Source of the DNA: a virus | Strand: one strand, 5' to 3' | Length of the DNA stretch: 56,503 nucleotides | Virus record (IMG/VR): IMGVR_UViG_3300025417_000026 | Coordinates: 1 to 56,503 of that record | Shown: one piece after another, positions 1 through 56,503 of the stretch | Layout: the number at the start of each line of letters is the position of its first letter | How positions within the stretch are numbered: position 1 is the first letter of the stretch | Position numbers and translations under genes: made by a program | The notes under the pieces: model-generated | What the model was told of the DNA's origin: nothing | Database searches by the model: none | What the model saw: the letters and a program-made list of their open reading frames with translations, nothing else

Positions 1-2
1 AC

Positions 3-266
3 TCTCTTTCTGGCGCCAATGTGTATAGTAAAATGAGGTATTCTTACTATACACCTAACGTAGCGGCAACTTTTGCCACAACAATTTCGGCAAATACAGG
101 TCAAGTTACGTTTTCTTTAGACTCAGCCAATACGGCAAACATCACACCAGGTCGTTATGTATACGATGCTGTGCTTTCTTTCTACGCTGGTAGTGGTCAA
201 GCGAACACAGTCATTAGAATCCTTGAAGGAATTGCAGAAGTTGCTCCTGGTGTAACATCGGGGTAA
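3..266 (+). CDS. Structural (tail/adhesin) protein, C-terminal part only
   Basis: The frame is open from the first bases of the window and runs to TAA at 264-266, so the gene most likely starts upstream; a GTG at 21 is possible but has no convincing ribosome site. The visible 88 residues look like an all-beta phage virion domain: a GQVTFSLDSANTANI stretch, then GRYVYDAV and a terminal RILEGIAEVAPGVTSG. This strand-rich pattern ending in a leG..xvxPgVT motif is frequent in tail-tip and baseplate-associated proteins of tailed phages. It opens the adhesin array and is followed after 3 nt by the next small structural gene. The exact role cannot be told from a fragment. Confidence 0.6.
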   Translation, partial: SLSGANVYSKMRYSYYTPNVAATFATTISANTGQVTFSLDSANTANITPGRYVYDAVLSFYAGSGQANTVIRILEGIAEVAPGVTSG

Positions 267-269
267 CAT

Positions 270-494
270 ATGGCAACTAATCCACCTTCATCAGTAAAAG
301 TAACCATTGGTCAAAACACACCAAAAGTAACTGCGGTTTCTTATGGTGGTCTTCGTTCGCTTGCAGGTTCAACAGATTTGAATCTTGCCGGTGCTCAAGA
401 CGGTGACGTTATTGTTTACTCGCAATCACAGAAATTGTTTTACGTTGAAAATATTGGCAACGCTATTACATCTATTGATAACGGATACTTTTAA
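270..494 (+). CDS. Small structural adaptor with DGGxF-like C-terminus
   Basis: A 74-residue protein, Ser/Thr/Val-rich and without membrane segments or a signal peptide. It has a QDGDVIVYSQSQKLFYVENI strand-rich segment, a style often seen in fibre-associated virion proteins. It ends in IDNGYF, a variant of the DGGxF ending shared with three other proteins of the array (stops at 8420, 11258 and 11854). Its stop overlaps the ATG of the 707-residue fibre gene by one base (TAATG), so the two are probably translationally coupled. A role in attaching or capping the next fibre is inference only; I do not recognise a named family. Confidence 0.7.
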   Translation: MATNPPSSVKVTIGQNTPKVTAVSYGGLRSLAGSTDLNLAGAQDGDVIVYSQSQKLFYVENIGNAITSIDNGYF

Positions 495-2617
495 TGTCAT
501 CAAATACAGTTAATGTACAGATACTAAGGTCCTATGGATCTTATCAACCAACAAACTTACTTGATGGGCAGTTAGCGTATTCCTTTCAATCTAATACACT
601 ATACATCGGTACAAATAGTAATGGTATTGTTACTATTGGTGGTGTCACACCTTTAGCTCGTATTCAAACTGCCTTCAATGCGGCAAATAGTTCAGGTGAT
701 TTTGCAAACTCTGCTTTCACACGTGCTAATCTTGCCTATGCGGCCGCTAATGCCGCTGGTTCATCAACAACAATAAACTTAGCATATCAAACTGCTAACT
801 CGGCATTTAGTCAGGCTAATCTTGCCTATGCGGCCGCTAATGCCGCCGGTTCATCTACTACAACTAACAATGCTTATGCAACTGCTAACTTAGCTTTTGC
901 ACAAGCGAATGCCGCTTTCAATGCGGCTAATAGTGGTGTAACTGCATCATATGCTTTTAATCAAGCTAACAGCGCATACAATCAAGCCAACGTAGCATTT
1001 GCGGCGGCTAATGCGGCAGGTTCTTCTACGACTGTAAATGCGGCCTTCTTAACTGCTAACTCTGCTTTTACACAATCAAATAACGCATATAACAAAGCAA
1101 ACTCAGCAAACGTTCTAGCACAGTCTGCTTTTGGTGCCGCTAACGTAGGTAACACATTTGTTACTACTGGAGGTACTGTAACAGGTAACGTAACAGTTTC
1201 AAACAATCTAACTGTATCTGGTAACTTATATGTACTAGGTAACTTAACTGCTATCAATACAACACAAGAAGAAACAAACGCACCGTTAATCTTCTTAGCA
1301 AACAATAACACATCTTCTGATACAGTTGACATCGGTTTTGTTGGTAACTATAATGCAACAGGTAATGCGTTTACTGGTTTGTTTAGAAACCCAACCCTTA
1401 AAGAGTTTATATTCTTTCAGAACTATGCATCACCTATTGGCTCAAACAATCTAATTAATATTAGTGACCCTAGTTTTGCATATGCAAACGTGTACTCAAA
1501 TTACTTCAAAGGTAATGTAATAAGTCACGGTGTAGATGTATTCTATTATTCTAACTCTGCTTTCTCAGTTGCAAATACGGCATCATCAAATACTGTAGCA
1601 CTTCAAGGTATTGAAAATGCACAGAATACAAACATTGCGTATTCATGGACAACTGCAAATGCCGCTTTTGCAAATGCAAACTCTGCAATTCTATATCAAA
1701 CGGCAATTAGTAATTCGGTAAACAGTATTGCTGTTGGTGGTGCACCTGTACAGAACGCTCAAGTATGGTCTACACTAACTGTATCACAAGTCTTTGATGC
1801 AATTCTGTTCCCAACAATCGGTCCTACATATACAATACCTACAATATCTTTAAGCGGTACTGCTTCTGGTACTGTAGAAGTCGGTTCAACAATCACTCAG
1901 ACAATGACTCTGACTGGTACTAAGAACGATGCTGGTGCATTCCTTGCATTGTATATTCAACGTAATAGTGCGAACATTGCTACGATTAGTAACCCATCAG
2001 GTACAGCAACAACTAATATTGCATCTCAGTATGGCTATAGCGATCCTAACAATCAAAACTATTACTATACATTAAGTAATACAGATACTGCTATTGCAAC
2101 AACTGGTACATTCACATGGGCGGGTTACGGTAACTATAATGCTGGTGTTGCTAAGTTAACAAACAAAGGACAGACAGATGCAAACGGTGCTCAACTTCGT
2201 TCAACTGTTTATCCTCAAGCCGCTGGTTCAGCGTTCGGTTCAGGTTCTTATTCAGTAACTGGTATCTATCCATACTTTTGGGGTGTATCATCAACGCAAC
2301 CGACAGCCGCAAGTATTGCATCAGCAATTCAAGCAGGCACAGCAAACAAAGTACTTGCAGTTGGTTCAGGAACACTTACAATCACATTCAATGCAAGTTC
2401 TCAATACGTTTGGCTTGCAGTACAAAATAGCTATGCAACAAAGACAACATGGTATAATACTGCTCTAAATAACGGTAGTATTGGTGCAGGTCAATTTATA
2501 TTGAGTCCTGTAACACAAGCAGTCACTTCACCAACATCTCTCTGGTCTGGCGTTAATTATAATATGTACATCTCTGGTTACTCAACGACAACTAGCGGCT
2601 CAATACAGTTCTCATAA
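494..2617 (+). CDS. Tail fibre protein, Mtd_N-type N-terminus and Ala/Asn heptad shaft
   Basis: A 707-residue fibre. Residues 1-50 (ILRS..., LLDGQLAYSFQSNTLYIGT) resemble the major-tropism-determinant N-terminal domain used to anchor fibres to the baseplate. Residues about 56-214 are seven-residue repeats of the type A[FY]xxAN[AS], a likely trimeric helical shaft. Residues about 224-330 hold the TGGTVTGNV...LYVLGNL module followed by APLIFLANNN and a VDIGFVGNY/GLFRNP segment, which recurs in two other fibres here. The C-terminal 260 residues, with YPYFWGVSS near 592, resemble a receptor-binding tip domain found in diverse phage fibres. No ribosome site is evident beyond the one-base overlap with the previous gene. 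Confidence 0.85.
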   Translation: MSSNTVNVQILRSYGSYQPTNLLDGQLAYSFQSNTLYIGTNSNGIVTIGGVTPLARIQTAFNAANSSGDFANSAFTRANLAYAAANAAGSSTTINLAYQTANSAFSQANLAYAAANAAGSSTTTNNAYATANLAFAQANAAFNAANSGVTASYAFNQANSAYNQANVAFAAANAAGSSTTVNAAFLTANSAFTQSNNAYNKANSANVLAQSAFGAANVGNTFVTTGGTVTGNVTVSNNLTVSGNLYVLGNLTAINTTQEETNAPLIFLANNNTSSDTVDIGFVGNYNATGNAFTGLFRNPTLKEFIFFQNYASPIGSNNLINISDPSFAYANVYSNYFKGNVISHGVDVFYYSNSAFSVANTASSNTVALQGIENAQNTNIAYSWTTANAAFANANSAILYQTAISNSVNSIAVGGAPVQNAQVWSTLTVSQVFDAILFPTIGPTYTIPTISLSGTASGTVEVGSTITQTMTLTGTKNDAGAFLALYIQRNSANIATISNPSGTATTNIASQYGYSDPNNQNYYYTLSNTDTAIATTGTFTWAGYGNYNAGVAKLTNKGQTDANGAQLRSTVYPQAAGSAFGSGSYSVTGIYPYFWGVSSTQPTAASIASAIQAGTANKVLAVGSGTLTITFNASSQYVWLAVQNSYATKTTWYNTALNNGSIGAGQFILSPVTQAVTSPTSLWSGVNYNMYISGYSTTTSGSIQFS

Positions 2618-2620
2618 AAC

Positions 2621-5600
2621 ATGTCAATTATTCTAAACGACAATCTAAGTATACAGGCACCTAAGGGAGTTGATTCTCGTTTTGGCCCATATGTAAATAC
2701 AACTATTGCTTTATCGAGTGTTGGGTCTGCGGTTCGTTATCAAGGTTTAACAATTGGCATCAATTCTGCAAATGCAAGTGCGAATGGTGGTAATACTGTT
2801 ATTGAGTATTGGTTTCGTGACGGTATTGCAGATGGTGATTTAACTTACAAAGTTGACCCTACTGCTAACTTAGCATATGCACAAGCTAATGCCGCCTTTA
2901 ATGCGGCCAATAGTTCAGGTGGCGGTAGTTCAGCGGCCGCTTTCAATCAAGCGAATGCCGCCTTTGCACAAGCTAATGCCGCCTTTGCACAAGCAAACAC
3001 AGGCTCTAGTTCTGCACCAGCTTTTAATCAAGCTAATGCCGCTTTCAGTCAAGCAAACGTAGCCTTTAATACTGCTAACTTAGCATACACACAAGCAAAC
3101 TCAAGTTATACTGCACAAAATACAACAGCATCTTTTGCTAACGGTGCTTTTGTTGTTGCAAACTCGGGAGCATTATTTGCTAATAGTGCTTTTGCTACTG
3201 CAAATGCTTCCTATAATGCACAAAATATAACTGCTGGTTTCGCTAATGCCGCATATGCATATGCAAATACATTAGGAACAAATGAGGCATCTGCATTTAA
3301 TACTGCTAATGCCGCTTATGCACAAGCAAATACTGCTTATGCTAATTCAAATACGTTCATAACGTTTATCACAGGCGTTGAAACAAGTCAGAACAATAAT
3401 ATTTCTTCCGCATTTACTCAAGCTAATAATGCGGCCATATTTGCTAATGGTGCTTTCACAGTTGCCAATGCCGCTGTAAGACGTGCCGGTGATACAATGA
3501 CTGGTAACTTAGTGATTGCTGGTGCTAATTTAACAGTAGGTACTGCACTTGCCGCTTATGCAAATGGTAACGTTGTAATCTCTCAAGCAACAGGACAAAT
3601 TGTCCTTGCAGGAAATACATATGCAGGACATATGTTACCTGCCGCTAATGCTGATGGTACTGGTGTAGGATATGATTTAGGTTCCCCAACAAGTCGTTGG
3701 AGAAAAATCTACGTTACTGGTACAACGATTGATATTGGTGGCGCTTTAATTCAAGCACAAGGTAATGCGATTTCACTAACCAGCGGAACAGGCGCTACGT
3801 TTGCCGTTTCTGGTACAGGTGCAAACTCTGTAGGTTCTTTTGCAAGTTTAACAGCAAATGCCGGTATTGATTCAACTAATTCTGTTAGCGGTACAATTAT
3901 CGTCACTGGTGGTGTTGGTATTTCTAATAATGCTTTCATCGGTGGTAATACAACTGTAGCATATCAATTAACTGCAAATCAACACACATTCGGTATTGAT
4001 GGTACAAGTCAGTACACAGCGGCCGCACCTTATGCATATTCTAATGCATCATTCTTGACTGCTAATAGTGCTTATACTGCACAGAATATTACTGCTGGTT
4101 TTGCTAATGCCGCTTTCTTAGTCGCAAACAGTTCATTTGTTGCAGAAAACATTACTGCTTCGTTTGCCAACTCTGCTTATACACAAGCAAATGCGGCCTT
4201 TAATCAAGCAAATACGGCATCTTCTTTTGCTAATGGTTCGTTTACAACTGCAAATTCTGCATCTTCTAATACAGTAACATTGCAAGGTATTGAAAATGTA
4301 CAGAACACCAATATTACAGCATCGTTTGCACAAGCAAATGCATCTTACAATGCTCAAAATACAACTGCATCATTTGCAAATAGTGCCTTCGTAACAGCAA
4401 ACTCTTCTTATTCTGCTCAAAACATAACTGCTGGTTTTGCAAACGCATCATATACGGCACAAAATACTACGGCAGGATTTGCCAACGGTGCATTTGTTAC
4501 TGCTAATGCATCTTATGCGGCACAAAATATAACTGCTTCGTTTGCTAACAGCGCATATTCTTTTGCAAATTCAATTAATACTTATGCATATGCCGCCTTT
4601 TCTTATGCAAATACATTAAATGCAGTAAACGTAGCATCAGCATGGAACACATCTAATGCCGCTTTCATTCAAGCAAATAGTGCTTTCAATGCACAAAACA
4701 TAACAGCAGGATTTGCAAATGCTTCTTACACGTTTGCTAATAGCATCAACATATATGCGTACTCTGCTTATGCGGCCGCTAATGTTGGTAATACATTCGT
4801 TTCAACTGGTGGTACAGTTGCTGGTTCTGTTGTTATCAGCACTGATTTACATGTCACTGGTAACTTGTATATTGCTGGTAATTCCACTTTTGTTAACGCA
4901 AATAATATATCAACAAACGATTCGATTATTTTAATTGGTACCAATAATACATCTAACGTTGTTGATTTGGGTATTGTCGGACACTTTACAAATAACGGAT
5001 ATCAAAGAACTGGTTTTGTTCGTAATCACAATACAGGCATTTGGGGACTGTTCAGCAATCTAACATCAGAACCTTCAACAACAATCAACTGGTCTGATGC
5101 CAATTTAATTTATGATAAGATTCAAACCGGTAACATTACGACTCCAGCAATATATGTTGCAGGTGTAGAACTTGGTGCTTATGCGAATACTGTTAATGCT
5201 TATTCTTATGCATCGTATGCATCTCAAAACATTACCGCATCGTTCGCTAACGGCGCTTTTGCTACTGCAAATGCATCATATGCATCTCAAAACATTACCG
5301 CATCGTTCGCTAACGGCGCTTTTGCTACTGCAAATGCTTCCTATAATGCACAGAACACTACCGCATCATTCGCTAATAGTGCCTTTGTAACAGCAAACGC
5401 ATCATACAATTCGCAAAACACAACAGCATCTTTTGCTAACGGTGCATTTATAACTGCAAATGCATCATATAACTTTGCTAATAGTGTCAACACATATGCG
5501 TATGCCGCATTTGCAAAAGCAAATTCTCTCACAACTTCAGGCATTACAGTTGTTAATTTTACTGGTGACGGTGCAACTACATCATTTGCATTAGGCGTTA

Positions 5601-7159
5601 CACCGTATTCTATCAATGCAACGTCTGTTAACTATAACGGTATTACATTACTAAGAAATAGTTATACATTGTCTGGTGCAAATATTGTCTTCTCAAGCCC
5701 ACCTGCTAATACAGCATTAATTGAAGTTACAGTATCAACTCAAACTGTTTCAACTAATACTTCAATAAGTTCAGGTAATAACGGCAACGTTCAATTTGCA
5801 TTGGCAAATAATATAATTGGTTCTGATGCCAACTTTGTATATCTAACATCTAATACAACACTATTAGTACCAAACGCATATTATACCGGTAACGTAAGTA
5901 TTCAAGGTAACTTGTATGTTAACGGTACTGTAACAACATTCAATAATGTAACTGTTAACACGACAGAAACAATTACAACAACACTAACTCTTAGTGGTTT
6001 GAATGTCTATCCTTATATTACTTCAAGTTATGGTTTTTCTAACACAGTCAACACTTATGCATATGCATCATATTCAGCACAAAACATAACTGCTGGTTTC
6101 GCTAATGCATCTTATACTGCACAAAATACAACAGCCTCATTCGCAAATAGTGCTTTTGGTCAAGCTAACTCTGCCGCTGTATTTGCAAACGGTGCATTTA
6201 CATTTGCTAACAGCGTAAATACCTATGCATATTCAGCATATGCTTTTGCAAATTCTGTTAACGTATACGCACGTGCCGCATTTGCACAAGACAATTTAGT
6301 ATTCTCAGTTGCAAATTCTGCTGGTCTGTTTGCTAATGGTGCTTTTGTAACAGCAAACGCTTCTTTTATACAAGCAAATAATTCACTTGCAAACGTTGGT
6401 TCTTTAATAACTGTGAACGGTGTTTCGCAATTTGCGATAACGAATTCTCAAGTATCAACTTCAATAACTACTGGTGCATTAACAGTTGCTGGTGGTGTGG
6501 GTATTACTGGTAATACTTATGTCGGTGGTGATGTATTTGCAAATAATGGTGTCTATTCTGGCAATACATTCCAACCTGTGATAGGTTCATTCAATGACGG
6601 TATTGTTATGGACTACGTTCAAGGTACAAATGGTATCGGTAGAATTTCAGTCGGTCCAAATGATTACATAACATTCTATACTGGCGGTGTCGGTACTACT
6701 CCTGTTGCAAACGTGTACAGTAACGGTGCGTTTACAAGTACAAACGTAACAGCAAGTAACAATATTACAACTAACACGTTTACTGCTACTGGTCTTGTCA
6801 CCATACAACAAACTACAGAAAATATTACGAACACTGGTAATCCTGGTTCTTCTGTGACTTATGATTTCAATGCTGGACCTACATACTATAATACCGGTAT
6901 GACACAAAACTGGACAGCAAACTTTACAAATGTACCAACAACACAAAATAAATCAGTTCTAGTTACTTTGATTAACAATCAAGGTAGCACAGCATATTAT
7001 CCAAGTACTATTCAAGTTAACGGAACAGGTTATACACCAAAATGGTTAGGCGGAACTTCTTACACTGGTAATGCAAGTCAATGGGATTTCCTCACATTTG
7101 CCATCATAAATATTGGTGGTACTATAACTGTTCTTGGTTCATACGCAACATATTATTAA
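2621..7159 (+). CDS. Giant tail fibre protein, 1512 residues
   Basis: The longest pure fibre here. Four blocks of Ala/Asn heptads (roughly residues 80-286, 467-723, 853-970 and 1141-1255) alternate with beta modules: DTMTGNL plus a SPTSRWRKIYVTG motif (about 287-390), the TGGTVAGS...LYIAGN / VDLGIVGHF / GFVRN module (about 728-813), and a TGDGATTSFALG module (about 979-1038). The C-terminal 110 residues (VTYDFNAGPTYYNTG ... TFAIINIGGTITVLGS) match a tip domain very common in cyanophage and pelagiphage fibres. Blocks of helical shaft interrupted by beta knobs suggest a long kinked trimer. Many near-identical repeats occur at DNA level, including an exact 63-base tandem copy near 5216-5341. It starts 3 nt after the previous stop. 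Confidence 0.88.
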   Translation: MSIILNDNLSIQAPKGVDSRFGPYVNTTIALSSVGSAVRYQGLTIGINSANASANGGNTVIEYWFRDGIADGDLTYKVDPTANLAYAQANAAFNAANSSGGGSSAAAFNQANAAFAQANAAFAQANTGSSSAPAFNQANAAFSQANVAFNTANLAYTQANSSYTAQNTTASFANGAFVVANSGALFANSAFATANASYNAQNITAGFANAAYAYANTLGTNEASAFNTANAAYAQANTAYANSNTFITFITGVETSQNNNISSAFTQANNAAIFANGAFTVANAAVRRAGDTMTGNLVIAGANLTVGTALAAYANGNVVISQATGQIVLAGNTYAGHMLPAANADGTGVGYDLGSPTSRWRKIYVTGTTIDIGGALIQAQGNAISLTSGTGATFAVSGTGANSVGSFASLTANAGIDSTNSVSGTIIVTGGVGISNNAFIGGNTTVAYQLTANQHTFGIDGTSQYTAAAPYAYSNASFLTANSAYTAQNITAGFANAAFLVANSSFVAENITASFANSAYTQANAAFNQANTASSFANGSFTTANSASSNTVTLQGIENVQNTNITASFAQANASYNAQNTTASFANSAFVTANSSYSAQNITAGFANASYTAQNTTAGFANGAFVTANASYAAQNITASFANSAYSFANSINTYAYAAFSYANTLNAVNVASAWNTSNAAFIQANSAFNAQNITAGFANASYTFANSINIYAYSAYAAANVGNTFVSTGGTVAGSVVISTDLHVTGNLYIAGNSTFVNANNISTNDSIILIGTNNTSNVVDLGIVGHFTNNGYQRTGFVRNHNTGIWGLFSNLTSEPSTTINWSDANLIYDKIQTGNITTPAIYVAGVELGAYANTVNAYSYASYASQNITASFANGAFATANASYASQNITASFANGAFATANASYNAQNTTASFANSAFVTANASYNSQNTTASFANGAFITANASYNFANSVNTYAYAAFAKANSLTTSGITVVNFTGDGATTSFALGVTPYSINATSVNYNGITLLRNSYTLSGANIVFSSPPANTALIEVTVSTQTVSTNTSISSGNNGNVQFALANNIIGSDANFVYLTSNTTLLVPNAYYTGNVSIQGNLYVNGTVTTFNNVTVNTTETITTTLTLSGLNVYPYITSSYGFSNTVNTYAYASYSAQNITAGFANASYTAQNTTASFANSAFGQANSAAVFANGAFTFANSVNTYAYSAYAFANSVNVYARAAFAQDNLVFSVANSAGLFANGAFVTANASFIQANNSLANVGSLITVNGVSQFAITNSQVSTSITTGALTVAGGVGITGNTYVGGDVFANNGVYSGNTFQPVIGSFNDGIVMDYVQGTNGIGRISVGPNDYITFYTGGVGTTPVANVYSNGAFTSTNVTASNNITTNTFTATGLVTIQQTTENITNTGNPGSSVTYDFNAGPTYYNTGMTQNWTANFTNVPTTQNKSVLVTLINNQGSTAYYPSTIQVNGTGYTPKWLGGTSYTGNASQWDFLTFAIINIGGTITVLGSYATYY
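5216..5341 (+). repeat. 63-base tandem duplication inside the giant fibre gene
   Basis: Two adjacent, practically identical 63-base units (starting at 5216 and 5279) encode the same 21 residues, exactly three heptads of the fibre shaft. Flanking shaft repeats are far more diverged in DNA sequence while keeping the protein pattern, so this looks like a recent in-frame duplication. Adding or losing whole 63-base units would change shaft length without breaking the heptad register. Confidence 0.85.
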
Positions 7160-7161
7160 TT

Positions 7162-8196
7162 ATGAGTAGAATATCATCGTCAAGTGGCTTTGGGTTTTCA
7201 GGTGTTGGAATGGCTACTGCCAACTTAAAACCGATTCCAGTAACTGTTAATTATGTTTTGGTTGCCGGTGGTGGGTCAGGTGGTACTTTTGGTGGCGGTG
7301 GTGCTGGTGGTGTATTGTCTGGTCAAGTTACTTTTCCTAAAAAAGGTTCGACTGTAACAGTAACTATTGGTGGTGGAGGTGTTGCCGCAAATAATGGAGG
7401 ACCTTTAGTATATCCTGGTAATGCTGGAGGTTATTATGTGAGAGGTACTAGCGGTTCAGGTTCTACAATATCGAATCCTTGCACATTAGGATCTGTAAGT
7501 TCAACAGGCGGTGGTGCCGGACGTGGTGGGTGGCCAGGTATGTGTTCAAGTTTTGGTGCATTAGGTGGAGGGTCTGGTGGTGGTGGTGCATCTGGCGGTA
7601 ATCCTCAAAGTGCGCCCGGAGTACCAGGTCAAGGAAATCCTGGAGGTTCTGGAACCACCCCTTCAGGTATGTTTTTCGGTAGTGGTGGTGGAGCAGGAAG
7701 TGCAGGGACTTCAGGTGTAGGGGCAAATGGTGGTTCTGGACGAGTAATAACTATTATGGGTCCTAGTTCACCTGTAACAGTTGGTGGTGGAGGTGCGGCT
7801 GGCGGTTGCCAAGGGTGCAGACCAACATTTTATCCTAGTCCGTATTTTTTTTATACTGCAGGCGGTACAGGTGGCTCTGGTGGGGGCGGTAATGGTGGTA
7901 GTGGAGGTGTGCAAGGTGCATATGCGACTGGACGTACTGCTGGTACTGTAAATACTGGGGGTGGGGGTGGTGCTGGCGGATTTACAGGTTGGAACTTTAT
8001 ACAACCACCAACACATTCATGTTCTCCAAATGAGGAATGGTTTCCTGGTATGAATGGTGGTTCTGGTGTCGTCTTCATTTCAGCGAATACTGCAAAGAAA
8101 GGAACTGCCGGACCACCAACCGTTTTCACAACAGGAACTGACGGCCTAGGTAACACTTGGTTTAAATTCACTTCTTCTGGTACATATCGAGTATAA
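7162..8196 (+). CDS. Poly-glycine adhesin-type protein (copy 1)
   Basis: A 344-residue protein with long Gly runs (GGGGAGG, GGGGGAGG, GGGSGGGG) and a VLVAGGGSGGTFGGGG opening typical of the phage Gly_rich domain family. Related distal adhesins, such as S16-type gp38, fold as a polyglycine-II sandwich with variable loops at the tip. Between the Gly blocks are short segments with Cys and aromatics (NPCTLG, GMCSSFG, GGCQGCRP, THSCSPNEEW), candidate receptor-contact loops. It ends FKFTSSGTYRV, like the other two copies. I chose ATG 7162, 3 nt after the fibre stop; a longer reading from 7081 would add 27 residues that are out-of-frame translation of the previous gene and look nothing like the family. 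Confidence 0.85.
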   Translation: MSRISSSSGFGFSGVGMATANLKPIPVTVNYVLVAGGGSGGTFGGGGAGGVLSGQVTFPKKGSTVTVTIGGGGVAANNGGPLVYPGNAGGYYVRGTSGSGSTISNPCTLGSVSSTGGGAGRGGWPGMCSSFGALGGGSGGGGASGGNPQSAPGVPGQGNPGGSGTTPSGMFFGSGGGAGSAGTSGVGANGGSGRVITIMGPSSPVTVGGGGAAGGCQGCRPTFYPSPYFFYTAGGTGGSGGGGNGGSGGVQGAYATGRTAGTVNTGGGGGAGGFTGWNFIQPPTHSCSPNEEWFPGMNGGSGVVFISANTAKKGTAGPPTVFTTGTDGLGNTWFKFTSSGTYRV

Positions 8197-8198
8197 AA

Positions 8199-8420
8199 AT
8201 GTCACTAACTGTAATAGAACCCTTCAATTTAGATAATTCCGCAAGTTATATTGTTAGCAGTTTAAATGCTGGTAACACTATAAATGTGGGAACCACACTT
8301 TATCTAAATAATATAGCGGTTAGTAACACTAATAACTCTCTGACGGTTAACTCTGCGATGACAATTTCTGGTAATGTTTATGCGAATTTGGTAGGCTACG
8401 TTGACGGCGGCTCATTTTAA
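8199..8420 (+). CDS. Small structural protein ending DGGSF
   Basis: A 73-residue Asn/Ser/Thr-rich beta-type protein starting 3 nt after the Gly-rich gene. It carries NNSLTVNSAMTISGNVYANL, like the beta modules of the neighbouring fibres, and finishes VDGGSF, the C-terminal motif shared with proteins ending at 494, 11258 and 11854. It precedes the 936-residue fibre by 27 nt. A tail-associated adaptor is the likeliest role; no named family recognised. Confidence 0.7.
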   Translation: MSLTVIEPFNLDNSASYIVSSLNAGNTINVGTTLYLNNIAVSNTNNSLTVNSAMTISGNVYANLVGYVDGGSF

Positions 8421-8447
8421 CATAAAACAACATAAAAGGAACATCAC

Positions 8448-11258
8448 ATGTCTGGTGGAGTCTCAAATTCAAGTATTCTAATTAAACGTTCCACGGCTAC
8501 TGGTCGTCCTAGTTCGCTTAAATCCGGTGAGTTAGCTTACTCATATCTCTCAAACACAATCTTTATCGGTACATCCGATGGTACTAGCACACTAAACGTT
8601 GGCGGTCAGTACTACACATCACAACTTGATTCAGCAACACCGTTAAACGTTGCGAACACAATCGTTAGACGAGATGCCGCAGGTAATTCGTATTTCGGTA
8701 ACGTTGTTGTTTCTGGTTTCATTACCGGTACAATTCAAGGTACTTCTAATAACGCAACAGCACTTGCATCACCACAGAACTTTGGTATTTCTGGTGGTGA
8801 TATTACTGCTTCAAACATTGCTTTTAACGGTACTTCTGCTGTAATATTAAGCGCATCACTTAATAACGTTAGCGGTTTAAGTGGTGGTACAGTCGGTTCT
8901 AATACTTCTATTCCTGTTATCACTTACGGTGCAAACGGTAGAATTTTAAACGTTTCTTCTGTAACAGTAAGTGCAAACTATCAACCCGCATTTGATTGGG
9001 CAAACTCTGCATACAATGCGGCAAATAGTTCAAGTAATACAGCATTTAGTGCTTATGCAAGAGCAAATGCCGCCTACAATCAAGCAAATAGCGCATATTC
9101 TTTAGCAACCACAGCAGAATCAGATGCTCAGACAGGTATTACAAATGCGGCACAAGCATATTCAGCCGCTTGTACAGCACAACAACTTGCACAAAGTGCC
9201 TATACTGCACAAAATACAACAGCATCTTTTGCTAATAGCGCCTTTGGTCAAGCTAACTCTGCCGCTGTATTTGCTAACGGTGCGTTTGCATCAGCAAATG
9301 CTGTCCAGTTCACAATTACTGACGGCACACACTCTAATACATTCTATAGATCCGGTACATTAACAGTTACAGGAACTACTGGTGTAACAGCAGTCGCTTC
9401 TGCAAACACATTAACATTTGGTACAGATAACACAGTATTACGTTCTAATACAACATCAGGTATCGGTGCTACACAAAATATTAATACTTCATTAAGTATA
9501 ACAGGCAACTTGACAACAGGTAATATCATACCTTCGTCTGCTTACATGTCTATCGGTACATTTGCAAACCCTGTTCAAGAGTTGTATGTTTCTTCTAACT
9601 CATTGAATGTTGGTGGTATTTCTTTAAGCAATACAGGTAGTGTATTAACAATCGGTGGTGGTGTAACTGATTTAGCAGTAAGCACATCATTTGGACCATT
9701 GTCTAACATTGCATCAGTCGCAAATACTGGTTACAACTTTGTTAATACTGGCGGTACAGTTAATGGTAACGTTAACATCGTTGGTAACTTAGTAGTTCGT
9801 GGTACAACAACACAAGTCGATACTACAACAGAAACAACAACAGCAGGTACAATTGGTCTAGCCGCTAATAATACTGGTGACGTTATTGATATCGGTCTAT
9901 ACGGAACATATGTTAACGGTACTACAAAACTTACCGGTTTGGTTAGAGGACCAGGAACAAGTAACTACTACTTGTTTAATAATATCAATGCTACTGAACT
10001 TTCTGGTAACAACATTCCATCCGCAGACTTTACTGCCGCAAACTCAGCAACATTGTATGCTAACGTTGTTTCTTATCAAACATCATCTAGCGGCCAAGCA
10101 ACATTCGGTTCTGTCGTATCAAATACTGCAATTGCTGTATCTTCTGGTGGTACTGGTGCCGCAACATTCTCTGCTGGTCAAATCTTAGTTGGTAACGGCA
10201 CAGGTGCTCTACAAGTTCTTGCAAATACAGGTACTGCCGGTACATATGGTAATGCAAATACTATTGCAGTAACAACTACAGATGCTTATGGTCGTGTTTC
10301 TGGCGTAACAAATACAGCAATATCCGGTCTAACAGTAACACAAGGTGGTACTGGTGCATCGTCATTCTCTGCTGGTCAGATTGTTATCGGAAACGGTTCT
10401 GGTGCATTACAAGTTCTTGCTAACACAGGAACTGCTGGTACATACGGTAATGCTAATACGATTGCAGTTACAACAACAGATGCATACGGACGTGTTTCTG
10501 GTATAACAGCAACACCAATTGCTATCACATCTGGTCAAATTACAAATACGACAGGTAATACAGGTACTTCAGTTGTCTTATCAGCTTCACCAACATTAAC
10601 TGGTACTACACAAGTTGCCACGATAGTTGCCGCAGTTGCTAATGCATCATCTGCTAATATTACAACAGCAAACGTTGGAACATTATACGCTAATACAGTC
10701 TCAGTCGGTGGTGGTTTAACATATACCGCTTCAGGATTGTTTGCTGGATTCTCTTCTAATGCTAACAACTATCAGCAAGTTGTAATTGAGAACGCAAATA
10801 CAGGTACTCAAGCATCAGCAGACTTCATTGTTTCTAACGGCATTTCAACTGATGGAGCCTTCTACGGTGACTTCGGTATGAACGGTCAGAACTTCTCTGG
10901 TTCTGGTTCATTGAATACTGCTAATACTGTTTACTTGTATGCCGCTAACGTTGATTTAGCAATCGGTACTACAACATCAAATGCTATTCACTTTGTTGTT
11001 AATAACGGTACAACAGATGCCGCCACAATTGCATCTAACGGTATGTTCTCATTAGCGACTGCTCTTGGTACTGCATACGGTGGTACTGGTGCTTCATCAT
11101 TTACATCTGACGGTATTATCTACGGTAACGGTGGTGGTGCTCTACAAGCAACAGTAGCCGCTGGTACTTCAGACCAAGCATACACTAACCAAGTGTTGAC
11201 AGTTACTAACTCTGGTGTTCCAGTTTGGTCATCTGCTGTTGATGGAGGCACGTTCTAA
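8448..11258 (+). CDS. Tail fibre protein with GGTGA repeats, 936 residues
   Basis: The N-terminus (ILIKRSTATGRPSSLKSGEL then LAYSYLSNTIFIGTSDG) is of Mtd_N type, as in the 707-residue fibre. A short heptad shaft lies near residues 185-285. The TGGTVNGNVNIVGNL / VIDIGLYGTY / GLVRGPG module occupies about 425-505. Two exact-length 66-residue repeats follow, each opening GGTGA and holding NTGTAGTYGNANTIAVTT; they start at bases 10146 and 10344, and a third partial copy (GGTGASSF) lies near the end. The GGTGA motif is frequent in phage fibres. The protein ends VDGGTF. The ribosome site is AAAAGGAA about 8 nt before ATG. Confidence 0.85.
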   Translation: MSGGVSNSSILIKRSTATGRPSSLKSGELAYSYLSNTIFIGTSDGTSTLNVGGQYYTSQLDSATPLNVANTIVRRDAAGNSYFGNVVVSGFITGTIQGTSNNATALASPQNFGISGGDITASNIAFNGTSAVILSASLNNVSGLSGGTVGSNTSIPVITYGANGRILNVSSVTVSANYQPAFDWANSAYNAANSSSNTAFSAYARANAAYNQANSAYSLATTAESDAQTGITNAAQAYSAACTAQQLAQSAYTAQNTTASFANSAFGQANSAAVFANGAFASANAVQFTITDGTHSNTFYRSGTLTVTGTTGVTAVASANTLTFGTDNTVLRSNTTSGIGATQNINTSLSITGNLTTGNIIPSSAYMSIGTFANPVQELYVSSNSLNVGGISLSNTGSVLTIGGGVTDLAVSTSFGPLSNIASVANTGYNFVNTGGTVNGNVNIVGNLVVRGTTTQVDTTTETTTAGTIGLAANNTGDVIDIGLYGTYVNGTTKLTGLVRGPGTSNYYLFNNINATELSGNNIPSADFTAANSATLYANVVSYQTSSSGQATFGSVVSNTAIAVSSGGTGAATFSAGQILVGNGTGALQVLANTGTAGTYGNANTIAVTTTDAYGRVSGVTNTAISGLTVTQGGTGASSFSAGQIVIGNGSGALQVLANTGTAGTYGNANTIAVTTTDAYGRVSGITATPIAITSGQITNTTGNTGTSVVLSASPTLTGTTQVATIVAAVANASSANITTANVGTLYANTVSVGGGLTYTASGLFAGFSSNANNYQQVVIENANTGTQASADFIVSNGISTDGAFYGDFGMNGQNFSGSGSLNTANTVYLYAANVDLAIGTTTSNAIHFVVNNGTTDAATIASNGMFSLATALGTAYGGTGASSFTSDGIIYGNGGGALQATVAAGTSDQAYTNQVLTVTNSGVPVWSSAVDGGTF
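10146..10541 (+). repeat. Two tandem 66-codon repeats in fibre gene
   Basis: Two 198-base units starting at 10146 and 10344 encode nearly identical 66-residue stretches beginning GGTGA and including TDAYGRVSG. DNA identity is high but not complete, with mostly synonymous differences, so the duplication is older than the 63-base one in the giant fibre. They probably form repeated beta knobs along the fibre. Confidence 0.75.
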
Positions 11259-11261
11259 ATA
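11254..11261 (+). promoter_or_regulatory. Candidate late promoter (TCTAAATA)
   Basis: One mismatch to the T4 late element TATAAATA, overlapping the stop codon of the preceding fibre gene. Using T4 spacing, transcription would start near 11267 and leave a 20-nt leader containing a TAGGAG ribosome site before the ATG at 11288. Confidence 0.5.
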
Positions 11262-11287
11262 GATTATTAATATATTAGGAGTTTGAA

Positions 11288-11854
11288 ATGGATAATGAAA
11301 AGTATTTGAGTGGTTATGTTGACATATTAAAAAATGCATCAAGTGAATTGCAAAATAATAATTTTACTTTACAAGCGAATTTGAAGTTTTTAGAGTCTGC
11401 TCTGAGAGAGCAAGGAGAGCAGACTCAAAAATACATGATGATGGTTGCCGATTATGAAAAAGAAAAAGCTGAAAAAAGTGACGATGAAAATGAAACATTA
11501 ACACAATTAAAAGCTGACAATGAGAAATTGAAAAAAGAATTATCTGAAAAGAATGATTCTTTATCTCAAAGTCAAACGAAACTGGATAATATTAAAATTG
11601 AATTGCGTGATGAAATTCAACGATTGAAAAATCAAGTTGAACATTTGAATCAAGTTAATGGTACACTAACGTCTGCACAAAATGAAAATGCTCAATTAAA
11701 AACTGAGAACAGCAGTCTTAAAGGTGAAATTGAAAATTTGAAACAGACTATTGCAACAACAATTGCCGCTAACCAAACTCCACAAAAAACGAAGTCGTTT
11801 GTTAAACAAAAGACTTTGCCGACACAATCAATAGAAGACGGTGGAAATTTCTAA
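11288..11854 (+). CDS. Long coiled-coil protein within the fibre array
   Basis: The 188 residues are very unlike the neighbours: charged, Lys/Glu/Gln/Asn-rich and almost entirely predicted coiled coil from about residue 10 to 160 (LKADNEKLKKELSEKNDSLS and ENAQLKTENSSLKGEIENLK are clear leucine heptads). The last 25 residues are basic and flexible and end IEDGGNF, the same terminal motif as two neighbouring structural proteins. It has a good TAGGAG ribosome site and a candidate late promoter, so it is probably a virion or assembly protein, for example a fibre spacer, whisker-like element or chaperone. The choice among these is inference. Confidence 0.75.
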   Translation: MDNEKYLSGYVDILKNASSELQNNNFTLQANLKFLESALREQGEQTQKYMMMVADYEKEKAEKSDDENETLTQLKADNEKLKKELSEKNDSLSQSQTKLDNIKIELRDEIQRLKNQVEHLNQVNGTLTSAQNENAQLKTENSSLKGEIENLKQTIATTIAANQTPQKTKSFVKQKTLPTQSIEDGGNF

Positions 11855-11858
11855 GTAA

Positions 11859-13460
11859 ATGGCAAATACAATAGTAAAAATTAAAAAATCAGGTGTAACT
11901 GGTAACGTACCAGGTTCACTAGCATTGGGTGAGTTAGCAATTAACTATACCGATGGATTATTGTATTTTGCTAATGCTACAGGTGTCAGAGCATTTTCGG
12001 CTAACGACTCAATTCTCGCAAACGCCGCCTTTGCACAAGCTAATGCCGCTTTCAATGCGGCTAATAGCAGTTCAGGTACAGCGGCCGCTTATAATCAAGC
12101 CAATGCCGCTTTTGCTCAAGCAAATAATATTTCTAGTTATGCTAATGCACAGATAGCAATTACACAAGGTGTTGATACAACTCAGAATACAAACATTAGT
12201 TCTGCTCAGTTGTTCGCTAACGGTGCATTTACTGCCGCTAATGCGGTTAATACTTACGCATATGCCGCTTATGCATCTCAAAATATTACCGCTGGTTTTG
12301 CGAATGCCGCCTATACTTTAGCAAACACAGTAAATGTATACTCATATAGTGCATACGGTTTTGCAAATACAATTAACGTTTATGCTTATAGTGCTTATAG
12401 CGCACAGAACATAACAGCAAGTTTTGCGAATGCCGCTTTCGCTCAAGCTAATGCGGCCTTTAATCAAGCCAATACAGGTTCAAGTTCTGCACCCGCTTTT
12501 AATCAAGCGAATGCCGCATTTATACAAGCAAACAATGCATATAATAAAGCAAATAGTGCTTTAGCAAATACTGGTGGTACTTTAACTGGTTCTCTAGGTA
12601 TTACAGGTTCGTCATCAAACATTGTTGTTTCTCAGAGTGCGACAGCAAGTGATGTAACAAACACATTCAATCATTTATATACTTTAGGTTTATTCTCTGG
12701 TAATACCGACCAGTCAATACAAGTTGGTGCACAGAACTTCGCCAACACAGCAAATTCATCTACCGATTTTGCGTTGTACAATAATATTGGTACCGATACT
12801 AATAACTATATTGATTTAGGTATCACAAGTAAAGCATATAATACAACACTAAACGGTTTCACAGCATCACAACCAGGTGACGGATATCTATATTCTAACG
12901 GTGTTAACTTATTACTAGGTACATATACACCTGGTACTAATATGAAAGTGTTTATTGGTGGCTATACATCAGCAAACGTTTCTACAACATTTAATGCACC
13001 GAACACAGCATCAAGTTCAAATACTACAGGCACTCTGCTCGTTCAAGGTGGTGTAGGTGTAACTGGTAATGTATACTCAGATAAGATTTATACAAACGGA
13101 CTATATTATGCCGCTAACGGTAACCCAATATCAACTGGTGGAGGTGGTGGCACAAGTTTAGTCTATACAGCCGCTACGACACCACCAGCATCAGGAAATA
13201 ACAAAGGTGACCAGTGGTACAATACTGCAACTAATGTATTGTATGAATGGGCAACTGACGGTACAAGTTACTTCTGGTTAGACACAATATCACCAGTATA
13301 TTCAAATACTGCAAACGTAAACATAATTACATCTGGTAATGTTAATACTAATGTGGTCTTTGCGAACTCGGTATATATAGGAACTCAAAATGCAAATTCA
13401 TATATACAATCATACATTCAACAAAACACGATACATCCACTAATGTTTGTGGGTCTATAG
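11859..13460 (+). CDS. Short tail fibre/adaptor, first gene of adhesin cassette 1
   Basis: The 533-residue protein starts with an Mtd_N-like segment (VPGSLALGELAINYTDGLLY), has an Ala/Asn heptad shaft at about residues 48-240, then a beta region. The module GDQWYNTATNVLYEWATDG ... FWLD lies near residues 448-475 and recurs in the adaptors at 18866 and 24188. The tail is IGTQNANSYIQSYIQQN followed by the hydrophobic end HPLMFVGL, closely matching the end of the adaptor at 24188. It is followed by a small beta-sandwich gene and a giant lectin gene. The likely role is anchoring those to the baseplate or a fibre; this is inferred from the repeated gene order. Confidence 0.8.
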   Translation: MANTIVKIKKSGVTGNVPGSLALGELAINYTDGLLYFANATGVRAFSANDSILANAAFAQANAAFNAANSSSGTAAAYNQANAAFAQANNISSYANAQIAITQGVDTTQNTNISSAQLFANGAFTAANAVNTYAYAAYASQNITAGFANAAYTLANTVNVYSYSAYGFANTINVYAYSAYSAQNITASFANAAFAQANAAFNQANTGSSSAPAFNQANAAFIQANNAYNKANSALANTGGTLTGSLGITGSSSNIVVSQSATASDVTNTFNHLYTLGLFSGNTDQSIQVGAQNFANTANSSTDFALYNNIGTDTNNYIDLGITSKAYNTTLNGFTASQPGDGYLYSNGVNLLLGTYTPGTNMKVFIGGYTSANVSTTFNAPNTASSSNTTGTLLVQGGVGVTGNVYSDKIYTNGLYYAANGNPISTGGGGGTSLVYTAATTPPASGNNKGDQWYNTATNVLYEWATDGTSYFWLDTISPVYSNTANVNIITSGNVNTNVVFANSVYIGTQNANSYIQSYIQQNTIHPLMFVGL

Positions 13461-13469
13461 GGGATATCA

Positions 13470-13799
13470 ATGGCAGTTAATTATAAAATTTTAGGACAAT
13501 CTAATCCGGCCGCTAATACTACCACAACAGTATACACGGTTCCTGCGGCCACTCAAACTGTCGTTTCAACTATTCAAGTTTGCAATCTCTCACCAAACAC
13601 ATCAAGTTTTTCTATAGCGGCACAAAAAGCAGGTGCATCATTAGCAAACTCAATGTATCTTGCATATCAAACACCAATACCTGGTAACGATTCAATCAAT
13701 TACACATTAGGTGTAACTCTTGGTAATACAGATGTAGTATCTGTTTCAGCAAACACAGGGAACATAACATTCTCTTTATTCGGATCTGAACTTTCATAA
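13470..13799 (+). CDS. Small beta-sandwich protein, cassette 1
   Basis: The 109 residues run YKILGQSNPAANTTTTVYTV ... QTVVSTIQVCN ... SLANSMYLAYQTPIPGNDSI ... GNTDVVSVSAN ... FSLFGSELS. The genes at 24749 and 30051 are clear paralogues sharing the LGQ/LAQ opening, the P.ND/P.YDS turn and the FG[SC]E[LI][ST] ending. All predicted strands, no signal peptide. An AGGGGA ribosome site precedes the ATG and the stop overlaps the next ATG (TAATG). It resembles small tail-associated proteins of marine myophages; function unknown. Confidence 0.8.
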   Translation: MAVNYKILGQSNPAANTTTTVYTVPAATQTVVSTIQVCNLSPNTSSFSIAAQKAGASLANSMYLAYQTPIPGNDSINYTLGVTLGNTDVVSVSANTGNITFSLFGSELS

Positions 13800-16700
13800 T
13801 GGGAATTAGAAGAGCATCAATTGGTACGACAGCCGAAAGAACGGTTAGAAATCAGAGCATATTGCTACCGACTGGTGGTGCTGTTTCTACTGGTATAACA
13901 ACTGTTGTTTATACTGACAGCAATTATAATACGCTAACTGCTAATGCGGCCGCTACAACATACGGTACGTTTAGAATTTTAGGTACCGGTTTTTCACCAG
14001 GTGCAAATGTTTTGGTAGCTAACACAAGTTCAGGAACCATTGCAAACGTCACATCAAATACAACATATATAGGTGCAACTGAAATTCGTGCAAACGTAAG
14101 TGTGACTGCTGGTAACTACGCATTGTACGTTTTTAATCCTAACGGTTCAGCGGCAATCTATTATTCTGGTGTAACATTTCAACCATATCCTGTGTGGACA
14201 GCAACGAGTTATGCATCTGCCACTACAGTTTCTGTTCAACTTTTAACATCTTCTACTGCTGTCGAACAGCCTATTACATATTCTTTAGTATCAGGTACGT
14301 TACCTACAGGTACAACATTGGCGGCTAACGGTTTAATTAGTGGTACTGCTACAGGTATTCCTAATGCTGGTCAAACATTCACATTTACAGTTGCCGCAAC
14401 AGACATCTATAATGAAACGACACAGGCATCAATCAGTTTAACAATTACGGTAGCTGATGCATATTTTGATTACACTACATTGTTGTTGAATGGTGAGACT
14501 AATTCGAACACTTATATACAAGATGCCGGTGCAAATAATTTTACGCTAACCCCATATGGTTCTTCAACATCAAATAGATTCAGCCCTATGTGGGGCGATG
14601 GTTATTATGGTAATTCTTTTGATGGTAGTTCTGGGTTTTTAATAACAGCGGCCAATTCTATTCTTGCACCTTCAGCAGATTTTACAGCAGAGGCTTGGGC
14701 ATACACTACAATTAATAATAACTTTCAAGGTATAATGAGTACAAGAGATTCCGGTTCAACAACAGGTTGGGGAATCACAATAAATTCATCAGGATACTTA
14801 GAATTTGTTTGTACTGGTGCAACAGCATATACAGGTACATTAGCACCTTTAAACAGATGGTTTCATGTTGCAATGTCAAAAGTCGGAAGTACTGTATACT
14901 GTTATTTGAATGGTGTTCAAGTTGGAACTTTACCAAGTTCGCCGGCAATTAGCTACAATAGTCTTGGGTTAAGTCTTGGTAGATACTATAGTAACGGTAG
15001 TAATCAATATTGGTTAAATGGTTATATTAGTAATGCACGTTATATAAATGGAACCGGCATATACACAGGAAGTAGTTTTACAGTTCCTACAACACCATTG
15101 ACAGCGATTGCAAATACTGCTGTCCTAACTTGTCAATCAAATAGATTTATTGATAATGGTCCTAACGGATTGGCAATAACACCGTCAGGTACAGTTAAAG
15201 TAGTACCTAATCAACCATTTGGTTCAATACCAACAACATCAACAGCAAATACAAACAATACTGGTTACTATAGTGCTCAGTTTGATGGTAGTACGGGGTA
15301 TTTAAATCTAGGGGGTCAATCGACATTTGCATTTGGCTCTAATAGTTTTACTATTGAGGCTTGGATATACCCATTAACCGCTAGTCAAACATCTGTTATA
15401 ACTGATTTTAGACCCTCAGGAGGTAGCGGAGTATATCAATTATTTTATTTAAATTCAGGTGCTTTAACTTATTGGGTAAACGGCACAGGTGTTATTGTAG
15501 GAAGCTCGCCAGTTGCTGGCGTATGGAGCCACGTTGCAGTAGTAAGGAACGGTACAAGTACAATTATGTATTTAAATGGTGTTCAAACAGGTTCTACGTA
15601 TTCAGATTCTAATAGTTATCTTAATGGCGCCAACGCTCCAGTAATTGGAGGTTTAGGCTATACGAGAGGCCAAAACATTTTTAACGGCTATATTTCTAAC
15701 TTTCGTATTGTTAATGGTACCGCAGTATATACTTCAAACTTCACCCCACCGACCACACCACTAACAGCAGTTACAAATACTTCTCTATTAACATTACAAA
15801 ATTCTGTTATTGTTGATAACTCTGCAAATGCATTTACTTTGACACCGACTGGTTCAGTTATAGTATCTAAGAATCAACCATTTGCTTCACCGACAGTTAC
15901 AAGTAATACTATAACACCAAGTGTTTATGGTAGCGTATTGCTTGATGGATCAACAGGATACATGCAAGTACAAGAATCATCTAATCCTGCATTTGCACTT
16001 TCAGGTGATTTTACAATTGAATTGTGGTATTATCCAACAGGTACATCAGGTGGTTACATATACGCACAAACTGTAAGTGGTACAAATTGGTGTATTATTG
16101 GTGCAAGTACTACAACATTAACTGCCGCACAATTTACCGCAACAACGAGTGGTGCTGGCACCGCACAGAATAGTGCGGCAGTTGGAAATCCATATTCATG
16201 GAATCACTTAGCAGTTTGTAGAAAAAGTGGACAAGTAACTGTCTACTTAAATGGTGTTGGTGGTACATCAGTTACAAATACAACATCAATACCATCAACA
16301 TACTTACCAACCATTAGCGGTTATTCACATTCACAAACAGGTTTATTTGCTGGTTATATTTCAAACATTAGGGTAATTAACGGTACCGCAGTTTATACGA
16401 ATAACTTTATACCCCCAACTAGCCCACTAACAGCAGTTGCAAATACATCAGTATTATCATTGCAATATAAAAATTCAGCAAATAACAATGTGTATTATGA
16501 TGACAGCCCAAATAATTTAGTAATTTCTAGAACAGGCATTCCAACACAAGGTACATTTAGCCCATTTAGTCCAACAGGATGGAGTAATTACTTAGGTGGT
16601 TCTGGTTACTATATTGTTTCAAATTCAACCCCAATATCAACAACAACTTCAACATTCACTATTGAAGGTTGGATAAACATGTCGGCAACGCCAGGAGGTT

Positions 16701-18442
16701 CTGCAAATCCTGCTTTGATTGGTGACATGAACCCAACTGCGGGAACTTGTAATTGGAGTTTTGGACCTAATAACTCAAACGTTTTAGAATTATATGTTGT
16801 TGGTGGAACATCTTATACTATTACCGGAAACACAGTAATGTCTTTAGGTACTTGGTATCATGTTGCTGTTTCGGTAAACTCAAATTCAGTTTCAATGTAT
16901 GTAAATGGTGTACAGCAAACATTAACTGGCGGCTCGACAATTGTAAATAGAAGCGGTTCTATAGGTTATTTGACTATGGGACAATGGAATAGCGGTTCAT
17001 TTAATTACGCCGGATATGTTAGTAATTTAAGAATATCGAATGTCGCATTATATTCTTCTTCATTCACACCAAGCACAGCACCATTAACTGCAATATCTAG
17101 TACAGTATTTTTGACTGCCCAGAATAATGGTTTTGTTGATAACTCGACAAACGGGTATAGATTAACTGCAACACAAGCCTCTGTTCAAGCAGTTTCACCT
17201 TTTGCACCAGGCGTCATATACAATCCAGCAGTACATGGGGCAAGTTCATATCACTATAGCGGAAATTATATTTATGGTAGTAATCAGATATTCAACGTAA
17301 GTAGTCCATCAATGCAATGGCAATTTGAGTGTTGGGTTTATCCAGTAAATCAATCATTCTTCTTTTGTATTGGTAACGGTGGTGCGTATGGAAATTCATT
17401 CAATTGCGGATTTCAAGGTAATCAATTTACTTTTACTCAGGGTAATGGCAGTAATGGAACAGTAGCAACTCTTAATTCAACAACAAATACTTATAATTAT
17501 AATCAATGGTATCATTTTGCGATAACTAAAAACGCATCAGGTGTTATTACAATGTGGGTTAATGGTACTTCTCAAGGTACTGTAACTAATACATCAGGAA
17601 CTGCCGCTTCAGGCACAACATTTATTATTTGTGGATTATATGATAATGGTGGATTAGGTTATAGTGGTTTCAGCGGTGGTTCATTTGTTAGTTATTTTAG
17701 TATTGCTAACCCGAGATTTATTGCCGGTGCTCCAATTTATACATCTGCATTTACACCACCTACTGCACCTGTAACTGCTGTTGCGAATACAGCATTGCTA
17801 TTGAATTTTACTAACACAGGTATTCAAGATGCTACAGGTAAAAATAATATTATAACTTATGGTTCTGCAAAGACTCAAGCAAACACAACTAAGTTTGGAA
17901 CTGGTGCATTGTATTTTGATGGTTCAACTGGATATTGTTCATTCCCTAATGCATTTCCAACCAGCCCTTATTTAAATCTTGGTTCAAATAATTTTACAAT
18001 TGAGTTTTGGTTATATCCTATAACTTTTTCAAATGGTAGTGCATTTTTAACTAAAGGATGGACCGGAAGTTATGGTTCATTTTTGTTTTATTATTACAAC
18101 AATACAACACCTCAAATTTATTTTTACGCAGGCTCAAATAATTCTGCATGGGATATTGTAAATGGTGTTTCGATAAATTCAAATTTAAGTTCAAATACTT
18201 GGACACATATTGCAGTAACTCGTTCAGGTAGTAACTTTTATTTGTTCTCAAATGGTGTTTTAACCAATACTGTAACGTCATCGGCTTCAATATATAACAG
18301 TACTGCACCGGTAACAGTCGGTGGTGATAACTCTGGAGGTCATTTATCTAATTGTTATATTGACGATTTAAGAATCACAAATGGTGTTGCACGATATACA
18401 TCAACCTTTACCCCAACATCATTAGCTTTTTTAACACAATAA
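13799..18442 (+). CDS. Giant LamG-type adhesin 1, 1547 residues
   Basis: Domains in order: an IPT/TIG-like domain (about residues 40-125, with GTGFSPGANVLV), a putative Ig domain of the PF05345 type (about 135-220, SLVSGTLPTGTTLAANGLIS), then six concanavalin/LamG-like domains (about 257-467, 487-683, 708-890, 924-1110, 1140-1333, 1357-1545). Each LamG repeat shows F[TA].E.W.Y near its start, W.H[VI]A near the middle, YLNGV and a YISN.R..NGT.[VI]YT segment. LamG-like folds commonly bind carbohydrate, so binding to host surface glycans is likely. Its N-terminal 20 residues (MGIRRASIGTTAERTVRNQS) are basic and polar and could dock to the virion. The start overlaps the preceding stop by one base. 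Confidence 0.85.
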   Translation: MGIRRASIGTTAERTVRNQSILLPTGGAVSTGITTVVYTDSNYNTLTANAAATTYGTFRILGTGFSPGANVLVANTSSGTIANVTSNTTYIGATEIRANVSVTAGNYALYVFNPNGSAAIYYSGVTFQPYPVWTATSYASATTVSVQLLTSSTAVEQPITYSLVSGTLPTGTTLAANGLISGTATGIPNAGQTFTFTVAATDIYNETTQASISLTITVADAYFDYTTLLLNGETNSNTYIQDAGANNFTLTPYGSSTSNRFSPMWGDGYYGNSFDGSSGFLITAANSILAPSADFTAEAWAYTTINNNFQGIMSTRDSGSTTGWGITINSSGYLEFVCTGATAYTGTLAPLNRWFHVAMSKVGSTVYCYLNGVQVGTLPSSPAISYNSLGLSLGRYYSNGSNQYWLNGYISNARYINGTGIYTGSSFTVPTTPLTAIANTAVLTCQSNRFIDNGPNGLAITPSGTVKVVPNQPFGSIPTTSTANTNNTGYYSAQFDGSTGYLNLGGQSTFAFGSNSFTIEAWIYPLTASQTSVITDFRPSGGSGVYQLFYLNSGALTYWVNGTGVIVGSSPVAGVWSHVAVVRNGTSTIMYLNGVQTGSTYSDSNSYLNGANAPVIGGLGYTRGQNIFNGYISNFRIVNGTAVYTSNFTPPTTPLTAVTNTSLLTLQNSVIVDNSANAFTLTPTGSVIVSKNQPFASPTVTSNTITPSVYGSVLLDGSTGYMQVQESSNPAFALSGDFTIELWYYPTGTSGGYIYAQTVSGTNWCIIGASTTTLTAAQFTATTSGAGTAQNSAAVGNPYSWNHLAVCRKSGQVTVYLNGVGGTSVTNTTSIPSTYLPTISGYSHSQTGLFAGYISNIRVINGTAVYTNNFIPPTSPLTAVANTSVLSLQYKNSANNNVYYDDSPNNLVISRTGIPTQGTFSPFSPTGWSNYLGGSGYYIVSNSTPISTTTSTFTIEGWINMSATPGGSANPALIGDMNPTAGTCNWSFGPNNSNVLELYVVGGTSYTITGNTVMSLGTWYHVAVSVNSNSVSMYVNGVQQTLTGGSTIVNRSGSIGYLTMGQWNSGSFNYAGYVSNLRISNVALYSSSFTPSTAPLTAISSTVFLTAQNNGFVDNSTNGYRLTATQASVQAVSPFAPGVIYNPAVHGASSYHYSGNYIYGSNQIFNVSSPSMQWQFECWVYPVNQSFFFCIGNGGAYGNSFNCGFQGNQFTFTQGNGSNGTVATLNSTTNTYNYNQWYHFAITKNASGVITMWVNGTSQGTVTNTSGTAASGTTFIICGLYDNGGLGYSGFSGGSFVSYFSIANPRFIAGAPIYTSAFTPPTAPVTAVANTALLLNFTNTGIQDATGKNNIITYGSAKTQANTTKFGTGALYFDGSTGYCSFPNAFPTSPYLNLGSNNFTIEFWLYPITFSNGSAFLTKGWTGSYGSFLFYYYNNTTPQIYFYAGSNNSAWDIVNGVSINSNLSSNTWTHIAVTRSGSNFYLFSNGVLTNTVTSSASIYNSTAPVTVGGDNSGGHLSNCYIDDLRITNGVARYTSTFTPTSLAFLTQ

Positions 18443-18445
18443 ATA
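18438..18445 (+). promoter_or_regulatory. Candidate late promoter (AATAAATA)
   Basis: One mismatch to TATAAATA, overlapping the TAA of the giant adhesin gene. The expected start near 18451 leaves a short leader with an AAAAGGAG ribosome site before ATG 18469. Confidence 0.55.
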
Positions 18446-18468
18446 GAACATAAAAGGAGAAAATTGAG

Positions 18469-18864
18469 ATGAGTCATTTTGCACAGATAGATGCTAACAA
18501 CATTGTTACCAGAGTTCTTGTCATTGAACAAGACATGGTAAACACTGGTCTATTTGGAGAGCCTAATACCTTCATTCAGACCTCATACAATACAAGAAAC
18601 GGTATTCATTATGATCCTGTTACAGGTCAAGAAGACAGCGGTACTGCATTGAGATATAGATATGCTGGTATCGGTATGGTTTATGACAGAGCAAATGACG
18701 TTTTCGCATTACCAAAACCAGAAGGTATGAACAGTTGGGTTTACTCAAGCAACACATGGGCTTGGAAACCTCCTGTTGACATGCCTACAGATGCAGTACC
18801 ACCAAATTATTACAGATGGGAAGAGTCTAACACTTCTTGGATTCTAATAACAGTAACACAATAA
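18469..18864 (+). CDS. Conserved marine myophage small structural protein
   Basis: The 131 residues begin MSHFAQIDANNIVTRVLVIE, an opening I associate with small proteins encoded next to tail fibres in T4-like marine phages. NTRNGIHYDPVTG, YAGIGMVYDRANDVF and a Trp-rich end (WAWKPPVDMP, YYRWEESNTSWIL) follow. No catalytic motif or membrane segment. It has its own late-type promoter and a good AAAAGGAG site, and lies between the first giant adhesin and the second cassette. A tail-fibre accessory or assembly role is likely but unproven. Confidence 0.75.
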   Translation: MSHFAQIDANNIVTRVLVIEQDMVNTGLFGEPNTFIQTSYNTRNGIHYDPVTGQEDSGTALRYRYAGIGMVYDRANDVFALPKPEGMNSWVYSSNTWAWKPPVDMPTDAVPPNYYRWEESNTSWILITVTQ

Positions 18865-18865
18865 C

Positions 18866-19198
18866 ATGGCATTTCCAACCTCACCCACTAACGGTCAAAC
18901 AGCAGTAGTAAATGGTATTTCATATACCTATAACTCTACGACTAATTCGTGGGGAAGAGTTGCTCAAAGTGTCCGAATCACATACACAGCGAGTCCTACA
19001 CCACCTACAAATCCACTTCAAGGTGACCAGTGGTACAATAATACGACTGATGTGCTTTACGAATACACAAACGATACCGTTTCATCTTATTGGTTAGACA
19101 TACAGACACCAGCATTTGTTGGTTCAAACGCAACAACAGTTACAGGAGTATCGACAGGTAAATCACTTGCTATGTCGGTATTATTCGGAGCACAATAA
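18866..19198 (+). CDS. Small fibre adaptor, first gene of cassette 2
   Basis: The 110 residues open AFPTSPTNGQTAVVNGISYT then YNSTTNSWGR, an N-terminal signature shared with the proteins at 24188 and 25999 and common in marine phage structural proteins. Residues about 51-80 hold the GDQWYN...VLYEYTND...YWLD module also seen at 11859 and 24188. The C-terminus (SLAMSVLFGAQ) is hydrophobic like the ends of the other cassette adaptors. It begins one base after the previous stop codon ends (TAACATG), and its stop overlaps the next ATG (TAATG). Confidence 0.78.
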   Translation: MAFPTSPTNGQTAVVNGISYTYNSTTNSWGRVAQSVRITYTASPTPPTNPLQGDQWYNNTTDVLYEYTNDTVSSYWLDIQTPAFVGSNATTVTGVSTGKSLAMSVLFGAQ

Positions 19199-19548
19199 TG
19201 ACAACCCCTAATCTAGTTCAAATCAATTATCTAAACGGCAATACAGCAGTACAAAACGTTACGACAACTGCAACTGCTATTATTTCAAATGCAAATAATT
19301 CAAATCAATTGTTTAGAATTGACAGTTTAGTTGTTGCAAATTATTCTACGAACGTTCAATATATTACCGCAGACATATACAGAAACAATGTACCTTATAT
19401 TATTGTTTCAAATATTTCAATGCCGGCAAATACAACCTTCGGTGTCTTTGATAGAATCTTCTATGCAAATGAAGGTGATGCAATTCGTCTAACAGCAAGT
19501 AACAACGGCACACTTCAAGCAGTTGCAACATACGAGGTAATGGGTTAA
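19198..19548 (+). CDS. Small beta-sandwich protein, cassette 2
   Basis: A 116-residue all-beta protein: VQINYLNGNTAVQNVTTTAT, RIDSLVVANYSTNVQYI, SMPANTTFGVFDRIFYANEG. It occupies the same slot as the 109/109/107-residue proteins at 13470, 24749 and 30051 and has a similar strand plan and length, but sequence similarity is weak and it lacks the FGSE ending. It overlaps both neighbours by one base. Probably functionally equivalent to those; function unknown. Confidence 0.75.
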   Translation: MTTPNLVQINYLNGNTAVQNVTTTATAIISNANNSNQLFRIDSLVVANYSTNVQYITADIYRNNVPYIIVSNISMPANTTFGVFDRIFYANEGDAIRLTASNNGTLQAVATYEVMG

Positions 19549-22500
19549 TGTTTAATGGTGGATTTAAAGGTGTAAGAGCGGCTGATGGCGCCGGCTTTGT
19601 CTCGGCTAGAGATGTTGCCGTTCAGCAGAGTAGTCCACAACCTAAAATAACTTCTTGGGCATACACTAATGGTGCTTATGTGCCTTATCCCGATACTGCT
19701 ATTGCTGGTGGTGAAACTATAGTTATTTACGGTTCAGGCTTTCAAAGTAACGCTAACGTAGTTATTGGTGGCACAACAATAACAAGCACAAGACTAGATC
19801 CAAATAGAATTACATTTACTGCACCATCTTTGAGTGCTGGTTCTTATCCTCTTTATGTTGCGAATCCTGGTGGTGGTACAGCAGTTTATTTACCTGGAGT
19901 AGTATACAATAGTTATCCAGTTTTTAATTCAACGTCATATGCAAATACATTTGTATCAGCAACAACGTCTGTAGGTTTTAGTTTGAATGTCACTGGTTCT
20001 CCAAGTTTAACATTTAGTTTACAAAGCGGTTCGAGTTTACCAACAGGATTGACTTTAGCGGCTAACGGATACATTTCAGGTAGTACGACAGTATCAAATA
20101 CAACAGTATACAATTTTACTGTTATTGCAACAGATTCATATGCACAAGCAACTCAGGCATCTATAACATATACAATTACATATGTTATTTCTGATACATA
20201 TTTTAATTCTACAACATTGTTATTAAACGGTGAGACTAATACAAATACATATATTCAAGATATAAGTACAAACAATTTTGCGTTGACACCCATCGGTGCG
20301 GCAACACCAAATAGATTTAGCCCTCTATGGGGAAATGGATATTATGGTGTTGATTTTTTTTATGGTGGCTTTCAAACACCTGCAAGTAGTTTAACAAATA
20401 TTACTGGAAGTTTTACTTCAACCTCAACGTTTACAATTGAGACGTTTGTTAAAATGAACGCATTGCCGGCTTCAACGGGCGTTAATCTTGTTGGTGATAT
20501 GCAAGTTACATCAACATTAAATTATTGGTCATTTCAGATTAATACTTCAGGACAGTTACAACTATATTGGTACAACGGTTCAGTACAAACAGCAGTTGGT
20601 AATACTGTAATGGTGCCTGGTTCTTGGTATCATGTAGCAGTTTCAATTTCATCCGGTGCTATTAAATTATTTGTGAATGGTGTTTTACAAACTATAACAG
20701 GAACAACTACGACATCAACACCAACAGGTTCAACTTCATATATTTCTGTTGGTGAATATAATTCTTATGGTTTTAATGGTACTTTAAGTAATCTTAGAAT
20801 TTCAAGTACGGCATTATATTCAACAACATTTACCGCACCAACATCACCATTAACATCACAAGCAAATACTACTTTCTTGTCATGCCTATCAAATCAATTT
20901 TCAGACATTGGTCCAAATAGTTATGCATTAACATTAAGTTCAACACCAAAAGTGGTTGCAAGTCAACCATTTGCGACATTACCAACAACATCAACAGCAA
21001 ATACAAACGGTCAAGGATATTATAGCGGTGCAATTCTTGGTGGTAGCAATTTACTAACTTATCCAACTTCATTAAATTTAGGTACTGCACCATTTACAAT
21101 TGAATTTTGGTTCTATATTTCGAATCTTGGTAATAGCGGCATTTATTTTTTGTATGATTATATCAATAACAGTTCAAGATGGACAGTACAATGGAACGGA
21201 CCCGGATGGGCAATTGGGCATTATGATGGAGGTAGTTGGATATATACTGCAACTTCAACAAGTTCAGTAACACTAGGACAATGGACGCATTTAGCAATTA
21301 CTAGAGATTCTAGTAGTACAATGAGAGTGTATGTGAATGGTGTTTTAGGTGCTACGACTGCAAACTTTACAAGAAACTTTACAAATTCTGGTAGTTCAAA
21401 AACAATTCTAAATGACCCTACTGGTGATGGTACAGCAACTGGTTTCATGTCAAATCTACGTATCGTTAACGGTACTGCCTTGTATACCGGAAGCAGTTTT
21501 ACACCAAGCACGACACCATTAACTGCTGTTGCCGGTACTACAATGTTGACATTACAAAATTCAACATTCATTGACAACTCAGCAAACAATAATGTATTTA
21601 CTCCAACAGGTTTGCCTTATGTGTCTCAGAATCAACCGTTTGCATCACCAACAGTTACAAGTAATACTATAACACCTAACATATACGGTTCTGGATATTT
21701 GGATGGTAGTACTGGATATCTAACAACACCAGCGGGAAGTTATGCTGATTTTGGTAGTAACGCATTTACTGTTGAGTGCTGGATATATACAACAGTAACT
21801 TCAACGCAACAAGTTATAGCGTTTCATGGTTGGTCTGGATCAGGAGGGTATAACAATGGTTGGAATTTGCAAATTAATACTAGCAACCAAATAGCTTTTT
21901 ATGCTAACGGCACATTAGTAGCGTTTACTGATTTAGTAATATCACCAAATAACTGGACGCATATTGCAGTAGTTGGTTCAGGTGGAGTACTGTCAGCTTA
22001 TAAAAATGGAATAAAAAGCACAGTTACAAACACTTACACTTCTATTGTAGCTAGAGCAACTGCGACTACTGTATTAGGCGGATGGAATAATACAAATGAA
22101 AATATTGCTGAAAGATATTGGTATGCAGGATACATTAGTAATTTTAGAATAGTCAATGGTACTGCACTATATACGAATACTTTTTTACCACCAAATCAAC
22201 CAGTAACACCAATTTCTAATACGCAATTATTATCATTGCAATATAAAAATTCAGCAAATAATAATGTGTTCTACGATGATTCTGTTAATAATTGGCCTTT
22301 AACTAGAACCGGTGCCGCAACACAAGGAACATTTACACCATTCACTCAAACAGGATGGAGTAATTATTTCGACCAAGGTATCGGTGGATTTATATCAACA
22401 CCAGGTAACCCCACACAATTACAATTAGGTTCAAATAACTTTACAGTAGAATGTTGGTTCTTTATGACGGCCGCACCGACTTGGTCCGTTGCAACTATTT

Positions 22501-24161
22501 TTAGTGTTGAAGCAAATGGTTTAGATGGAGTATTCATTGGTATAAATGGTACAAATACTCCTACTATGCAACCTGTGATGTATTTGTCAACTACCGGCGG
22601 TTCTTATACAGGTAATGCAAATCCTGGATTATTTTCAACAACATTGTCGTTGAATAAATGGACACACATTGCTTATGTACGTAACGGTAATGTATTTTCT
22701 TGTTACATAAACGGTGTACAAGACCCAACAACATTTATATTACCAGGTGCTTTATCATACAATTCTAGTTGCAATGCAACTGTCGGTGCAAGAGCGGCTA
22801 ATGCTGGTAACTATTTCCCTGGTATTTTAAGTAATGTTAGAGTAATTAATGGTACGGCACTTTATACCAGTAATTTTACACCATCAACAACACCATTAAC
22901 AGCAGTTGCAAATACTGCATTATTAACTTGTCAAAGTAATAGATTTATAGATAATTCAAACAATACTTTTACTCTAACTCAACCTAATGGTGGTGTGCAA
23001 GTTGAACCGTTTTCACCATTTCCACCAGGCGTAACGTACTCAACCGCAAACAATGGGGCGTCATTGTATTTTAGTAGTTCAAGTGACTCTGTTGTACAAG
23101 GTTCAACTACTGCTTGGGTATTTGCTGGTGATTTTACAATTGAAGGATGGTTCTTTTTCATGCCTTCAGGTGCAGGAACTTCTAGAGCGTTTGTTAATAC
23201 CTCAGGCGGTAACATGTATTTGAATACCGATAATACATTACACTATGTGTTTCAAGGCGTTACAGATTTTGGTAGTTCTCAAACAGTAAATGCAGGACAA
23301 TGGGTTCACCTAGTTGTATGTCGAAACGGAGGAACTTATAGATTCTTCGTAAACGGTAACATGACTACAGGTACAGGCAGTACAGCATCTATAGGTGCAA
23401 CAGGAGGAATAAACGTAGGAACAGCGAGTGCGTTTTATGCTTACGGTGTTAAAATTTCAAATGGTGTTTCATTATATAATTCTTCTTTTACGATTCCAAA
23501 CTCATTGACTACAGTTGCATCAAACAATTCTTTGGCACTATTAGGTACAAATTCAGGTATTCAAGATGTTACTGGTAAAAATGATATTATAACATATGGT
23601 TCTCTGAAAACACAAGCCAACACAGTTAAGTTTGGTAATAATTCAATGTATTTTGATGGTAGTACAGGTTATGCTTTAATACCAAACTCAGCATTTATGT
23701 TGGTCGGTTCTAGCAATTTTACAATCGAATATTGGTTATACCCAACAACATCAACGACTCAAAGTCCATTCATGTTAAATGGAAATGGATCTGGCTATGG
23801 TATACGAGCAGATATAGTTGGCACTTCAAATTACGTACAATTATTAGTTTCGACAAGTGGTAGTTCATGGGCTATCAATTCGACAAGTAGTACAGCAGTA
23901 TCACTTAACAGTTGGTCGCATATAGCGATAGTGAGAAACGGAACTGCTATGACGGTTTATCTCAATGGAAATAGCATTATTAGTACCACGATATCCGGTT
24001 CTATTGTATTAGGAACTATTAATTATGTTGGTGCATCATATTATAGTAGTGCGCCAGTTTACTTTTTTAACGGTTATATGGATGATTTTAGAATTACGAA
24101 TGGTATTGCTAGATATACCGGTAACTTTACTCCACCAGCCTTTCAATTTTTAGGTCAATAA
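19548..24161 (+). CDS. Giant LamG-type adhesin 2, 1537 residues
   Basis: Same architecture as the 1547-residue protein upstream: IPT/TIG-like domain (about 30-115, VIYGSGFQSNANVVIGG), putative Ig domain (about 125-215, SLQSGSSLPTGLTLAANGYI), then six LamG-like domains (about 250-450, 487-680, 710-897, 930-1138, 1165-1330, 1354-1537). The LamG hallmarks are present, for example FTIEFWFY, W[TS]HIA[IV], YLNG and LRIVNGTALYT. The linkers QPFASPTVTSNTITP and LQYKNSANNN occur in both proteins, so the two genes are ancient duplicates whose binding domains have diverged. A likely glycan-binding tail adhesin. The start is coupled to the previous gene (TAATG). Confidence 0.85.
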   Translation: MFNGGFKGVRAADGAGFVSARDVAVQQSSPQPKITSWAYTNGAYVPYPDTAIAGGETIVIYGSGFQSNANVVIGGTTITSTRLDPNRITFTAPSLSAGSYPLYVANPGGGTAVYLPGVVYNSYPVFNSTSYANTFVSATTSVGFSLNVTGSPSLTFSLQSGSSLPTGLTLAANGYISGSTTVSNTTVYNFTVIATDSYAQATQASITYTITYVISDTYFNSTTLLLNGETNTNTYIQDISTNNFALTPIGAATPNRFSPLWGNGYYGVDFFYGGFQTPASSLTNITGSFTSTSTFTIETFVKMNALPASTGVNLVGDMQVTSTLNYWSFQINTSGQLQLYWYNGSVQTAVGNTVMVPGSWYHVAVSISSGAIKLFVNGVLQTITGTTTTSTPTGSTSYISVGEYNSYGFNGTLSNLRISSTALYSTTFTAPTSPLTSQANTTFLSCLSNQFSDIGPNSYALTLSSTPKVVASQPFATLPTTSTANTNGQGYYSGAILGGSNLLTYPTSLNLGTAPFTIEFWFYISNLGNSGIYFLYDYINNSSRWTVQWNGPGWAIGHYDGGSWIYTATSTSSVTLGQWTHLAITRDSSSTMRVYVNGVLGATTANFTRNFTNSGSSKTILNDPTGDGTATGFMSNLRIVNGTALYTGSSFTPSTTPLTAVAGTTMLTLQNSTFIDNSANNNVFTPTGLPYVSQNQPFASPTVTSNTITPNIYGSGYLDGSTGYLTTPAGSYADFGSNAFTVECWIYTTVTSTQQVIAFHGWSGSGGYNNGWNLQINTSNQIAFYANGTLVAFTDLVISPNNWTHIAVVGSGGVLSAYKNGIKSTVTNTYTSIVARATATTVLGGWNNTNENIAERYWYAGYISNFRIVNGTALYTNTFLPPNQPVTPISNTQLLSLQYKNSANNNVFYDDSVNNWPLTRTGAATQGTFTPFTQTGWSNYFDQGIGGFISTPGNPTQLQLGSNNFTVECWFFMTAAPTWSVATIFSVEANGLDGVFIGINGTNTPTMQPVMYLSTTGGSYTGNANPGLFSTTLSLNKWTHIAYVRNGNVFSCYINGVQDPTTFILPGALSYNSSCNATVGARAANAGNYFPGILSNVRVINGTALYTSNFTPSTTPLTAVANTALLTCQSNRFIDNSNNTFTLTQPNGGVQVEPFSPFPPGVTYSTANNGASLYFSSSSDSVVQGSTTAWVFAGDFTIEGWFFFMPSGAGTSRAFVNTSGGNMYLNTDNTLHYVFQGVTDFGSSQTVNAGQWVHLVVCRNGGTYRFFVNGNMTTGTGSTASIGATGGINVGTASAFYAYGVKISNGVSLYNSSFTIPNSLTTVASNNSLALLGTNSGIQDVTGKNDIITYGSLKTQANTVKFGNNSMYFDGSTGYALIPNSAFMLVGSSNFTIEYWLYPTTSTTQSPFMLNGNGSGYGIRADIVGTSNYVQLLVSTSGSSWAINSTSSTAVSLNSWSHIAIVRNGTAMTVYLNGNSIISTTISGSIVLGTINYVGASYYSSAPVYFFNGYMDDFRITNGIARYTGNFTPPAFQFLGQ

Positions 24162-24164
24162 ATA
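24157..24164 (+). promoter_or_regulatory. Candidate late promoter (AATAAATA)
   Basis: One mismatch to TATAAATA, overlapping the stop codon of the second giant adhesin. The predicted start is near 24170 and the next ATG is at 24188; the leader has no strong ribosome site. Confidence 0.5.
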
Positions 24165-24187
24165 GAAGATAACTCAACTAAGATATC

Positions 24188-24739
24188 ATGTCATTTCCAG
24201 TCGCAACATCAAACGGTCAAACAGCATTAGTTAACGGCATTACGTATGTCTGGAACTCTTCTATTGGCACTTGGACTCGCCAACAGGCTTACCTTGGTCA
24301 AATAATTGTTTCTAATACTGCGCCGTCAATTAACGTTGTCGGTACTCAATGGTATTCTCAGACTGACGATGTTATCTATGAGTGGACTACAAGCAACGGA
24401 AGTAACTTCTTCTGGTTAGATATCTCATCTTCTGCGGTAGTTTCAAACGTTGCGTTGACACCATTTCTAACAAGTACTATTGCAAATAGCGCAAACACAT
24501 TTGCCAATACAGCAAACGCATTAGTTCTTGCTCAAGAAACGCTTTCAACGGCAAACGTTTCAAATTACGCAAATAATGTTGTCGCAAATTTAGCAAACGG
24601 TATATATGCATCGGCAACATTAAATGTTAATTCTGTTAATGCAAATACATTGAGTATCGGAACTCAAAATGCTAATACATACATATTATCATACATGCAA
24701 CAAAATTCTTTCAACCCATTCTTCTTAGCGGGAATGTAG
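24188..24739 (+). CDS. Fibre adaptor, first gene of cassette 3
   Basis: The 183 residues open SFPVATSNGQTALVNGITYV then WNSSIGTWTR (shared N-terminal signature). Residues about 52-78 hold the GTQWYS...VIYEWTT...FFWLD module, followed by a short Ala/Asn heptad stretch (about 95-140). The end, LSIGTQNANTYILSYMQQNS then NPFFLAGM, mirrors the end of the 533-residue adaptor at 11859. It is effectively a shortened version of that protein and precedes a 109-residue beta protein and a Gly-rich adhesin. Confidence 0.78.
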   Translation: MSFPVATSNGQTALVNGITYVWNSSIGTWTRQQAYLGQIIVSNTAPSINVVGTQWYSQTDDVIYEWTTSNGSNFFWLDISSSAVVSNVALTPFLTSTIANSANTFANTANALVLAQETLSTANVSNYANNVVANLANGIYASATLNVNSVNANTLSIGTQNANTYILSYMQQNSFNPFFLAGM

Positions 24740-24748
24740 AGGTACATT

Positions 24749-25078
24749 ATGCCAATAAAATACAGAACATTAGCCCAATCAAATCCTGCCGCAAATACAC
24801 CTACTGTAATCTATACAGTACCGGCAAATACACAGACTGTCGTTTCAACATTTCAAGTCTGTAATCAAAACGTAAATGCGGCATCTTTCTTTATTTCAAC
24901 GCAAGTTGCTGGTGCATCATTAGCAAACTCTCAGTATGTTGCTTTCAACACAACAGTACCAGGATACGACTCAATTTCATTTACTATTGGTATGGCTTTA
25001 GGTAATACAGATACCGTAACAGTTCAAGCCAATACACCTAACGTTTCATTTGTAATGTTTGGATCGGAAATAACCTAA
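24749..25078 (+). CDS. Small beta-sandwich protein, cassette 3
   Basis: A 109-residue close paralogue of the protein at 13470: YRTLAQSNPAANTPTVIYTV, TQTVVSTFQVCNQN, VAGASLANSQYVAFNT, MFGSEIT end. A GAGGT ribosome site lies about 7 nt before ATG, and the stop overlaps the ATG of the Gly-rich gene (TAATG). Same slot in the cassette, but the partner is a Gly-rich rather than a LamG adhesin, which suggests the small protein interacts with a shared N-terminal feature or with the adaptor. Confidence 0.8.
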   Translation: MPIKYRTLAQSNPAANTPTVIYTVPANTQTVVSTFQVCNQNVNAASFFISTQVAGASLANSQYVAFNTTVPGYDSISFTIGMALGNTDTVTVQANTPNVSFVMFGSEIT

Positions 25079-25995
25079 TGGCAGTTAAAAGAGATTCTCA
25101 AAACTCTGTTAAGAATAGAACAATCTCTGCTATCAATAGTGGTGGTGGAGGTGGTTCTACCACATCAACTACATATCAAATTCGTTACTTAGCAGTAGCT
25201 GGTGGAGGTGGAGGTGGTTACGCACCAGGATCACCAAAAACTACAGTTGGTGGAGGAGGTGGTGGTGGCGGATTTTTACAAAGTCAAGCACTTTTAACTG
25301 TTGGTGTGCCTTATACTATAACAGTTGGTTCCGGCGGTAATAGAACACCATCAGCATGTGGTGCACACGTAGGAGGTACTGGTTCAAACTCAACTATTTG
25401 TGGATCGGGATTTTCAGTAACTGCATATGGCGGTGGAGGTGGGGGTGCCGGTCCTGCAGTTGCTGGTACACCAGGTGGTTCTGGAGGTGGTGGAAATAGT
25501 TTAGGTGGTACAGGCGTATCGGGTCAAGGAAATCCTGGTGTTGCATGTTTTTTTCTAGCACCAACAAATCCTGGTTGTAATTATGGAAATGGTGGAGGAG
25601 GTGGCGCAGGTTCACCAGGTTTTAAATTTCCTGCAACAGGTTTTACATCACCGACTGTTTATGGTGGTGGTCAAGGTGGCTACGGTGCAATAAGCGATAT
25701 TTCAGGAACTGTACAATATTACAGTTGTGGTGGTGGTGGTGCATCTGTAAATAATGGCGTTACAGCAACTGGTGGATATGGCTTATCTACATATGGAACT
25801 GGCGGCCCTGGAAGAAGTACACCAGTAACAGGTTCAGTAGCTGGTTCACCAGGTATTGTAATTATTTCATATGTAAGTCCGACACAAAAAGGTACAGGCG
25901 GTACGGTAACTTCTTATAGTCCGCCAACATCACCTTCAACAGTCATACAGGTTCACACATTCTCGTCAACTGGAACGTTTACGTATACAGGATAA
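25078..25995 (+). CDS. Poly-glycine adhesin-type protein (copy 2)
   Basis: The 305 residues have repeated Gly runs (AVAGGGGGGYAPG, GGGGGGGG, GGGGGAGPAV) and the family-typical YTITVGSGG strand. Cys-containing insertions (SACGAH, STICGSG, VACFFLAPTNPGCNYG, YYSCGGGG) sit between Gly blocks as candidate tip loops. The end, HTFSSTGTFTYTG, matches the FxSSGTY ending of the other copies. The N-terminus (MAVKRDSQNSVKNRTISAIN) is basic, as in the giant LamG protein 1 and the copy at 30390, and may be a common docking sequence. Likely receptor-binding; target unknown. Confidence 0.85.
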   Translation: MAVKRDSQNSVKNRTISAINSGGGGGSTTSTTYQIRYLAVAGGGGGGYAPGSPKTTVGGGGGGGGFLQSQALLTVGVPYTITVGSGGNRTPSACGAHVGGTGSNSTICGSGFSVTAYGGGGGGAGPAVAGTPGGSGGGGNSLGGTGVSGQGNPGVACFFLAPTNPGCNYGNGGGGGAGSPGFKFPATGFTSPTVYGGGQGGYGAISDISGTVQYYSCGGGGASVNNGVTATGGYGLSTYGTGGPGRSTPVTGSVAGSPGIVIISYVSPTQKGTGGTVTSYSPPTSPSTVIQVHTFSSTGTFTYTG

Positions 25996-25998
25996 TAA

Positions 25999-26505
25999 AT
26001 GGCATTTCCAACAAACCCAACAAACGGTCAACAAGCATCACTCAATGGTGTACTGTATACCTACAACTCAAACTTTAATGCTTGGAAGAAGACACAAAAC
26101 GTTGCGAATATTTACACCTCAACGCAACTGACAAACTTCACAAACATATTTGATTTTGATGACGTTTCATATCTAACTGACGGTTTCACAAATACATTTC
26201 CTTTGAGATGGAATGGTTCACCTGTGACTTGTAACTCACCTTTTACTATTTCAGTAACTGTTAATGGTATATTACAGCCTGCTTTCGACTACAAATACGA
26301 CACAGTATGGTTAGCAAATATACTTACAGGTTCAAAAGGTTACACAATTGACCTTTCAGGTAACCCAACAACTAACGGATACCTTAAGTTTGCCGATTCA
26401 GTACCGGCAGATTCACAGATTTTAGTGAGAACGGTTCTAGGTTCACCTCAAACCTCAATAAAGACGTACCCATTCAAGCCGCTTGACGTAGTAATGGGTT
26501 TTTAA
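25999..26505 (+). CDS. Tail structural protein with FPTNPTNGQ N-terminus
   Basis: The 168 residues combine the AFPTNPTNGQQASLNGVLYT N-terminal signature with a different C-terminal module (FDDVSYLTDGFTNTFPLRW ... ISVTVNGILQPAFDYKY ... FADSVPADSQILVRTVLGS) typical of phage fibre knob domains, ending YPFKPLDVVMGF. No GDQWYN module and no beta-sandwich partner follows. It starts 3 nt after the Gly-rich stop and precedes the conserved 1044-residue protein. A tail or baseplate connector is likely. Confidence 0.75.
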   Translation: MAFPTNPTNGQQASLNGVLYTYNSNFNAWKKTQNVANIYTSTQLTNFTNIFDFDDVSYLTDGFTNTFPLRWNGSPVTCNSPFTISVTVNGILQPAFDYKYDTVWLANILTGSKGYTIDLSGNPTTNGYLKFADSVPADSQILVRTVLGSPQTSIKTYPFKPLDVVMGF

Positions 26506-26509
26506 GATA

Positions 26510-26517
26510 GATAAATA
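26510..26517 (+). promoter_or_regulatory. Candidate late promoter (GATAAATA)
   Basis: One mismatch to TATAAATA, just downstream of the preceding stop. The predicted start near 26523 leaves a 37-nt leader with CTGGAG about 10 nt before ATG 26560. Confidence 0.5.
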
Positions 26518-26559
26518 TATGATTGTTACCAAACATCCGAATAACTGGAGAAACTAATA

Positions 26560-29500
26560 ATGGCAAGAAAAGTCATCCTTGATACGTACTACACGTTCAT
26601 ACCATCATCTAGAACGATTATTATACCGCACGTTGTACCTAAAGAACGTCTAGTTTTAATTACTGACTTGACAACAAATCAGGTTATTTTTAACTTCTCA
26701 GACCCTAACTTAACTACAACTGCATACACTATCGGTCTTGATACGACTGGTAATTATCCTAATGCGACCGTTACGACTGTTTCTTTAGCGTATAATACGA
26801 CAGCACTATCTGCTACAGATAAGTTAAGTATTGTAGTTGACGAATACAATGAGTCATTTCAGCCTTCTGAGACTCTATTAGATCCAGTTAACAAACTAAG
26901 AGTTTCAACACCACAGTCTTTGATTGATACCGACTTTGAGTATTCAACACAAGCGACTAAGTGGGAATCTCTTTCTCGTACCAATATGAGACCGTTTTCA
27001 TATTATATTACTTCAACAGGTAACCTAAACTTAATCGACTTACAAGCAGTTAACGGCTCAAGAAGTTTCACAGCAAATACAACAGGTTCAACACCACCAG
27101 CAGTTGGAACACCAATCACAATTTTAGATTCATTGTACGCTGGTGCTGACGGTAACTATGTTGTAGATTCAAACAACAACCTGACAAACACAAACGCTTC
27201 AGGTGCCGCTAACACATTCTCATATACTGGTAAATTCTATTATACTGGTACAACAGGTACGATTTATAATCAAAACGTAACAATTGGTTATCAAGGTTAT
27301 GCATTTACAAACTCTGCAATCACAATTGCAGGTATGACAACTTCTGGTCAAAACGTATTTGTAACTACAGCAAATGCTCACGGCTTTATGCCTGGTAATG
27401 AAATTGCAGTTACTGGTGTGACAGGAACAAACCCACCAAACGGTTCATGGGTTGTTTCAACAATTATTAACCCATACAACTTCGTATATCAATGTAACGC
27501 ATCTTCAATACCTTCTGGTACAATGACAGTATCAGGTGCATCTTTATATGCAAGACCAGTCGGTACTCTAGTACATCGTTCATTTGACGGTGGTATTCGT
27601 TTCTCTACAAACTCTGGTTCACACAATCAGCAGTTTATTCGTCAGACACGTAAGTATTTCCGTTATCAATCTGGTAAGGGTATTCAGTTGTCAACTGGTA
27701 CAACATTGCAACCACAGTTTAACTTAGACGGTATCACATCAAGCGGTACAACAGTTACAGTTACAACAAAAGACCCACACAATATTTCTGCTTCAATCGG
27801 TATTCAAATCGCTGGTTGTAACGAAGCGGCATATAACGGTAACTTTGCAATCACAAACGTATTGAACCCATATCAGTTCACATATACAGCAAACTCTGTA
27901 CCAGCAAATTCACCTGCATCTGGTAACTATGTTTGTTCTGCAACAACATGGTATGGTTCTTCAAATCGTATCGGTATCTTCGATGACCAAAACGGCATGT
28001 TCTTTGAATATGACGGTTCTCAATTATATGCAGTAAGACGAAATGCGGTTTATCAGATTTCCGGTAACACTTGGATTAATGCTGGTTCAAATACATTAAA
28101 CGGTAACAATACAATCTTTACTAAGCAGTTACAACCTAATGATTTTATTGTAATCAAAGGTATGCCACACCGTGTACACAACATTCTTACAGACTCTGTA
28201 TTGACAGTTGTACCAACACTACGTGGTACTCAGAACGTCAACTCTGCTGTTATTAGTAAAGTTCAAGACGTTAAAACACCAGTTTCACAGTTTAACATTG
28301 ATAGATTAGATGGAACAGGTCCTTCAGGTTATAAGATTGACTTGACAAAAGACCAAATGTTCTACATCGACTATTCATGGTACGGTGCTGGTTTTCAACG
28401 TTGGGGTGTTCGTGGACCTGATGGTAACGTAATATATGCACATAAAGTAATTAATAATAACGTTAACTATCTTGCTTACATGCGTTCAGGTAACTTACCT
28501 GGTCGTTATGAAACTAATTCTTTCTCTAAGACTTCTGTTCTAACAGCAAACGTTGCACCAACAGATACAACAATTACGATATCTAATGCAACTGGATGGC
28601 CAAATACCGGAGTAGCAGTAATTAGAAATACCTCTAATACTGAATACTTTGCGTATACAGGTATCACAGCACTTTCAAACGGTGCCGCACAGTTAACAGG
28701 CGCTCAACGTGGTGCCGCTTATCAAACGGGTAACACTGGTAATACATTGTATGTAACAACAGTTGCTGGTAATAATATTGTAACTATACCTGCAAGTAAC
28801 ACAACATATGGTTTGTCAAACGGTATGTACGTGTTTGGTCCTAACATTGCACCACAAACGTTTATTCAGAACATTGTTGCAAACACATATATTGTGTTGA
28901 ATCAAGCACCAACTGCTTCTGGTAACTCGGCAGTTATTATTCCACCATTAGCAAACATTGCACAAACAGTTGTTGTATTGTCTGCAACTGGTGCTAACTC
29001 ATTAACATACACTGGTAACAATCAAGGTGCTGTAGTTCCAACTGCTGTTGAGTTACATGCGCCATTATACGGACCTGAGATTAACCATTGGGGTACTTCA
29101 GCAATTATGGATGGCGGTTTCACACCAGATAAATCGTTCATTTTCTCAAAAGGTATGCAAACACCTTTAACAATTTATCCAGCCGGTGGTGCCGCTAACA
29201 CAATGGCTCTTTGGAGTTTCCGTGTTGCGCCTTCTGCATCAAACGGTATACCAGCTTCTGCTCTTGGTGTTCGTGAGATTGTTAATCGTATGCAACAATT
29301 ACCATTTGAACTTGATGCCTATTCTAACGGTGCTTGTTTGATGACTCTTGTATTGAACGGTAGCGTTTCAAATACAACAGCACAATGGCAAAACGTTGGT
29401 GGTTCTAGTTTGTCTCAATATGTTTTCCATGCACAGAATACAACAGTATCTGGTGGTGAAACAGTTTTCGGATTCTTCTTGAATAACAACTTAGGAACAT

Positions 29501-29694
29501 TCGGTTCAACTCAAAACGATTTGACACAATTGCTTTCACTTGGTACAAGTATTCAATCTGGTGGTGTTGCAAATACTGGTGTCGGTATCTATCCTGACGG
29601 ACCTGACGTATTGACACTTGTTGCTACGAACGTATCATCAACGAACCTTGCAAGTATCTTAGCTCGTTATTCATGGACTGAAGCTCAAGCGTAA
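26560..29694 (+). CDS. Large conserved structural protein of marine T4-like phages
   Basis: The 1044 residues include the motif LLDPVNKLRVSTPQSLIDTD followed by FEYSTQATKWESL near residues 108-140, which I recognise from a large conserved virion protein of cyanophages and pelagiphages. Repeated short beta elements follow (TVTVTTKDPHNIS, FVTTANAHGFMPGNEIAVTG, TVLTVVPTLRGTQN), with a tail of LASILARYSWTEAQA. No enzymatic motif is evident. It lies directly upstream of the last cassette and gp13, at the boundary between the adhesin array and the neck genes. Probably a baseplate- or tail-associated scaffold protein for fibres; the exact position in the virion is not known to me. Confidence 0.8.
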   Translation: MARKVILDTYYTFIPSSRTIIIPHVVPKERLVLITDLTTNQVIFNFSDPNLTTTAYTIGLDTTGNYPNATVTTVSLAYNTTALSATDKLSIVVDEYNESFQPSETLLDPVNKLRVSTPQSLIDTDFEYSTQATKWESLSRTNMRPFSYYITSTGNLNLIDLQAVNGSRSFTANTTGSTPPAVGTPITILDSLYAGADGNYVVDSNNNLTNTNASGAANTFSYTGKFYYTGTTGTIYNQNVTIGYQGYAFTNSAITIAGMTTSGQNVFVTTANAHGFMPGNEIAVTGVTGTNPPNGSWVVSTIINPYNFVYQCNASSIPSGTMTVSGASLYARPVGTLVHRSFDGGIRFSTNSGSHNQQFIRQTRKYFRYQSGKGIQLSTGTTLQPQFNLDGITSSGTTVTVTTKDPHNISASIGIQIAGCNEAAYNGNFAITNVLNPYQFTYTANSVPANSPASGNYVCSATTWYGSSNRIGIFDDQNGMFFEYDGSQLYAVRRNAVYQISGNTWINAGSNTLNGNNTIFTKQLQPNDFIVIKGMPHRVHNILTDSVLTVVPTLRGTQNVNSAVISKVQDVKTPVSQFNIDRLDGTGPSGYKIDLTKDQMFYIDYSWYGAGFQRWGVRGPDGNVIYAHKVINNNVNYLAYMRSGNLPGRYETNSFSKTSVLTANVAPTDTTITISNATGWPNTGVAVIRNTSNTEYFAYTGITALSNGAAQLTGAQRGAAYQTGNTGNTLYVTTVAGNNIVTIPASNTTYGLSNGMYVFGPNIAPQTFIQNIVANTYIVLNQAPTASGNSAVIIPPLANIAQTVVVLSATGANSLTYTGNNQGAVVPTAVELHAPLYGPEINHWGTSAIMDGGFTPDKSFIFSKGMQTPLTIYPAGGAANTMALWSFRVAPSASNGIPASALGVREIVNRMQQLPFELDAYSNGACLMTLVLNGSVSNTTAQWQNVGGSSLSQYVFHAQNTTVSGGETVFGFFLNNNLGTFGSTQNDLTQLLSLGTSIQSGGVANTGVGIYPDGPDVLTLVATNVSSTNLASILARYSWTEAQA

Positions 29695-30041
29695 TGCAAA
29701 CAGCCGCACAACTTCCAGTATTACCGGTAGTATCTGAGAATACTACCTTTTACATGTCTGTTCAACCATCAACGCAAGTTGGTGGTAAAACAAGTTATGA
29801 GTTTGCGGCTACTTCATTAACATTTAATCCTTCAACAAATGTAGTAACGATGAATGTGCTTTCGACTTTAACACTCAATGCATTTACATTAAATGCAGTC
29901 ACATTAAATGCGGTTACTATGAATGTTACATCGAATTTATACACTGGTTCAATTAATATTTCGACAGGCTCAAACGTATTTGTAGGAACAACAAGGGTTG
30001 AGTCTCAGATACCTCATCCATTTTTACTATCGTTTTTGTAG
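29694..30041 (+). CDS. Small adaptor with five-residue repeats, first gene of cassette 4
   Basis: The 115 residues overlap the previous stop by one base (TAATG). Residues about 60-80 contain a five-residue repeat, TLNAF TLNAV TLNAV TMNVT, encoded by near-identical 15-base units. The end, VESQIPHPFLLSFL, resembles the hydrophobic tails of the other cassette adaptors (HPLMFVGL, NPFFLAGM). It lacks both the FPTNPTNGQ opening and the GDQWYN module. It occupies the adaptor slot before a 107-residue beta protein and the third Gly-rich adhesin. Confidence 0.72.
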   Translation: MQTAAQLPVLPVVSENTTFYMSVQPSTQVGGKTSYEFAATSLTFNPSTNVVTMNVLSTLTLNAFTLNAVTLNAVTMNVTSNLYTGSINISTGSNVFVGTTRVESQIPHPFLLSFL

Positions 30042-30050
30042 GAACAACTC

Positions 30051-30374
30051 ATGTTATCATATAGAGTTTTAGGTCAAGCAGTACCAGGAACAACAAATAC
30101 CACATTGTATGCGGTATCGACTGGTGCGAATACTATTATTTCATCAATTCTAATTGCAAACCAAGGTGCTTCTCTCGCTACTTATCAATTAGGTGTTGTA
30201 CCTAACGGACAAACACTTTCAACAAAAAACTATATTGCTTATAGTGCAAACGTGCCAGCAAACGATACAATGACATTAACACCAGGTATTACAATGGGTG
30301 CAAATGATGCTATTGTATGTTATGCTAATAATTCATCTGTTTCATTCTCAGTATTTGGTTGCGAAATATCATAA
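30051..30374 (+). CDS. Small beta-sandwich protein, cassette 4
   Basis: A 107-residue diverged paralogue of the proteins at 13470 and 24749: YRVLGQAVPGTTNTTLYAV, ISSILIANQGASLATYQLG, STKNYIAYSANVPANDTM, then FSVFGCEIS, where Cys replaces the Ser of FGSE. The start has a TAGGAA site about 7 nt upstream. Function unknown; its position before an adhesin is the same in each cassette. Confidence 0.78.
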   Translation: MLSYRVLGQAVPGTTNTTLYAVSTGANTIISSILIANQGASLATYQLGVVPNGQTLSTKNYIAYSANVPANDTMTLTPGITMGANDAIVCYANNSSVSFSVFGCEIS

Positions 30375-30389
30375 CAAAGGTGCATTGTT

Positions 30390-31502
30390 ATGGCAGTTAT
30401 TAAAACAAAAAGACTCAGCACAAAAAATGTTGCCAACTTAGCCGATTCAAGTAAAAGCAGATTATCAGCATCTTGTATCAATAATACATCAACAGCATAT
30501 CCTGGCGGTCCCAGTGGAAGTACCGGTCCTGTAGGTGTTCCATTAACGTTTGTGATTGTTGCGGGTGGTGGTTCTGGTGCACAACGTTGGACTGGTGGTG
30601 GTGGAGGTGGTGGTGTTATTGTTGGTGCAGTAGCGGCCGCATCAAAAGGAACACCCTACGCAATAACAGTTGGTGGTGGAGGTGCCGCACCTGTTTATCC
30701 AACAACCATATGTTATGCTTATACTTTCCGAGGCGTTAACTCAAGTGCATTTTGTGTTACAGCAATAGGTGGAGGTGGTGGTAAAGGTTATAGTTGTTAC
30801 ATACCAGCTCCTACAGGGGGTTGTGTAGCACCAGGTGGTTCAGGTGGCGGTGGTGGTGGACCTACTGGTCCTCCAACAGGTGTTGCACCATTCCCTTATG
30901 CGAACAACCAAGGCGGTTCAGGTACTCAACCAGGACAACCAACACCATCCGGACCTGCTATAGTTTGGACCAATTACGGTAATCCAGGTGGTAATTATAA
31001 TGGTGGAGGTGGTGGTGCTTCATCATCAGGATCAACAAGAACATTTACAGGAACTCCACAATTTCCAACACCAGGGAGTGCAGGTGGTTCCGGTCTGACC
31101 GTTTCAATAACAGGAAGTCCTTTCATCGTAGCTGGTGGTGGAGGTGCTGGTGGACGTTATGGTGCAACTCAACCACCTAACGGTTTCGTAGGAGGCCCTG
31201 GTGGTCCTGGAGGTGGTGGTAATGGTTCAGGTTATGGATGTGCATACCCAAGATTGGGAAGTCCGACACCATTACCAGGACAAAATGGCGGTACTAATAC
31301 TGGAGGTGGAGGTGGTGCAGGCTCATGTAGAGCACCTATAACTCCTAGTATAGGTGGTGCAGGAGGTTCTGGTGTAGTGTATGTTTCTGTTCCAACTCCA
31401 TTAGCTGGAACTGCTGGTCCGCCAAGCGTATTTACAAGTGGACCTGATGGTGCTGGAAATACATGGTTTAAGTTTACGAGTTCTGGTACTTATACTGCTT
31501 AA
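30390..31502 (+). CDS. Poly-glycine adhesin-type protein (copy 3)
   Basis: The 370 residues have a basic N-terminus (MAVIKTKRLSTKNVANLADS), then Gly blocks (TFVIVAGGGSGAQRW, GGGGGGGVIVG, GGGGGAGGRYG-like runs) and a YAITVGGGGAAP strand. Between them are Cys/Tyr/Pro-rich insertions (TTICYAYTFRG, SSAFCVTAIG, GYSCYIPAPTGGCVAPG, GYGCAYPRLG, GSCRAPITP). The end, FKFTSSGTYTA, matches copy 1 almost exactly. Compared with copies 1 and 2 the framework is conserved while the insertions differ, as expected of receptor-contact loops. An AAAGGTG ribosome site precedes the ATG. Last gene of the adhesin array. Confidence 0.85.
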   Translation: MAVIKTKRLSTKNVANLADSSKSRLSASCINNTSTAYPGGPSGSTGPVGVPLTFVIVAGGGSGAQRWTGGGGGGGVIVGAVAAASKGTPYAITVGGGGAAPVYPTTICYAYTFRGVNSSAFCVTAIGGGGGKGYSCYIPAPTGGCVAPGGSGGGGGGPTGPPTGVAPFPYANNQGGSGTQPGQPTPSGPAIVWTNYGNPGGNYNGGGGGASSSGSTRTFTGTPQFPTPGSAGGSGLTVSITGSPFIVAGGGGAGGRYGATQPPNGFVGGPGGPGGGGNGSGYGCAYPRLGSPTPLPGQNGGTNTGGGGGAGSCRAPITPSIGGAGGSGVVYVSVPTPLAGTAGPPSVFTSGPDGAGNTWFKFTSSGTYTA

Positions 31503-31509
31503 CTAAATA
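31502..31509 (+). promoter_or_regulatory. Candidate late promoter (ACTAAATA)
   Basis: Two mismatches to TATAAATA, followed by CC as at the gp18 and tube-paralogue promoters. It overlaps the last base of the Gly-rich stop codon. The predicted start near 31515 leaves a leader with AAGGAG before the gp13 ATG at 31532. Confidence 0.45.
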
Positions 31510-31531
31510 CCAGAACAAGGAGATTAATTAA

Positions 31532-32302
31532 ATGCAAGTGCAAAACAGAACCGATTTTACTAACTATTGCTTACGTAGGCTTGGTGCACCTGTAATTGAA
31601 ATTAACGTTGACCCAGACCAAATACAAGACCGTATTGACGATGCTCTTCAATATTGGCAAGATTATCACTATGATGGTATTCAAAAATGTTATTGGATTA
31701 AACAAATTGATTCTACTGATATTGCTAATCAATATCTAGATTGTTCAAATGCGGTAGATTCAAATAACAATTCAGTTCAAATTATTGGTGTTTCAAGAAT
31801 CTTTCCGTATACAGATTCACAGGCAAACGTCAATATGTTTGACTTAAGATACCAATTACGTTTAAATGAACTGTACGATTTCACATCAGCTTCATACGTT
31901 AACTTCACATTAACACAACAGCACCTTCGTTCACTAGAACTTATGTTCACTGGTGAAATACCAATTCGTTTTAACAGACACATGCAACGTCTTTATATTG
32001 ACCAAGCATGGGGTAACGAAGAAGCTCCTGCAGGTGAAGTTATTGTTGCAGAAGCATATGCAATTATTAATCCAGACCAATATAATAAAGTTTGGGACGA
32101 CCGTTGGTTAAAACTATATGCAACAGCATTAATTAAAAAACAATGGGGTAATAATCTTGCTAAATTCTCAGGTCTTCAATTACCTGGTGGTGTTAAACTA
32201 GACGGACAAAAGATTCAAGAAGATGCTGACAATGAAATTAAGTATCTACAAGAACAAATGCAGAATGAATATGGTGCACCGTTAGAATGGTTTATGAATT
32301 AA
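31532..32302 (+). CDS. 13: Neck protein gp13
   Basis: A 256-residue homologue of T4 gp13, which with gp14 forms the neck that closes the filled head and receives the tail. Recognisable segments: NRTDFTNYCLRRLGAPVIEI, DRIDDALQYWQDYHYDG, and the C-terminal WLKLYATALIKKQWGNNLAK followed by LPGGVKLDGQKI, diagnostic of the family. An AAGGAG site lies upstream. It opens the T4-order late block gp13-gp14-gp15-gp16-gp17. The next gene begins 1 nt after its stop. Confidence 0.93.
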   Translation: MQVQNRTDFTNYCLRRLGAPVIEINVDPDQIQDRIDDALQYWQDYHYDGIQKCYWIKQIDSTDIANQYLDCSNAVDSNNNSVQIIGVSRIFPYTDSQANVNMFDLRYQLRLNELYDFTSASYVNFTLTQQHLRSLELMFTGEIPIRFNRHMQRLYIDQAWGNEEAPAGEVIVAEAYAIINPDQYNKVWDDRWLKLYATALIKKQWGNNLAKFSGLQLPGGVKLDGQKIQEDADNEIKYLQEQMQNEYGAPLEWFMN

Positions 32303-32303
32303 C

Positions 32304-33191
32304 ATGGCAACTAATCATTACTTCAATAACTACGGCTCGATTGGTGAACAAAGAGTTATTGAAGATTTAATCGTTGAGTCAATTAAAACAATGGGCTTTG
32401 ATGCTCAGTATTTACCCAACAACAACGACCAAGCAAGAGATTTACTATACGGTGAAGACCCAGTAAAACAATTCAACTCTGCATTTACAGTTGAGATGTA
32501 TCTTCAAAACTCAACAGAGTACGGCGGTGAAAGAGAATTCTTTTCTAAGTTTGGCTTAGAAATTAAAAACAATGTGACAGTTCTGGTTTCAAGACGTTCA
32601 TTCAACGAAAGAGTACCACAAAATACTTACAACAGACCTCGTGAAGGTGACTTGGTTTATATACCATTTTTAAACGGTACCGGTGAACTCTATGAAATCA
32701 AATTTGTCAATCAAACAAAAGACTTCTTTATGTTGGGTAGAAAGTATCCTTATTTCTATGAACTAGAAATGGAAAAATTCAAATACTCACAAGAAGTTTT
32801 GCAGACTGGTGCACCAGATGTCGATTCTATTGTTGCACAATCTGGTTATACAATTGACCTTGATGTCAATATTAGCACTGGTAACGGAACTTATCAACAT
32901 CAAGAAATTGCATTCCAGTCACTCGACAATACATTGTTAAACGCTTTTGCATATGGTACAGTACAAGAATGGGTGCCAAGTGCTAACGTGTTGACTGTAA
33001 GTAATATTTTTGGTGAGTTTACATCTGGTTCTAATGTGAGAGGTCAAACAAGTAATGCATCATACAGCATCACAACTTATGATGAGATGCAAAACAATAC
33101 AGAGACAGAAGTATATGATAATGAGTTGATTCTAAGCAACGCAAATACTATTATCGACTTCTCAGAATCAAATCCTTTTGGTAGTATATAA
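32304..33191 (+). CDS. 14: Neck protein gp14
   Basis: A 295-residue homologue of T4 gp14. Family features: a YGSIGEQRVIEDLIVESIKT start, GFDAQYLPNNNDQARDLLYG, EREFFSKFGLEIKNNVTVLV and PREGDLVYIPF. It acts with gp13 at the head-tail junction after packaging. The stop overlaps the gp15 ATG by one base (TAATG). The gene order is as in T4. Confidence 0.93.
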   Translation: MATNHYFNNYGSIGEQRVIEDLIVESIKTMGFDAQYLPNNNDQARDLLYGEDPVKQFNSAFTVEMYLQNSTEYGGEREFFSKFGLEIKNNVTVLVSRRSFNERVPQNTYNRPREGDLVYIPFLNGTGELYEIKFVNQTKDFFMLGRKYPYFYELEMEKFKYSQEVLQTGAPDVDSIVAQSGYTIDLDVNISTGNGTYQHQEIAFQSLDNTLLNAFAYGTVQEWVPSANVLTVSNIFGEFTSGSNVRGQTSNASYSITTYDEMQNNTETEVYDNELILSNANTIIDFSESNPFGSI

Positions 33192-34174
33192 TGGCAAACG
33201 TATTTTATAATAGAGTAATCAGAAAACTTGTTGTCGGTTTTGGCAACTTGTTTAATAACATTACGCTTGTCAGATACAATCCGGATGAATCAGAGGCTCA
33301 AAGATTTCTTGTACCGATTGCTTATGCACAGAAAGAATTATACGTTCAACGTCTAGAAGGTGATCCTAACCTTGACAAAAAAGTTCAACTAACTTTACCA
33401 AGAATGTCATTTGAGATGACAGGGTTCAAGTATGATGCAAGCAGAAAACAAAATACAAACATCAAGAACTTTTCCCAAAACGGTTCTTCTTTGTCAACTC
33501 AATACAATCCTGTACCATACGATTTTGATTTCTCATTAAACATATATGTAAGAAATATCGAAGACGGTACTCAAATGATTGAGCATATTTTACCGTATTT
33601 CACACCAGACTATACGATTAAGTTAAACTTAATACCTGAAATGGGTATCACAAAAGAGATACCAATTATTTTAAACTCAACAGACCAAGAAATAATCTAT
33701 GAGGGCAACAGAGATGCAGACCCTAGAATGATTATCTGGACTCTTAATTTTACTGTAAAAGGTTTCATCTATGGTGGTACAACGTCTGCAAATGTTATTA
33801 CGACATCAATCACAAACATTTTTAGCAATCCGACTTTTGGTGAAGATGTACAGTTTACGATGTCTTCTTCGGGTCTTGGCGACTATCAACCAGGCGAAAA
33901 AGTATATCAGGGGTATTCTTTAAATACCGCTACCGCAACTGCTACTGCCGTCAACTGGTCAAACACGACACATACTTTAGTTGCTTCTGATGTTTCCGGC
34001 AACTTCATTTCAAATCAACCAATCATTGGTGCAGTCACAAACACAAAAAGAAATTTCATATCATTTGCATTGACACCGCATTTATATGCAAATTCTGTAA
34101 CTACACCTTCACCTAACACAGCAACAGCAAACTCAAATTATACATATAATACTGTAATAACTGAAAGACCATAG
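33191..34174 (+). CDS. 15: Tail sheath stabiliser/tail terminator gp15
   Basis: A 327-residue homologue of T4 gp15, the hexameric protein that caps the sheath and tube and joins the tail to the neck. Conserved segments: FYNRVIRKLVVGFGNLFNNI, IAYAQKELYVQRLEGDPNLD, LPRMSFEMTGFKYDASRKQN, VPYDFDFSLNIYVRN and DPRMIIWTLNFTVKGFIYGG. T4 gp15 is about 270 residues; the C-terminal part here (after about 220), Thr/Asn-rich, is an extension that may be variable. Confidence 0.92.
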   Translation: MANVFYNRVIRKLVVGFGNLFNNITLVRYNPDESEAQRFLVPIAYAQKELYVQRLEGDPNLDKKVQLTLPRMSFEMTGFKYDASRKQNTNIKNFSQNGSSLSTQYNPVPYDFDFSLNIYVRNIEDGTQMIEHILPYFTPDYTIKLNLIPEMGITKEIPIILNSTDQEIIYEGNRDADPRMIIWTLNFTVKGFIYGGTTSANVITTSITNIFSNPTFGEDVQFTMSSSGLGDYQPGEKVYQGYSLNTATATATAVNWSNTTHTLVASDVSGNFISNQPIIGAVTNTKRNFISFALTPHLYANSVTTPSPNTATANSNYTYNTVITERP

Positions 34175-34176
34175 CT

Positions 34177-34590
34177 ATGGACAAACTTGATAAGAACATG
34201 ACTGAAATATTTGATATTGAACCTAAAGCAACAGAAATTGTTAAGGTTGAAAAACCACAAGTACCTGTTGCAACTGAAGAACTCAAACACGACTTAGAAG
34301 ATGCATATCAGCAGTCTAAAGATAATCTACAACATATCATAGACCAAGGTAAAGATGCAATGGAAGAAATTCTAAACATTGCAAAAAACAGTCAGCACCC
34401 AAGAGCGTTTGAAGTTTACGGTACTCTTTTAAAAAATATGACTGAGGCAAACAAAGAACTTCTAAGCATACAGAAACAGATGAGAGAAATTAGCGGTACA
34501 AAATCAGAAGCGGCTCAAACAACTATTGACAAAGCAGTTTTTGTAGGTACAACAGCAGACTTTAATAAGTTGCTAAAAGGTAAAGTGTAA
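34177..34590 (+). CDS. 16: Terminase small subunit gp16
   Basis: A 137-residue protein in the gp16 slot between gp15 and gp17, close in size to T4 gp16 (about 164). It shows an acidic helical N-terminus, a central coiled-coil region (AYQQSKDNLQHIIDQGKDAM) and the family segment AKNSQHPRAFEVYGTLLKNM ... ANKELLSIQKQMREI. It recognises and presents concatemeric DNA and stimulates the gp17 ATPase. The stop overlaps the gp17 ATG (TAATG). Confidence 0.9.
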   Translation: MDKLDKNMTEIFDIEPKATEIVKVEKPQVPVATEELKHDLEDAYQQSKDNLQHIIDQGKDAMEEILNIAKNSQHPRAFEVYGTLLKNMTEANKELLSIQKQMREISGTKSEAAQTTIDKAVFVGTTADFNKLLKGKV

Positions 34591-36275
34591 TGGCCGTACA
34601 AAATAAAGATTCCTACCGTGACAATCCGTTACTTAAAAAAGTAGGCGTTGAACACCCCTATACACAAGAACAAGCAGAAGAATATGCAAAGTGTGCTTCA
34701 GACCCAGTATACTTTGCAATGAATTATATTAAAATTGTTAACGTTGATGAAGGTCTGATACCGTTTAAGATGTGGGACTTTCAAAAAGAAATGATTAAAG
34801 TCTACCATGAAAATCGTTTCTCAATTACAAAATGTCCTCGTCAGGTTGGTAAAACAACAACATCAGTTGCTTATCTTCTTTGGTCTACAATCTTTACCGA
34901 TTCACAATCAGTTGCAGTTCTAGCTAACAAAGGTTCTCTTGCACGAGACATCTTAGCTAAGTATCAACTAGCATATGAAAACTTACCTATGTGGCTACAG
35001 CAAGGTGTTGTTACATGGAACAAAGGTAACGTAGAACTTGAAAATGGTTCTAAGATTATTGCCGCTTCAACATCAAGTTCTGCAATTCGAGGTGGATCAT
35101 TTAACATTGTATTCTTAGATGAATTCGCTTTCGTTCCTAATAATATTGCTGAAGAATTCTTTAACTCTGTTTATCCTGTAATCTCTTCCGGTAAAACATC
35201 TAAGATTATTATAGTTTCGACACCTAACGGTATGAATCTATTCTACAAGTTATGGATGGATGCAATCGGTAAGAAGAACGGTTATAAACCTTTTGAAATT
35301 CACTGGTCAATGGTGCCTGGTAGAACTGAGGCATGGAAAGAAGAAACAATTCGTAACACTTCTTTACGTCAGTTCCAGCAAGAGTTTGAAACAGAATTCT
35401 TAGGCTCGTCAAATACTTTGATTTCTGGCTACAAGTTAGCACAGTTAAGGTACATGGATGCGATTGCAGAACATGACCTGATGAAGATATACGAGCATCC
35501 TATTAAGACAGACGGTATTAAATACGTCAAAGATAGACTGTATTGTATTGTCGTAGACGTTTCAGAAGGCAAAAACTTAGACAGTTCTGCTTTCTCAGTC
35601 ATAGATATATCAGAGTTACCATATAAACAGGTGGCAACTTATAAGAGTTCTTCTATTACACCGCTATTGTTCCCAACAGTTATCTACAATGCGGCTCGTT
35701 ATTACAATGATGCTTACGTACTGGTAGAAATAAACAACACACCACAGATTGCAGATACTTTACATGCCGATTTAGAATACGAAAATCTATGGAAAGTATT
35801 TACCGGTAACAAGAAACCACAACAATTGTCTGCCGGTTTTGCTAGAGGAGTTCAATTAGGACTTAAAATGTCACCACAAGTTAAGAAGATTGGTACTTCT
35901 AACTTGAAAACTTTGATTGAAGGTGACAAACTACTCATCAATGACTTTGCAACATACTCAGAATTGACAACATTCGTAGAAACTAAGAACACTTTTGCCG
36001 CTGAACAGGGTGCAAATGATGACTTAGTGATGGGTTTGGTGATGTTTGGGTGGGTCACAACACAACCATATTTCAAAGAAATCGTTGCCCATGACCTAAG
36101 AAAACAAGTCCAATTAGAAAATATGAATCAGTTTGACGATGAAACAGTCGTTGAACCTATCATGGATGACGGTATGTCACACAATTTAGAACTTGTCGAT
36201 GGCGACTTATGGGAAGTTGCTGACGGCAGTTCGGTATACAGCAGATTTATGCGAGATGCTATCAACAGTCTGTAA
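34590..36275 (+). CDS. 17: Terminase large subunit gp17 (packaging ATPase/nuclease)
   Basis: The 561 residues show both domains. ATPase: Walker A-type PRQVGKTTT at about 82-90, Walker B IVFLDEFAFV at about 173-182, and a TTSVAYLLWSTIF helix after the P-loop. Nuclease (RNase H fold): VVDVSEGKNLDSSAFSVID at about 321-339, with the catalytic Asp, and the C-terminal NDDLVMGLVMFGWV at about 474-487. It packages DNA into the prohead at the portal (gp20) and cuts it headful-style. No intein or group I intron interrupts the gene, although these are common at this locus. Confidence 0.95.
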   Translation: MAVQNKDSYRDNPLLKKVGVEHPYTQEQAEEYAKCASDPVYFAMNYIKIVNVDEGLIPFKMWDFQKEMIKVYHENRFSITKCPRQVGKTTTSVAYLLWSTIFTDSQSVAVLANKGSLARDILAKYQLAYENLPMWLQQGVVTWNKGNVELENGSKIIAASTSSSAIRGGSFNIVFLDEFAFVPNNIAEEFFNSVYPVISSGKTSKIIIVSTPNGMNLFYKLWMDAIGKKNGYKPFEIHWSMVPGRTEAWKEETIRNTSLRQFQQEFETEFLGSSNTLISGYKLAQLRYMDAIAEHDLMKIYEHPIKTDGIKYVKDRLYCIVVDVSEGKNLDSSAFSVIDISELPYKQVATYKSSSITPLLFPTVIYNAARYYNDAYVLVEINNTPQIADTLHADLEYENLWKVFTGNKKPQQLSAGFARGVQLGLKMSPQVKKIGTSNLKTLIEGDKLLINDFATYSELTTFVETKNTFAAEQGANDDLVMGLVMFGWVTTQPYFKEIVAHDLRKQVQLENMNQFDDETVVEPIMDDGMSHNLELVDGDLWEVADGSSVYSRFMRDAINSL

Positions 36276-36286
36276 AAGTGCTGGTG

Positions 36287-36294
36287 CATAAATA
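36287..36294 (+). promoter_or_regulatory. Candidate late promoter (CATAAATA) before gp18
   Basis: One mismatch to TATAAATA, followed by CC. An ATACC/GGTAT inverted repeat (36292-36307) lies just at the predicted start site near 36300. The leader of about 47 nt carries CAAGGAG before ATG 36347. Confidence 0.6.
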
Positions 36295-36346
36295 CCTTTA
36301 TTGGTATAATCTGCCAAAAAGAACAAAATAATTCAAGGAGAAAACA

Positions 36347-38041
36347 ATGGCGATTCAAATCTCTCCAGGCGTAATCACTACTGAGATTGACTTAACTACA
36401 GTCGTTCCATCAGTACTTACGACTGCTGGTGCATTTGCTGGTGACTTCCAATGGGGTCCAGCCAATCACATTATGCTGGTAGACAGCGAAACAACTTTAG
36501 TAAACACATTTGGTCCTCCAGATGCAAACTCAGCAACTGCTTTCTTTACTGCCGCTAACTTCTTAGCATACGGTAATAATCTGAACGTAGTTCGTGCTGT
36601 AGGTGCTTTAAGTAACAATGCAGTTCAGAACTCTAGTTCACCTGGTGTTCAAATTATTAATGAAGAAGTTTACTTAGTAAATTATTTCAATGGTTCAGCA
36701 AACTCTTATGGTTCTTTTGCCGCAAGATATCCTGGTACACTAGGAAACTCAATTCAAGTTTCAGTTTGCGATACTTCAACACAGTTCTCATCATGGCAAT
36801 ATAAATCATTGTTTTCTTCAGCACCAGGAACTTCTGCTTCTGTAGCACAAGTCGGTGGTTCACAAGATGAGATGCACATTGTTGTTGCAGACGTTGGTGG
36901 TTTAATTACTGGTAACTCTGGACAAGTTCTTGAAACATTTGGTTTTGTTTCTAAAGCAGGTGATGCACAAATTAACGGCAATTCAAATTACTGGAAACAA
37001 GTAATATTTGACAGGTCACAATACATCTATGCTATGGACCCACCAGAATATTCAGCAACTCATGCAACTTGGGGTTCAAATTCTGCAAACACAACGTTCG
37101 TACAACTTTCAAACGTTGAAAATGCTTTCTTATCTCTTGGTACAAATCCAAAACCATCAGATGCAAATATTGAAAATGCTTATGGTTTATTCGCTAACAA
37201 AGAGCATATCGACATTTCTTTAGTTCTAACTGGTGATGCAAACAATACAGTTCAAAACTATGTTTATAGCAACATCATTTCAACAAGACAAGATTGCGTT
37301 GGATTCTTCTCGCCACCAGCTAACACAGTTGTAAACAATTGGGGTAGCGAAGCAAGTGCTGTTACAAATTATTTCCAAAGCACATTGAATATTCAATCAT
37401 CATATTTGGTTGCCGATTCAAACTGGAAATATCAATTTGACAAATACAACAACGTATATCGTTGGATTCCATTGAACGGTGATATTGCCGGTCTATGTGT
37501 AAACACAGATGCAGTTGCAGACCCATGGTTCTCACCAGCTGGTTTCAACCGTGGTGCAATTAAGAACGCTATCAAACTAGCATGGAATCCTACGAAACCT
37601 GCAAGAGATACTTTGTATGCGGCAGGTATTAATCCAATCGTATCATTCCCTGGACAAGGTATCGTTCTATACGGTGACAAGACTCTACAATCTAAGCCTT
37701 CTGCTTTTGACAGAATCAACGTTCGTAGATTGTTCTTAGTACTTGAGAAAGCAATTTCTACAGCCGCAAGATACTCATTGTTTGAATTCAATGATTCGTT
37801 TACACAAGCACAATTTGTTAACTTGGTAACACCATTCTTACGTGACGTTCAAGGTCGCCGTGGTATTACAAACTTCTACGTACAATGTGATTCAACTAAT
37901 AACACACCACAAGTTATTAATGCAAATCAGTTTGTTGGTAGCATTTATGTTGTACCAAATCGTTCTACGAATTTCATTCAGTTGAACTTTGTTGCTGTAG
38001 ATACAGGTGTTGACTTCTCAACAGTTGTTGGCTCAGTATAA
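36347..38041 (+). CDS. 18: Tail sheath protein gp18
   Basis: A 564-residue contractile sheath subunit. The N-terminus ISPGVITTEIDLTTVVPSVL is the classic start of T4-type sheath proteins, followed by FAGDFQWGPANH and PGTLGNSIQVSV. The conserved C-terminal sheath domain includes FDRINVRRLFLVLEKAISTA, FTQAQFVNLVTPFLRDVQGR and NFIQLNFVAV. T4 gp18 is 659 residues; this one is shorter in the surface-exposed middle, as in other marine T4-like phages. A strong CAAGGAG ribosome site is present. Confidence 0.95.
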   Translation: MAIQISPGVITTEIDLTTVVPSVLTTAGAFAGDFQWGPANHIMLVDSETTLVNTFGPPDANSATAFFTAANFLAYGNNLNVVRAVGALSNNAVQNSSSPGVQIINEEVYLVNYFNGSANSYGSFAARYPGTLGNSIQVSVCDTSTQFSSWQYKSLFSSAPGTSASVAQVGGSQDEMHIVVADVGGLITGNSGQVLETFGFVSKAGDAQINGNSNYWKQVIFDRSQYIYAMDPPEYSATHATWGSNSANTTFVQLSNVENAFLSLGTNPKPSDANIENAYGLFANKEHIDISLVLTGDANNTVQNYVYSNIISTRQDCVGFFSPPANTVVNNWGSEASAVTNYFQSTLNIQSSYLVADSNWKYQFDKYNNVYRWIPLNGDIAGLCVNTDAVADPWFSPAGFNRGAIKNAIKLAWNPTKPARDTLYAAGINPIVSFPGQGIVLYGDKTLQSKPSAFDRINVRRLFLVLEKAISTAARYSLFEFNDSFTQAQFVNLVTPFLRDVQGRRGITNFYVQCDSTNNTPQVINANQFVGSIYVVPNRSTNFIQLNFVAVDTGVDFSTVVGSV

Positions 38042-38044
38042 ATA
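38037..38044 (+). promoter_or_regulatory. Late promoter TATAAATA before gp19
   Basis: Perfect T4 late element overlapping the last codon and stop of gp18. The predicted start near 38050 leaves a leader of about 12 nt containing AGGAG. Confidence 0.7.
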
Positions 38045-38061
38045 ACAAGTAGGAGAACACA

Positions 38062-38610
38062 ATGACATTCAACGTATCAGAATTTAGAGCACAATTGACA
38101 GGGGACGGTGCTCGTCCTAATCTGTTCAATGTGACTCTAACATTACCAAATATTGTAAAGAACGCTACAAATGCTGGCAAGAAATTACAATTCATGGCTA
38201 AAGCCGCTCAGTTACCAGGTTCGACTGTTAACAATATACCGCTACACTACTTTGGTCGTGAAATTAAATTTGCAGGCAATAGAACATTCGCAGACTGGAC
38301 ATTAACAATCATCAATGATGAAGATTTCGTTATTCGTTCAGCTATGGAGAACTGGCTAAATAATATTAATAGCCATGCCGGCAACTTACGTTCAGCAAAT
38401 GCTGTAGGTCCAGCGAACTACACATGTGATGCTACTGTAACTCAGTACGGCAAAGCTGGCGACAATATTCAAGCATATGACTTTGTTGGTATGTTCCCAG
38501 TTGATGTTTCAACAATCGACTTAAATTGGGATACAACCGATTCAATTGAAGAGTACACGGTAACGTTTGCTTATCAATACTGGACAAACAAAACAAGTAC
38601 AGACGCTTAA
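38062..38610 (+). CDS. 19: Tail tube protein gp19
   Basis: A 182-residue tail tube subunit, whose hexamers stack inside the sheath. Family features: FNVSEFRAQLTGDGARPNLF, KLQFMAKAAQLPGSTVNNIP, YFGREIKFAGNRTFADWTLT, and a C-terminal PVDVSTIDLNWDTTDSIEEY then TVTFAYQYW. T4 gp19 is 163 residues. It is directly followed by a UUCG-loop terminator, so gp18-gp19 form a transcription unit of their own, as expected for abundant proteins. Confidence 0.95.
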   Translation: MTFNVSEFRAQLTGDGARPNLFNVTLTLPNIVKNATNAGKKLQFMAKAAQLPGSTVNNIPLHYFGREIKFAGNRTFADWTLTIINDEDFVIRSAMENWLNNINSHAGNLRSANAVGPANYTCDATVTQYGKAGDNIQAYDFVGMFPVDVSTIDLNWDTTDSIEEYTVTFAYQYWTNKTSTDA

Positions 38611-38619
38611 TTTTTCGTT

Positions 38620-38651
38620 GAAGGCCCTTCGGGGTCTTCTTTATGTTTTTT
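38620..38651 (+). terminator. Intrinsic terminator after gp19
   Basis: An 8-bp stem with one G-U pair (GAAGGCCC / GGGTCTTC) closed by a TTCG tetraloop, followed by a T-rich tract. Confidence 0.85.
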
Positions 38652-38672
38652 GTGAAATGATAAAAAGGCAAT

Positions 38673-40397
38673 ATGAACCCATTAAATAAATTTTCTTTGT
38701 TTGGTTTTACGATTTCCCGTGACAAGGAAATTCAAAATCAACAAACACAACCATCATTCTCACCACCGAGCAATGACGATGGGGCGTTAACTATTACTTC
38801 TGCCGCTTATTACGGCACGTATGTAGACTTAGACGGTACGGCAAAAAATGAGGTAGAATTAATATCTCGTTACCGTGAAATGGCAATGCAACCAGAAATT
38901 GAATCTGCCATTGACGATATTGTAAATGAAGCTATTTGCCAAGATGACGAAGGCAACAGTATCAAAATTGTTATGGACAATGTAAGTGCTCCAGACAAAA
39001 TCAAAAAAGCAATCAAATCAGAATTTAATACAATTCTAAGATTGATGAATTACCAGAATATGTCACAAGATATATTCAGAAGATATTACGTAGACGGTAG
39101 ACTTTATTACCATGTAATCATCGACAGAGAAAATCCAGTTGCCGGTATTAAAGAACTCAGATATATTGATCCACGTAAACTTAAGAAAGTTCGTGAGATT
39201 AAAAAGACTAAAGATGAGCGTACCGGTGTTGATATTATGAACGTAGTCAACGAATACTATATTTGGAACGACAAGGTCACTACAGGATCGTCTTCCAGCT
39301 TCGGACCAGTAGGTGTACGTATAACCACAGACTCTGTGCTTTCCATCGTCTCTGGTCTCATGGATTCACGCCGTGCAGTTGTTTTATCTTACTTGCACAA
39401 AGCAATCAAACCACTCAATCAATTACGTATGATTGAAGATGCTACAGTTATTTACCGAATATCTAGAGCACCTGAAAGACGTATATTCTACATTGACGTT
39501 GGTAACTTACCTAAATTAAAAGCCGAACAATACCTACGTGACATCATGGTAAAGTACAAGAACAAACTTGTATATGATGCCAACACAGGTGAGGTTCGTG
39601 ATGACCGTAAATTCTTGTCTATGATGGAAGACTTTTGGTTACCACGTAGAGAAGGTGGTAAAGGTACAGAAATCACTACATTACCTGGCGGACAAAACTT
39701 AGGCGAACTAGAAGACGTTAAGTACTTTGAAAAGAAGCTATATAAAGCGTTGTGTGTACCAGTTTCACGTTTGAATCCTGAGACTTCAGGTTTCTCGTTA
39801 GGTCGTACAAACGAGATTACAAGAGACGAATTAAAGTTTGCAAAATTTGTTGACCGTATGCGTCAGAAGTTTGCAGAAGTATTTGACCAAGCATTGAGAG
39901 TTCAATGTGTGCTCAAAGGTATTTGTAATGAAGAAGAATGGAAAGTCTTTAAAGAAGATATTCATTACAACTTTATTACCGATAACAACTTTTCAGAACT
40001 CAAAGATGCTGAGTTAATGAAAGAAAGATTATCATTGTTGCAAGAAGTAGACCCATATACCGGTAGATATTTTTCACAAGCATGGATACAGAAAAATGTT
40101 CTACGCTTTGACAATGACCAAATCAAGATTATGCAAACAGAGATTGAGAAAGAAAAAGAAGCTGGACTTGGTTTACCGGTTGAAGTTACTAATCAAGTTG
40201 CTCAACAAGCAATGATGAGCACAGTACCAGAACAACCGATTCATCCAACAGACATAGAACATCAACAAGATATGGCTAAGAAAGATTTTGATAACAAGAT
40301 TGAGTTAGCTAAATTGAAACCAAAACAAAAACCAGCGGTTAAAAAAGAAGAGATTGATGAACCTAATACGTTCGAAAGACTTAAAAGAATTTTATAG
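38673..40397 (+). CDS. 20: Portal protein gp20
   Basis: A 574-residue portal homologue, the dodecameric channel at the head vertex through which gp17 packages DNA. Conserved segments: NEVELISRYREMAMQPEIES, IDDIVNEAI, RRYYVDGRLYYHVIIDRENP, IKELRYIDPRKLKKVREIKK, RISRAPERRIFYIDVGNLPK and LPGGQNLGELEDVKYFEKKL. The gene starts 22 nt after a terminator. No clear late element lies between them; GATAAAAA at 38658-38665 is the best, weak candidate. The site AAAAAGG lies about 5 nt before ATG. Confidence 0.95.
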   Translation: MNPLNKFSLFGFTISRDKEIQNQQTQPSFSPPSNDDGALTITSAAYYGTYVDLDGTAKNEVELISRYREMAMQPEIESAIDDIVNEAICQDDEGNSIKIVMDNVSAPDKIKKAIKSEFNTILRLMNYQNMSQDIFRRYYVDGRLYYHVIIDRENPVAGIKELRYIDPRKLKKVREIKKTKDERTGVDIMNVVNEYYIWNDKVTTGSSSSFGPVGVRITTDSVLSIVSGLMDSRRAVVLSYLHKAIKPLNQLRMIEDATVIYRISRAPERRIFYIDVGNLPKLKAEQYLRDIMVKYKNKLVYDANTGEVRDDRKFLSMMEDFWLPRREGGKGTEITTLPGGQNLGELEDVKYFEKKLYKALCVPVSRLNPETSGFSLGRTNEITRDELKFAKFVDRMRQKFAEVFDQALRVQCVLKGICNEEEWKVFKEDIHYNFITDNNFSELKDAELMKERLSLLQEVDPYTGRYFSQAWIQKNVLRFDNDQIKIMQTEIEKEKEAGLGLPVEVTNQVAQQAMMSTVPEQPIHPTDIEHQQDMAKKDFDNKIELAKLKPKQKPAVKKEEIDEPNTFERLKRIL

Positions 40398-40406
40398 GAG
40401 ACTTAA

Positions 40407-40961
40407 ATGACTAGCAGAGCAGTTATAGATTATACAATGGAAGACGATTCTCTTGGCGTAAGAGATGCTTTATATTCTGCAATTCAAGACCGTGTTATGG
40501 CACATATTGAAGCAAAGAAAGCAGAAATAGCGGCAAACTTTATTACACCACATCAAGAAGAGACAGATGTTGAGGTCGATGAAGACCTAGAAAATGAGAT
40601 GAAATATTATGCTAATGTACCAGAAGGTGTTGAGGTATTTGTACCAAAACAATCTATTACAGAAGCAAAAGATAAAAAGCCTAAAGAAGAGCACCCATGG
40701 AGAATGGACAAAGACCGTGAAGGTACTGGCTACCATGAAATCAATTCTGTGCGTCCTAAGACAGCATTAGTAAATGGTGTTCCTAAGAACCTAGGTCTTG
40801 AGCATGATGGTGTTCATAGTCACGCTTTTGAGAATCAACATGAGGCAGAGAAAGCCGCATTTGATTTAGCGAGCCGTGGTCACATGTGTACTCATCACTG
40901 CCCACAAGGTTACGCTAAAGCGGTTATTCAACCACATCACTCAATGGCGATTGGTTATTAA
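40407..40961 (+). CDS. 67: gp67-like prohead core protein with His/Cys-rich C-terminal extension
   Basis: The 184 residues sit in the gp67 slot between gp20 and gp21. The N-terminal part (RDALYSAIQDRVMAHIEAKK then AEIAAN) fits the small prohead core protein. The C-terminal 85 residues are different: HPWRMDKDREGTGYHEIN, GLEHDGVHSHAF, then RGHMCTHHCPQGYAKAV with clustered His and Cys that could bind metal. T4 gp67 is only about 80 residues, so the second half is an added domain. It has a TAGGAG site and ends with a TAATG overlap to the next gene. The gp67 assignment rests on position plus the short N-terminal similarity. Confidence 0.65.
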   Translation: MTSRAVIDYTMEDDSLGVRDALYSAIQDRVMAHIEAKKAEIAANFITPHQEETDVEVDEDLENEMKYYANVPEGVEVFVPKQSITEAKDKKPKEEHPWRMDKDREGTGYHEINSVRPKTALVNGVPKNLGLEHDGVHSHAFENQHEAEKAAFDLASRGHMCTHHCPQGYAKAVIQPHHSMAIGY

Positions 40962-41443
40962 TGAAATCAATTAGAGAGTTTATTGATATTAAATCATCCG
41001 AGGCGGAAACGCTTTCGGAGGACTCTCTATTGGAAGCCCCACAAGGTAAGGAAGTCTCTGCAACGAAGACTGACTTACCTTCTCTTTTGACGTTACAAAG
41101 AAAATCAATACGCCGTCTACCAAACGGTGAAAAGGTTGCTTTGTACTATGCCAGTAAGATTAATAAATATGTAACAATACCATATTCAGACGTTCATTCT
41201 GAAGAATATGAAAAAGGTAACAATTTAGAATGTCTTCAAGACATAGTAGAGAGCAATAAAGCTAATGCAATTATTTTTGAAGATGGTAAAACGATGATGG
41301 TAAATATTGCAACTGCAAAGAAAGTCTTAAGACTACACGAGTCTTTAGATGCCACAAATCGTTTAAAGATTTATAGAATGGTTGATGAGAGCAAAGAACA
41401 GTTTAAGAAAGTAGTTGGTTTTGCTTTCACACATATAAAATAA
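40961..41443 (+). CDS. Prohead core-like protein in gp68 position
   Basis: The 160 residues, starting MKSIREFIDIKSSEAE, overlap the upstream gene by one base. It is the positional counterpart of T4 gp68 (about 141 residues), but similarity is too low to be certain by eye. The N-terminal 45 residues are acidic and flexible, then LPSLLTLQRKSIRRLPNGEK, VALYYASKINKYVTIPYSDV and a helical end. LSEDSLLEAPQG contains LxE sites of the type cut by the gp21 protease, which fits a core protein processed during head maturation. Confidence 0.6.
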   Translation: MKSIREFIDIKSSEAETLSEDSLLEAPQGKEVSATKTDLPSLLTLQRKSIRRLPNGEKVALYYASKINKYVTIPYSDVHSEEYEKGNNLECLQDIVESNKANAIIFEDGKTMMVNIATAKKVLRLHESLDATNRLKIYRMVDESKEQFKKVVGFAFTHIK

Positions 41444-41451
41444 GGTAAAAA

Positions 41452-41964
41452 ATGGCAAATCAATATACATACCAAATTATAAAAGATAATGTCAATCACA
41501 CTATCATTAAATTGACTGGTCAGTTTGATGGTAGCGGTCAAGAATCTAATCTTAATAGAATTCAAGCAAACACACTTTACGGCGCTTTAAATACTGCCGG
41601 TGGTGCATTGTCAGGTGGTGGTACATCATTACCATTTTACGGATTATTAATCAATCGTGTTTGGTATGATGTTAGCGGTACAGGTAACGCACAATTAGTT
41701 TGGTCTTCAGATACAGCACAAACTATATTCTATATGACTGGCGGACACGAATATGATGCTATGGGAAATTGGGTAACTATTCCTAACAATGCATATGGTC
41801 AAGCTAACTGTAATGGAAATATTGGTATCATAACTCACGGTATGTCTGCAAACGATGGTTACAGTATTGTAGTAGAAGTACGTAAAGATAACATCTATTA
41901 TCAACGTGGACATCTTGATGATCCTGCTTCATTCAATTATGGCATTTATAGAACTACACCTTAA
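41452..41964 (+). CDS. Putative head decoration-type protein, copy 1
   Basis: A 170-residue all-beta protein of unknown function: YTYQIIKDNVNHTIIKLTGQ, then FDGSGQE, NRIQANTLYGAL, a central strand block, and a C-terminal VEVRKDNIYYQRGHLDDPAS then FNYGIYRT. The next gene is a paralogue with the same N- and C-terminal signatures. Being inside the prohead block, between the positional gp68 and gp21, it is probably on or in the capsid; a decoration protein is a guess based on position and fold style. The ribosome site is TAAGG. Confidence 0.65.
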   Translation: MANQYTYQIIKDNVNHTIIKLTGQFDGSGQESNLNRIQANTLYGALNTAGGALSGGGTSLPFYGLLINRVWYDVSGTGNAQLVWSSDTAQTIFYMTGGHEYDAMGNWVTIPNNAYGQANCNGNIGIITHGMSANDGYSIVVEVRKDNIYYQRGHLDDPASFNYGIYRTTP

Positions 41965-41966
41965 TC

Positions 41967-42557
41967 ATGGCTAACAAATATACTTACCAAGTTTTAAGAG
42001 ATACTACAACAGATGCTGTGATTAAACTCACAGGCAGTTTTGATGGTACTGGACAAGAAGCAAACACATCTAGAATTCAAGCAAATAGTCTTGCTGGTGC
42101 GATTGCAACTAACGGTTATCTTGTAGCAAATTCTACAAATTCTTTTGCTAATACACCTTTATCATATTACGACCTTCAGTTAACCGGTTTAAAATATTTT
42201 GTCAACTTCCCAACAAATACTGTTGGTGGTGTCGAAATCTTTTGGTCTGGCAACGGCACATCATTCTCAACACAGTATGCAAACTCTGCAACGATAGTGC
42301 ATTTGAATGGTCAAGGTGAGATGGGTATGGGAGAACAATTACCATCTATTCTAAATAATTCTGGTGCAACAGCAAACGGATATATTATACCAGCAAACGT
42401 TGGTCTTGGTGATATCGGTGTTACTACACAAGGTGCAACTGCAAACTGTGCGTATACATTAATATTGCAAGTGAGAAAGAATAACGCTCAATATCAACGT
42501 GGTCAGTTCAATGATCCGGCCGCATTTAACTACGGAATATACAAACAAATACCATGA
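41967..42557 (+). CDS. Putative head decoration-type protein, copy 2
   Basis: A 196-residue tandem paralogue of the previous gene: YTYQVLRDTTTDAVIKLTGS, FDGTGQEANTSRIQANSLAG at the start and LQVRKNNAQYQRGQFNDPAA then FNYGIYKQ at the end. The middle differs and is about 25 residues longer, with an inserted NG.L.ANSTNSFAN stretch. It starts 2 nt after copy 1, and its stop overlaps the gp21 ATG (ATGA). Conserved edges and a variable middle suggest a shared attachment mode with a different exposed face. Confidence 0.65.
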   Translation: MANKYTYQVLRDTTTDAVIKLTGSFDGTGQEANTSRIQANSLAGAIATNGYLVANSTNSFANTPLSYYDLQLTGLKYFVNFPTNTVGGVEIFWSGNGTSFSTQYANSATIVHLNGQGEMGMGEQLPSILNNSGATANGYIIPANVGLGDIGVTTQGATANCAYTLILQVRKNNAQYQRGQFNDPAAFNYGIYKQIP

Positions 42558-43198
42558 AACTAATCAAAGAAATTACAGAATCGGTAAACTATATTACCGA
42601 AGAAAAAGATGGAAAGAAAACTCTATTCATCGAAGGTCCTTTTTTAGTTACTGAAAGAGAAAACAAGAATAAACGTCTGTATGAACACGGTACAATGCTT
42701 AAAGAAGTTAAGCGTTATACTGAAGAGTACATCAATAAAAACCGTGCATACGGTGAATTAGGTCATCCAGACACACCTTCGATTAACTTAGACCGTGTAT
42801 CACACATCATTACTTCTCTCAAAGAAGACGGTCATCAGTTTATCGGAAGAGCAAAAATACTTGATACCCCAATGGGACAGATTGCCAGAAACCTTATCGA
42901 AGGTGGTGGTCAACTAGGAGTCTCATCTCGTGGTATGGGTTCATTGAAGAATGTTAATGGAGTCAACATTGTTCAAGACGATTTTTATCTAGCCACAGCG
43001 GCAGATATTGTAGCTGATCCATCAGCACCAGGTGCGTTTGTACAAGGTATAATGGAAGGCAAAGAGTGGATGTTAGTAGACGGTGTATGGACAGAACGTC
43101 AATTAGAAGAATCTAAGAAGATGATTCGTCAAGCTACACCTAGAGAGATTGAAGCTGTCGGCTTGAAAATCTTTGAAAACTTCATCAAAAAATTATAA
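42554..43198 (+). CDS. 21: Prohead maturation protease gp21
   Basis: A 214-residue T4-type prohead protease. KTLFIEGPFLVTERENKNKR, AYGELGHPDTPSINLDRVSH (catalytic His in GHP) and QLGVSSRGMGSL (catalytic Ser) are diagnostic. It cuts core and shell proteins after (L/I)xE during head maturation. T4 gp21 has 212 residues, the same length. The start overlaps the previous stop (ATGA). Confidence 0.95.
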   Translation: MKLIKEITESVNYITEEKDGKKTLFIEGPFLVTERENKNKRLYEHGTMLKEVKRYTEEYINKNRAYGELGHPDTPSINLDRVSHIITSLKEDGHQFIGRAKILDTPMGQIARNLIEGGGQLGVSSRGMGSLKNVNGVNIVQDDFYLATAADIVADPSAPGAFVQGIMEGKEWMLVDGVWTERQLEESKKMIRQATPREIEAVGLKIFENFIKKL

Positions 43199-43200
43199 AA

Positions 43201-43208
43201 TATAAATA
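43201..43208 (+). promoter_or_regulatory. Late promoter TATAAATA before gp22
   Basis: Perfect T4 late element 2 nt after the gp21 stop. The predicted start near 43214 leaves a 25-nt leader with ATAGGAG before ATG 43239. Confidence 0.7.
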
Positions 43209-43238
43209 TACCAATACGAATCATAGGAGATTTACAAA

Positions 43239-44447
43239 ATGGGAAAATTCAATCTGTCAGATGCCGCTAAAGCTATTTTGAACGAAGGCTCAAAAGAGAC
43301 TTTAGAAGGTAACGTAAAACAAAAGATGGGTCAAAGAGGATCCGACAAGCACCCAAGCGGTGAAGTTGGAAAAGATGCCGTTAAGCCAAATATTGCTTAC
43401 GGTTCTAAATCTGCTGGTATGGTAGGTCAATCACCAGAAGAAATGGATGATGCATTACCAGATTACTTAAAAGGCACACCAACAGCAACAGCACCAGGTG
43501 CAACACCACCTGTAGGTTCAGAAAAAGACGGTGTTGGTTATTCTAAGCCAAAAGGTCAACCACAAGAAACAATGGGACGCAAAGACATTATGGTACCTGC
43601 ACAAGATACAGCTAATCAATACGATGCTATCCGTGACCGTGTTGCATCAAAATTAGCAAAACAAACAATGAAGCCAAATCCAGGTGCTACATTCCAATCA
43701 TATGGTGAAGGTATTGACCTTTCTGATGACGTAAATGCGTTGCTAGAAGGTGAATCTTTATCTGAAGAATTCAAATTAAAAGCAACAACAATCTTTGAAG
43801 CCGCTGTTACATCACGCATCGAAGCAATTGTTGAAGAAGTTGAAGCAAGTTTAGTAGAACAATACGAAGCTGGTATCGAACAAATCAAAGAAGAACTAGC
43901 AGAAAAACTAGACCAGTATATTGATTACTTTGCAGAACAATACATGATTCAAAACGAATTGGCAATTGTTTCCGGTCTACGTGCAGAAATTGCCGAAGAC
44001 TTTATGACAAGCCTGCGTAACGTATTCATGGAACACAATATTGACATTCCAGAAGAGCAAGTTCAAGTTGTCGAAGAGTTGACAACAAGAGTTGAAGAAC
44101 TAGAACAAGCCTTGGATGAAGAAGTCAAAAACGCTGTTGCTTTAAAGAGAGCACTAAGCGAACAAGTAAAAATTGAGGCTATCCACACAGCTTGTGAAGG
44201 CCTAACTCAGACTCAGGAAGAAAAATTAAAATCACTCGCAGAGGGTGTTGAATTTACTACTGAAGAAGAATTTAATGCTAAACTAAACGTTTTGAAAGAA
44301 TCTTATTTCAAAGCAGACGTTAAAGTTGCAGAAAGTTCTATGCTGAACGAAGGTATTGAAATTGAAGAAGAGAAGAAACAAAACGTTTCAACAGATGATT
44401 CAATCAATCAATATGTCAGAACTATTTCACAAACTTTGGTAAAATAA
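43239..44447 (+). CDS. 22: Prohead scaffold (core) protein gp22
   Basis: The 402 residues lie between the protease and the major capsid gene, as in T4. The N-terminal 150 residues are low-complexity and polar (Gly/Pro/Lys-rich). The rest is acidic and helical, with long coiled-coil segments (IVEEVEASLVEQYEAGIEQI, VEELTTRVEELEQALDEEVK), typical of scaffold proteins that are degraded inside the head. Several LxE sites (ILNEG, LLEGE) could be gp21 targets. It is much longer than T4 gp22 (about 269), as in other marine T4-like phages. Confidence 0.92.
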   Translation: MGKFNLSDAAKAILNEGSKETLEGNVKQKMGQRGSDKHPSGEVGKDAVKPNIAYGSKSAGMVGQSPEEMDDALPDYLKGTPTATAPGATPPVGSEKDGVGYSKPKGQPQETMGRKDIMVPAQDTANQYDAIRDRVASKLAKQTMKPNPGATFQSYGEGIDLSDDVNALLEGESLSEEFKLKATTIFEAAVTSRIEAIVEEVEASLVEQYEAGIEQIKEELAEKLDQYIDYFAEQYMIQNELAIVSGLRAEIAEDFMTSLRNVFMEHNIDIPEEQVQVVEELTTRVEELEQALDEEVKNAVALKRALSEQVKIEAIHTACEGLTQTQEEKLKSLAEGVEFTTEEEFNAKLNVLKESYFKADVKVAESSMLNEGIEIEEEKKQNVSTDDSINQYVRTISQTLVK

Positions 44448-44453
44448 TAAATA
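44446..44453 (+). promoter_or_regulatory. Candidate late promoter (AATAAATA) before gp23
   Basis: One mismatch to TATAAATA, overlapping the gp22 stop codon. The predicted start near 44459 leaves a leader of about 32 nt with AAGGAG before ATG 44491. Confidence 0.6.
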
Positions 44454-44490
44454 AACTACCAATACAAGATACTAATAAGGAGAACAACTA

Positions 44491-45855
44491 ATGTATCTAT
44501 CCGAAGAACTACAAAAGAAATGGCAACCAGTTCTGGAGCACCCAGAATTAGAAGCAATTAAAGACCCATACAAGAGAGCAGTTACATCTGTTATTCTTGA
44601 GAACCAACATCAAGCGATGCAAAAAGACCGTCAGGCTTTGCATGAGACTACAGATACTGGTCCTACAAACGTTACTGGTGGCGTTCAGAACTTTGACCCA
44701 ATCTTAATCAGCTTGGTTCGCCGTTCATTACCAAACTTGATTGCATATGACATTGCTGGTGTACAGCCAATGACAGGTCCAACAGGTTTGATTTTCGCAA
44801 TGCGTGCCCGTTATACAGGCCAAGGTACTGGTAATGCTGAAGCGTTCTATAACGAAGCAAACACAGTATTCACTGGTGCTAACACAGGTACTCAGTACAA
44901 CGAATACGGATTCTCTGGTAACACAGCATCTGATACATCAAACAACTACTTCGCATCTACATTCGGTGCTCCAAATGGTGCAAACAACTTCACAACTGGT
45001 ATCGGTATTCAAACATCAATGGCTGAATACTTGGGTTCAGACTCTAATACTGCTTTCCAACAAATGGCATTCTCTATCGAGAAAGTTACTGTTACAGCAC
45101 AATCTAGAGCATTGAAAGCTGAGTACTCTTTAGAACTCGCACAAGACTTGAAAGCAATTCACGGTCTTGATGCAGAAACAGAATTGTCAAACATTCTGTC
45201 TACAGAGATTCTAGCTGAGATTAACCGTGAAGTTATCCGTACAATCTATTTGTCTGCCGTTCCTGGTGCACAATACGGTACAGTAACAAAAGGTTATTTC
45301 GACTTAGATACTGACTCAAACGGTCGTTGGTCTGTTGAGCGTTTCAAAGGTTTGATTTTCCAAGTTGAGCGTGATGCTAACGTTATTGCAAAGCAAACTC
45401 GTCGTGGTAAAGGTAACGTGATGATTGTATCATCTGACGTTGCTTCCGCTATGGCAATGGCTGGTGTATTGTCTTATACTCCTGCTCTACAAGCTGACTT
45501 GCAAGTTGACGATACAGGTAACACATTCGCTGGATTGTTACATGGTCGTATCAAAGTTTACATCGACCCATACTTCGGTGGTTACCAACAAAATATCGAA
45601 TTGGCAACAATCGGTTACAAAGGTACATCACCATATGATGCAGGTCTATTCTACTGCCCATACGTACCGTTACAAATGGTTCGTGCAGTTGACCAGTTCA
45701 CATTCCAACCAAAAATTGGATTCAAGACTCGTTACGGCATGGTAGCAAACCCATTTGCACAAGGTCTTAACACACCTGCAGGTAATAACAACGGCTTGAT
45801 TCAAGCTGGTACAAACGTTTACTACCGAATTTTCGGTGTTAAAAACTTGATGTAA
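44491..45855 (+). CDS. 23: Major capsid protein gp23
   Basis: A 454-residue major capsid protein. Family segments: FDPILISLVRRSLPNLIAYD, IAGVQPMTGPTGLIFAMRAR, VTAQSRALKAEYSLELAQDL, AELSNIL-type segments and a C-terminal FQPKIGFKTRYGMVANPFAQ. The N-terminal delta region contains ALHE (Glu52), a fitting (L/I)xE gp21 cleavage site just before the folded part; cleavage there is inference. T4 gp23 is 521 residues; the shorter form is usual in marine T4-like phages. A strong terminator follows. Confidence 0.96.
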   Translation: MYLSEELQKKWQPVLEHPELEAIKDPYKRAVTSVILENQHQAMQKDRQALHETTDTGPTNVTGGVQNFDPILISLVRRSLPNLIAYDIAGVQPMTGPTGLIFAMRARYTGQGTGNAEAFYNEANTVFTGANTGTQYNEYGFSGNTASDTSNNYFASTFGAPNGANNFTTGIGIQTSMAEYLGSDSNTAFQQMAFSIEKVTVTAQSRALKAEYSLELAQDLKAIHGLDAETELSNILSTEILAEINREVIRTIYLSAVPGAQYGTVTKGYFDLDTDSNGRWSVERFKGLIFQVERDANVIAKQTRRGKGNVMIVSSDVASAMAMAGVLSYTPALQADLQVDDTGNTFAGLLHGRIKVYIDPYFGGYQQNIELATIGYKGTSPYDAGLFYCPYVPLQMVRAVDQFTFQPKIGFKTRYGMVANPFAQGLNTPAGNNNGLIQAGTNVYYRIFGVKNLM

Positions 45856-45882
45856 TCAAGAAGCCAACGAAGATTGGCATTT

Positions 45883-45912
45883 AAAAGGGATCTTCGGATC
45901 CCTTTTTTTTGC
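45883..45912 (+). terminator. Intrinsic terminator after gp23
   Basis: A perfect 10-bp stem (AAAAGGGATC / GATCCCTTTT) with a TTCG loop and a run of eight or more T. A smaller GCCAA/TTGGC hairpin at 45863-45878 lies just before it. Confidence 0.92.
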
Positions 45913-45914
45913 TT

Positions 45915-45922
45915 TATAAATA
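45915..45922 (+). promoter_or_regulatory. Late promoter TATAAATA with start on an ATG
   Basis: Perfect T4 late element directly behind the gp23 terminator. With T4 geometry (element at -13 to -6) the first transcribed base would be 45928, the A of the ATG of the next gene. Confidence 0.7.
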
Positions 45923-45927
45923 CCCCT

Positions 45928-46431
45928 ATGACAGCACTAAACAGAAACCCACAGAATACGAATCTATTACAACCTACAAAGTTCTTGTTGAACTTTACTA
46001 AGATTGATTCGGTACAATACTTTTGTCAAGGTATCAATTTACCTGGCATTACTCTTTCAGGTCCGGCTCAACAGTCAACACCATTTCAATCTATACCGAA
46101 AGCTGGTGACGTATTAACGTATAATCCTTTAAGTGTTACGTTTACAGTTGACGAAGATTTAAAAACAATTCAAGCAATACAAAACTGGCTCAAAGGTATT
46201 GCAAACCCATCAGGATTTTCAGGTAGAAATAAAGACTACAAAGATAACTATTCTGATGCTATTCTTACCATTCTTACTGGTTTAAACAATACCAATTTAA
46301 GAATTCAATTTATAAATTTATTTCCGACAGACATATCAGACATCGAGTTTGATACCAAAGATTCGGCAGATAATATCATTGTCGCAACGGCAACCTTTAT
46401 ATATGAATATTATAACATATTGACAAATTAA
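45928..46431 (+). CDS. Second tail-tube-family protein (gp19-like)
   Basis: A 167-residue T4 tail-tube-family protein: PTKFLLNFTKIDSVQYFCQG, NLPGITLSGP, FTVDEDLKTIQAIQNWLKGI and the C-terminal IQFINLFPTDISDIEFDTKD then ATFIYEYYNI, which parallel gp19. Marine T4-like phages often carry such a gene after gp23; candidates for its role are a tube initiator (gp54-like) or tube terminator (gp3-like). I use ATG 45928; a reading from 45874 would translate the terminator hairpin. No ribosome site exists between promoter and ATG, so translation may be leaderless. Its 3' end carries a sigma70-type promoter. Confidence 0.82.
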   Translation: MTALNRNPQNTNLLQPTKFLLNFTKIDSVQYFCQGINLPGITLSGPAQQSTPFQSIPKAGDVLTYNPLSVTFTVDEDLKTIQAIQNWLKGIANPSGFSGRNKDYKDNYSDAILTILTGLNNTNLRIQFINLFPTDISDIEFDTKDSADNIIVATATFIYEYYNILTN

Positions 46432-46448
46432 TCGTTTTATGTTATACT
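46420..46448 (+). promoter_or_regulatory. Sigma70-type promoter for uvsY-uvsW
   Basis: TTGACA at 46420-46425, 17-nt spacer, TATACT at 46443-46448. It overlaps the stop codon of the tube paralogue and marks the switch from late virion genes to recombination genes. The predicted start near 46455 leaves about 18 nt before the uvsY ATG. Confidence 0.82.
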
Positions 46449-46472
46449 GAAATTTTGTAATTGGATTTTGAT

Positions 46473-46907
46473 ATGGAAAAACTTGATAACATTTTGAAAA
46501 TGTGGGAGAATGATTCAGCAGTCGATAAGACAGAACCTAGTTCTGAACTTACCAGAGTGCCACAGCTTCATAGCAAATACCTAAATATACTAACATCACA
46601 CAAGATAGCCGCAAAGAAGGCTTTCTTCGACCTTCAACGTATGAAGAAGGTGAAGTGGGAATACTATACCGGAAAGATGGACAAAGAAACATTAGACCAG
46701 TATGGGTGGGAACCGTTCCAGTTTACATTAAAATCTGATGTAAGCACTTATATGGAAGCGGATGAAGATATGATTAGACTTAACGAGAAAAAAGTATACC
46801 ACGATGAGGTGGTTTCTGTAGTTGAGTATATTATGAATGAATTGAAGTCTAGGACGTTTCAACTTAGAGACATTATATCGTGGGAGAAATTTATTGGAGG
46901 ACAATGA
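46473..46907 (+). CDS. uvsY: UvsY recombination mediator
   Basis: A 144-residue homologue of T4 UvsY (137 residues), which loads the UvsX recombinase on gp32-coated single-stranded DNA. Features: a MEKLDNILKMWENDSAVDKT start, then ELTRVPQLHSKYLNILTSHK and a helical remainder ending SWEKFIGGQ. I chose ATG 46473, 18 nt after the predicted transcript start, over a TTG at 46461. The stop overlaps the uvsW ATG (ATGA). No uvsX is in this window. Confidence 0.9.
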   Translation: MEKLDNILKMWENDSAVDKTEPSSELTRVPQLHSKYLNILTSHKIAAKKAFFDLQRMKKVKWEYYTGKMDKETLDQYGWEPFQFTLKSDVSTYMEADEDMIRLNEKKVYHDEVVSVVEYIMNELKSRTFQLRDIISWEKFIGGQ

Positions 46908-48406
46908 GTGACTTAGTAATCTACAAGAAGAATGAAGCATTTCTTCAAATTAAATGTGAGCAACATATTGCAAAAGAACTATCTGATTATTTTACGTTCT
47001 TTGTGCCAGGTCACAAGTTTACTCCAGCCTTTAGAAATAAAATATGGGACGGTAAGATACGTCTTTTTGATTTAAGAAACAATTCTCTATATCTTGGTTT
47101 ACTAGATTACGTTAAAGAATTCTGTAATGCTAGAGAATACACAATAGAATATACTGAACCATCGGTAGATGTAGAAGATGAGTTCAGCAGATATCATGCA
47201 GAGAAGTTTGTAGATAGTTTAAAGCTACAGTCTCAAAGTAAAGATATTCTTACTCACGACCATCAATTAGATGCGTTTATTAACGTTATGCAGAGGCGTA
47301 GAGCACTTTTATTGTCTCCTACAGCATCAGGTAAGTCTTTAATCATTTATCTCTTTATACGTCAGTTCCTTGAGTTTCAAGGACTCAAAGGACTCATTCT
47401 AGTACCGACAACATCTTTGGTAGAACAATTACATTCAGACTTTGAAGATTATTCTACCAATAACGGCTTTAACACGGAAAAAAATACTCAGAAAATCTAT
47501 TCCGGTCAAGAAAAGAACTACGATAAACCTATTACAATATCTACATGGCAATCAATGCAACGGATGCCGGATGAATTCTTTCATCAATTTGATTTTGTAA
47601 TTGGTGACGAAGCACATCTTTTTAAAGCAAAAGAACTCACTAGAATTCTTGCCGCTTGTATCAATACAAAATATAGGATAGGATTAACCGGAACGCTGGA
47701 TGGAACTAAAACACACAAACTGGTATTAGAAGGTTTGTTTGGTTCTGTCAAGAAAGTTATTTCAACAAAAGAACTTATTGATAAAGGTATACTATCCGGA
47801 TTTGAAGTCAAATGCTTGGTGTTAAAACATTCACCTGAGATTTGTGCAGAAATGAAAGATGCTACATATCAAGAAGAATTGCAATATCTTATACTGAATG
47901 AACAACGAAATAAGTTTATTAAAAATCTTGCGGTAAGCATGAAGACAAACACGTTGGTTCTCTATCAAATGGTTGACAAACACGGCAAAATACTGTATAA
48001 TATGATTAAGGATACAGAGAAGATTGGCGATAGAAAAGTCTTCTTTGTTTCGGGTGGAACAGAAACAAGTGAACGTGAAGAAATTCGTAAAATTGTAGAG
48101 AAAGAAAATGATGCTATTATTGTGGCTAGTTTTGGGACTTTTAGTACTGGAATTAATATTCGCAACCTGCATAATATTATATTCGCATCTCCATCAAAGT
48201 CACGAGTTAGAAATCTTCAGTCTATTGGACGAGGTCTTCGGAAATCGACTGGTAAAGAAATAGCAACTCTTTATGATATTGCTGATGACCTTAGACATAA
48301 AAAACATACTAATCATACCTTAAATCATTTCATGGAACGGGTTGATATATATAATGAAGAGAAGTTCCCTTTTAAAATCTACAACATAGGACTTAAAAAT
48401 GGATAA
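46904..48406 (+). CDS. uvsW: UvsW helicase
   Basis: The 500 residues form a superfamily 2 DNA/RNA helicase. Motifs: LLSPTASGKSLI (Walker A, about 136-147), VIGDEAHLF (DEAH, about 231-239), GLTGTLDGT (motif III, about 260), SFGTFSTGINI (motif V) and QSIGRGLRK (motif VI, about 438). The N-terminal 90 residues match the UvsW accessory domain (FVPGHKFTPAFRNKIWDGKI). It unwinds branched intermediates and R-loops, promoting the switch from origin- to recombination-driven replication. The start at 46904 is set by ATGA coupling and GGAGG upstream; a GTG at 46880 lies inside uvsY. Confidence 0.94.
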   Translation: MSDLVIYKKNEAFLQIKCEQHIAKELSDYFTFFVPGHKFTPAFRNKIWDGKIRLFDLRNNSLYLGLLDYVKEFCNAREYTIEYTEPSVDVEDEFSRYHAEKFVDSLKLQSQSKDILTHDHQLDAFINVMQRRRALLLSPTASGKSLIIYLFIRQFLEFQGLKGLILVPTTSLVEQLHSDFEDYSTNNGFNTEKNTQKIYSGQEKNYDKPITISTWQSMQRMPDEFFHQFDFVIGDEAHLFKAKELTRILAACINTKYRIGLTGTLDGTKTHKLVLEGLFGSVKKVISTKELIDKGILSGFEVKCLVLKHSPEICAEMKDATYQEELQYLILNEQRNKFIKNLAVSMKTNTLVLYQMVDKHGKILYNMIKDTEKIGDRKVFFVSGGTETSEREEIRKIVEKENDAIIVASFGTFSTGINIRNLHNIIFASPSKSRVRNLQSIGRGLRKSTGKEIATLYDIADDLRHKKHTNHTLNHFMERVDIYNEEKFPFKIYNIGLKNG

Positions 48407-48788
48407 TAGCAACGTAAGGATAGTCAGACTCAAAAGCGGTGAAGACATTCTTTGTAATCTTCTTATTAATGAAGACAAGGTTCTTGTCAATTTGATGGAA
48501 CCCATGTTACTTGAATATGAAACTTATGGTGATAGTCAACATCTTTGTATTTCAAATTGGCTTCCGGTAGCATTAGTTAAAGAAAACAAATCGGTAATAC
48601 CTGTTACTGAAGTTCTTTGTGTGATGCATCCGAATGAGGAATTGATTGAATACTATAACGATACTCTTGATAAAATGAATTCTGCTTTGGTAGTTAAGCC
48701 AATGGAAGATTTAAATGAAGAAGAGATGGCTCAAATGATGGAAGTTATGGAGGAAATAAAGACTACTAAAGGATTGGTAATGCATTAA
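48399..48788 (+). CDS. Small conserved protein between uvsW and gp55, possibly Sm-like
   Basis: The 129 residues overlap the end of uvsW by 8 bases. The first 75 residues have a small beta-barrel look: NVRIVRLKSGEDILCNLLIN, KVLVNLMEPMLLEYE, then SNWLPVA and SVIPVTEVLCVMHPNEELIE. The SGE(D/E)I.. strand followed by LxxP.. resembles Sm/LSm-like proteins, but this is pattern matching only. The C-terminal third is acidic and Met/Glu-rich (NEEEMAQMMEVMEEIKTT). Co-transcribed with uvsY-uvsW. Function unknown. Confidence 0.7.
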   Translation: MDNSNVRIVRLKSGEDILCNLLINEDKVLVNLMEPMLLEYETYGDSQHLCISNWLPVALVKENKSVIPVTEVLCVMHPNEELIEYYNDTLDKMNSALVVKPMEDLNEEEMAQMMEVMEEIKTTKGLVMH

Positions 48789-48804
48789 TTAATCAATCTC
48801 TAAC

Positions 48805-48846
48805 AGTCTACATAGCCAGTGTATCATTTGTCAAGCACTTTGTCAA
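48805..48846 (-). promoter_or_regulatory. Possible antisense promoter and direct repeats upstream of gp55
   Basis: On the minus strand, TTGACA (48846-48841) is followed after 17 nt by TACACT (48823-48818). A second TTGACA (48834-48829) lies 12 nt further on, with TAGACT 18 nt beyond it. On the plus strand these appear as two TTTGTCAA direct repeats. The element could start an antisense RNA towards uvsW or be an operator. No minus-strand gene is evident. Confidence 0.35.
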
Positions 48847-48867
48847 TACTTTTTACGGTAAACTTGA

Positions 48868-49413
48868 ATGAAAAAACCAAAGGAATATGTTAATAATGCA
48901 GATTTTACTCAAGCATTAATTGATTATAAAATAGCATCGGAAGAGGCGAAACGTCTCGGCAAGCCTAAACCAAAGATCCCGAATTACATCGGTGAATGTT
49001 GGATGAAGATTGCCGAGAATTTCTCACACAAACCTAACTTTATTAATTACCCACATCGGGAAGAAATGGTATCAGACGGTATAGAAAACTGTCTAATGTA
49101 TTTCGAAAACTTTGATCCCAACAAATCTAAAAACCCATTTGCTTACTTCTCTCAAGTAGTATTCTTTGCGTTCTTACGTAGAATAGAAAAAGAGAAGAAA
49201 CAGCTATACGTCAAATACAAATCTACAGAAATGCTTGGTGTCTTAGATGAACACGAGCAAAATGACTTTGAAGACGGTACTTCAAGGCAGTTTCAACTGT
49301 ATGACAACATTGGCGAATTCATTTCTAATTACGAAAAATCTAAAAAGACTAAACTTGCCAAAACTAAAAAGAAAGCAAAAGGTCTTGAAAAATATATTAA
49401 GGAGACGGTATGA
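48868..49413 (+). CDS. 55: Late-transcription sigma factor gp55
   Basis: A 181-residue homologue of T4 gp55, the minimal sigma factor that directs host RNA polymerase to TATAAATA promoters with help from gp33 and the gp45 clamp. Family segments: NNADFTQALIDYKIASEEAK, IPNYIGECWMKIAENFSHKP, NPFAYFSQVVFFAFLRRIEK EKKQLYVK and a basic tail. The T4 protein has 185 residues. The leader contains no strong ribosome site. The target promoters are visible upstream of many late genes here. The stop overlaps the next ATG (ATGA). Confidence 0.93.
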   Translation: MKKPKEYVNNADFTQALIDYKIASEEAKRLGKPKPKIPNYIGECWMKIAENFSHKPNFINYPHREEMVSDGIENCLMYFENFDPNKSKNPFAYFSQVVFFAFLRRIEKEKKQLYVKYKSTEMLGVLDEHEQNDFEDGTSRQFQLYDNIGEFISNYEKSKKTKLAKTKKKAKGLEKYIKETV

Positions 49414-49850
49414 TTGATTACAACGGTTTAAAAATAGGCTTCACATGTTCTTGTTTTGATTTGTTTCATGCCGGACATGTAATGATGTTGAAAGAGGCGA
49501 GAACACAATGCGACTATTTAATTGTAGGTCTACAATCTGACCCTACCATTGATAGACCAGAAAAGAATAAACCGGTACAAACATTACTAGAACGATATAT
49601 TCAACTTGAAGGTTGCAAGTACGTAGATGAAATAGTTCCCTATTCCACCGAAAAAGAGTTGATGGACATCTTGACAAGTTACCCAATTGATGTTAGAATA
49701 ATAGGAGAAGAGTACAGGGACAAGCAATTTACTGGGTTTAACCTATCAATGTCTGTGTACTTTAATTCAAGACAACACAGTTTCAGTACAACAGAACTAA
49801 GACAACGTGTATTAACAGCAAACACAAAAAACATTACACCACCTAAATGA
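49410..49850 (+). CDS. Cytidylyltransferase-like nucleotidyltransferase
   Basis: A 146-residue HxGH nucleotidyltransferase: IGFTCSCFDLFHAGHVMMLK (HAGH at about 20-23), DYLIVGLQSDPTIDRPEKNK, the segment VDEIVPYSTEKEL, and HSFSTTELRQRV near 122-133, corresponding to the RTxGxSTT motif of glycerol-3-phosphate and related cytidylyltransferases, here with HSFSTT. The reaction is transfer of CMP (or AMP) to a phosphorylated alcohol or sugar. It is embedded by ATGA overlaps between gp55 and gp47. The substrate is unknown; a role in surface or DNA glycosyl metabolism with the gene at 55272 is speculation. Confidence 0.8.
   Translation: MIDYNGLKIGFTCSCFDLFHAGHVMMLKEARTQCDYLIVGLQSDPTIDRPEKNKPVQTLLERYIQLEGCKYVDEIVPYSTEKELMDILTSYPIDVRIIGEEYRDKQFTGFNLSMSVYFNSRQHSFSTTELRQRVLTANTKNITPPK
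49671..49699 (+). promoter_or_regulatory. Candidate internal sigma70-type promoter upstream of gp47
   Basis: TTGACA at 49671-49676, 17-nt spacer, TAGAAT at 49694-49699, inside the nucleotidyltransferase gene and about 150 bases before gp47. The spacing equals that of the three stronger promoters here, but it lies in coding sequence and could be chance. Confidence 0.4.
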
Positions 49851-50920
49851 AAGTTGCGATAATAACGGACCAGCATTTCGGCGTAAGAAATGACTCCCCA
49901 CAATTTTTGGATTACTATGAGAAGTTTTATAAGGATACTTTTTTTCCTACTCTTGATAATGAGCATATATCTACTGTTCTCATACTTGGGGATACGTTTG
50001 ACAGGCGTAAATATGTCAACTTTAATACATTAAAACGTGCTAAAGAGATGTTTTTTGATGAACTTGAGCGTAGAAATATACAAATTCATATGATTGTCGG
50101 TAACCATGATACGTTTTTTAAGAACACAAATGATGTGAATTCAGTTGATTTGTTATTAGAGAACTATAAAAATATTACCATTATCGAAAACGCTAAGACG
50201 ATTGATATAGATGGTTTTGAAGTTTGTATGTTGCCGTGGATTTGTGCAGAAAATTATACTGATAGTATAAACGAAATTAAAAATACAAAGGCAACTATCT
50301 GCATGGGTCATTTAGAGATTGCCGGATTTGCAATGTATCGAGGTATGCATACAGATGAAGGTTTGGATCGTGAACTATTTAATAAGTTTGAGTATACTTT
50401 CTCAGGTCACTATCATCATAAACATAATTTTGGCAACATTTATTATTTGGGTAATCCTTATGAACTCACTTGGCAAGACTATGCCGATCCTCGTGGGTTT
50501 CATATATTCGATTTTGGTACTCTTGATGTACCGACTTTCATACAAAACCCAAACAGTATGTTTCACAAAATCATGTATGACGATAAAGCAGAATCAGTTA
50601 TTGACATAAATGCCAAAGACTTATCAAAGTATACAGATACACATGTGAAAGTGGTAGTTGTAAACAAGACTAACCCTTACTTATTTGAGAAGTTTGTAAA
50701 TCGTTTGTACCAGATTAATCCTGCCGATGTTACGATTGCCGAAGATTTTTCGGAGTTGACAGAAGAGTTAAATTCTGATACAATAGACCAAGCAGACGAT
50801 ACTTTGTCAATCCTAAATAAGTATGTCGATACTATCAAAGAAGACCATATTGACAACAGTAAACTCAAAAACATTTTCAAAGAATTATACGTAGAAGCAT
50901 TGAACCCTGATACAGAATGA
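49847..50920 (+). CDS. 47: Recombination endonuclease subunit gp47 (Mre11/SbcD family)
   Basis: The 357 residues carry the metallophosphoesterase motifs of Mre11-type nucleases: IITDQHFGVRND (about 5-16), LILGDTFDRRK (about 46-56), MIVGNHDTF (about 81-89), MGHLEIAG (about 152-159) and FSGHYHHKHNF (about 184-194). With gp46 it resects DNA ends to generate 3' single strands for UvsX/UvsY recombination. T4 gp47 is 339 residues. Overlaps both neighbours by 4 bases. Confidence 0.95.
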   Translation: MKVAIITDQHFGVRNDSPQFLDYYEKFYKDTFFPTLDNEHISTVLILGDTFDRRKYVNFNTLKRAKEMFFDELERRNIQIHMIVGNHDTFFKNTNDVNSVDLLLENYKNITIIENAKTIDIDGFEVCMLPWICAENYTDSINEIKNTKATICMGHLEIAGFAMYRGMHTDEGLDRELFNKFEYTFSGHYHHKHNFGNIYYLGNPYELTWQDYADPRGFHIFDFGTLDVPTFIQNPNSMFHKIMYDDKAESVIDINAKDLSKYTDTHVKVVVVNKTNPYLFEKFVNRLYQINPADVTIAEDFSELTEELNSDTIDQADDTLSILNKYVDTIKEDHIDNSKLKNIFKELYVEALNPDTE

Positions 50921-52629
50921 TATTATTTAAAAAGATTCGATGGAAGAATTTTCTATCCACCGGAGCGCATTTTACTGAGATTGACTTTACAAAATCTACG
51001 AACACATTAATTGTGGGGCATAACGGTGCCGGTAAGTCAACTATATTAGATGCGTTGTGTTTCGTTTTGTTTAATAAGCCTTATCGCAAGATAAACAAGA
51101 CACAGATACCGAACTCTATTAACAATTCAGATTGTCTTGTTGAAATTGAGTTTGATATTGGCACAAAGAAGTATAAAGTTATAAGAGGTATCAAACCTAA
51201 TACGTTTGAAATCTATTGTAACGGTGTTTTAGTGAACCAGGATGCGAAAGCAAAAGACTATCAGGAACATTTAGAGAAGTTTATTCTCAAACTAAATTAT
51301 AAGTCCTTTACGCAAGTAGTCATCCTTGGTTCCGCCTCTTTTGTTCCGTTCATGCAGTTAGAAACTAAGGACCGCAGAACAATTATTGAGGACTTATTAG
51401 ACATTGAAATTTTCTCTGAGATGAATGTTATTCTTGCCGATAAGTTAAAGATTGTTAAGAGTAATCTAATACAGAACACAAGCGATAGAAAACTCAAAGC
51501 AGAATTGATTAAGACTAATGAAAGTTTTATTGAACAACAGAAACAGTCACATGCAGAAGAGATTGAAACAAAAAGAAACGAAATCAAAGAATCATCCGGT
51601 GTTATTGAGAAGTTACAATCTGACATTAAACTTATTAATAAACACATTGAGGTTTTACAATCTAAAATACAAGACAAAGAATCAGTTGAAGCAAAGACAA
51701 AGAAACTTTTTCAGCTTGAAGCGAAGATTGAGTCTAATATAAAGAAAGTTAAAAAGGATATTGAGTTCTATGAAAAAAATGACCATTGCCCAACCTGTAG
51801 ACAATCAATCGAACCAGGATTCAAAACAGACCAAGTTACCGAACGTCAAAGCAAAGTCGATGTTCAACAAAAGGGTCTTGAAGAAATTACAGAGGAAATT
51901 AACAAGCGAAACGAACGATTAACAGAAATATCTGCAATAGTTAAACATATCAACGCACATAATAATGAAGTTATTACACATAACTCAACAATATCTGCCA
52001 CACAAAGATATGTTTCAAAATTATTAAAAGAAATTGACGAACTATCAATCAAACGAGACACTCTTGCAGAAGAGACCGGTATAAAGACATTGAGAGTTGA
52101 GTTGGAGTCCTTGCAGTCAGACCATGAAGAACTTCATAAGACGAAACAGTATTATGACTTTGCCGCCACGCTATTGAAAGATACTGGTATCAAGACTAAG
52201 ATAGTTCGTCAATATTTGCCAATTATGAACAAGTTAATCAATAAGTATCTGACTGCAATGGACTTTTTTGTTAACTTTAATATAAACGAGAACTTTGAGG
52301 AGACAATTAAATCGAGACATCGTGATGAATTTAGCTATTCTAATTTCTCAGAAGGTGAAAAACTTAGAATTGATTTGGCATTATTATTTACCTGGCGTGA
52401 GATTGCTAGAATGAAGAACTCTACTAATACGAATCTATTAATATTAGATGAAGTATTTGATTCTAGTCTTGACATTGCCGGTACGGAAGAGTTTATGAAA
52501 TTACTCAATCAACTTGGTACTGATACTAATTTGTTTGTGATTTCACATAAGGGCGACCAGCTATTTGATAAGTTTAGGTCGGTGATTAAATTTGAGAAGA
52601 AAACAAACTTTAGTAGGATTGTAAAATGA
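50917..52629 (+). CDS. 46: Recombination endonuclease ATPase gp46 (Rad50/SbcC family)
   Basis: A 570-residue SMC-like ATPase. Walker A VGHNGAGKST (about 33-42), long coiled-coil arms (about 190-290 and 310-430), a central zinc hook CPTC (about 291-294), the signature FSEGEKLRIDLALLF (about 477-491), and Walker B LLILDEVFDSSLD (about 508-520). It partners with gp47 in end resection. T4 gp46 is 560 residues. Overlaps gp47 and the deformylase gene by ATGA junctions. Confidence 0.96.
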   Translation: MILFKKIRWKNFLSTGAHFTEIDFTKSTNTLIVGHNGAGKSTILDALCFVLFNKPYRKINKTQIPNSINNSDCLVEIEFDIGTKKYKVIRGIKPNTFEIYCNGVLVNQDAKAKDYQEHLEKFILKLNYKSFTQVVILGSASFVPFMQLETKDRRTIIEDLLDIEIFSEMNVILADKLKIVKSNLIQNTSDRKLKAELIKTNESFIEQQKQSHAEEIETKRNEIKESSGVIEKLQSDIKLINKHIEVLQSKIQDKESVEAKTKKLFQLEAKIESNIKKVKKDIEFYEKNDHCPTCRQSIEPGFKTDQVTERQSKVDVQQKGLEEITEEINKRNERLTEISAIVKHINAHNNEVITHNSTISATQRYVSKLLKEIDELSIKRDTLAEETGIKTLRVELESLQSDHEELHKTKQYYDFAATLLKDTGIKTKIVRQYLPIMNKLINKYLTAMDFFVNFNINENFEETIKSRHRDEFSYSNFSEGEKLRIDLALLFTWREIARMKNSTNTNLLILDEVFDSSLDIAGTEEFMKLLNQLGTDTNLFVISHKGDQLFDKFRSVIKFEKKTNFSRIVK

Positions 52630-53258
52630 GTGAATTTAAATTAGTCATTGAAGATGATAAAAAGACTTCAACAAAAAAGGTAGCTGATGACGTAATCAGT
52701 TTTGATACGAGCAAGGCACTAGAACTACCAAAAGTAAGAAGAACGGCACCTTTAGTTCCTGAATATCATCCAGTTTTAAGTGAAGTTCTACCTGAGTTTG
52801 ATTTCAGTAAACCTCCTATGGATCCTACAGAACTTGCTTCAATACTTGTTGATACATGCATCGAAAATAAAGGCTACGGTCTATCTGCAAATCAAATAGG
52901 TATTAAACACCGAGTATTTGTTATGGGTGCAGGTGATGAATATGTTGCGTTCTTTAACCCTAAATTGATTGCAACTCGTGGTAGCGTTCATATGGAAGAA
53001 GCATGTTTATCGTTTCCGTTACTAATGTTGCATCTTACCAGACCGGCAGAAGTTGATGTTGAATACCAAGACTACACAGGAGAGGTAAAAACAGCAACAT
53101 TTCACGGTATAAGTGCAAGATGTTTCTTACATGAGCTTGACCACATGAACGGAATAGTGTATACTAGCCTTGCAAAACCTTTAGCCTTGCAAAGCGGTTA
53201 CAAGAAACGCATGAAACTTTTAGGTAAACTTGGGTATAAATTTAAGAAAAGAAAATAA
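52626..53258 (+). CDS. def: Peptide deformylase
   Basis: The 210 residues contain all three deformylase motifs: GYGLSANQIG (motif 1, about 83-92; Ser replaces the usual Ala of GxGLAAxQ), EEACLSFP (motif 2, about 124-131, with the metal-binding Cys) and FLHELDHMNG (motif 3, about 166-175, with the HExxH zinc/iron site). It removes the formyl group from nascent proteins. The first 45 residues are an extra acidic/basic N-terminal stretch not needed for the fold. Phage deformylases are well known in marine myophages. It is coupled to gp46 (ATGA) and the methyltransferase gene (TAATG). Confidence 0.93.
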   Translation: MSEFKLVIEDDKKTSTKKVADDVISFDTSKALELPKVRRTAPLVPEYHPVLSEVLPEFDFSKPPMDPTELASILVDTCIENKGYGLSANQIGIKHRVFVMGAGDEYVAFFNPKLIATRGSVHMEEACLSFPLLMLHLTRPAEVDVEYQDYTGEVKTATFHGISARCFLHELDHMNGIVYTSLAKPLALQSGYKKRMKLLGKLGYKFKKRK

Positions 53259-54838
53259 TGACACAATATTATTATGAAAAGAATCAAAAACTACTTGATT
53301 CTAATGTGAATGTGACGTTTGATGATGTCTTAAAGATGACTACTGACGAATTTCGTCAATGGGTTATAAATCTACGCAAGACTGTTGTAGACCTATGGGA
53401 CAACGAAAACTTGCCTCCTAGAGTAGGCTACAACAAGAAAGAAATTATCAAACAGTTTGCAGAGATGCCAACGTTTCCGGTTCACAAGTTTTTAGTTAAA
53501 GACCAGCTAACAGGCGAACTAGACGTAATCAGAAACACAAGTAATGTCGGTAATGCAGTCAATCAATGGTTTCCTACCATGATGAAGACACGTATTAACT
53601 ACACAAAGAATGATGATGGTAAGTCTATCTATGATTATTTTGCTAAACCTGAACTATTAGATACATTTGTAACGTATGCGACAAGACACTTTAAACGTGA
53701 TTCGTTCTATCATTATTCACTTGTAGTCAAATCAGAAGATACCGAAAATACTGGTAGTCTTCCTATATCGTCAACAGGTAAAGAATGGATACAAGAGTTC
53801 GAGCAGACATTTAGAAAACAAGGTAAGTTTGATTACTGGTTACAATCTAAAGATATAACTGCCGGTTATGATGGCTACAGCGAAGAACTGAAGAACACAA
53901 AATTTCTTTCTATAAGTAAAGCAGAAATTGAAGAACTCGGTGACCTCATACCAGAACTTTGTAAATCAAATCTTAACTTTGACAAGTCAGAACATGCCGT
54001 CATTAGATACTATCAGCACGGTCAGAAACTGTTTCCAATAGGTTTAAAAGCGTTCAGAGTATCTTTCTGTCAGTATGCTGTAAACTTCCCGCCATTGACA
54101 GCCAAATACTTGTATGAACGTTTTACAGATTCATTTAAAGACCAGGAATTGATTAAAATCTACGATCCATCTTCAGGATGGGCAGGAAGACTTCTTGGTG
54201 CGATGAGTGTCAAAGATGATAGAAACGTTTTGTATATCGGTACTGATCCTAATACCGACCACACAACGACAACCGGTAGAACTAAGTATGATGAAATTGC
54301 AGACTTCTACCGCAAGAACGTTAAGAAAGGTGGTTTGTTTTCCCATCAAGTACAACAAACTAAAACTGAAATATACCAGTTAGGTTCAGAAGTCATTCAG
54401 TTTAACGAAGACTTTCAGAAACACAAAGGTACAATTGATTTAATCTTTACTTCACCACCATACTTTGCAAAAGAAGCGTATTCAGAAGACCCTGAGCAGT
54501 CTTATAAAAAGTTCGGTCAGTATGATGAATGGCGAGAAGGCTTTTTACGTCCTACATTAGAAACTGCCGTTGCATGGTTGAAGAACGACAGATACATTCT
54601 ATGGAACATTGCAGATGCCGTATTCGGTGGTGATATGTTGCCGTTAGAAAAAGATAGTCAAGACATACTAGAATCATTAGGTATGGTCTATAAAGGTAAG
54701 ATTAAAATGGCTCTTGCACAGATGCCAGGTGGGAATCGTGTTGATTCGGAAACAGGATTACCCAAAGCAAAGAATTTCTGTAAGGTGAATGGTATGTGGT
54801 TAAAGTATGAACCGGTATTTGTGTTCTACAAACCTTAA
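53258..54838 (+). CDS. DNA methyltransferase (TSPPY type)
   Basis: A 526-residue protein with an amino-methyltransferase core in its C-terminal half: IYDPSSGWAGRLLGAM (about 302-317), a variant of the SAM/substrate motif, and FTSPPYFAKEAY (about 397-408), the motif IV form found in N4-cytosine and some N6-adenine methylases. KGTIDLIF precedes motif IV, and WNIADAVFGGDM follows. The N-terminal 280 residues have no family I recognise and may provide target recognition. No restriction gene lies nearby, so it is an orphan enzyme, probably modifying phage DNA against host restriction. Base and sequence specificity cannot be read from sequence. Confidence 0.82.
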   Translation: MTQYYYEKNQKLLDSNVNVTFDDVLKMTTDEFRQWVINLRKTVVDLWDNENLPPRVGYNKKEIIKQFAEMPTFPVHKFLVKDQLTGELDVIRNTSNVGNAVNQWFPTMMKTRINYTKNDDGKSIYDYFAKPELLDTFVTYATRHFKRDSFYHYSLVVKSEDTENTGSLPISSTGKEWIQEFEQTFRKQGKFDYWLQSKDITAGYDGYSEELKNTKFLSISKAEIEELGDLIPELCKSNLNFDKSEHAVIRYYQHGQKLFPIGLKAFRVSFCQYAVNFPPLTAKYLYERFTDSFKDQELIKIYDPSSGWAGRLLGAMSVKDDRNVLYIGTDPNTDHTTTTGRTKYDEIADFYRKNVKKGGLFSHQVQQTKTEIYQLGSEVIQFNEDFQKHKGTIDLIFTSPPYFAKEAYSEDPEQSYKKFGQYDEWREGFLRPTLETAVAWLKNDRYILWNIADAVFGGDMLPLEKDSQDILESLGMVYKGKIKMALAQMPGGNRVDSETGLPKAKNFCKVNGMWLKYEPVFVFYKP

Positions 54839-54855
54839 GTGTACCGCAGAAATCG

Positions 54856-54884
54856 TTGACAAAAGTATTAAATAGTAGTATAAT
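54856..54884 (+). promoter_or_regulatory. Consensus sigma70-type promoter for the HTH gene
   Basis: Perfect TTGACA (54856-54861), 17-nt spacer, perfect TATAAT (54879-54884), in the 98-base gap after the methyltransferase gene. The expected start near 54891 leaves a leader of about 46 nt with AGGAG before ATG 54937; the leader starts with an ACTCAAG..TTGAGCT inverted repeat (54891-54907). Confidence 0.9.
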
Positions 54885-54936
54885 TGTCATACTCAAGTAA
54901 TTGAGCTTTATTGTTATTTTTATTATAGGAGTTAGA

Positions 54937-55224
54937 ATGACTACATTATCAGCAAAACAAAAAATGTTGCAAGCATTGAAAAACGAGCAAACTTTTACAG
55001 TTGCACAAGCAAGAGCCCGTTTCGGTGTTGCAAACGTTCCAGCACGTATTGAAGAACTTCGCAAAGAAGGTCATTGCATCTACACAGGTAGACGCCGTAA
55101 TAGTGAAGGTAAACGTGTTAACTATTACACAATGGGACCAGCAACTAAGTCTCTAGTGCAGTATGCTTTGGCTGCCGGCTATTCTTTTAGCCGCCGTCAC
55201 AATGGTAACCCATTGACAGCCTAA
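54937..55224 (+). CDS. Small helix-turn-helix DNA-binding protein
   Basis: The 95 residues are basic: SAKQKMLQALKNEQTFTVAQ then ARARFGVANVPARIEELRKE forms a winged-helix/HTH segment of the HTH_39-like type, and GHCIYTGRRRN follows as the likely wing. The tail is SFSRRHNGNPLTA. It has its own consensus promoter and terminator, so it is expressed strongly and alone, early in infection. A likely transcriptional regulator or DNA-binding protein; the target is unknown. ATG 54937 is preferred over an upstream TTG-type start at 54901 because of the AGGAG site. It contains the only GCTGC I found in the window. Confidence 0.82.
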   Translation: MTTLSAKQKMLQALKNEQTFTVAQARARFGVANVPARIEELRKEGHCIYTGRRRNSEGKRVNYYTMGPATKSLVQYALAAGYSFSRRHNGNPLTA

Positions 55225-55230
55225 GTTCGT

Positions 55231-55256
55231 AGGATGCCTTCGGGCATCCTTTTTTA
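55231..55256 (+). terminator. Intrinsic terminator after the HTH gene
   Basis: A perfect 8-bp stem (AGGATGCC / GGCATCCT) with a TTCG loop, followed by TTTTTATT. Confidence 0.92.
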
Positions 55257-55271
55257 TTATTTGGAGAGCAA

Positions 55272-56069
55272 ATGGAAATTTCAATAAAAAAAGAAGAGTT
55301 ACAAAAAAAGAGTCTATTTGTAGCCACACCTATGTACGGTGGAAACAATCACGGGTTGTATGCTAAAGCCTGTTTAGACTTGCAAGCGATTTGTATGCAG
55401 TATGGAATTCGAATTAAGTTTTCGTTTCTCTTCAATGAATCCTTAATTACTCGTGCTAGAAATTATCTTGTTGATGAATTCTTGCATCGTTCAGACTGTT
55501 CACATCTATTATTCTTAGATGCCGATATTCACTTTAACCCACAAGACGTTATTGCTATGTTAGCAATCGACAAAGAAGTTATTGGTGCACCATATCCTAA
55601 GAAAGCAATCAAGTGGCGTTCAGTTGCAAAAGCACTTGAAAGAAACCCAAAGATAGAGCCACAAATGTTAGAGAACGTTACTGGTGACTATGTTTTTAAC
55701 CCAGTAAAAGGTACTGCACAGTTTAACGTAACAGAGCCTTTAGAAGTTATGGAAATTGGTACTGGCTTTATGATGGTTAAACGTGAAGTATTCCCTAAGT
55801 GGGAACTTGCATATCCAGAGTTTCGCTATAAGCCAGACCACGTTGGTCAAGCACACTTTGACGGTACTCGTTACATTCACGCATATTTCTATACAGTTAT
55901 TGACGAGAAATCTGAAAGATATCTATCAGAAGATTATATGTTCTGTCAATGGTGGAGAAACATCGGTGGTAAAATCTGGTTATGTCCATGGATGAAAACA
56001 GACCATATCGGTACTTATCACTTTAAAGGTGACATGCCAGCAGTCGCTAACTTTGTTGGAGAACTGTAA
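55272..56069 (+). CDS. Glycosyltransferase-like protein (GT-A type)
   Basis: The 265 residues begin with a VATPMYGGNNHGLYAKACLD segment, then FNESLITRARNYLVDEFL, HLLFLDADIHFNPQDVIAML (the DxD-type motif DAD at about 84-86) and VIGAPYPKKAI. The order of an N-terminal nucleotide-binding strand, an R.R..L..EFL helix and LDAD is that of GT-A glycosyltransferases of the kind seen in marine phages. The acceptor is unknown (phage DNA, virion protein or host surface). A TTGGAG site precedes the ATG, which lies only 15 nt after a terminator, so expression may depend on read-through. Confidence 0.72.
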   Translation: MEISIKKEELQKKSLFVATPMYGGNNHGLYAKACLDLQAICMQYGIRIKFSFLFNESLITRARNYLVDEFLHRSDCSHLLFLDADIHFNPQDVIAMLAIDKEVIGAPYPKKAIKWRSVAKALERNPKIEPQMLENVTGDYVFNPVKGTAQFNVTEPLEVMEIGTGFMMVKREVFPKWELAYPEFRYKPDHVGQAHFDGTRYIHAYFYTVIDEKSERYLSEDYMFCQWWRNIGGKIWLCPWMKTDHIGTYHFKGDMPAVANFVGEL

Positions 56070-56428
56070 TGCAAACCGCCATTGATGTTGTAAAGGCTTC
56101 TCAAACAGCAACAACTGGCGGTCGTAAGTTTGATGGTAATAAACTAGAATATGGTTTGTTACCGCCTCTTGCCCTAAAAGAAGTTGTGAAAGTTCTTACT
56201 TTCGGTGCACAGAAGTATGAAAGAGATAACTGGAAACATGTACCGGATTCTAAGCGCAGATACTTTGATGCAATGGAACGACATATATGGGCATGGAAAG
56301 AAGGTGAACAACTTGACCCCGAAACTGGTATGAATCATTTAGCACACGCAATGTGTTGTTTAATGTTTTTATACGAACATGACGTTAAATATTCCCTTGA
56401 CACAACACATGAAAAAGGCTATAATTAA
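56069..56428 (+). CDS. dATP/dGTP pyrophosphohydrolase-domain protein (DUF5664 type)
   Basis: The 119 residues, with GRKFDGNKLEYGLLPPLALK, EVVKVLTFGAQKYERDNWKH and RYFDAMERHIWAWKEGEQLD then NHLAHAMCCLMFLYEH, match the all-helical MazG-like family (dGTP/dATP diphosphohydrolase, N-terminal). Members hydrolyse purine dNTPs to dNMPs. The paired E/D-rich helices for Mg2+ binding are present. The start overlaps the previous stop (TAATG). The last two codons, TAT AAT, double as the -10 element of the clamp promoter. Confidence 0.82.
   Translation: MQTAIDVVKASQTATTGGRKFDGNKLEYGLLPPLALKEVVKVLTFGAQKYERDNWKHVPDSKRRYFDAMERHIWAWKEGEQLDPETGMNHLAHAMCCLMFLYEHDVKYSLDTTHEKGYN
56397..56425 (+). promoter_or_regulatory. 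Consensus sigma70-type promoter for the gp45 gene
   Basis: Perfect TTGACA (56397-56402), 17-nt spacer, perfect TATAAT (56420-56425), lying entirely inside the 3' end of the upstream gene. The predicted start near 56432 leaves about 18 nt with GGAG before ATG 56450. Confidence 0.9.
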
Positions 56429-56449
56429 CTTTTACATTATGGAGAACAA

Positions 56450-56503
56450 ATGAAATTATCAAACGAAACAATAGATACCTTAAAGCATCTCGCTGGTATC
56501 AAT
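56450..56503 (+). CDS. 45: Sliding clamp gp45, N-terminal fragment
   Basis: Only 18 codons are in the window: MKLSNETIDTLKHLAGIN. This agrees well with the start of the T4 clamp (MKLSKDTTALLKNFATIN), with the same spacing. The clamp is the processivity factor for DNA polymerase and the activator of gp55-dependent late transcription. A GGAG site and a consensus promoter precede it. The gene continues beyond the right edge. Confidence 0.82.
   Translation, partial: MKLSNETIDTLKHLAGIN

Follow-up and report, generated by a model that had tools for sequence, protein, structure and literature searches.

What are two genes without a counterpart in phage T4 doing directly in front of the prohead protease, at one of the most orderly places of a T4-like genome? 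In T4 the head genes run 20-67-68-21-22-23, gene 68 being followed immediately by 21, and in the cyanophages P-RSM4 and QB2 a single small ORF separates gp20 from gp21; none of these three gp20-gp21 intervals holds a counterpart of XA and XB, the pair found in the 56,503-nucleotide viral sequence analysed here (IMG/VR record IMGVR_UViG_3300025417_000026, hereafter the window), and the T4 order is thus interrupted by the pair, as the initial annotation had recognized (Table 1). That annotation placed the pair between a positional gp68 and gp21, and the location is correct, but the gene at the gp68 position bears no likeness to T4 gp68 (hhalign probability 0.2%).

Table 1. Features of the window at and around the XA-XB pair.
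Feature	Position	Strand	Remarks
gp67-like prohead gene	40407..40961	+	phrog_1064 prohead, 1.4e-4
Gene at gp68 position	40961..41443	+	phrog_696 (head family), 5e-6
XA, first paralogue, putative capsid cement/decoration protein	41452..41964	+	170 aa, ATG start
XB, second paralogue, putative capsid cement/decoration protein	41967..42557	+	196 aa, ATG start
ATGA shared by XB stop and gp21 start	42554..42557	+	
gp21 prohead protease	42554..43198	+	Peptidase_S77 1.8e-32; phrog_207 6e-76 (profile)
TATAAATA late-promoter-like site before gp22	43201..43208	+	
gp22 scaffold	43239..44447	+	T4_CASP 3.4e-65 (profile)
gp23 major capsid protein	44491..45855	+	position and homology to annotated HTVC008M major capsid protein, E 4e-165

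The genes are tightly packed: only 2 bases separate XA from XB, AAGG lies shortly 5' of the XA start, and the overlap of XB with gp21 makes translational coupling of these two likely, judging from the sequence. The same -4 spacing to gp21 is seen in 47 of the 107 freshwater-set loci that contain gp21. Late-promoter-like TATAAATA sites are present in the window at 38037, 43201 and 45915, the first two just before gp19 and gp22, respectively; as none lies directly before XA and XB, for which these two are the nearest, the pair is probably transcribed by read-through from an upstream promoter.

XA and XB had been described as tandem paralogues that are beta-rich, with conserved edges and a variable centre, and this description has stood up well. 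They are 39% identical over their full length (BLASTP, E 1e-40), as expected of true paralogues rather than of a chance resemblance, and among 31 freshwater members of the family, which we call X, mean column entropy is 0.77-1.00 bit at residues 1-42 and 0.85-0.90 bit at residues 169-196, against 1.31-1.78 bit at residues 43-168; the AlphaFold2 model of XB supports a beta-rich fold. Profile searches of Pfam and PHROGs gave no name to either protein, the best PHROGs match among 101 family members being an unconvincing one of a single member to a tail protein family (E 0.0043). When the profiles A1 and A2 were compared with the sequences of the PDB, nothing significant was obtained, so that X is not tied by sequence to a cement protein of solved structure.

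The family is common in freshwater T4-like phages and in SAR11 myophages. Six tblastn queries against 50,697 phage records found only the pelagiphages HTVC008M and Mosig and the metagenomic myophage ct2os315; of the window's own queries, XA reaches HTVC008M weakly (E 3e-3) and XB reaches no record. Among viral contigs, single queries gave 47 and 9 loci and a profile search at least 586 relatives (IMG/VR), of which the best 80 were used, as were the best 80 of 233 marine relatives. The ct2os315 protein has 53 relatives in viral contigs, and a profile built from all of these sets joins the groups. HTVC008M (AGE60420.1 and AGE60421.1, 134 and 128 aa) and Mosig (QOI69003.1 and its upstream neighbour) each carry a tandem pair of the same family at the same site before gp21, annotated as hypothetical and, at ~128-134 aa, lacking the extended C-terminal tail; for both phages the recorded host is Pelagibacter HTCC1062 (Mosig being listed as EXVC030M). 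We saw no description of the family in searches of open papers, and the pair goes unmentioned in the accessible part of a survey of pelagimyophages (PMC7029224); the family thus looks undescribed in Pfam, PHROGs and the literature searched. A scan of 84,980 prokaryote genomes yielded one relative, in a Chloroherpeton MAG, where the contig that carries it belongs to a T4-like phage. The large terminase gene of this contig is in three ORF pieces (L267:490-3159), possibly because of an intein or a mobile insert.

The strongest argument for a role in the head is that X is linked to head genes in two types of phage that are unrelated to each other. Among 204 loci, a redundant set in which some contigs were fetched twice, gp21 is present in 193, and in all 193 X is directly upstream of it when adjacency is counted among marked genes; the other 11 comprise nine loci without gp21, one with only the start of X (L048) and one from a non-T4 phage (L203). 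X is confined to the head locus, in one or two copies, in all eight records that were searched whole (up to 236 kb). The second lineage consists of 44-49 kb non-T4 myophages with terminase, portal, GroES-like and major capsid genes, of which 54 loci were examined; wherever the major capsid gene is present (48 loci), X lies downstream of it, and the gene that follows X, although annotated 'tail collar fiber', matches phrog_240 'head protein' (8e-7). In both types of locus, then, X has the head-module location near the capsid gene that decoration and cement proteins have. The GroES-like co-chaperonin gene of the non-T4 lineage sits between the portal and capsid genes (L203:4277-4609 and the relatives L204-L256).

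The junction between X and gp21 is itself not always empty. In 25 freshwater-set loci at least one extra ORF intervenes, mostly encoding a basic protein that is 95-171 aa long (for example L076:1574-2002 and L021:5438-5878) and absent from the window. By weak hhalign matches, the start of this protein resembles T4 gp67 and its basic end gp68; it has no similarity to X, and we therefore rejected the idea that it is a third X copy. Two relatives have ORFs at this place that by eye resemble GIY-YIG homing endonucleases (L096:7032-7400, L121:6579-7172) and that are possible drivers of gene conversion there.

The predicted structures are of the kind expected for a decoration or cement protein, that is, small, compact, mostly-beta domains. 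The AlphaFold2 model of XB is a beta-sandwich (mean pLDDT 85.3, pTM 0.80) whose least confident part is the last 16 residues (block pLDDT means 58 and 67), and that of HTVC008M X2 has nine strands (pLDDT 91.8, pTM 0.85); the models give strands only, and a jelly-roll topology may be presumed from the kind of matches they obtain. The XB model has no match in the PDB at E ≤ 1e-3 by Foldseek, its top rows being plant-virus coat proteins with low TM. It does resemble the model of an uncharacterised protein of an uncultured Caudovirales phage (BFVD A0A6J5T4N4; 40% identity, TM 0.73/0.81), which gives no function. Among the phage structures compared by VIA-align, the cement proteins of KHP30 and KHP40 scored best (Z 6.4-7.2). 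For XB, KHP30 cement (7dn2) comes at rank 9 with Z 6.4 (108 residues, rmsd 4.4), and for X2, KHP40 trimeric cement (7dou) comes at rank 3 with Z 7.2 (99/124 residues, rmsd 3.5); X2 also matched the Haloferax tailed virus 1 turret at Z 6.1. As all values are below 8 and beta-sandwiches without any relation to cement (PHM, Ena fibres, CBM29, cupins) score just as well, the fold alone proves no function. For the same reason, we rejected an enzyme reading based on PHM and cupins (Z ~6-7), since values tied across unrelated families reflect a common beta-sandwich likeness.

As modelled, X is a small beta-sandwich similar in size to the trimeric KHP30/KHP40 cement, but profiles A1 and A2 reveal no sequence similarity between them. 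The KHP30 protein is described as gripping the shell via paired N- and C-terminal strands that run under a neighbouring subunit (PMC9698820), and the jellyroll protein Bbp16 of BPP-1 is likewise said to contact the shell mainly via both of its termini and a single loop (PMC3863775). Bbp16 forms dimers on a podovirus head, has no sequence link to X and is not among the structure-search matches listed for the XB and X2 models, but such termini-based contact matches the conserved ends and variable centre of X. Soc, which stabilizes the gp23 shell of T4 (PMC7602432), is different: it has a beta-tadpole fold, a profile of only 74 positions and a gene elsewhere in T4 (15337-15558). The Soc profile PF16855 does not match XA or XB and is absent from five of five relatives, while it was found in the T4 positive control.

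We propose that XA and XB are two paralogous, putative outer capsid cement (decoration) proteins, a reading to which we assign a probability of roughly 65%. Two lines of evidence support a capsid role, namely the place of X in the head module of two lineages that are not related and a predicted fold that is compatible with cement, and the proposal of an outer cement follows from the observations that cement proteins grip by their ends, that the ends of X are conserved and that the XB tail is poorly predicted as a monomer, as would be expected of a tail that binds a partner. XA and XB would be late proteins, produced along with gp67 and gp21. Once gp21 has processed the head and it has expanded, X would attach to the outer face of the gp23 lattice in oligomeric, perhaps trimeric, form. 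Its conserved parts, the N-terminal strand region and the C-terminal tail (RGQFNDPAAFNYG), would contact gp23 and an adjacent subunit, with the variable loops facing solvent. X would thus do the job of Soc in these phages, and the two paralogues might occupy different lattice sites or serve as alternative coats. Docking by the tail cannot be universal, as neither HTVC008M X2 nor the non-T4 members have the long C-terminal tail.

The initial annotation had left open whether the proteins belong to the capsid surface or to the core, and it is the surface that is favoured. An internal component of the prohead core or scaffold, like gp67 and gp68, would be in keeping with the location of X between a gp67-like gene and gp21, which is the site of the T4 core genes. 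Charged residues (DEKR), however, make up only 10-12% of XA and XB as compared with 29-31% of gp67p, gp68p and gp22, so that the highly charged makeup of the T4 core proteins is not shared. The gp21 cleavage consensus is [LI]xE. It does not occur in XA or XB, a weak point as only 0.4-0.5 sites are expected by chance, nor within the first 40 residues of any of 31 A1 members; in T4, gp21 is reported to degrade the core proteins gp67 and gp68 (PMC9958956). As the models are also beta-sandwiches, and as the non-T4 homologues follow the capsid gene in phages whose head genes differ from those of T4, a place in the core is very unlikely. It is about equally improbable that one paralogue is a vertex analogue or site-specific cap while the other covers the hexamer lattice, although many phages do have two paralogues: gp24 has the HK97 fold, and the predicted beta-sandwiches are unlike that of gp23/gp24, and 43 of the 86 freshwater-set loci with both flanks have a single copy. 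In favour of the idea, gp24 is reported to be missing in all cyanomyoviruses, for which an analogue has been suggested (PMC2984593); the same study reports these viruses to lack gp67 and gp68 as well, and hoc to be present only in P-SSM2.

Rather than strengthening the shell, X might be a head-displayed adhesin, like the Ig-like multidomain Hoc of T4, that mainly binds carbohydrate on cells or particles. The variable centre would suit such a role, and the only two PDB matches of the X2 model at E ≤ 1e-3 by Foldseek, its best, are both CBM29 (E 3e-4 to 1e-3, prob 1.00). These have a TM of only ~0.4 and an rmsd of ~10, however, likeness to the CBM29 fold does not establish binding, and X is under strong purifying selection; we regard an adhesin as unlikely. 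Least credible to us is a non-virion protein, either an assembly chaperone or an unrelated passenger kept near gp21 by the operon. The homing-endonuclease-like ORFs at the same junction in two relatives speak for it, but the uniform position of X in T4-type members and its linkage to the head module of a second lineage argue against it.

In freshwater pairs with gp23 80-85% identical, the best X match has a median identity of 69% as compared with 79-80% for gp20 and gp21 (medians from 126 of 250 sampled pairs). Selection on XA and XB is nonetheless purifying, although their divergence exceeds that of their neighbours: dN/dS is 0.05-0.17, as compared with 0.02-0.04 for gp21, 0.07-0.09 for gp68p and 0.17-0.22 for gp22 and gp67. 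Positive selection is thereby rejected, and the earlier suggestion that the decoration is possibly host-adaptive finds no support here. In the relative L004, gp21 is 100% identical to that of the window at the amino-acid level, while XA is 75% and XB 84% identical; dS of XA is ~1.3, near saturation by the Nei-Gojobori method, as opposed to 0.25-0.47 in the flanks, an excess that suggests allele exchange in that one case.

Single and duplicated versions of the gene both exist among the relatives. Where gp20 and gp21 are on the same contig, the freshwater set comprises 43 single and 43 double loci and the marine set 62 double and no single loci (eight loci were left out, and the counts are not independent). 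A close relative of the window, L052 (gp20 93%, gp21 99% and gp23 88% identical), has an XA that is 90% identical and no XB. In a tree of X genes, with long branches and bootstrap not fully settled, XB falls in a clade of 47 rows, mostly singles and first copies, and XA groups with L004. Most freshwater pairs have the XB-type gene first, in contrast to the window, where it is second. A recent in-place duplication was rejected, as XA and XB are in separate old clades, and family members have been gained, lost or rearranged. The last 34 columns of the L052 X are closer to XB (79%) than to XA (68%), whereas the rest is closer to XA, by which recombination at the shared 3' edge of X genes is only suggested. 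This paralogue-swapping pattern is unusual. One could go further and imagine, tentatively and with more doubt than conviction, a set of exchangeable cement genes common to T4-type heads and an unrelated lineage of aquatic myophages, in which each T4-type phage draws one or two genes, in either order, from several old paralogues. A virion would then wear a coat of two components, and recombination at the conserved gene ends beside gp21 would add, remove and exchange them.

Both the SAR11 myophages and the T4-like phages of fresh water are abundant, and if the proposal is true, it would provide a testable function for a conserved 'hypothetical' pair in the cultured phages HTVC008M and Mosig. X would then also suggest what replaces Soc in these phages, and one decoration fold would serve two unrelated head lineages.
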